Shown here in pieces: positions 1 through 24,753 of a DNA stretch of 24,753 nt. The stretch's first letter is position 1. Each line of letters starts with the position of its first letter. A program made the translations under genes and the position numbers. The notes under the pieces are model-generated. The model saw nothing but the letters and a program-made list of their open reading frames with translations. It was not told the origin of the DNA and ran no database searches. Source of the stretch: a virus; the IMG/VR virus record IMGVR_UViG_3300038701_003675, positions 1-24,753 of that record; one strand, written 5' to 3'.

Positions 1-2
1 AT

Positions 3-1934
3 GAATATGTAAGGGATGCTGGAAACAATGCTAAACTTTATGTTGATGGTGTTAAGGTTGGAGAAAAATTAGACGATGGAGCTATACGAGTTGGAGATGA
101 TCCTACCGGATTTGGAGTTAGTTCTTATTATATCTTAGGGGGTAACGGTATGTTACTTGAGGGTAAAATTAAGCGATGTGGAATGTGGAATTTTGCACCA
201 AGTGATCAACAAAGACAAGACAATAGGGATGGTAAAAAATTGCCGAGTCTCATGCTTCATGGATGTGGCGTTAACTTGGTTTCTTCATTCCAAGAGTCAG
301 GTTTTCCTTTAGATGTTTTTACAGATAATGGAGATGGTTCTTATACAGCAGGGAATAATGGCACTTCATGGCAAGGGTTTGAACAACCTGCTTCAGAAAG
401 GTTTCCTATTAAAGTTGGAGAAAAATATAGGCTTTCATTTGATTACACGTTGAACTCTGGAGTTAATGATCTTCAGTTATTTATTGGTAACGGAGGTGTT
501 GGTTCTAACTATGGTAATAACATTTTAACCGCTGTCGAAGGTTATAATGAAATAGAGTTTGAGATACTTGTTGAGCATAACCTTGCTAGGTTAGTGACTC
601 AAGTAAACAGCGTTTCAAACTTCACGGTTTCAAATGTAAGGTTAGAAAAAATAGGTTCTGCAATTGATCTTTCGTCTGGAAAAACAAACTATGGAGAAGA
701 ATTGGTAGAGAATGGTCATTTCGACAATGCAGATGGTTGGACTATTGGTACAGGCTGGAATATTTCTAATGGAGTAGCTAGTTGTAATGGAACACAAACC
801 GCATTTTCTGCAGTAGTGCTTCCAAACCTTTTTGAAACGTACAAAAACTATATTATAAAATATAGAGTAGACTCAATTAGTGCAGGGACCGTTAGAGTGT
901 TTGCTGGAGGAACCGCAGGAGGTGAATTTAGAAGTCAACCCGGAGTTTACTATGATATTTTAAGAAGTGTTGGTACTCCTGCATTATATATTGAAGGAAA
1001 CCCCGACTTTATTGGTGTTGTTGACAATGTAAGCGTTAAAGAAGTATCTGAATGGTACGATTTAAACTCAGGTATAAACTGTCTAACCAGAGCATTACTT
1101 AAACGTTGGAACGGTTTCGGAGAAAACAGGTATGGAGTTGAAAAAGAACCTAGTCTTTATCTAGAAGGACACGGTTCTTCAAACCATTTTTTAAATTCTG
1201 ACAATCCTGTCTCTCAAACAGTCACAGGACTTACCATTGGAGAAACTTATACTTTGAACGGTAAGGGAACTGGCATTATTGAATTGCTGCAAGTTGGGAC
1301 AAGTTTCAAAGCTGTATGTACAGAAGTTAGACCTGTGACCTTTATAGCAAGGTCTACAAGTGTTGATATTACCCTGAAAGGAGTATTTGATTGGGTCAAC
1401 TTAACGGATTCTTCACTTCCTTTTAATCACATTCCAACTTCTGGATCTAGTGTTGCAAAATCGGGTGATATATTTTTCCTGCAGAACATTCAAGCTAATG
1501 GCCTTATTGGAAAAACAAAAGGGTCTTGGTATATAGAATTTGGTAACGATTGTTACTTAAAGGATCGTCCAAGTGGATCACAATTTTTGTTGCTTACAGA
1601 AAATGTGGTCTCTGGACAATATTTAAAGTCGATCGGATTTTGGACCGCCGGAACAAACAACATTCAAATACGAGTATTTGACGAAGTTGCCAACCAAGAA
1701 TTAATTTCTACCAATATAGATATTAATGGAGCAAAGGTTCTTTTTACTTGGAATAACAATGAGCTTTTTATGTATGTGAATGGAGTATTGGTTAAGGTTT
1801 GGGAAGATATCATCTTGTTTCCGTATGAGCAAATTTATGATGCTCAATTAACGCATACCTATATAAGATTAAAGACAATGGCATTGACTGATAGATTCAT
1901 TCAATCTGCAGAAGCTATTGAATTAACAACTTAA
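3..1934 (+). CDS. Phage tail fibre / receptor-binding protein with LamG-like and carbohydrate-binding modules (5' partial)
   Basis: The reading frame is open from base 3, so the gene begins before the window; the first internal ATG (150) lies inside a domain and is not a credible start. 643 residues are visible. Residues 1-65 look like the end of a LamG/concanavalin-like fold (KLYVDGVKVGE, then ILGG and KIKRCGMWNF). Next come beta-rich modules of the CBM4_9 type; the clearest begins near residue 236 with ENGHFDNADGW. A second LamG-like unit near residues 530-620 carries FMYVNGVLVKVW. Such strings of sugar-binding modules are usual in adhesins at the phage tail tip, so I infer binding to the host surface polysaccharide. 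There is no signal peptide or autotransporter part in view. The gene is followed 11 bases later by a small gene on the same strand. A fibre role is likely; the exact receptor cannot be told. Confidence 0.7.
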   Translation, partial: EYVRDAGNNAKLYVDGVKVGEKLDDGAIRVGDDPTGFGVSSYYILGGNGMLLEGKIKRCGMWNFAPSDQQRQDNRDGKKLPSLMLHGCGVNLVSSFQESGFPLDVFTDNGDGSYTAGNNGTSWQGFEQPASERFPIKVGEKYRLSFDYTLNSGVNDLQLFIGNGGVGSNYGNNILTAVEGYNEIEFEILVEHNLARLVTQVNSVSNFTVSNVRLEKIGSAIDLSSGKTNYGEELVENGHFDNADGWTIGTGWNISNGVASCNGTQTAFSAVVLPNLFETYKNYIIKYRVDSISAGTVRVFAGGTAGGEFRSQPGVYYDILRSVGTPALYIEGNPDFIGVVDNVSVKEVSEWYDLNSGINCLTRALLKRWNGFGENRYGVEKEPSLYLEGHGSSNHFLNSDNPVSQTVTGLTIGETYTLNGKGTGIIELLQVGTSFKAVCTEVRPVTFIARSTSVDITLKGVFDWVNLTDSSLPFNHIPTSGSSVAKSGDIFFLQNIQANGLIGKTKGSWYIEFGNDCYLKDRPSGSQFLLLTENVVSGQYLKSIGFWTAGTNNIQIRVFDEVANQELISTNIDINGAKVLFTWNNNELFMYVNGVLVKVWEDIILFPYEQIYDAQLTHTYIRLKTMALTDRFIQSAEAIELTT

Positions 1935-1945
1935 AAATAAGATTT

Positions 1946-2494
1946 ATGAATGTTGTTTTTACATACAAAAGAACAGAAGCTTTTAGCTCTGGAGATCAAG
2001 AAAAGGTAGATGTAATTCCCTTTTCTCCAATTCCAGAAATGAGAACGGTAAAAGAATACGATGAGGAAGGAAAAGTTGTAGCCGCTACAATTCCGTATCA
2101 GGCTAATATTGAAACTCAAGAACAATTCGATTACATGAAAACCTTGCTGTCTCAGTTTGGAGAACTAAACATTATTGGCGTGTGGGATGATCAAGGAGAA
2201 ATTGTTGAGTTTGATACAACGAAATACTGTGATGCTCTAAAAGATATTGAGGAGTTCGAAGAGAAAGTTTTCATTAATGGAGAAGATTTTACAGGTAGGG
2301 AGGAAGAGTTTGAAAGAACTCCTCTAAAAAACGAGTCTGGAGAAGATATTATTATCAATGATGAACCTGTATATGAAGAGTTTACTTATAACAAAATCAA
2401 AGTATTAAAGTCAACCAGAAGGCCAACTTTAACAGAAGCTAAAAGCACAGATGTAAATGTGTTCAATAACGAGTTTAAACGAAAATTAAATTAA
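1946..2494 (+). CDS. Uncharacterised acidic phage protein between tail fibre and lysis genes
   Basis: A 182-aa acidic protein with no signal peptide and no membrane segment. I do not recognise the family. The sequence is rich in Glu/Asp and ends in a basic tail (FKRKLN). The middle carries a segment with alternating charged and beta-prone residues (GELNIIGVWDDQGEIVEFD). It starts 11 bases after the receptor-binding gene and ends 11 bases before the first membrane gene of the lysis cassette, so it is cotranscribed with the late genes. Position suggests a fibre chaperone or fibre-associated virion protein, by analogy with small genes after fibre genes in other tailed phages; nothing in the sequence proves it. 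Confidence 0.55.
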   Translation: MNVVFTYKRTEAFSSGDQEKVDVIPFSPIPEMRTVKEYDEEGKVVAATIPYQANIETQEQFDYMKTLLSQFGELNIIGVWDDQGEIVEFDTTKYCDALKDIEEFEEKVFINGEDFTGREEEFERTPLKNESGEDIIINDEPVYEEFTYNKIKVLKSTRRPTLTEAKSTDVNVFNNEFKRKLN

Positions 2495-2505
2495 ACCCTA
2501 TACTC

Positions 2506-2802
2506 ATGAAAAATCTAATTGACAAGATTGTGCGGTTTGTAATTCCTGCAAAAGATAAATTACAACATTATTATTTATGGAGCCTGATCTTTTTTGCTCT
2601 GGTCTTTGCTTTCGATGCTATTAACTATGTTTTTCCGCAAGTGACAATTTCGGATTGGTGGGCTTACGGACTAACAGTATTATCTGCCGCCGATAAAGAA
2701 ATCAGGCATGACTTGATTTTGAAAAAAGGTCATCCAAGTCTTAAGGATTTCATCTTTGGAATACTAATGGCCTCATTATTCATGCTTAATTCTATGCTTT
2801 AA
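2506..2802 (+). CDS. Small membrane protein with a YfiM/DUF2279-like pattern, lysis cassette
   Basis: 98 aa with hydrophobic segments around residues 25-45 and 82-97, and a weaker one near 52-60. The pattern DKLQH, then AADKEIRHD, then a Gly-rich turn and SLKDFIFG resembles the D-K-x-x-H ... K-E-x-x-D ... S-x-x-D-x-x-x-G signature of small YfiM/DUF2279-type envelope proteins that also occur in phage lysis regions. That assignment is by eye. The stop and the next start share an A (TAATG at 2800-2804), so translation is probably coupled to the holin candidate. It may be a holin, antiholin or envelope-associated accessory protein; I cannot choose between these. Confidence 0.55.
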   Translation: MKNLIDKIVRFVIPAKDKLQHYYLWSLIFFALVFAFDAINYVFPQVTISDWWAYGLTVLSAADKEIRHDLILKKGHPSLKDFIFGILMASLFMLNSML

Positions 2803-3188
2803 TGAAAGATATGTTAATCACATTCGCCAACAAGTATGGTGGCTTTGTAATAGGGGGGCTTGTAGGAGCTATTGTGCATAGATTAAGAAATACAATGAGT
2901 TTCAAAAAATTCTTAAGTGTACTTTTTATTTCTGCTTTTGTAGGGTTCTGCGTTGGGATTATTATGAAAAATTATCTAAATGCAAGTGACGAAGTAATAT
3001 TTGTTGTTTGCTCCATCTCAGGAGTTTTCTCAAAAGATATTTTAGACGAAATACAAGAATTTATTCAGAACCTATCAGTATTTGCAAAAAAATACTTGAG
3101 GATTAATGACGATTCCAAAAAGCCTCCAAAAAATCCAAATCAAAATAATTCAAATACTCCGGAAGAAGTAATTCCAGAAGTAGATTAA
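2802..3188 (+). CDS. Putative phage holin (two or three membrane segments)
   Basis: 128 aa. Hydrophobic segments lie at about residues 12-27, 37-56 and 65-77, with short loops, followed by an amphipathic helix and a polar Pro/Asn-rich tail (DDSKKPPKNPNQ, ending in acidic residues). This layout fits class I/III holins such as LydA-like families, which form the membrane lesion that starts lysis. It overlaps the preceding small membrane gene by one base and is followed 12 bases later by the DUF5675 candidate lysin. The holin call rests on size, topology and place; no family-specific motif was decisive. Confidence 0.6.
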   Translation: MKDMLITFANKYGGFVIGGLVGAIVHRLRNTMSFKKFLSVLFISAFVGFCVGIIMKNYLNASDEVIFVVCSISGVFSKDILDEIQEFIQNLSVFAKKYLRINDDSKKPPKNPNQNNSNTPEEVIPEVD

Positions 3189-3199
3189 AACCAAATATC

Positions 3200-3640
3200 A
3201 TGGGAAAACCAATTATAAAATTACATCGATTCAAACAAGATTGGAACCAAACGTCTGGAACTGTTACGGTTTTAGACGATGACAATGATCCCGTTTTCGC
3301 TTCCATTTCATTAGAAAGAGGATGGAGAAATAATCAAGTATCTGTGAGTTGCATTCCTGAAGGCGTTTACAGTGTTGTGCTTGAATATTCTAACAGGTTT
3401 AAAAAGGACCTATGGGAAATTAAGGATGTTCCCGGAAGATCAGAATGTAAATTCCATGCAGCCAACTTATGGAGTCAATTAAATGGTTGTGTTGCTTTAG
3501 GAACTTCTCCTAGAGACATCAATAACGATGGTTATTTAGATCCAGTTCGATCCAGAGATACAATGAAGGAGTTTCATCGTGTATTGGATGGCCATACTGA
3601 AGCATTGCTTATTATCACTACTGAACCAAACGTCAATTAA
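3200..3640 (+). CDS. DUF5675 family protein, candidate endolysin
   Basis: 146 aa matching the DUF5675 pattern from memory: SLERGWRNNQ (37-46), SCIPEGVY (50-57), WEIKDVPGRS (72-81), then KFHAANLWSQLNGCVALG (84-101). The H86-x-x-N ... GC97-x-x-L-G arrangement resembles the His/Cys active-site layout of the L,D-transpeptidase (YkuD) fold, so a peptidoglycan-directed activity is a reasonable inference, though DUF5675 is formally of unknown function. No signal peptide is present, so it would depend on a holin, and a holin-like gene lies directly upstream. No lysozyme, amidase or CHAP gene is in the window, which makes this the best candidate for the lytic enzyme. It is followed one base later by the spanin-like gene. 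Confidence 0.75.
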   Translation: MGKPIIKLHRFKQDWNQTSGTVTVLDDDNDPVFASISLERGWRNNQVSVSCIPEGVYSVVLEYSNRFKKDLWEIKDVPGRSECKFHAANLWSQLNGCVALGTSPRDINNDGYLDPVRSRDTMKEFHRVLDGHTEALLIITTEPNVN

Positions 3641-3641
3641 A

Positions 3642-3998
3642 ATGCTTGGATCTATCTGGAAATTAATTCTTTCTCAACCAACGAAAGTAAAAGTACTTTT
3701 AGTGGTAATTGCATTACTCAGTTTAACCTCTCTTGCATATCTAGGTCAATATGCTTACATGAAGAGAAAACTTTTCATAGAGTATAAAGGAAAAGTGAAA
3801 AGGCTAGAATTAGAGTTGGAGGAATCAAGCAAAAGAGAACAGCAAAGTATCAATATTGCTAGAAAAAAAACGCAATCAATTAATACTAAAAGATTAAGTA
3901 TAGACAATAAACTCAAAGAAGATGAAAAAATTATTGATAACGATTCTATTACTGACGATGACATCCGTAGTTTTATCGCAAAGCATAAAGAAAGATAG
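3642..3998 (+). CDS. Inner-membrane spanin-like protein (i-spanin candidate)
   Basis: The ATG at 3642 follows the DUF5675 stop by one base and gives 118 aa; an upstream GTG frame would run inside the previous gene and is less likely. A basic N-terminus is followed by one membrane segment (about residues 18-37) and then a highly charged, Lys/Glu-rich, coiled-coil-like region to the end. That is the architecture of Rz-type inner-membrane spanins, which act with an outer-membrane partner in the last step of lysis in Gram-negative hosts. The next gene starts inside its last 77 bases in another frame, as in Rz/Rz1 pairs. The call is from topology and context, not sequence similarity. Confidence 0.55.
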   Translation: MLGSIWKLILSQPTKVKVLLVVIALLSLTSLAYLGQYAYMKRKLFIEYKGKVKRLELELEESSKREQQSINIARKKTQSINTKRLSIDNKLKEDEKIIDNDSITDDDIRSFIAKHKER

Positions 3999-4290
3999 TG
4001 TAACTGTTGGCAAGAAAACCTTCAAGTCAATAATGAAGGAAAGCCGAAAATGTGATTCTCTAAAAGTTGCTCATACTAAAAAGAGCATTCTTTTACAAGA
4101 CTTAATAAAAAGCAACTTAACCATGTTTAATGATTTGGAGCGTGAAAGAAAGTTGAGAGAATCTTTGCAATTACAACTGAAATCAACAAATAAGGACTTG
4201 TTAAGACTCTCTAAAAAGAGAAGTAATAGCTGGCTCTATGGAATTGGAGGTGCAGCACTTGGTATAATTATTTATTCATCGGTTAAATGA
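3922..4290 (+). CDS. Exported membrane protein overlapping the spanin gene (possible spanin partner)
   Basis: 122 aa starting 77 bases inside the preceding gene in a different frame. Residues 1-20 form a clear signal sequence (MKKLLITILLLTM...VVLSQ). The middle is charged and helix-prone, and residues 102-120 form a C-terminal membrane segment (WLYGIGGAALGIII). There is no Cys after the signal sequence, so it is not a usual Rz1 lipoprotein; two hydrophobic ends joined by a coiled region instead recall a unimolecular spanin without a lipobox. Its stop overlaps the next start (ATGA at 4287-4290). The link to lysis rests on position and topology. It could also be an unrelated phage envelope protein. 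Confidence 0.55.
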   Translation: MKKLLITILLLTMTSVVLSQSIKKDSVTVGKKTFKSIMKESRKCDSLKVAHTKKSILLQDLIKSNLTMFNDLERERKLRESLQLQLKSTNKDLLRLSKKRSNSWLYGIGGAALGIIIYSSVK

Positions 4291-5054
4291 CATTGGACTT
4301 CAAAATAGCCACATCTTGGAACGACTTAAACGACTGGCAGTTAAAGAAAATTGCTAGTATCATTTTTTCTCAAGAAGAGAACAAAGTGCAGTCTTTTCTA
4401 TTGGTGGCTTACTTGTTTATTGTAAAACCAACCTTCAAAAATGTATTTAAGTTCTTCCGTTTATTGCGTCAGGTCCGATTTTCAGAACTTAAAGAGTACG
4501 CATCATTTCTTTATGTAGAGACCGATTTAACCAAGTTCTCCAAAAAAGTAAACGGTTTGTACGGTCCGGATGATCGGCTTGCAAATATCTCTGTAAATGA
4601 GTTCTCTTATGCCGATGTGTTTTATTACCGATGGGCAAAGGAACGACATATCCATGACCTTAACAGAATGGTTTCTGTTCTCTACAGGCCAAAGCGAAAG
4701 GACTTAGAAGTAAAGAAGGACATCCGAAAACCATTCATAAAGGAAGAGTTGAAATATCATTCTGCGATCGTAGAACAAATGCCAAGAGAAGTGAAACTTA
4801 CGATAGCGATGGCTTTTCAAGGAACCAGAGAAAAGTTGTCCGAAAGATATCCTCATGTATTCAGAAAAGGAAGTGGATCCGGAAAGTATGTCCCTTTTAC
4901 AAAAATCATCAATTCTATGTCCAGGAGTGAAAATCAACCTTTTGGAGATTTTTACAAGACAGGCGAAGCAAATATGTATGACTTCCTTGATGTCTTAGAG
5001 GAAGAATTGATCGTTCAAAAGAAAAGAGAGAAAAACGCAAAATCAAAAAAATGA
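4287..5054 (+). CDS. Tail assembly chaperone-like protein (lambda G-like by position)
   Basis: 255 aa, soluble, helix-rich and basic, with no signal peptide. The opening (DFKIATSWNDLNDWQLKKIA) resembles the 'SW-x-x-L-x-x-x-Q-L' start of proteins found in tail regions of Bacteroidota phages; I know no assigned function for them. The C-terminus is very lysine-rich. The last codons form an A AAA AAA heptamer (5045-5051) read in frame as AAA AAA and followed at once by TGA; the next ORF lies in the -1 frame. This recalls the slip that makes lambda G-GT tail chaperones. The gene start overlaps the previous stop by ATGA. The chaperone role is inferred from this layout and the tail context. Confidence 0.5.
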   Translation: MTLDFKIATSWNDLNDWQLKKIASIIFSQEENKVQSFLLVAYLFIVKPTFKNVFKFFRLLRQVRFSELKEYASFLYVETDLTKFSKKVNGLYGPDDRLANISVNEFSYADVFYYRWAKERHIHDLNRMVSVLYRPKRKDLEVKKDIRKPFIKEELKYHSAIVEQMPREVKLTIAMAFQGTREKLSERYPHVFRKGSGSGKYVPFTKIINSMSRSENQPFGDFYKTGEANMYDFLDVLEEELIVQKKREKNAKSKK

Positions 5055-5560
5055 GAGTTGTAACATACAAAACGATTCATGATTATTTTAAGACTCTAGG
5101 AGAAAACCACAAAACTATTGAGACTTTCGTTGGATATTCTCCTGAAGAACTAGCTGTTCAAATGGGAAAATTGAAAGGTTTCAAGACACCTATGATGGTA
5201 TTGTTTAATTACGAGGGAAAACTAGATGGAAACCAACAAAGAACATTTGCAACTAGAACCATCTCATTTGCTATTTTAAAAACAGTTGTAAAGCCGGATA
5301 ATTTCACAGAACAATACAATGCAATTGCAGAATCTGAGGTTTTAGGACTTTCTGTTCTATCAAGAATAAACTATGATAGCAAGTGTAAGAATGTAGAATG
5401 GTTACACAACAATTTTCTCAAAGAAAGTGTCCGGTTCAATGAGATCAAGTTCAAAGGCAAAGAGGCTTTATTCGGCATGGAATTCTTCTTCGATTTAAAA
5501 ACTCCAGAGCCATTAGTTATTGAAGAAAATAACTGGAATGATATAGGAGAAAGTAATTAA
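5051..5560 (+). CDS. Uncharacterised tail-region protein, -1 frame partner of the chaperone-like gene
   Basis: 169 aa, soluble, mixed alpha/beta, no export signal, not recognised. It has its own ATG overlapping the previous stop (ATGA at 5051-5054) and could be made alone or, after a -1 slip on the A7 tract, as an extension of the upstream protein. The order resembles lambda G then T, but the tape measure does not follow directly: a 3.3-kb accessory block lies between. A beta-strand-rich C-terminal half (NEIKFKGKEALFGMEFFFDL) also fits a tail-terminator type of protein. Two terminators follow, so this is the last gene of the first late transcript. Confidence 0.5.
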   Translation: MRVVTYKTIHDYFKTLGENHKTIETFVGYSPEELAVQMGKLKGFKTPMMVLFNYEGKLDGNQQRTFATRTISFAILKTVVKPDNFTEQYNAIAESEVLGLSVLSRINYDSKCKNVEWLHNNFLKESVRFNEIKFKGKEALFGMEFFFDLKTPEPLVIEENNWNDIGESN

Positions 5561-5580
5561 GATTTTGTATCTTAGACCTA

Positions 5581-5605
5581 TGTTGCAAAATGCAACACTT
5601 TTTCT
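5581..5605 (+). terminator. First of two tandem terminators after the 5051 gene
   Basis: A perfect 7-bp inverted repeat TGTTGCA / TGCAACA (5581-5587 and 5591-5597) with an AAA loop, followed by CTTTTT and more T-rich sequence. It lies 21 bases after the stop of the tail-region gene. Confidence 0.6.
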
Positions 5606-5622
5606 TTTTCATAGCAATTTTT

Positions 5623-5647
5623 CGCTCCTTAACGGGAGCGTTTTTTT
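5623..5647 (+). terminator. Strong rho-independent terminator
   Basis: Stem CGCTCC (5623-5628) with GGAGCG (5635-5640), loop TTAACG, then seven T residues. Together with the preceding hairpin it closes the first late operon and separates it from the accessory cassette. Confidence 0.85.
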
Positions 5648-5716
5648 GTGATTGAGTTTTATTTTACAGTCTAAATTATCTATGTAAACTTTTTAATGAA
5701 ATACAAATTTCACCAT

Positions 5717-5748
5717 TTTGTTTACAAAGGATTTAGAAAATACATTTT
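5717..5748 (+). promoter_or_regulatory. Candidate Bacteroidota-type promoter for the response regulator
   Basis: TTTG at 5717-5720, a 20-base spacer, then TACATTTT at 5741-5748, which matches the TAnnTTTG -7 consensus at every fixed position but the last. The gene starts 25 bases further on. The match is by eye, and AT-rich DNA gives chance matches. Confidence 0.45.
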
Positions 5749-5773
5749 ACATTTACCCAAAAGAAATTCATAA

Positions 5774-6427
5774 ATGTCTAAGATAGAGGTGCATATTGCT
5801 GATGATCATCCTACAGTTGTAGAAGGCTTCAAAGCTTTAATGAAAGCTCATAATATAAGTGTATCTGGAACTTCTTATAACGGAGAACAAACAATTAAAT
5901 GGTTTAAAGATCAATCGGCAGATGTATTAATACTGGACATTTCAATGCCAAAAAAAAATGGATTTGAAGTATTACGATTTTTAAAAAATAAAAATCAAAA
6001 AACGATAATTGTATCAGGTTATCTAACGGATCATTTTGTTAGAGAAAGTTTACAATTAGGAGCTCTTGGATATGTAAGTAAGAGGGATACGGCTTCTTGT
6101 ATTATAGAAGCAATTTATAGTGTGATACGAGGAGAACAATACTTAAGTAAAGAAGTTATTGATACTACTGCAAATTCTATTGAATTAAGATTGGATAATG
6201 AACAAGAATTAGAACAAGAACTAGCTCACTTAGGATTGTCTACAAAAGAAATTGAGGTGTTTAAGCTAGTTGCTAGAAACTACTCTTCTGATGAAATAGC
6301 TGATGAGTTAGATGTTACAGGAAATACCATAAGAACATATTTCAAAAGGATACGTGATAAATTAAAGATAAAAAAAATGATAGGAGTTGTTCGTTATGTA
6401 TACGAACAAGGATATTATAAAAAATAA
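5774..6427 (+). CDS. Orphan NarL/LuxR-family response regulator in the phage accessory region
   Basis: 217 aa. An N-terminal receiver domain (residues 3-120) carries D10/D11, the phosphoacceptor D55 (VLILDISMP), S81 (IIVSGY) and K103 (YVSK), so phosphorylation looks intact. A C-terminal LuxR-type helix-turn-helix spans about 155-212 (LSTKEIEVFKLVARNYSS, then DEIADELDVTGNTIRTY). Such proteins bind DNA as dimers once phosphorylated by a histidine kinase. No kinase gene is in the window, so it would have to listen to a host kinase, to another signal, or to small phosphodonors. It sits alone behind two terminators and a promoter-like site, and a weak terminator follows, so it may be expressed apart from the phage late genes. 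Confidence 0.93.
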   Translation: MSKIEVHIADDHPTVVEGFKALMKAHNISVSGTSYNGEQTIKWFKDQSADVLILDISMPKKNGFEVLRFLKNKNQKTIIVSGYLTDHFVRESLQLGALGYVSKRDTASCIIEAIYSVIRGEQYLSKEVIDTTANSIELRLDNEQELEQELAHLGLSTKEIEVFKLVARNYSSDEIADELDVTGNTIRTYFKRIRDKLKIKKMIGVVRYVYEQGYYKK

Positions 6428-6452
6428 ATACTAACATATAAGTTGTTTACAG

Positions 6453-6487
6453 TGAATACTTAAAAGTACTTCATAGTGGTTTTTTTT
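6453..6487 (+). terminator. Possible weak terminator after the response regulator
   Basis: TGAA-TACTT (6453-6461) pairs with AAGTA and TTCA (6464-6468, 6470-6473) around a two-base loop, with one bulged C. A run of T residues starts at 6480, several bases after the stem, and the stem is AT-rich, so termination may be partial. Confidence 0.35.
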
Positions 6488-6524
6488 GCCTAATTTTAGG
6501 GTTTTAATCTTAAAATTTAATACC

Positions 6525-6704
6525 ATGAAAAAACTAATAATTTTCTTTGCAGTACTATTTGCATTCTCTTTGACATCTTGTACAGATTTAATTTCAGAAG
6601 ACGATGAAACAATCTTACAAACACAAGCAATTGACAAAGACGACTCGGTTAATCCAGGAGGGTCAGGACAAGGAGGGGAAGAAGGAGAAAACGAAGAAGG
6701 TTAG
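6525..6704 (+). CDS. Small acidic outer-membrane-type lipoprotein
   Basis: 59 aa from the ATG at 6525. A lipoprotein signal (MKKLIIFFAVLFAFS) ends in a lipobox LTSC with the acylated Cys near residue 19. The mature part is short and acidic (ISEDDETI), then Gly/Glu-rich (PGGSGQGGEEG). Bacteroidota lipoproteins with acidic residues after the Cys are often surface-exposed, but the acidic stretch here is not directly next to the Cys. A longer frame starting further upstream would mask the signal peptide and is rejected. The four-helix membrane protein starts inside this gene in another frame. Function unknown; lipoprotein morons commonly alter the lysogen surface, which is inference here. Confidence 0.7.
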   Translation: MKKLIIFFAVLFAFSLTSCTDLISEDDETILQTQAIDKDDSVNPGGSGQGGEEGENEEG

Positions 6705-7377
6705 AAATATTTTCTACTATATTCTCGCAGTAATTTGTGCAACCTCTCTCTTTTCTTTTGAATTCTTTCCTGATGAAACAATTCAGCATAAAGAAGCAAC
6801 TGAATTGTGGAGATCAAGTAAAAAAGAAAGAACAAAAGCTTTATCTAAAGTTAAAGAATTAGCAAAAGGCTCACCAGAATATGTTGCTTATGTTGAAGCA
6901 GCGTCCAAAACTAATTTATCGTACGAGAAACTTAAACAAGTGAGAAAGGATGATAAATTTTTTGGCTTCTCTAATAAGCAACAGTTTTTTGGGGAGTTTG
7001 GTCCTATGCTCTGTTTTTTCATATACGCAATCTTTAATTTATTTAGATCTTTTTATTTTGAAAGAAAAAACTTAGGAGTTAAAATATTTCATGGGATTAT
7101 CATATCTGGTACGTTATTTTATTTCTTCTGGATTTTTCAAAGGTTTCAAGATTTCAGTAAGGCAACATATTATTTAATGACTTTTGTGTCTGCTGGAATA
7201 ATTGTTTTAGCTGTTTATTTAATCACAAAGTACCAAGACCACTATATTAATATTTTAAAGAAAAATTTCCGGGACCTAGCAATTTTCAGTATTAAAAATA
7301 CCAAAGAAGAAAAAAAGGAAGAAGCATTAAGTTTGATAAAGAAAATTACTAAAGAAAAAGAAACAGCTTTAAAGTAA
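6604..7377 (+). CDS. Uncharacterised four-helix inner-membrane protein
   Basis: 257 aa if translated from the ATG at 6604, which lies 101 bases inside the lipoprotein gene in the +1 frame; a TTG at 6631 is the only later alternative before the first membrane segment. The first 33 residues are lysine-rich and compositionally odd, being a frame-shifted reading of the lipoprotein tail. Hydrophobic segments lie at about residues 36-54, 134-152, 163-181 and 188-207. Between the first two is a charged 75-residue loop (KEATELWRSSKKERTKAL), and a Lys/Glu-rich cytoplasmic tail ends the protein. No family was recognised. It is followed four bases later by the first small paralog, so the two are probably coexpressed. 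Confidence 0.6.
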   Translation: MKQSYKHKQLTKTTRLIQEGQDKEGKKEKTKKVRNIFYYILAVICATSLFSFEFFPDETIQHKEATELWRSSKKERTKALSKVKELAKGSPEYVAYVEAASKTNLSYEKLKQVRKDDKFFGFSNKQQFFGEFGPMLCFFIYAIFNLFRSFYFERKNLGVKIFHGIIISGTLFYFFWIFQRFQDFSKATYYLMTFVSAGIIVLAVYLITKYQDHYINILKKNFRDLAIFSIKNTKEEKKEEALSLIKKITKEKETALK

Positions 7378-7381
7378 AAAA

Positions 7382-7606
7382 ATGCGTGAAGAGAAAAAGT
7401 TACAAGATATAACGTTAGAATTGTTAAAGGCCATTAGTTCAGAGGAGTTATCAGAAGATTTACAAGAAATTTTTATCGGTTACTTATCTTCTGAGGCATC
7501 TGATAATACAGTGCAAAGAACAAAAAACGTAAGTACATATTTTAAAATACAGACGTTCTTAAGAAAAGTAGGGCGCTTGAAAAGTATCAATCGGTGGTCG
7601 AATTAA
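7382..7606 (+). CDS. Small soluble accessory protein, copy 1 of a paralogous pair
   Basis: 74 aa, soluble, helix-rich, no export signal. It is paralogous to the gene at 8395-8631. In a hand alignment without gaps, residues 25-69 here and 28-72 there share 21 of 45 positions, including EDL, IF-x-GYLSSE, SD, STY and FL. No known domain was recognised; the spacing of the invariant GYLSSE and STY blocks suggests a small helical bundle or adaptor. It starts 4 bases after the four-helix membrane protein, probably in one transcript. Its function may relate to either the membrane protein or the response regulator. Confidence 0.6.
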   Translation: MREEKKLQDITLELLKAISSEELSEDLQEIFIGYLSSEASDNTVQRTKNVSTYFKIQTFLRKVGRLKSINRWSN

Positions 7607-7659
7607 TTTTTTAAGAACTTCTTTTCTTGATATATTTGATGAACATCAAATTTAAAATT

Positions 7660-8172
7660 ATGAGACATCTAATATTTTCATTTCTATTGATACTTTCTAG
7701 TTATAGTTTTTCTCAAAAGAAGGTAGAAAAACTTAAAGAATATAAAGCTAATAATGGGGTTACCTATAAAATAGGAGATTCTATAAAATTAAATAAGGGA
7801 TCAAACTTCAACGGATCCTTTAATTATGTTATGATTGGTGGTTGGGCAGTTTCAATGAATGCTGAACAAAATAAGCTCCCATCAACAAACCAAGGTTTAA
7901 TTCTAACAGTAAAGAAAATCCGAAAGTATAACCGAAAAAGATATAAGGGCGTTATTTTTACTGTTGGAGGAGGGAATATCACTAATTATTTGTTAATGAT
8001 AAATGAAGCAATTGAAGCATGCGAAATTACTCCTTGCTCTGAAAAAAACTCATTTTCTGGTTCAGAAAGTAAGTATGATAAGTTGAAAAAGCTTAAAGAA
8101 CTCCTTGATTCTGGAGCTATCACAAAGGAAGAATTTGAGAAGGAAAAGAAAAAGATTCTTAAAGAAAACTAA
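7660..8172 (+). CDS. Exported protein with C-terminal SHOCT domain
   Basis: 170 aa from the ATG at 7660, chosen because it places a standard signal peptide at the N-terminus (MRHLIFSFLLILSSYSFSQ); an ATG at 7639 and a TTG at 7627 give longer, less natural ends. The mature domain is basic and beta-rich (GVTYKIGDSIKLNKGSNFNG). The last 32 residues form a SHOCT domain (KLKKLKELLDSGAITKEEFE), a short helical unit often found at the ends of proteins and thought to aid oligomerisation. An envelope location is expected. It lies between the two small paralogs and ends 31 bases before a strong terminator. The target or partner is unknown. Confidence 0.75.
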   Translation: MRHLIFSFLLILSSYSFSQKKVEKLKEYKANNGVTYKIGDSIKLNKGSNFNGSFNYVMIGGWAVSMNAEQNKLPSTNQGLILTVKKIRKYNRKRYKGVIFTVGGGNITNYLLMINEAIEACEITPCSEKNSFSGSESKYDKLKKLKELLDSGAITKEEFEKEKKKILKEN

Positions 8173-8203
8173 CTCATGGAAATACCTTATTTCATAATCT
8201 AAG

Positions 8204-8236
8204 TCGACATAATATCTTTATTGTGTCGATTTTTTT
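8204..8236 (+). terminator. Rho-independent terminator after the SHOCT gene
   Basis: A ten-pair stem with one G-T pair, TCGACATAAT (8204-8213) with ATTGTGTCGA (8220-8229), loop ATCTTT, followed by seven T residues. It ends transcription just before the structured element. Confidence 0.85.
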
Positions 8237-8237
8237 G

Positions 8238-8245
8238 TATGTTTG
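8238..8245 (+). promoter_or_regulatory. Perfect TAnnTTTG -7 box upstream of the structured RNA
   Basis: TATGTTTG matches the Bacteroidota -7 consensus exactly. No good -33 TTTG sits at the usual spacing; the nearest TTG (8221-8223) is too close. Initiation about seven bases downstream would put the RNA 5' end near 8250-8253, at the first strand of the long stem. The ten bases TATGTTTGTG recur at 18318-18327 in the immunity region. Confidence 0.4.
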
Positions 8246-8248
8246 TGA

Positions 8249-8382
8249 TGCAAGAATGTTTTAGGAGAAATCCGAAAAACAATTATTTACGATAAGAGTT
8301 TACCTATGGGTAGCTAATCCGAAAGGCTAGCAGTCTGTTCCTTGAACATTCTTGCAACCCTAAGGGTAAACTCGCATACAAA
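8249..8382 (+). ncRNA. Candidate pseudoknotted structured RNA (leader or small RNA)
   Basis: Two long perfect inverted repeats interlock. TGCAAGAATGTT (8249-8260) pairs with AACATTCTTGCA (8345-8356), and GAGTTTACC (8296-8304) pairs with GGTAAACTC (8365-8373), with a further GGGT/ACCC helix (8308-8311, 8357-8360). Because the strand order is A-B-A'-B', both can form together only as a pseudoknot. Two hairpins have GAAA tetraloops: GGA-GAAA-TCC (8264-8273) and GCTA-AT-CC-GAAA-GG-C-TAGC (8313-8331). A small GTTC/GAAC hairpin (8337-8347) competes with the long stem. TTTGTATG (8234-8241) can also pair with CATACAAA (8375-8382), though it overlaps the promoter box. The GNRA-type loops occur only when read on this strand. 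It may be a cis-acting leader of the 8395 gene or a separate RNA; I could not match it to a known class. Confidence 0.65.
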
Positions 8383-8394
8383 TTAATTTTCGAC

Positions 8395-8631
8395 ATGCAA
8401 GAAGAAAATCAAAGTGAAAAAGCATTGGAGTTAGTAAAAAAATTATTCTCTCAATGCACAGCTATAGATTTAAGAGAAGATTTGAACCAAATATTTTATG
8501 GGTATTTATCTTCTGAAATTTCAGATAGTCAAAGAGAGCGATCTTTGAAATCTAGTACCTATCTTAGTTTGATAGATTTTTTAACTAGAATGTCTAACTT
8601 ACCAAAAATTGATAGCCGTGATCGATTATAA
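8395..8631 (+). CDS. Small soluble accessory protein, copy 2 of a paralogous pair
   Basis: 78 aa, the paralog of the 7382-7606 product; shared blocks include EDL, IF-x-GYLSSE, SD, STY and FL. The two copies differ at the N-terminus and C-terminus and have diverged well beyond recent duplication. The ATG lies 12 bases after the last strand of the structured element, so that element would form most of its 5' leader. No Shine-Dalgarno sequence is visible, as is usual in this phylum. The end overlaps the next gene by 14 bases if that one starts at the GTG at 8618. Function unknown. Confidence 0.65.
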   Translation: MQEENQSEKALELVKKLFSQCTAIDLREDLNQIFYGYLSSEISDSQRERSLKSSTYLSLIDFLTRMSNLPKIDSRDRL

Positions 8632-8854
8632 AGAAGAAGTTAAAAAGCTTATATTAGAGAAATATTGTCCTGCGGATCCAGACTCTAATGAAGTAGAAAA
8701 AACCACAGAAGATTTAGTAAGTAGTTTTCAAAAGGTGATTCCGCACAAAGCCATAGACGGTCATGTAGTCTATCAAGCTCTTACAGAGCTAGGATATAAG
8801 CCAAAAGAACAAGAACCTTTGGTCTTTATGTGGTATTTTAAAAGAAAAACCTAG
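8618..8854 (+). CDS. Small uncharacterised protein ending in a WYF-K/R motif
   Basis: 78 aa from the GTG at 8618 (a TTG at 8609 is the alternative), overlapping the end of the second small paralog. Acidic and helix-rich, with no export signal. Its C-terminal half (DGHVVYQALTELGYKPKEQE, then PLVFMWYFKRK) resembles small proteins I recall from Bacteroidota mobile elements, with no function that I know. Non-ATG start and overlap point to translational coupling. It is the last gene of the accessory cassette: a strong terminator begins 20 bases after the stop. Confidence 0.6.
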   Translation: MIDYKEEVKKLILEKYCPADPDSNEVEKTTEDLVSSFQKVIPHKAIDGHVVYQALTELGYKPKEQEPLVFMWYFKRKT

Positions 8855-8873
8855 AACAATAATTTAGTTTAAT

Positions 8874-8904
8874 AAAAAGCACGCTTTTACAGTGTGCTTT
8901 TTTT
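8874..8904 (+). terminator. Rho-independent terminator closing the accessory cassette
   Basis: An 11-pair stem AAAAAGCACGC (8874-8884) with GTGTGCTTTTT (8892-8902), loop TTTTACA, and a T-rich end. Confidence 0.85.
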
Positions 8905-8957
8905 ATGTCCTTTTTTTTCGATAGTTGCATTTGCATCTTGCTATAAATTTTGGTAAG

Positions 8958-9446
8958 ATGAGTGTATCTCCTGGACAAAAAGAAATCAGACTCCAAGAAC
9001 GTAGAATCGGTCAGAAAGCAGCAAAAGCTGTCGAAGTATTCGTCCATAGAAAAATCGGTAGAACTCTAACAATTAGAAATAAAGGAGGTGTCGATGATAA
9101 CGGAAGAGTAATGAAGCCGATCATGGAGGCAACAAAAGTTAGAGCAAAAACCGGAACGCACAGACTTTTAGGGTTAAACCTTACTTCAAACAAATACGGT
9201 TTTATTCAACATTACGGAGCATCAACCACGAGAATAGAGCATACAGTATTGCTTTCCAACGATACTAGCTTTGTCAGACAATCTCATCCTTTCCAATTAA
9301 AAAGTAAAGACATTTTTGAAAACATCTACCAAGAAAGTGGTGCTTTAGAAATATTGTCAGAAGGCTTATCTGAAACCAGAACTAAAGCTGTGAAGATATA
9401 TATAAGAGGCATTGTGGTAGAATTAAACAAACAAGATGGCAGGTAA
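8958..9446 (+). CDS. Virion morphogenesis / tail completion-like protein
   Basis: 162 aa from the ATG at 8958; the frame opens earlier only through a TTG. Basic N-terminal helix (IRLQERRIGQKAAKAVEVFV), a central region with an IQHYG-type turn (KYGFIQHYGAS), and a longer amphipathic end. The size, basic start and 'x-x-x-Q-x-G' turn recall HK97 gp10 or Mu gpG-like morphogenesis proteins, but the match is weak. It overlaps the tape-measure start by 11 bases, which supports a tail-building job. Bases 8943-8955 contain AT-rich promoter-like sequence after the cassette terminator, so a new late transcript may begin here, with a very short leader. Confidence 0.55.
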   Translation: MSVSPGQKEIRLQERRIGQKAAKAVEVFVHRKIGRTLTIRNKGGVDDNGRVMKPIMEATKVRAKTGTHRLLGLNLTSNKYGFIQHYGASTTRIEHTVLLSNDTSFVRQSHPFQLKSKDIFENIYQESGALEILSEGLSETRTKAVKIYIRGIVVELNKQDGR

Positions 9447-12400
9447 AAACACCAACTTAAATCTTACTATCCGTATCAACGGAAAGGAAGTTAAGAACAC
9501 GCTGACTGGCGTGAAAAAAGAAATGAATAGGCTTAAAAAAGAAGTTGGTAAAGCTACTCGTGGAACCGAAGAGTATGAGAAAAAATCGAGAGAGTTAAGG
9601 AAAGTCAAGAAGATGTGGAAGGATATGAACGAGGAGATCAACGGAACCAACTCGTTACTTTCCAAAGTAAAAAAACATATTGGCCCTGTTGTCAAGCTTG
9701 TAACTGCAGCGTTTACCGTTGAGCGAGTGATCTCCTTCGTTAAAGGAGTGGCTGATAGTGTTAAAGAGTTGGTAAAAGTTAAGAAAGTAGTCAAACAACT
9801 TACCGGATTACAAGGGGAGCAATTAGACAGAACAGCAGCAAGAGTCAAGGCGTTGTCAGACAGTTTTGATCAAGACACTAAGAAAATGACTGAAGCTGCC
9901 AACAATCTATCCAAACAAATGAAGATAGATTTTGATGAAGCTTTAGATTTAATTGAACAAGGATTCCTTGATGGTGCAGATGCTAACGGTGATTTCTTGG
10001 ATAAAGTACGAGAATACCCGGCATTATTGAATGAAGCCGGATTGTCCGCAGACGAGGCAATCTCTTTAATGACTCAAGAAATAAAACAAGGGATTTACTC
10101 TGACAAAGGAGTTGATGCCATCAAAGAGGCAAATTTACGACTTCGAGAAATGCCAAAGTCCGCTCAAGAAGCATTGGATGCCATTGGTTTAAGTTCTAAA
10201 AATATTCAGAAAGAACTTCAAGAAGGCAGCAAAACGACTTTTGATGTTATTCAGCAAGTTTCTAAAAGAATGGCCACTCTTCCTCCTCAAAGCAAGCTTG
10301 TTGGTCAGGCCATTGCAGATATTTTTGGTGGTCCCGGAGAAGATGCTGGCTTGAGATACTTGTCTAATCTTCATAAGATAGACCTTTCATTAAATTCTAT
10401 TACGGCAAGTTCTCAAGAAACAACTAGGGCCAAGCAACTAGAGATTAAAGCGAATGAATCGTTGAATAATGTATGGGTTAAATTGACCGGAACAGGAAGT
10501 ACTCTTGCTACTATATACAACACTTTCAAACTAGGTCTCGCTGAGTTACTTGGCTGGATGACTGGAGTAAAAGATGAAGCTCTAGAAGCTAAGAATGCAT
10601 TTGAAGATCAGGCTAAAAATGTTGTGAACTTGCAAAAAAACTTAGTTCCTCTCTTGGATGAATATGACAAACTGAAATCCAAAACAAAGCTAAGTAAAGA
10701 AGAGCAAGAGCGACTAGAAACTGTTATTGGTAAAATAGGTAACATCGTACCAACGGCTATTACAGCGTTTGATGAATATGGTAAAGCATTGGATATTTCT
10801 TCTGATAAGGCCAGAGAGTTTATTGGAACTCAAAAAGCTTTGTTAAAGTATAGAAATGCCGAGTTGATAGAAGAAGAAACTGAAAAGTTACAGGAATTAA
10901 ATAAAGAACTTCAAGGCATCAATTCCACATTGAATAAGAGAAATAAAGATGGTGATATTGTTAGGACGGTCCATACATTTACAAAAACCGATCGCCTAAT
11001 TGTCTCTGAAGAAAAACTCTCTGGAAATGAGATTAAAAAATTACAAGCTAGAGCAGAAGAGATTCGACAATTACAACTTGGTGTTCAAGCTTCGTTAGAT
11101 GAGCATACCGGAGATTATCTTGACAAATTTATCAATGCTGAAAAGAAGAAAACGGAAAAAACTGCAGACGAAATTGCCGCTAGAAAGCTTCTTGAAGAAA
11201 CTGCAGCAAAGTTAAAATTAAAGGATTTTGAAAACCTCTCGGATGCCGAATTAAGGGTATTGATCGCCAAACAAATCGAAAAGAATAATGAGTTGGCCGG
11301 TATCAATAAAAAGAATTCTGAAAAAGAAGCGAAGGAAAGAGAAAAGAGATTGTTAAAAGAGCAAGCCTATCAAGATCAAGTATTGCTAGGGGCCAAATCA
11401 TTGTTGGAGCAAGAGCATGAAGCACACATGAAGCGCCTTGAGCAAGCGGGGTTATTTGATGAAAAGAAACTAAAACAAGGTAAGAGAGTTCTAAAAGAAT
11501 CAATAAAGACCAACAAAAAACAACAACAGGTTTTAGAAGTTCTTGAGGCTCAACACCAAGCTAAGATTGCAAAAATTGAACTCAATGCAACCAATAAGCA
11601 TTTAGCAGATAAAAAGAAAAAATACGAGTCAGAGAAAAACGCTCGAACTATAGCTTTTAATAATGAGTTATCTCAGATAAAAAACCTTGATGAAGCTAAA
11701 AAGAAACTGTCTCAAACGTTAAGTGACCACGAACTTGAAAAGATTAACACTTTTGAAGATGCTAAAAAAGCACTTAGAAGACAGCACGAAGCTGAAGAAC
11801 TCCAGAAGCAAGCAGAGTATTTACAATCAATTATAAATCTTTATACAACTGCTCTTAGTACCGGAGAAATCGAAGGTGTAAGTTTTGCAGACAAAATATT
11901 GACTCCAGAGCAGAAAGAAATTTTGAATGAACAGCTAGAGCAGGTTCGTTTAAAGCTTTCTGAGGTAAACACTGAGAAAAACAACTTATCCGGAAATAGT
12001 GGAGATACGGATTTTTCTGAATTAGGGGATGTGGACATTTTTGGATCCAGTCCGGAGCAATGGTCCAATGCTTTTTCAAACCTAGATAAAGCTAAAGAGA
12101 AAATATCTGCTGTGGAAGCTGTATTAACAGGGTTACAGCAAGCTTGGGGGATGTATAATCAATTCTTAGCCAACAATGACAAAAAACGTCTCAGAGAATT
12201 AGAAAAGCACAATCAAAGGGAAAAAGAAGAGCTTCAAAGAAAACTTGATCAAGGAATTATTAGTCAGGACGAATATAATGATGCAATAGAAGAGCTAGAT
12301 AATAATCTTGCTAGGAAACGAGCAGAGATTGAATACAAACAAGCAAAAAGAGAGAGAACTGCAGCGTTATTTAGCATTGCTTCACAAACTGCTTTAGGAA

Positions 12401-12933
12401 TTATGAGAGCAGTATCCACGTTTTGGATGACAGGAGGTATGCCTTGGGCTGGTATTATTGCTGCAATGGGAGCGTTACAAGCAGGTTTGGTTTTATCTGC
12501 TCCTCTACCGGATAGAGGGTACAAGGATGGAGGATATACAAAAAGTCTAGGATACAAAGATCACACCGGAGAAGATGTTGCAGGAGTTGTACACGATGGA
12601 GAATATGTGGTTCCAAAATTTGTAATGAATTCAACAGACCCCGCTATTCCTGTTGTGTTAAAATACCTTGAGCATAAAAGAAAAGAAAAACTAGGATACT
12701 TCAATACCGGAGGAAGCACGTCTACAACTCCGCCAGAATTTGAAGAAGAGAATGAGACAACAACTTTAAATGACAATAACGCTAATAATGAGTTATTAGT
12801 AGCTGTGCAAACATTAAATGGAATTTTAGAAACCGGAATTGAGGCTTTTTGGGTTGAGAGTTATGAAGATTTTGTCGCTAGAAAAGAAAAGCTAAAAGAA
12901 TTTGAAGATATATACAATAATACAAGACAATGA
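9436..12933 (+). CDS. Tail tape measure protein
   Basis: 1165 aa. The N-terminal 75 residues are a charged helix (RINGKEVKNTLTGVKKEMNR), followed by a hydrophobic stretch (about 76-96). Residues 110-320 fit the TP901-type tape-measure core: helices with EAANNLSKQM, GLSADEAISLM and AQEALDAIGLSSKNI, then IADIFGGPGEDAGLRYL. A long coiled-coil region with high Lys/Glu content follows (about 400-960), then a hydrophobic segment at about 975-1022 (IASQTALGIMRAV and GGMPWAGIIAAMGALQAG). Tape measures set tail length, and about 0.15 nm per residue would suggest a tail near 170-175 nm. It overlaps both neighbouring genes, consistent with one tail operon. Confidence 0.9.
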   Translation: MAGKNTNLNLTIRINGKEVKNTLTGVKKEMNRLKKEVGKATRGTEEYEKKSRELRKVKKMWKDMNEEINGTNSLLSKVKKHIGPVVKLVTAAFTVERVISFVKGVADSVKELVKVKKVVKQLTGLQGEQLDRTAARVKALSDSFDQDTKKMTEAANNLSKQMKIDFDEALDLIEQGFLDGADANGDFLDKVREYPALLNEAGLSADEAISLMTQEIKQGIYSDKGVDAIKEANLRLREMPKSAQEALDAIGLSSKNIQKELQEGSKTTFDVIQQVSKRMATLPPQSKLVGQAIADIFGGPGEDAGLRYLSNLHKIDLSLNSITASSQETTRAKQLEIKANESLNNVWVKLTGTGSTLATIYNTFKLGLAELLGWMTGVKDEALEAKNAFEDQAKNVVNLQKNLVPLLDEYDKLKSKTKLSKEEQERLETVIGKIGNIVPTAITAFDEYGKALDISSDKAREFIGTQKALLKYRNAELIEEETEKLQELNKELQGINSTLNKRNKDGDIVRTVHTFTKTDRLIVSEEKLSGNEIKKLQARAEEIRQLQLGVQASLDEHTGDYLDKFINAEKKKTEKTADEIAARKLLEETAAKLKLKDFENLSDAELRVLIAKQIEKNNELAGINKKNSEKEAKEREKRLLKEQAYQDQVLLGAKSLLEQEHEAHMKRLEQAGLFDEKKLKQGKRVLKESIKTNKKQQQVLEVLEAQHQAKIAKIELNATNKHLADKKKKYESEKNARTIAFNNELSQIKNLDEAKKKLSQTLSDHELEKINTFEDAKKALRRQHEAEELQKQAEYLQSIINLYTTALSTGEIEGVSFADKILTPEQKEILNEQLEQVRLKLSEVNTEKNNLSGNSGDTDFSELGDVDIFGSSPEQWSNAFSNLDKAKEKISAVEAVLTGLQQAWGMYNQFLANNDKKRLRELEKHNQREKEELQRKLDQGIISQDEYNDAIEELDNNLARKRAEIEYKQAKRERTAALFSIASQTALGIMRAVSTFWMTGGMPWAGIIAAMGALQAGLVLSAPLPDRGYKDGGYTKSLGYKDHTGEDVAGVVHDGEYVVPKFVMNSTDPAIPVVLKYLEHKRKEKLGYFNTGGSTSTTPPEFEEENETTTLNDNNANNELLVAVQTLNGILETGIEAFWVESYEDFVARKEKLKEFEDIYNNTRQ

Positions 12934-14000
12934 ATTACTTAGGAGATTACCAGAACAATACTATTTATGGCACTTCTGATAACAGACGAATAAAGATTGA
13001 GACTGTTGATGAAGCAAATTTTATCCATTGTGAAGTAACAGTGGACTTTAATGGGCTACAATGGGTTCACAACTTTGAAGTTCCGTTCTTCAATAATAAT
13101 GCCGAGTTCTATTTTGAGAACTACATCCATAGCATCATTATTCAAAACTTGACAGATACTACTGTATCTTCTGATCAATTAAGCATAACCTCTTTTGATA
13201 TTGCTTCCGTCAGTCTTGTTTTAAAGGAAATGAAGCAAAGTGAAGAACTTGATGAATTACAGTATGATTTTTATATGTCAATGGGAAGTTTCGACCCTAT
13301 TTCCTACATCAATATTCAAAACGGATCCAAACTACTGTTGCCAGCAATTAATTCAAAGTATATTACTCAAAAAGGAATTATTTCTTTTAGCTTTTTCTCC
13401 TCAGATCAGCCTGATAAGATTTTGGTCGACGTGAATAACAATGTCCAGGAGGTAAATGCTCCTATCAATAATTCTGGTTTATTCCTACATACAATATTTG
13501 CTCCTGTGAAATCAATTATTGGAGTAGGTGATGTGGCCTTTTCTCTTTCATTGAGATTTGCGAATAACTCTACTTTTTCTTTAGGTGATTTTATTATTAG
13601 CAATCGAGGTTTAGATCATTCTCATATCGTATATCAAAATCAATTTGGGACATTAACTTCTGCAGAGTTTACAGGATTGGTTGCTTTCACAGAAGAGTAT
13701 AAAATTGGAAACATTGTCAATACCAAAGACGGTTTTACTTCCTCAAAAACAAACAGTATTGAAACCAATAGTTTAAAGACTCTCAACACAGGTTTTATTC
13801 TAGATAATGCCAAATATAGCATGATTGAAGAATTGATAAGATCGTACAATATTCATTTCTTAGACGGTTCTGAACTTAAAAAAGTGATTCTAAAAGGAAA
13901 GCCTAAAATAAGACCATATATCACAGATAAGTACTTGAGACATGAAACATTAACATTTAAAGTATCAGAAAATGACCATATTTTATACAGAGGGTTTTAG
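12930..14000 (+). CDS. Distal tail-type protein downstream of the tape measure
   Basis: 356 aa, soluble, strongly beta-rich and acidic, starting in a 4-base ATGA overlap with the tape measure. No signal peptide, membrane segment or enzyme motif was seen. In siphoviruses the gene after the tape measure usually encodes the distal tail protein that forms the hub under the tail tube, and the size and fold type fit. The C-terminal 40 residues are basic (VILKGKPKIRPYITD) and end with YRGF. The end overlaps the next gene by 29 bases in another frame. I do not recognise the family by sequence. Confidence 0.6.
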   Translation: MNYLGDYQNNTIYGTSDNRRIKIETVDEANFIHCEVTVDFNGLQWVHNFEVPFFNNNAEFYFENYIHSIIIQNLTDTTVSSDQLSITSFDIASVSLVLKEMKQSEELDELQYDFYMSMGSFDPISYINIQNGSKLLLPAINSKYITQKGIISFSFFSSDQPDKILVDVNNNVQEVNAPINNSGLFLHTIFAPVKSIIGVGDVAFSLSLRFANNSTFSLGDFIISNRGLDHSHIVYQNQFGTLTSAEFTGLVAFTEEYKIGNIVNTKDGFTSSKTNSIETNSLKTLNTGFILDNAKYSMIEELIRSYNIHFLDGSELKKVILKGKPKIRPYITDKYLRHETLTFKVSENDHILYRGF

Positions 14001-16143
14001 GCTAGATTTAACGCACTTGAACATTACATTTTCTGAAGAAAACCCATTCTTTGAAAAGGACCTAATTAAACAGCAGTCTTTTCCTTTCAAAATAAAAAAA
14101 GAAAGAGGTTTCATCCCTTTTTTTGAATTTGTTGATTCCCACAACAGCGTTGATTCTAACAAGTACACACAAGGTATCTTATTCAGAAACGACAAATACT
14201 ATGAGGCCGAATTGGTGATATTAAACATTTTGACTGATATCGATGCGATGTTTTACTACAGTCCGGACAAGCTTACAATATTTGATATTCCTTTAAAAGC
14301 ACTTCCATGGCCAGAAATAGAAGTTGGTGATGATATTTATCAGTTTGCAAAAGATACAATTGCGAAAGATTATCCAGACACAGTTATTAATTTTCATGAG
14401 GTATGTGATGAAGCAAAGTACAAGGATAATGATTGGGGGCCTTATTCTGGGTTCATAAACAAAAATGAGAATGGTGATTTTCAAAGAACATTGAACACCA
14501 TTTACGGTTTAAACTTTCCTGTAATGAACGAAATGCGCCCTTTTATATATGTAAAGGAAATCATGTCGTTCATTTTTGATCAAGTAGGATATACGATAAC
14601 AGGTGATTTTGACACCAATGAATCTATAAGTAAAGCTCTTCAATATCACAATAACTCAATTTTCTACACCAATAAAGAGTACTTGCTAAAAGAAGAATTA
14701 GACTTAACATTAAATCAGTCTAACATTTCAGGATATACCCCGGCAACTGTGACTTACAATAGATATGTGAAAGGTATCGTAATGTACTCGAAAGGATCTT
14801 ATAAAGTTGATTTTAATATCAGAGGAAATTTTACAGTACAAAACGAAGAATGTCATGTGCAGTTCTATTTCAAAAATACACTTTTAGGTTCCTTAATTTC
14901 TCGAAACAACAACTCAGCTACTTTTGATAAAAGCATTTCTATTGATGTTCATGTTCCTGTCGAGGATGAAGGAGAACAGTTTGAAATCAGAGTTATTTGC
15001 TCCAGCACTACAAAGAACTCTATTGAAAGTGATTATGAAATATCCGGAACTGAAAGGCCCTTGTATAATAGTTCTTTTTCTCTTTCAGAATTACTTCCCG
15101 ATGTGACTGTTGGAGAATACGTTACCTCGGTTAAAGAGAGCTTTGTCTTGACTTCAGTTTTTGACGAACCAACTAAAACAGTGAAGTTTGATTTCTTCTA
15201 TTCGATTTCTAATAATCCAGATCCAGTAGACCTATCTGATTATATGATCAATAAGGTGTCCAGAAAACTAAATAAGTCAATTGGATATAAGATTTCGTTT
15301 GCAGATGGAGAAACTTTGTTCTTAAATAAAAAGGGAGATTTTATTCCTGAAGGCACTGGCTATACTGAATACAATATACCTTTGCAACCTTTAAAAGTAG
15401 TTTACATTGATGCACTCCCTGCTGTAAAGCATCAAGAACAGAATTCAATTACTTTTTTTGAAAGTAATGCTTTGGCCAAGCCTTTAGTTGCTGAAGACGA
15501 TATTTCATATTCTAGGCTTGGATTCGTTCATGCTTTTCTCAGAAATTGGTTGTACCAGCTTTTAAATTCAGAAGAGTACAATCAAACATTGAAACTTCCG
15601 GTGCATATCTCCTCGAAATTGACATCAGAGAGTTTCATTTGGTTTTATAATAACACATTTCTGGTTCATAAAATCAAGAGGTACAATACAAATCTTTTGT
15701 TTGAGAAACTCACGTTAAAGCTTTTTAAGCTTAAGAGTTATCCATTATTCAATCCAATAGTTGATCTTGGGGATGGAAATACACAATACGATCCTCCTAC
15801 AGCATTTACTTCAAATATTTCATTTGGAAGTACATTAGTCACTCAATTTAACGCAACAATTTATCCAAGTGCGTTTGGCGGTCCTTCTTCTTTTATTGTA
15901 GATATTTATGCAAATGGTTCTTCTGATCCTCAAGGCTTGGATTTGTCTTTTGCATGGGAGGTTTTAAGTAGTCCAGGAGGAAATGCTTTCGGAATATTTC
16001 AATCGCAAAATTCAAATCATTCAGTAACTCGATTTACCAATAGCGGATATATAAATCTTGCCGGAGATTACAACATAAGGCTAACTGTTGTGAACTCTGT
16101 AGGTCTGTCTGATACGATTGATATCATTGTAACGGCAAGCTAA
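13972..16143 (+). CDS. Tail tip / baseplate protein with C-terminal PKD-like domain
   Basis: 723 aa, starting within the end of the preceding gene. The N-terminal half (GFRLDLTHLNITFSEENPFF, then QSFPFKIKKERGF) looks like a structural tail-hub protein of Bacteroidota phages; residues 185-215 carry a conserved-looking segment (FPVMNEMRPFIYVKEIMSFI). Beta-rich jelly-roll-like regions occupy the middle. The last 120 residues form a PKD/Ig-like domain (VDIYANGSSDPQGLDLSFAWEV and GDYNIRLTVVNSVGLSD), a type used for surface adhesion. It likely forms the tail tip that contacts the host. Its last 20 bases overlap the end of the convergent integrase gene, so no terminator separates the two operons. 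Confidence 0.7.
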   Translation: MTIFYTEGFRLDLTHLNITFSEENPFFEKDLIKQQSFPFKIKKERGFIPFFEFVDSHNSVDSNKYTQGILFRNDKYYEAELVILNILTDIDAMFYYSPDKLTIFDIPLKALPWPEIEVGDDIYQFAKDTIAKDYPDTVINFHEVCDEAKYKDNDWGPYSGFINKNENGDFQRTLNTIYGLNFPVMNEMRPFIYVKEIMSFIFDQVGYTITGDFDTNESISKALQYHNNSIFYTNKEYLLKEELDLTLNQSNISGYTPATVTYNRYVKGIVMYSKGSYKVDFNIRGNFTVQNEECHVQFYFKNTLLGSLISRNNNSATFDKSISIDVHVPVEDEGEQFEIRVICSSTTKNSIESDYEISGTERPLYNSSFSLSELLPDVTVGEYVTSVKESFVLTSVFDEPTKTVKFDFFYSISNNPDPVDLSDYMINKVSRKLNKSIGYKISFADGETLFLNKKGDFIPEGTGYTEYNIPLQPLKVVYIDALPAVKHQEQNSITFFESNALAKPLVAEDDISYSRLGFVHAFLRNWLYQLLNSEEYNQTLKLPVHISSKLTSESFIWFYNNTFLVHKIKRYNTNLLFEKLTLKLFKLKSYPLFNPIVDLGDGNTQYDPPTAFTSNISFGSTLVTQFNATIYPSAFGGPSSFIVDIYANGSSDPQGLDLSFAWEVLSSPGGNAFGIFQSQNSNHSVTRFTNSGYINLAGDYNIRLTVVNSVGLSDTIDIIVTAS

Positions 16144-17341
16144 ATTCGACACTTTTAATATCCGTATTGGCTTTAATGATTTCTTTAGGTGTATATGCCT
16201 CGGTCTGAACAATAGAATGATGCCTTGCCTGATCACGAACAGCAATTGGGGGAACTCCTGCTCTGAGCATATTTGTAATTCCACTGTCCTTTAAACTATA
16301 CCATTGATATTGTTTCGGTAAATTCAACGCTTTTCTTACTTTCACCCATTCATCAGATATCTTCTTTGGGGCAAGCATCTTTCTTCCGGAAACAAAATTT
16401 TCAGAGAAGACATAATCTCCCTGATTCACTTTTTTTAGGTGGTTTATCAAGTACGGTTTGAGAATGTCTGGAATTGTTACAGGCATGCTTTTCTTGTTCT
16501 TAGCAACATTCTTGTCAACATATATTATTCCATTTTTTATTAGAATATCGTTAGCCTTTAGTTTAGTCATTTCCGTTCTCCGAATGAAGCAGTAATGACC
16601 CAAAAGACAGAGAACAAAATAATTAGGTTTAAACTCTTTTAAGTATTCAAATATCTCTTTAAGCGTCTGTTGAGGAATTATCTCACGAACTTTGGTTTTC
16701 TGAGGAACCAACTCTATTCGTGTGGTTGGGTTCTCTGAAATGTATTTATGTCTTATCAACCAATCACTCAAGGTTCTAATAAATCTCAAATAATTGTTTC
16801 TTGTCCTAGCAGAATTATCTCGATCATAGTAGATTACATCTAAAAAATCACGAACAAGGTCGTCCTTGAATTTGATGGCAAACATTTCCTCTTCTCTGAT
16901 TTCTTTCAGGTATTCTAAAATGTTATTAATGAAAGACTTATAGCTTCTGTAAGTATCTTCACGCTTTTGTCCATTCTTTACTTCTTTTTTAGCTCGATCC
17001 AAAAAAACCCTTGCCGCTTCCGAAAACTTGACAAAACCCCTTACCTCATTGCTATTGATAAACGGGTTCCATCCTCTTTCTAGTTTTTTATTTATTTCTA
17101 ATACCATTTTCCGGCCAAGCTTTCTCCTTTCGGACTTGTTCTTAATCGGTCTTACTCGATTCTCCTTTCTTTTTAGCTTGTTTTCATAAGGACATTTAAC
17201 GTAATAGACAATCTTCCATGTCTGGTTTTCTCTCAATTCTGCAGGCACAAAATCTACTAGAGAAATTACATTTCTAATTTTTTGAGAAGTGGACATTTTT
17301 TTTTTACACCAAGTTTTGACTTGATATAAAAAGTTAAACAT
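16124..17341 (-). CDS. int: Tyrosine recombinase / phage integrase
   Basis: 405 aa from the longest start; an internal ATG at 17296 gives 390 aa and drops a poorly conserved-looking leader, so the true start may be there. Residues 100-215 form a SAM-like core-binding domain (FVKFSEAARVFLDRAKKEVK ... RTRNNYLRFIRTLSDWL). The catalytic domain shows the first Arg (FIRRTEMTKL), a beta-hairpin Lys region (KNVAKNKKSMPVTIP), a box II reading YSLKDSG in place of the usual H-x-L-R-H-T, then RHHS and the nucleophile Tyr in EAYTP (Y383). Lys in place of the second Arg is known among Bacteroidota integrases. It should catalyse site-specific insertion and excision of the prophage; the attachment site is expected just upstream (17342-17596). 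Confidence 0.93.
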   Translation of the reverse strand: MFNFLYQVKTWCKKKMSTSQKIRNVISLVDFVPAELRENQTWKIVYYVKCPYENKLKRKENRVRPIKNKSERRKLGRKMVLEINKKLERGWNPFINSNEVRGFVKFSEAARVFLDRAKKEVKNGQKREDTYRSYKSFINNILEYLKEIREEEMFAIKFKDDLVRDFLDVIYYDRDNSARTRNNYLRFIRTLSDWLIRHKYISENPTTRIELVPQKTKVREIIPQQTLKEIFEYLKEFKPNYFVLCLLGHYCFIRRTEMTKLKANDILIKNGIIYVDKNVAKNKKSMPVTIPDILKPYLINHLKKVNQGDYVFSENFVSGRKMLAPKKISDEWVKVRKALNLPKQYQWYSLKDSGITNMLRAGVPPIAVRDQARHHSIVQTEAYTPKEIIKANTDIKSVEFSLPLQ

Positions 17342-17347
17342 CGAGAT

Positions 17348-17366
17348 GAGACGAATTTGAGACGGT
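17348..17366. repeat. Paired GAGACG repeats, cluster 1 (integrase arm-site candidate)
   Basis: GAGACG at 17348-17353 and 17359-17364, 11 bp apart (one helical turn), within GAGACGAATTTGAGACGGT. An almost identical pair lies 172 bp away. Confidence 0.6.
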
Positions 17367-17419
17367 CTTTTGTCTAAAAACCACGAAACCCCTGTATTAA
17401 CAAGGGCTACGTGAATGTC

Positions 17420-17439
17420 TCGTAGCGGGAACAGGACTT
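17420..17439 (-). other. Candidate attP core resembling a tRNA 3' end
   Basis: Read on the minus strand this gives AAGTCCTGTTCCCGCTACGA, which fits the T-loop end, T-stem 3' strand, acceptor 3' strand and discriminator of a tRNA. Tyrosine integrases often use tRNA 3' ends as attB. It lies between the two GAGACG clusters beside the integrase gene. A CTACG/CGTAG inverted repeat (17407-17411, 17421-17425) flanks it. The host tRNA cannot be identified from this window. Confidence 0.4.
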
Positions 17440-17519
17440 TATCTGCTCAGGCTTATTTTTTTAACATACTGATATTCAACTTTTTAAAAACCAAGTTTTG
17501 TTAATTTTTGCATTCATTT

Positions 17520-17538
17520 GAGACGAATATGAGACGGT
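17520..17538. repeat. Paired GAGACG repeats, cluster 2 (integrase arm-site candidate)
   Basis: GAGACG at 17520-17525 and 17531-17536 in GAGACGAATATGAGACGGT; it differs from cluster 1 at one base of 19 and has the same orientation and 11-bp period. Confidence 0.6.
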
Positions 17539-17596
17539 TCAATTCTCAGTTTCCCCTTATTTTATAGTACTTCGCAGAGCTTCACTTTTTTTTAAC

Positions 17597-18274
17597 TCAT
17601 TGAATTATTTGAATTTGACCAGAGTTTTCTTCCTTGTTTACAGAACCTAAAACCCTAGAGATTCGCCTTATATTTTGTTTTTTGATTTTCATTGGTTGAT
17701 GCACTAACTTTCCGTCTGGGTAAGTTTCCGTATTTGTGCTGTAAGCCATTATATGATCATCATCATACTCAGCTATTCTTTTAGTAACACGCATCTCATC
17801 CGTTTCAACTACATAGTTCCTTCCCCAAACTATTTCCGACTTGTCCTTTAATTCTCTTAAGGCCAGAATACATCCACTTTGATATTCTACCATACTGTGT
17901 TCATAATGGCGAATTGCTGCAGTAGCGTCTTTAAACCAATCGCCAGCATCAATCAATAATGAGGTATTACTATGAGGGGTATCACTATCAGCTACTACAT
18001 CATTAGCTCCTCCTATAGTAGATGTGTCCTCATAAAAAGGAATTAAGTTCTTTTTGACCGATGGGGTTCCGGATCCGATCATGCTTCCTTCGTCATAAAG
18101 GAGCCAATCCATATTTAAATCAGGGAATTTTTTCCGTATAATAGGAATGATTTCACTGTTTAAACTTCCTTTTGTGTCTATAAACTTGTCAGACTTACCT
18201 ATAGATAAGGAAAATTTTCTGTGGCTAATACCTTTATAATCAGCGTATTCTTGGAGTTTTTCTTTAATATTCAC
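17597..18274 (-). CDS. CI-like prophage repressor with S24/LexA-type C-terminal domain
   Basis: 225 aa starting with GTG. The N-terminus (residues 1-62) is a short HTH-like region (KGISHRKFSLSIGKSDKFI, ending in LNMDWLLYDEG, the usual end of this repressor domain). The C-terminal part from about residue 78 is an S24 peptidase-like fold with a candidate catalytic Ser127 (YEHSM) and Lys165 (RVTKR), 38 residues apart, as usual. Such repressors keep the lysogen silent and may be inactivated by RecA-assisted self-cleavage; the cleavage dipeptide is uncertain (A110-G111 is one possibility). It is divergent from the Cro-position gene across a 110-bp operator region. The leftward direction with the integrase behind it is the classical lysogeny arm. 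Confidence 0.9.
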   Translation of the reverse strand: MNIKEKLQEYADYKGISHRKFSLSIGKSDKFIDTKGSLNSEIIPIIRKKFPDLNMDWLLYDEGSMIGSGTPSVKKNLIPFYEDTSTIGGANDVVADSDTPHSNTSLLIDAGDWFKDATAAIRHYEHSMVEYQSGCILALRELKDKSEIVWGRNYVVETDEMRVTKRIAEYDDDHIMAYSTNTETYPDGKLVHQPMKIKKQNIRRISRVLGSVNKEENSGQIQIIQ

Positions 18275-18283
18275 AATTATTTT

Positions 18284-18308
18284 CGGAATTATTTCCGTAT
18301 GTACGGAA
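18284..18308. promoter_or_regulatory. Operator candidate: CGGAA/TTCCG half-sites
   Basis: Three half-sites: CGGAA 18284-18288, TTCCG 18293-18297 and CGGAA 18304-18308. The last two form the palindrome TTCCGTA-TG-TACGGAA (18293-18308, 7-bp arms), and the first two form CGGAA-TTAT-TTCCG. Placed just upstream of the repressor start, they fit repressor autoregulation. Confidence 0.6.
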
Positions 18309-18317
18309 TATTTTACT

Positions 18318-18359
18318 TATGTTTGTGTCACTAAACTGTCACTAAGGTATCACAAACAT
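18318..18359. promoter_or_regulatory. Second operator/promoter block: triple 11-bp repeats inside an inverted repeat
   Basis: TGTCACTAA at 18326-18334 and 18337-18345 and the related TATCACAAA at 18348-18356, each 11 bp apart. The block is bounded by ATGTTTGTG (18319-18327) and CACAAACAT (18351-18359). A perfect -7 box TATGTTTG starts at 18318. This looks like a site for a protein that binds one face of the helix. Confidence 0.5.
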
Positions 18360-18384
18360 TTAAATAAAAAAATAGGGTATTTCT

Positions 18385-18642
18385 ATGATTACAAAACAGC
18401 AAAAAAGACGAATAAAAAAGATTCTTGGGAATCATTACGTGTCTGTAATTCAGGAAGAACTTAACAGCCAAGAGAAGGTAAACAAAGATGGGAACCCATA
18501 CTCTTCTAGCCAAATAAGAAATGTTATGAGTGGGCAACCTCACGAGGTTATAGAAGAAGCGATTTTTTCTGCCACCCAAAAGGAGATAATAAAGAAGGAG
18601 AAAATTAAAGAAGAGAGAGACGCAATCCTAAAAGCATCATGA
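18385..18642 (+). CDS. Small basic early protein in the Cro position
   Basis: 85 aa, basic, all-helical in appearance, with no export signal. The core (YSSSQIRNVMSGQPHEVIEE) has the length and hydrophobic spacing of a helix-turn-helix with a Cro-like 'S-x-I-x-x-V' pattern, and an extended Lys/Glu-rich C-terminal helix follows. It is divergent from the repressor and first in the rightward operon, where Cro or an early regulator is expected. The match is by position and pattern. The stop overlaps the next start as ATGA. Confidence 0.7.
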   Translation: MITKQQKRRIKKILGNHYVSVIQEELNSQEKVNKDGNPYSSSQIRNVMSGQPHEVIEEAIFSATQKEIIKKEKIKEERDAILKAS

Positions 18643-18815
18643 AAGAACTTATAAAAAGCCATAATCAGCTATTAAAAATTGTTTTAGCCTATCATCATGC
18701 AAATTTAAAAAAGGTTGCAGAGGATCATCCTGCGAGAGTGGAAATTGAAAAAACAATTACTAATGCTTTAGAAGTAAAAAAATCCGTAGCTGGAACTACG
18801 GACCTTAAAAATTAA
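18639..18815 (+). CDS. Short uncharacterised early ORF
   Basis: 58 aa starting with MKELIKSHNQ, in an ATGA overlap with the Cro-position gene and ending 17 bases before the ATG of the LuxR-type gene. The tight packing and operon position support translation. The protein is helix-prone and mixed-charge (HHANLKKVAEDHPARVEIEK); no family was recognised. Confidence 0.5.
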   Translation: MKELIKSHNQLLKIVLAYHHANLKKVAEDHPARVEIEKTITNALEVKKSVAGTTDLKN

Positions 18816-18832
18816 TCATAAAACCATTGACT

Positions 18833-19423
18833 ATGACTAACAGAGAGCAAATTACAACATTTAAACCTGACGGACAAATTGCAGGTTTATTTCCTTCAGA
18901 CAACAGTATAGAGTTTGTAGGAAATCGTTCAAACAAGACCACAATGTGGTTGCAGAATGGTTCCATACACTATTTTGCTGATCTCCCGGCTGATGCCTAT
19001 GAATTGGTTAAGAACGCTTATCTAAAATCACACAAGGCAAAATCTTTTCTTCAAGAAGTTTCGGATCATCTTCCGAGGCAAGTTGAACTCTATGCATACT
19101 ATATGTGGGGAGATTTGGATAACACTCCAGATATCAAAGATGGAAAACTTTCTGCTTCCGAAAACTTCAGAGATGTAAGAAACTGCCCAAGCTTGTTATG
19201 GAATTCCAAAAACATCAATATAGGAGATCATGTTCTAACCCCAAGACAATTAGTAATTGTTGACTTAATCGGCAGCAATTTACCAGACAAAGCCATTGCA
19301 GATGCTTTAGGAATTACTCAAAAGACCCTAGACTTTCACAAAGCAAAACTATTTAAGGCTGTTGGAGTAACAACAAAAATGGACCTTTTAAAACTTTCAA
19401 TTCAATATAAAATCGTAGCGTAA
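18833..19423 (+). CDS. Early LuxR-type (GerE) helix-turn-helix regulator
   Basis: 196 aa from the ATG at 18833; an in-frame TTG six bases earlier is less likely. Residues 1-130 form an unrecognised domain with Trp/Tyr-rich strands (TTMWLQNGSIHYFADLPADA). Residues 135-192 are a LuxR/GerE helix-turn-helix (LTPRQLVIVDLIGSNLPDKA then IADALGITQKTLDFHKAKLF). There is no receiver domain, so its activity is not set by phosphorylation in the usual way. The third gene of the early operon, it probably controls later phage genes; target sites are unknown. It shares only the HTH type with the response regulator at 5774. Confidence 0.8.
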   Translation: MTNREQITTFKPDGQIAGLFPSDNSIEFVGNRSNKTTMWLQNGSIHYFADLPADAYELVKNAYLKSHKAKSFLQEVSDHLPRQVELYAYYMWGDLDNTPDIKDGKLSASENFRDVRNCPSLLWNSKNINIGDHVLTPRQLVIVDLIGSNLPDKAIADALGITQKTLDFHKAKLFKAVGVTTKMDLLKLSIQYKIVA

Positions 19424-19425
19424 TT

Positions 19426-19830
19426 ATGTCAGTACAAATATCACCCACAGAATCAAACAGCTATCTAGTAAATAACAAAGAGGTTTACCAAGATCAATCA
19501 GGAGTATGGATAGCCAAAGAAGAATTACTTCCCTCAGAGTTGAGTGCTTGGAAAAATTATATGGATCATATGAATGGAGAAAAAAACAGCAATCCTTTGG
19601 AACTTAAACCCCAACAAATTCAGGAGCTGAAAAACCTCGATGAGATAATTGAAAAGCTTAACAAACAAATAAGCTATTTGCCATCAAACAAACATATTTC
19701 AGCACAGGAAAGAGAAGACCTTAAGGCTTATTATGAAGGTCAAAAAACTAAATATAGTGGCATGAGAACGAATCTCATTAACGCCTTTCCTGTCACTTAT
19801 CAAATTGTTCAAGCTGGTGCAATAGCATAA
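19426..19830 (+). CDS. Uncharacterised early phage protein
   Basis: 134 aa, soluble, helix-rich, starting two bases after the previous stop. The middle is a probable coiled coil (LKNLDEIIEKLNKQISYLP) followed by AQEREDLKAYYEGQ. The end is hydrophobic (YQIVQAGAIA) but too short to span a membrane. The family is not recognised. It lies directly before the primase-helicase gene, which makes a replication accessory role possible, but nothing specific supports it. Confidence 0.6.
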   Translation: MSVQISPTESNSYLVNNKEVYQDQSGVWIAKEELLPSELSAWKNYMDHMNGEKNSNPLELKPQQIQELKNLDEIIEKLNKQISYLPSNKHISAQEREDLKAYYEGQKTKYSGMRTNLINAFPVTYQIVQAGAIA

Positions 19831-19881
19831 AAGCGAAAAACCAATCAAATCAAAATGTTAATCACTATATCATCTAATTAA

Positions 19882-22719
19882 ATGAAAGAGTATCCTTTTG
19901 CAGAAGCTATCCTTGTCCAAACTGATGGAGGTTTAAATATAATTTTAGATTATTATCCGAATGCTTCTGTATCTGTTCAGAACTTATCTAAAAAATTCAA
20001 AAGAAGATCTGAAGAAAAAACTGCATCATGTTCACTAAAGAAAACTAACGAAGGAACTTGGTTGGTTTGTGATTGGGGTGAGTGGGAAAAACCTAAAAAC
20101 GCCATTGGTGTCTGTATGATTGAGGATAACTTAACCTTTGGAGAAGCGTGCAAAAAATTAGCAAAACTCTATCATATAGAATACCAAGGCCAGAGTCATG
20201 TGGCCAAGCCAGAAATTTCAAAAAGACCAAAATCCAAAGAAGAAGAAACTGGATCATACATTTTTGATTATAAGGATGATCTTTCACAATCAGAATTGGC
20301 TGTCATAGGACCTAAAGTAACCAATGAAATTGCCAGAAGATTCAAACTAAAGTCTGTAAAAAGTTACTCCTATGTAAAGAAAGATGAAGTGGTTGTAACA
20401 ACAGCCACTGATGACTATCCAATATTTGTATATGATTTTGGAGATTGGCAAAAAATATACCAGCCAAAGTCTGCAGATAAAGGATTCCGTTTTAGATATG
20501 CTGGAGGAAGGCCTAAAGATTATGTTTTTGGATTGGACGATGCAGAGAAAACTCAGAAAAAAATCAAAGATAAGGCCATAAAGGATGCTATTGACGAGAA
20601 CCCAAAAGAGGAAGATCTTAAAATAGACAAACTAATCATCTGTAGTGGCGATAGAGATGCTTTGAATGTGGCTTCTTTCGGATATTCCGTCATTTGGCTA
20701 AACTCTGAAACTGCTTCCTTAGACACCGATCTTTACAAAAAGCTACGCAAACTTGCTAATACGATTTACAATCTGCCTGACATTGATAAAACAGGCGTTG
20801 CTCAAGCGGTAAAACTTGGACTCATCTATTTAGACATCAAGACAATATGGCTGCCAAAATATTTATTGAAAACAAAAGATTGGAGGGGAAATCCAAGAAA
20901 AGACTTCTTAGATTTTCTGAATCTTAAGTACAATTCTAAGAACCCCATTCCTTTTATAAAGTCCCTCAAAAAACTAATCGATAACGCTTTGCCTATGAGG
21001 TTTTGGGATGAGACTAAAACCGATAAAGCAATCAAGTATTTCTACAATATTGTTCATGCAGAACATTTTCTGCAGCACCAAGGTTTTTACAGAATGGAAA
21101 CTCCATTTGAAAAAGACGACTACTGCTACATTCAAATTGACGGAAATGTTGTAAAAAGAACTACTCCTAATAAAATTGAGGTATTCGTCAACAGCTTTCT
21201 TGAGCAGAGACAAATGCCAGTTCCTCTAAGAAACATGGTCAAAAAGACCCCTTACTTGAAGGAGGCAATGCTTTCTAAACTCCCTGTAATTGACATCGAT
21301 TTTATTGACTGCGATGCCAGCACTCAATATTGGTTCTTTTCTAAGAATGTTGTGCAAATCACTGCCAAAGAAATCAAAGTATTTAAAAAAGGTGTTCTCA
21401 ACAAAATGGTGATGGAAGACAAAGTAATTGAACATCCGAAAACAATATCAGAGAATGCGTTCATTGAAAGCTTTAAAGAAAGGCATTTTAAAATATACGA
21501 AGATGCCGATGGAGACTTAACCATTGATATCTTAAAAAAAGACAACGACTTTTTAAACTATCTCATCAATACCAGCCGGATTCATTGGCGTAAAGAATTA
21601 GAAGGAAGTTTTGATTCTAGTCAAGAAAAAGAAGCTGAAGATTACTTTAAAAAACATCAGTTTGATATTTCCGGACCAAGACTAGAAGCAGATGAAATAC
21701 TAGAACAAAAGCTTCACTTAATCAATAAGATTTATGCTATTGGCTACCTGCTTCACAAGTATAAAACCAAATCGAAAGCATGGTTTGTATTCGGAATAGA
21801 CAACAAACTCTCTGACATTGGAGAAAGTCATGGTGGTTCTGGAAAATCTTTGATGTATGAGAATTTGGAACGAGTAATGAAAAACCAATTTTTTATTCCT
21901 GGACGAAGCAAAAAGGCAATCGATTCTGAATTCATATTTGATGGTATTACACAAGAGACGGACTATGTGTTTATAGATGACATGAATCAATACTTCCCTT
22001 TCCAACAATTCTTTTCTGAGATCACAGGAAAAATGAAGATCAACCCGAAGAACGCCAAAGGGTATACATTAAGCTTCCAAGAGTCCCCAAAGCTTTGTGG
22101 AACTTCAAACTTCCCTCCTCTAAATCTGGATCCGTCAACATCAAGAAGAATATTATTTACGGTAAACTCAGACTATTACCACCATAATAAAGAAAACGAA
22201 TACAGGCAAACCAGAAGGGTAAGTGATGACTTTGGAGGAAAGGAATTGTTTAATGATTTCACAGAACAAGAGTTCAACAATGTGTTTGTCTTTTGGGCTC
22301 AGTGCCTTCAGTTCTATCTGTCTCATCCTGATAAAATAGACCCACCAATGGATAACGTAAACAAGCGAAATCTAATGGCAGAAATGGGTGATGCCTTCAG
22401 AAATTGGGCCGCTGTGTACTTAAGCTCAGAATCTGAGAGATTAGATAAACTCATCAGCAGATCAGATGCTTTTGATGATTACAAACGAGTTTCTGGAGGT
22501 AAAAAATCTGCAAACTCATTTAAGAAGGCTATCAAGGCTTACTGCAAGTTCAATAACTATGTGTTGAATCCTAAAGAGTTGGAACCAAAAGGCGGCAGAA
22601 TAATTAAACGACTAGACGGTAAAGCTCAGGAGTGTTTCTATATAAAAACCAAAGAAACGGTTGATACCGATAAAATATCAGAAGAACCAGAATTAGACAC
22701 TGATGGAGTTGTTTTCTAA
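19882..22719 (+). CDS. Primase-helicase (TOPRIM plus superfamily 3 helicase), replication protein
   Basis: 945 aa. Residues 1-100 resemble the N-terminal part of phage primases (LSKKFKRRSEEKTASC, then FGEACKKLAKLY). A TOPRIM-like segment spans about 250-325 (LIICSGDRDALNVASFGYSV, then LPDIDKTGVAQA). The helicase domain at about 635-800 has Walker A GGSGKS (651-656), Walker B VFIDD (696-700), a CGTSNF sensor motif, and an SRRI arginine-finger-like end. The combination fits the D5/primase-polymerase helicase group of phages that begin replication themselves. It should unwind DNA and prime synthesis at the phage origin. The N-terminal zinc-binding cysteines are not obvious, so the primase half may be divergent. 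Its stop overlaps the next gene. Confidence 0.85.
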   Translation: MKEYPFAEAILVQTDGGLNIILDYYPNASVSVQNLSKKFKRRSEEKTASCSLKKTNEGTWLVCDWGEWEKPKNAIGVCMIEDNLTFGEACKKLAKLYHIEYQGQSHVAKPEISKRPKSKEEETGSYIFDYKDDLSQSELAVIGPKVTNEIARRFKLKSVKSYSYVKKDEVVVTTATDDYPIFVYDFGDWQKIYQPKSADKGFRFRYAGGRPKDYVFGLDDAEKTQKKIKDKAIKDAIDENPKEEDLKIDKLIICSGDRDALNVASFGYSVIWLNSETASLDTDLYKKLRKLANTIYNLPDIDKTGVAQAVKLGLIYLDIKTIWLPKYLLKTKDWRGNPRKDFLDFLNLKYNSKNPIPFIKSLKKLIDNALPMRFWDETKTDKAIKYFYNIVHAEHFLQHQGFYRMETPFEKDDYCYIQIDGNVVKRTTPNKIEVFVNSFLEQRQMPVPLRNMVKKTPYLKEAMLSKLPVIDIDFIDCDASTQYWFFSKNVVQITAKEIKVFKKGVLNKMVMEDKVIEHPKTISENAFIESFKERHFKIYEDADGDLTIDILKKDNDFLNYLINTSRIHWRKELEGSFDSSQEKEAEDYFKKHQFDISGPRLEADEILEQKLHLINKIYAIGYLLHKYKTKSKAWFVFGIDNKLSDIGESHGGSGKSLMYENLERVMKNQFFIPGRSKKAIDSEFIFDGITQETDYVFIDDMNQYFPFQQFFSEITGKMKINPKNAKGYTLSFQESPKLCGTSNFPPLNLDPSTSRRILFTVNSDYYHHNKENEYRQTRRVSDDFGGKELFNDFTEQEFNNVFVFWAQCLQFYLSHPDKIDPPMDNVNKRNLMAEMGDAFRNWAAVYLSSESERLDKLISRSDAFDDYKRVSGGKKSANSFKKAIKAYCKFNNYVLNPKELEPKGGRIIKRLDGKAQECFYIKTKETVDTDKISEEPELDTDGVVF

Positions 22720-22951
22720 ACATATCAGATGGTGTTGGGACAACGGAATATACTTCGTCCCCAAAGCGATTGATGATCGTGGAAACAATGTGAAAATAGC
22801 CATGATTAAAAAAGGAAAGTCAAAGCTTGGGAATGAAAAATATCCTCAGAAAACCAGACAAGACAAAGAAAGATTGTATGAAAAAATAGATAGCCTCTAT
22901 CTACAAATTTTTGAAAAAAACATTCATAGCGAATTAGTAATAAATAAATGA
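22703..22951 (+). CDS. Small uncharacterised protein following the helicase
   Basis: 82 aa, basic, starting 17 bases inside the end of the helicase gene in another frame, so probably translationally coupled. The N-terminal block (FSKHIRWCWDNGIYFVPKAI) with two Trp residues and the GKSKLGNEKYPQ turn resembles small proteins I recall from Bacteroidota phages near replication genes; function not known to me. The C-terminus is a charged helix. No nuclease or zinc motif was seen. Confidence 0.6.
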   Translation: MELFSKHIRWCWDNGIYFVPKAIDDRGNNVKIAMIKKGKSKLGNEKYPQKTRQDKERLYEKIDSLYLQIFEKNIHSELVINK

Positions 22952-22958
22952 TACAACG

Positions 22959-23225
22959 ATGAAAAAAACAATTGAACACAAAAGGCACAAAGCAACAATC
23001 CATGTGATTTTGAACCACAGAGCAGAAAGACATCCGGACGGAGATCAATTTCATGCAGCTTACATAACAAGTGAAGACGGAGAATACAAAGAAAAGTATG
23101 AAACCAACACCAAGTCAAATTTAGAAGATGCTTTAATGAAAGTTGAGCAAGACTTTATTGATCATATTGATTCCGATCCGTCAGCTGAAGAGAAAACATT
23201 AATCGCTTTAGGATATTCTAAATAG
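22959..23225 (+). CDS. Small uncharacterised early protein
   Basis: 88 aa with a His-rich, beta-prone N-terminal half (EHKRHKATIHVILNHRAERH) and an acidic C-terminal half (DHIDSDPSAEEKTLIALGYS). No export signal. Located 7 bases after the previous stop and 7 bases before the DUF1643 gene. Family not recognised; a small antirestriction-type or DNA-binding role cannot be excluded but has no support. Confidence 0.55.
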   Translation: MKKTIEHKRHKATIHVILNHRAERHPDGDQFHAAYITSEDGEYKEKYETNTKSNLEDALMKVEQDFIDHIDSDPSAEEKTLIALGYSK

Positions 23226-23232
23226 TGCAATT

Positions 23233-23736
23233 ATGGAGATAAAATTTCCCAATCAAAAAGAATATATAAAGGATGCTGTTTTCAGCCCTGACAGAAAACA
23301 TAGGTATGCCTTGATTAGAGTGTGGAATAACGAATTACCAAGAATAATGTTCATTGGTCTCAATCCATCTACAGCAAATGAAAAAGAGAATGACCCAACT
23401 ATAAGAAGGGTAATCAATTTTGCTAAAGGCTGGGGGTTTGGAGGCGTTTATATGTGCAATCTATTCTCATTTGTAACTCCATACCCTTCAGAATTAAAAA
23501 AGGCAAAGGATAACTTAGAAAATGACTTTCATCTAAGGTATTACACCTCCATTTCAAAAGAAGTTTTATGTGCTTGGGGAGCATTCCCTGAAATTGGAGA
23601 ACGTTCTTCCCAAGTATATAAAATGCTAAAAAATTATAGTGCTGAATTTTCTGCACTTCAAATTAATAAAAACGGAAGTCCGAAACACCCGCTTTATGTT
23701 AAAGCGGATATTAAACGAGTTCCATTTACAGTGTAG
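23233..23736 (+). CDS. DUF1643 family protein
   Basis: 167 aa with the DUF1643 signature: AVFSPDRKHRYALIRVW (about 15-31), IMFIGLNPSTANEKENDPTI (38-57), RRVINFAKGWGFGGVYMCNL (58-77), and CAWGAFPEI further on. The core resembles nucleotide-binding alpha/beta folds, but no function is established. These proteins are frequent in phages and mobile elements. It is one of three consecutive genes in the same strand with enzymes or nucleases (DUF1643, PP-loop, HNH), suggesting a block of DNA or nucleotide metabolism. Complete in length. Confidence 0.9.
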   Translation: MEIKFPNQKEYIKDAVFSPDRKHRYALIRVWNNELPRIMFIGLNPSTANEKENDPTIRRVINFAKGWGFGGVYMCNLFSFVTPYPSELKKAKDNLENDFHLRYYTSISKEVLCAWGAFPEIGERSSQVYKMLKNYSAEFSALQINKNGSPKHPLYVKADIKRVPFTV

Positions 23737-23739
23737 CAA

Positions 23740-24495
23740 TTGAAAAATCTACTTGAAATATTGAGAGATGAAAAAACCTTGGTTGTATGCAATCACTCTG
23801 GAGGTAAGGATAGCCAAGCTATGTATTTAAGGTTGAGAAATATTGTTCCCAATCATAGACTCGTAGTTATTCATGCTCATTTGCCAGAAGTTGAGTGGGA
23901 AGGAACAGAAGAGTTTATTCGATCCACTATTGACCATGAGTTTTTCGTAGTTCAATCTGGCAAGACCTTTTTTGAAATGGTTGAACATAGACAGAAATTC
24001 CCTTCGCCCAGCAATCGACAATGTACCAGTGATCTTAAACGTGCGCCAATACAAAAACAAATACGCAGACTTTGTAATGACCGAGGATTTACAACAGTAC
24101 TTAATTGTATGGGGTTGAGAGCAGAAGAAAGTTCCTCCAGAGCAAAAAAACAGGTATTGAAGATCAACAAGACTCAGACCAATGGAAAACGTGATTGGTA
24201 TGATTGGTTGCCCATTCATAAAATGACAACAAAAGAGGTTTTCCAATGTATCAGCGATAATAAACAAACCCCATTTTGGACATATGGAAAAGGATTGAGT
24301 CGGAAGAGTTGCTGTTTTTGCATTATGGCCAGCGAAGAAGATTTGTGTATCGCTGCCAAATTGAACCCTGAACTTTTAGAAAAGTACGATCAATACGAGA
24401 GAAAACTAGGGCACACCATGATAATGCCATCAAAGAGCAAAGGAAAAAGAACGTTGAAACAAATTATAAACAATAGTAGAGAATATGCCAATTGA
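23740..24495 (+). CDS. PAPS reductase-like PP-loop family protein
   Basis: 251 aa, start TTG at 23740, three bases after the DUF1643 stop; no nearby ATG precedes the PP-loop. Residues 20-25 are the ATP-pyrophosphatase loop SGGKDS. RQCTSDLKRAPIQKQI, MGLRAEESSSRAKK and a late Cys cluster SCCFCIMASEEDL follow, as in phage PAPS-reductase-domain proteins. Members activate a substrate with ATP, and relatives (DndC, CysD, TilS-type) modify sulfate, DNA or RNA. Which reaction this one carries out cannot be told; the Cys cluster may bind iron-sulfur. The gene overlaps the HNH gene by 11 bases. Confidence 0.85.
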   Translation: MKNLLEILRDEKTLVVCNHSGGKDSQAMYLRLRNIVPNHRLVVIHAHLPEVEWEGTEEFIRSTIDHEFFVVQSGKTFFEMVEHRQKFPSPSNRQCTSDLKRAPIQKQIRRLCNDRGFTTVLNCMGLRAEESSSRAKKQVLKINKTQTNGKRDWYDWLPIHKMTTKEVFQCISDNKQTPFWTYGKGLSRKSCCFCIMASEEDLCIAAKLNPELLEKYDQYERKLGHTMIMPSKSKGKRTLKQIINNSREYAN

Positions 24496-24753
24496 TTATA
24501 AAGACTATCATCCAAAGTGGACTTTAATAGTTCGCCTAATTCGTAAAAGATCTGGCAATTGTTGCGAAGGTTCACCAAAATATCCCGACTGCAGAGCTGA
24601 GAATGGAAAGCCACATCCAAAAACAGGAAGTAAGGTTGTTCTTACAACTGCTCACATGGACCATGATAAAGACAATAATCGATTTGACAATCTAAAGCAT
24701 TTATGCCAAAGATGTCACTTAGCACATGATCTACCACAACATATTAATAACCT
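24485..24753 (+). CDS. HNH endonuclease-like protein (3' partial)
   Basis: The ATG at 24485 overlaps the previous stop; 89 residues are visible before the window ends. It opens with DYKDYHPKW-type sequence. Cysteines at 26, 27 and 36 and the pair C74-x-x-C77 suit a structural zinc site. The nuclease core is AH57-x-DH60-D, NN at 64-65, NL at 69-70 and CH78. It is a small phage HNH family I recall from Bacteroidota phages. The role could be genome packaging, homing-like cleavage or recombination; small HNH genes also sit beside terminases. The missing end prevents a closer call. Confidence 0.8.
   Translation, partial: MPIDYKDYHPKWTLIVRLIRKRSGNCCEGSPKYPDCRAENGKPHPKTGSKVVLTTAHMDHDKDNNRFDNLKHLCQRCHLAHDLPQHINN

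Follow-up and report, generated by a model that had tools for sequence, protein, structure and literature searches.

A pseudoknotted phage leader related by sequence to the C4 antisense RNAs, with a guide predicted to read the downstream start codon

Judged by its sequence, the pseudoknotted element at positions 8238-8409 of the viral DNA analysed here (IMG/VR record IMGVR_UViG_3300038701_003675; the window is this whole stretch of 24,753 nucleotides) is a divergent RNA of the C4 antisense clan (Rfam CL00128), nearest to the family c4-2 and below its curated cut-off, with the variant feature that its predicted guide reads the start codon itself. We consider it, with a probability of about 0.85, to be the leader of a short phage operon that would shut off the translation of a 78-aa ORF by an antisense mechanism like that of phage P1 c4. 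Three features seen in the sequence carry this reading, namely a fold of the C4 clan, its covariation, and a three-way match between a 5' copy (a1), the guide (a') and the start codon.

As shown in Table 1, the two perfect inverted repeats of 12 and 9 bp that the first-pass annotation had described as interlocked in the order A-B-A'-B' were recovered strand by strand, and so were the GGGT/ACCC helix and the two GAAA hairpins. By inspection of the sequence, helix A pairs TGCAAGAATGTT (8249-8260) with AACATTCTTGCA (8345-8356) over 12 bp and continues with a U.G pair, one mismatch and AGG (8263-8265) facing CCT (8340-8342), in such a way that a1 and 8340-8356 are Watson-Crick paired at 15 of 17 positions. 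When the core is folded by itself, hp2 competes with the 5' part of a'. The loop of the start-codon hairpin a2 displays the ATG (8395-8397) together with the target TGCAAGAA (8396-8403).

Table 1. Parts of the element and ORFs behind it, in window positions.
Feature	Positions	Strand	Basis
TAtgTTTG box, probable Bacteroidota-type promoter	8238-8245	+	sequence; 3 nt ahead of a1
a1, 5' copy of the target (strand A extended)	8249-8265	+	pairs with 8340-8356, covarying
GGA-GAAA-TCC hairpin between a1 and core	8264-8273	+	sequence
C4 stem P1, 5' strand (strand B), GAGTTTACC	8296-8304	+	covariation; c4-2 P1
Inner helix P2, 5' strand GGGT	8308-8311	+	covariation
hp1, GAAA-tetraloop hairpin of the C4 core	8313-8331	+	covariation; c4-2 alignment
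hp2, alternative small hairpin TGTTC-CTT-GAACA	8336-8348	+	fold of core by itself
a', guide (strand A')	8345-8356	+	12/12 with a1; 8349-8356 8/8 with 8396-8403
Inner helix P2, 3' strand ACCC	8357-8360	+	covariation
C4 stem P1, 3' strand (strand B'), GGTAAACTC	8365-8373	+	covariation
Start-codon hairpin a2, ATTTTC (8386-8391) / GAAAAT (8404-8409)	8386-8409	+	predicted
78-aa ORF, presumed controlled gene	8395-8631	+	
81-aa ORF, overlapping the 78-aa ORF	8609-8854	+	

The element had been matched to no known class, a statement that gave way to its placement in clan CL00128, whose members are C4, c4-2 and c4-a1b1 and which takes in the c4 repressor RNA of phages P1 and P7. In an Rfam scan of the window no family exceeded its gathering score. 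The sole clear match in a sensitive scan of 8170-8420 was c4-2 (RF02944) at 8298-8373, and the covariance search proposed in the first-pass annotation thus gave a family match, which at 27.1 bits stays below the c4-2 cut-off of 41 bits; its E-value was 8.7e-4 against all Rfam families and 2.0e-5 when that one family was run on the window alone. Helix B corresponds to P1 of c4-2 and GGGT/ACCC to the c4-2 inner helix, and there is agreement in the UAUGGG...CCCUAA core and in the GAAA hairpin as well. The C4 covariance model (RF01695) gave no match in the window at E ≤ 10. A general role of stem P1 as terminator was discarded, because a U-run follows P1 in canonical c4-2 and none does in the window type.

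Of 395 genomes sampled from the phylum, 9 contained c4-2 above its cut-off, with two to six copies each, and five low-scoring copies (L051, L056, L059, L060 and L061) showed the layout of the window. Together with the window these made up model R1, with which ten further convincing copies were obtained from an order-level sample, and motif scans of IMG/VR yielded four phages with the leader (L081, L083, L084 and L085), bridging relatives with c4-2 scores of 29.7, 49.4, 39.9 and 33.0 bits, respectively. A further covariance model (R2), from which the window, L081, L084 and L085 had been left out, recovered the window at 45.5 bits (E 3.7e-9) and scored the three phages at 55 to 92 bits. The final set comprised 20 loci of the window type, 15 from bacteria and 5 from phages with the window counted among the latter, and they have in common the box, a1, the C4 core, the guide directly ahead of the inner helix and a hairpin loop containing the start codon. 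The hairpin between a1 and core has a GAAA loop in L051, L056, L072, L079 and L081 and a GCAA loop in L061 and L068, and is missing from some relatives, e.g., L059. Promoter type and relatives indicate that the host phylum is probably Bacteroidota. In another genome, a deep relative (L073:1500-1780) lies before a different gene (MLTAKFWAKLF...), and its guide, 5' copy and start codon still match.

Similarity searches of the phage collection with the DNA and proteins of the window locus gave nothing useful; the 78-aa protein and a 161-aa protein of the window had no relatives in IMG/VR, and its tape measure had none in genome contigs. Early motif-scan matches in viral and genome contigs were set aside, as those inspected look like chance. 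Some canonical copies are in tandem (L048/L031 and L050/L032, about 120 and 180 nt apart), and some c4-2 copies have no 77-aa gene behind them or no evident a1. Three related viral contigs (L009, L010 and L012) carry, directly before an ATG, a short element that is not clearly C4, TATGGGAG...CCGAAAGG...CTCCCTAA flanked by GTGT/ACAC.

Repeats of this kind had been said to be rare by chance, and a perfect inverted repeat of at least 12 was indeed found in only 2 of 5000 dinucleotide shuffles of 8249-8382; the fold of 8240-8394 was also more stable than that of shuffles (z = -3.5). Covariation is a stronger argument for the predicted structure than these chance arguments. In a MAFFT alignment of the first six sequences, with the structure assigned manually, both partners are changed in 13 of 23 pairs, which 0 of 500 shuffles equalled, and in 22 sequences, in an alignment fitted to the structure by the model itself, this applies to 20 of 22 pairs, with 88.8% of the cells paired versus at most 45% with slid structures. 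P2 is paired in 100% of these 22 sequences and has double changes at three of its four pairs. The first-pass annotation had staked the structure on how the paired strands vary among homologues, and compensated changes were found in helix B, P2, the second GAAA hairpin (hp1) and, over the 20 loci, A/A'.

What had been overlooked is that a' is also complementary to the start codon downstream (AUGCAAGAA at 8395, 8 of 8 bp), which lies in the loop of a small hairpin. The start-codon region repeats the first 8 nt of strand A, and this exact target occurs on the + strand of the window at 8249 and 8396 only; the gene at 7382, which starts with ATGAGAGAA, was rejected as a second target. Defining the guide as the nucleotides just before the 3' strand of the inner helix, its match to the upstream stretch was 10 to 16 of 17 Watson-Crick positions, and its match to the start codon plus codons 2-3 was 7 or 8 of 8, both in 20 of 20 loci. 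The guides of these loci amount to 12 distinct 8-mers, each fitting its own leader and its own start codon, and when leaders or start regions were redealt among loci the observed sums were reached in 0 of 20,000 permutations, the loci being partly related and not independent, and the 12 guides spanning phage and bacterial loci and unrelated proteins. The covariance models exclude a1, and in them the guide is paired neither with a1 nor with the start codon. The rule also holds for canonical c4-2 copies, in which the guide is an 8-nt hairpin loop and the target immediately precedes the ATG. The predicted A-A' helix is best read as the guide paired with its own 5' copy, a guide that fits the downstream start codon too, and the earlier proposal of a regulatory leader before an accessory gene is supported.

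The TAtgTTTG box keeps its standing as a probable promoter, as a box of the TAnnTTTG type was found 3-4 nt ahead of a1 in 19 of 20 loci by script and in the remaining one (L078) by eye; in L084 it reads TATATTAG. From this distance, a1 should lie at the 5' end of the transcript. For each of the 20 loci a hairpin was predicted whose loop holds the start codon; its pairs are changed in L081, L084 and L073, and these hairpins are singly weak (-0.6 to -4.4 kcal/mol).

The window type shares with c4-2 (RF02944) the P1 stem, the UAUGG...CCUAA core, the inner helix and the GAAA hairpin, and in canonical copies the guide likewise matches both a 5' copy and the sequence at the following ATG, whereas the Rfam c4-2 model contains neither a1 nor target. 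The two differ in the guide, 12-17 nt abutting P2 in the window type and the 8-nt loop of hairpin 2 in c4-2, and in the target, which covers the start codon in the window and lies just 5' of it in c4-2. The same scan of phage P1 detected C4 (RF01695) and c4-a1b1 (RF03163, 'a1, b1 targets of C4 antisense RNA'), of clan CL00128, in a record with the order a1, b1, c4, a2, b2, icd (73 aa) and ant1. As in P1/P7, a 5' copy, c4 core, target and small ORF follow each other on one transcript in the window; the piece of guide directly before ACCC is CUGUCAACCC (CUGUCAA) in P1 and UCUUGCAACCC (UCUUGCA) in the window, and the small ORF is Icd of 73 aa versus 78 aa. The P1 guide consists of two pieces, a' and b', whereas that of the window is one nearly continuous piece, and the P1 targets a2/b2 precede the start codon, whereas the window target includes it. 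L081 (IMGVR_UViG_3300033553_000697), the sole other viral contig in which the motif scan found the core motif of the window, has the same box, a1 (16/17), core, guide and start-codon hairpin, with a guide of UUCUGUCA compared to UUCUUGCA in the window, and its 86-aa downstream ORF is unlike that of the window in sequence.

From these features we infer a transcript, its cut, a translational block, an action in trans and a purpose of the silencing. Transcription would start at or near a1, and the C4 core would fold in such a way that the guide a' is presented. In the intact leader a' would lie on the nearby a1, forming the pseudoknot, and the gene would be open; once the core is parted from a1, probably by an RNase P-type cut 5' of P1 as known in phage P1, the freed a' would anneal to the start-codon loop of the 78-aa gene (UGCAAGAA, 8396-8403), on its own transcript or on a second one, and prevent translation. 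The purpose might be to keep the operon silent in the lysogen and against incoming phages of the same type. Computed duplexes were -24.5 kcal/mol for a1:a' and -11.2 kcal/mol for a':start codon; since the former is stronger, the guide should sit on a1 in the uncut leader, leaving the gene open, and repression should need either the cut or action on another transcript. RNase P cleaves the c4 of P1/P7 at the 5' end of its stem P1, and the c4 loops a' and b' pair with the target close to the ribosome site (PMC5320573). Expression of ant in P1, with icd of the same operon, is silenced by c4 RNA (PMC8198154, PMC12197685), which is listed as trans-acting (PMC12197685).

A sub-version of this explanation, with the same parts, is a switch acting only in cis and never cut, where a' on a1 would mean gene on and a' on the start codon gene off, the balance being shifted by the ribosome, a protein, temperature or a ligand. 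We regard it as possible, if rather unlikely: a1, a' and start codon are laid out on one transcript, and the window lacks, on the 5' side of P1, the GGW with which mature P1/P7 c4 begins (PMC5320573), but the same layout in P1/P7 yields a processed antisense-repressing RNA (PMC5320573; trans-acting, PMC12197685), and with a1:a' far stronger a plain equilibrium switch would nearly always be on.

Nothing was found pointing to a metabolite riboswitch or a ribozyme, to which the layout had been likened. A riboswitch of a new class would account for a structured leader with a junction and a GNRA hairpin ahead of a gene, yet it is very improbable given that the pseudoknot is explained by a variable, covarying guide, that the controlled genes are unrelated small ORFs and antirepressors with no single metabolic theme, and that the element belongs to the C4 clan. 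Guides matching two flanking copies, and the presence of two to six copies of c4-2 in each of nine genomes, would also suit an RNA-guided mobile element, the copies being a target-site duplication and the RNA guiding insertion; this has hardly any likelihood, however, as the downstream copy is always on the start codon (just before it in canonical c4-2), the inspected copies had no recombinase, nuclease or reverse transcriptase between them or immediately after them, and the clan is one of translational antisense RNAs. An HDV-like or other self-cleaving ribozyme, suggested by a strand order like that of a nested pseudoknot, can practically be dismissed, because sensitive Rfam scans returned no ribozyme family, in agreement with the earlier judgement that the element is not HDV-like, and the 12-bp strand varies in sequence, in step with the start codon.

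The gene presumably controlled by the antisense leader encodes a protein akin to the MxKENQ proteins (89-94 aa) that follow bacterial copies and that measure 90-93 aa behind the five low-scoring copies, and the 81-aa ORF is perhaps in the same operon. Structure prediction for the 78-aa protein gave four helices at pLDDT 67, too poor for a fold search, and a PDB profile search gave nothing significant. Among the 395 Bacteroidota genomes it had two weak matches, both without a C4 leader, and no homology to the 77-aa canonical c4-2 proteins was detectable. Next to its gene, small ORFs are present in the window and no antirepressor was recognised. The arrangement of P1 c4-icd-ant, with a small ORF and an antirepressor behind the c4 RNA, has counterparts in the relatives L081, where the 86-aa ORF is followed by a KilA-N protein and then a P22_AR_N protein, and L084, with a Bro-N antirepressor-type gene directly behind the leader; L083 and L085 have ORFs without assigned function there.

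With these data a pseudoknot so far unclassified would join the phage immunity RNAs, a well-known class, as a C4 type with its guide on the start codon itself, shown in a conserved hairpin, and c4-2-type RNAs would gain a target open to testing, namely the start of the gene behind them. Such a guide would also help explain the KENQ N-terminus common to many controlled proteins, predicts genes kept silent in these phages, including KilA-N and Bro-N antirepressors, and provides a rule for finding more: the guide is the start codon plus codons 2 and 3, reverse-complemented. In 2010, C4 was on record from Proteobacteria and phages (PMC2864571), and many C4-like RNAs with changed a' loops occur in Acinetobacter (PMC5320573). 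A more speculative and doubtful extension is a re-targetable antisense module of Bacteroidota and their phages, with the guide rewritten for each gene, in which bacterial copies would serve as trans-acting RNA immunity against phages under like control.

Some neighbouring genes were also observed. The canonical c4-2 loci L025-L058 have downstream a conserved family of 77-79 aa (MSTNTLSKE...WLNELAEILNPYL), with several paralogues per genome, mostly different guides and no Pfam or NCBIfam match above cut-off. At 7382-7606 of the window, directly behind the ORF at 6604-7377, lies a gene that has no C4 leader and encodes a paralogue of the 78-aa protein, of 74 aa (MREEKK...GYLSSE). This temperate phage record also encodes a response regulator with receiver and LuxR-type domains (5774-6427) and a protein of the PAPS-reductase family (23740-24495).
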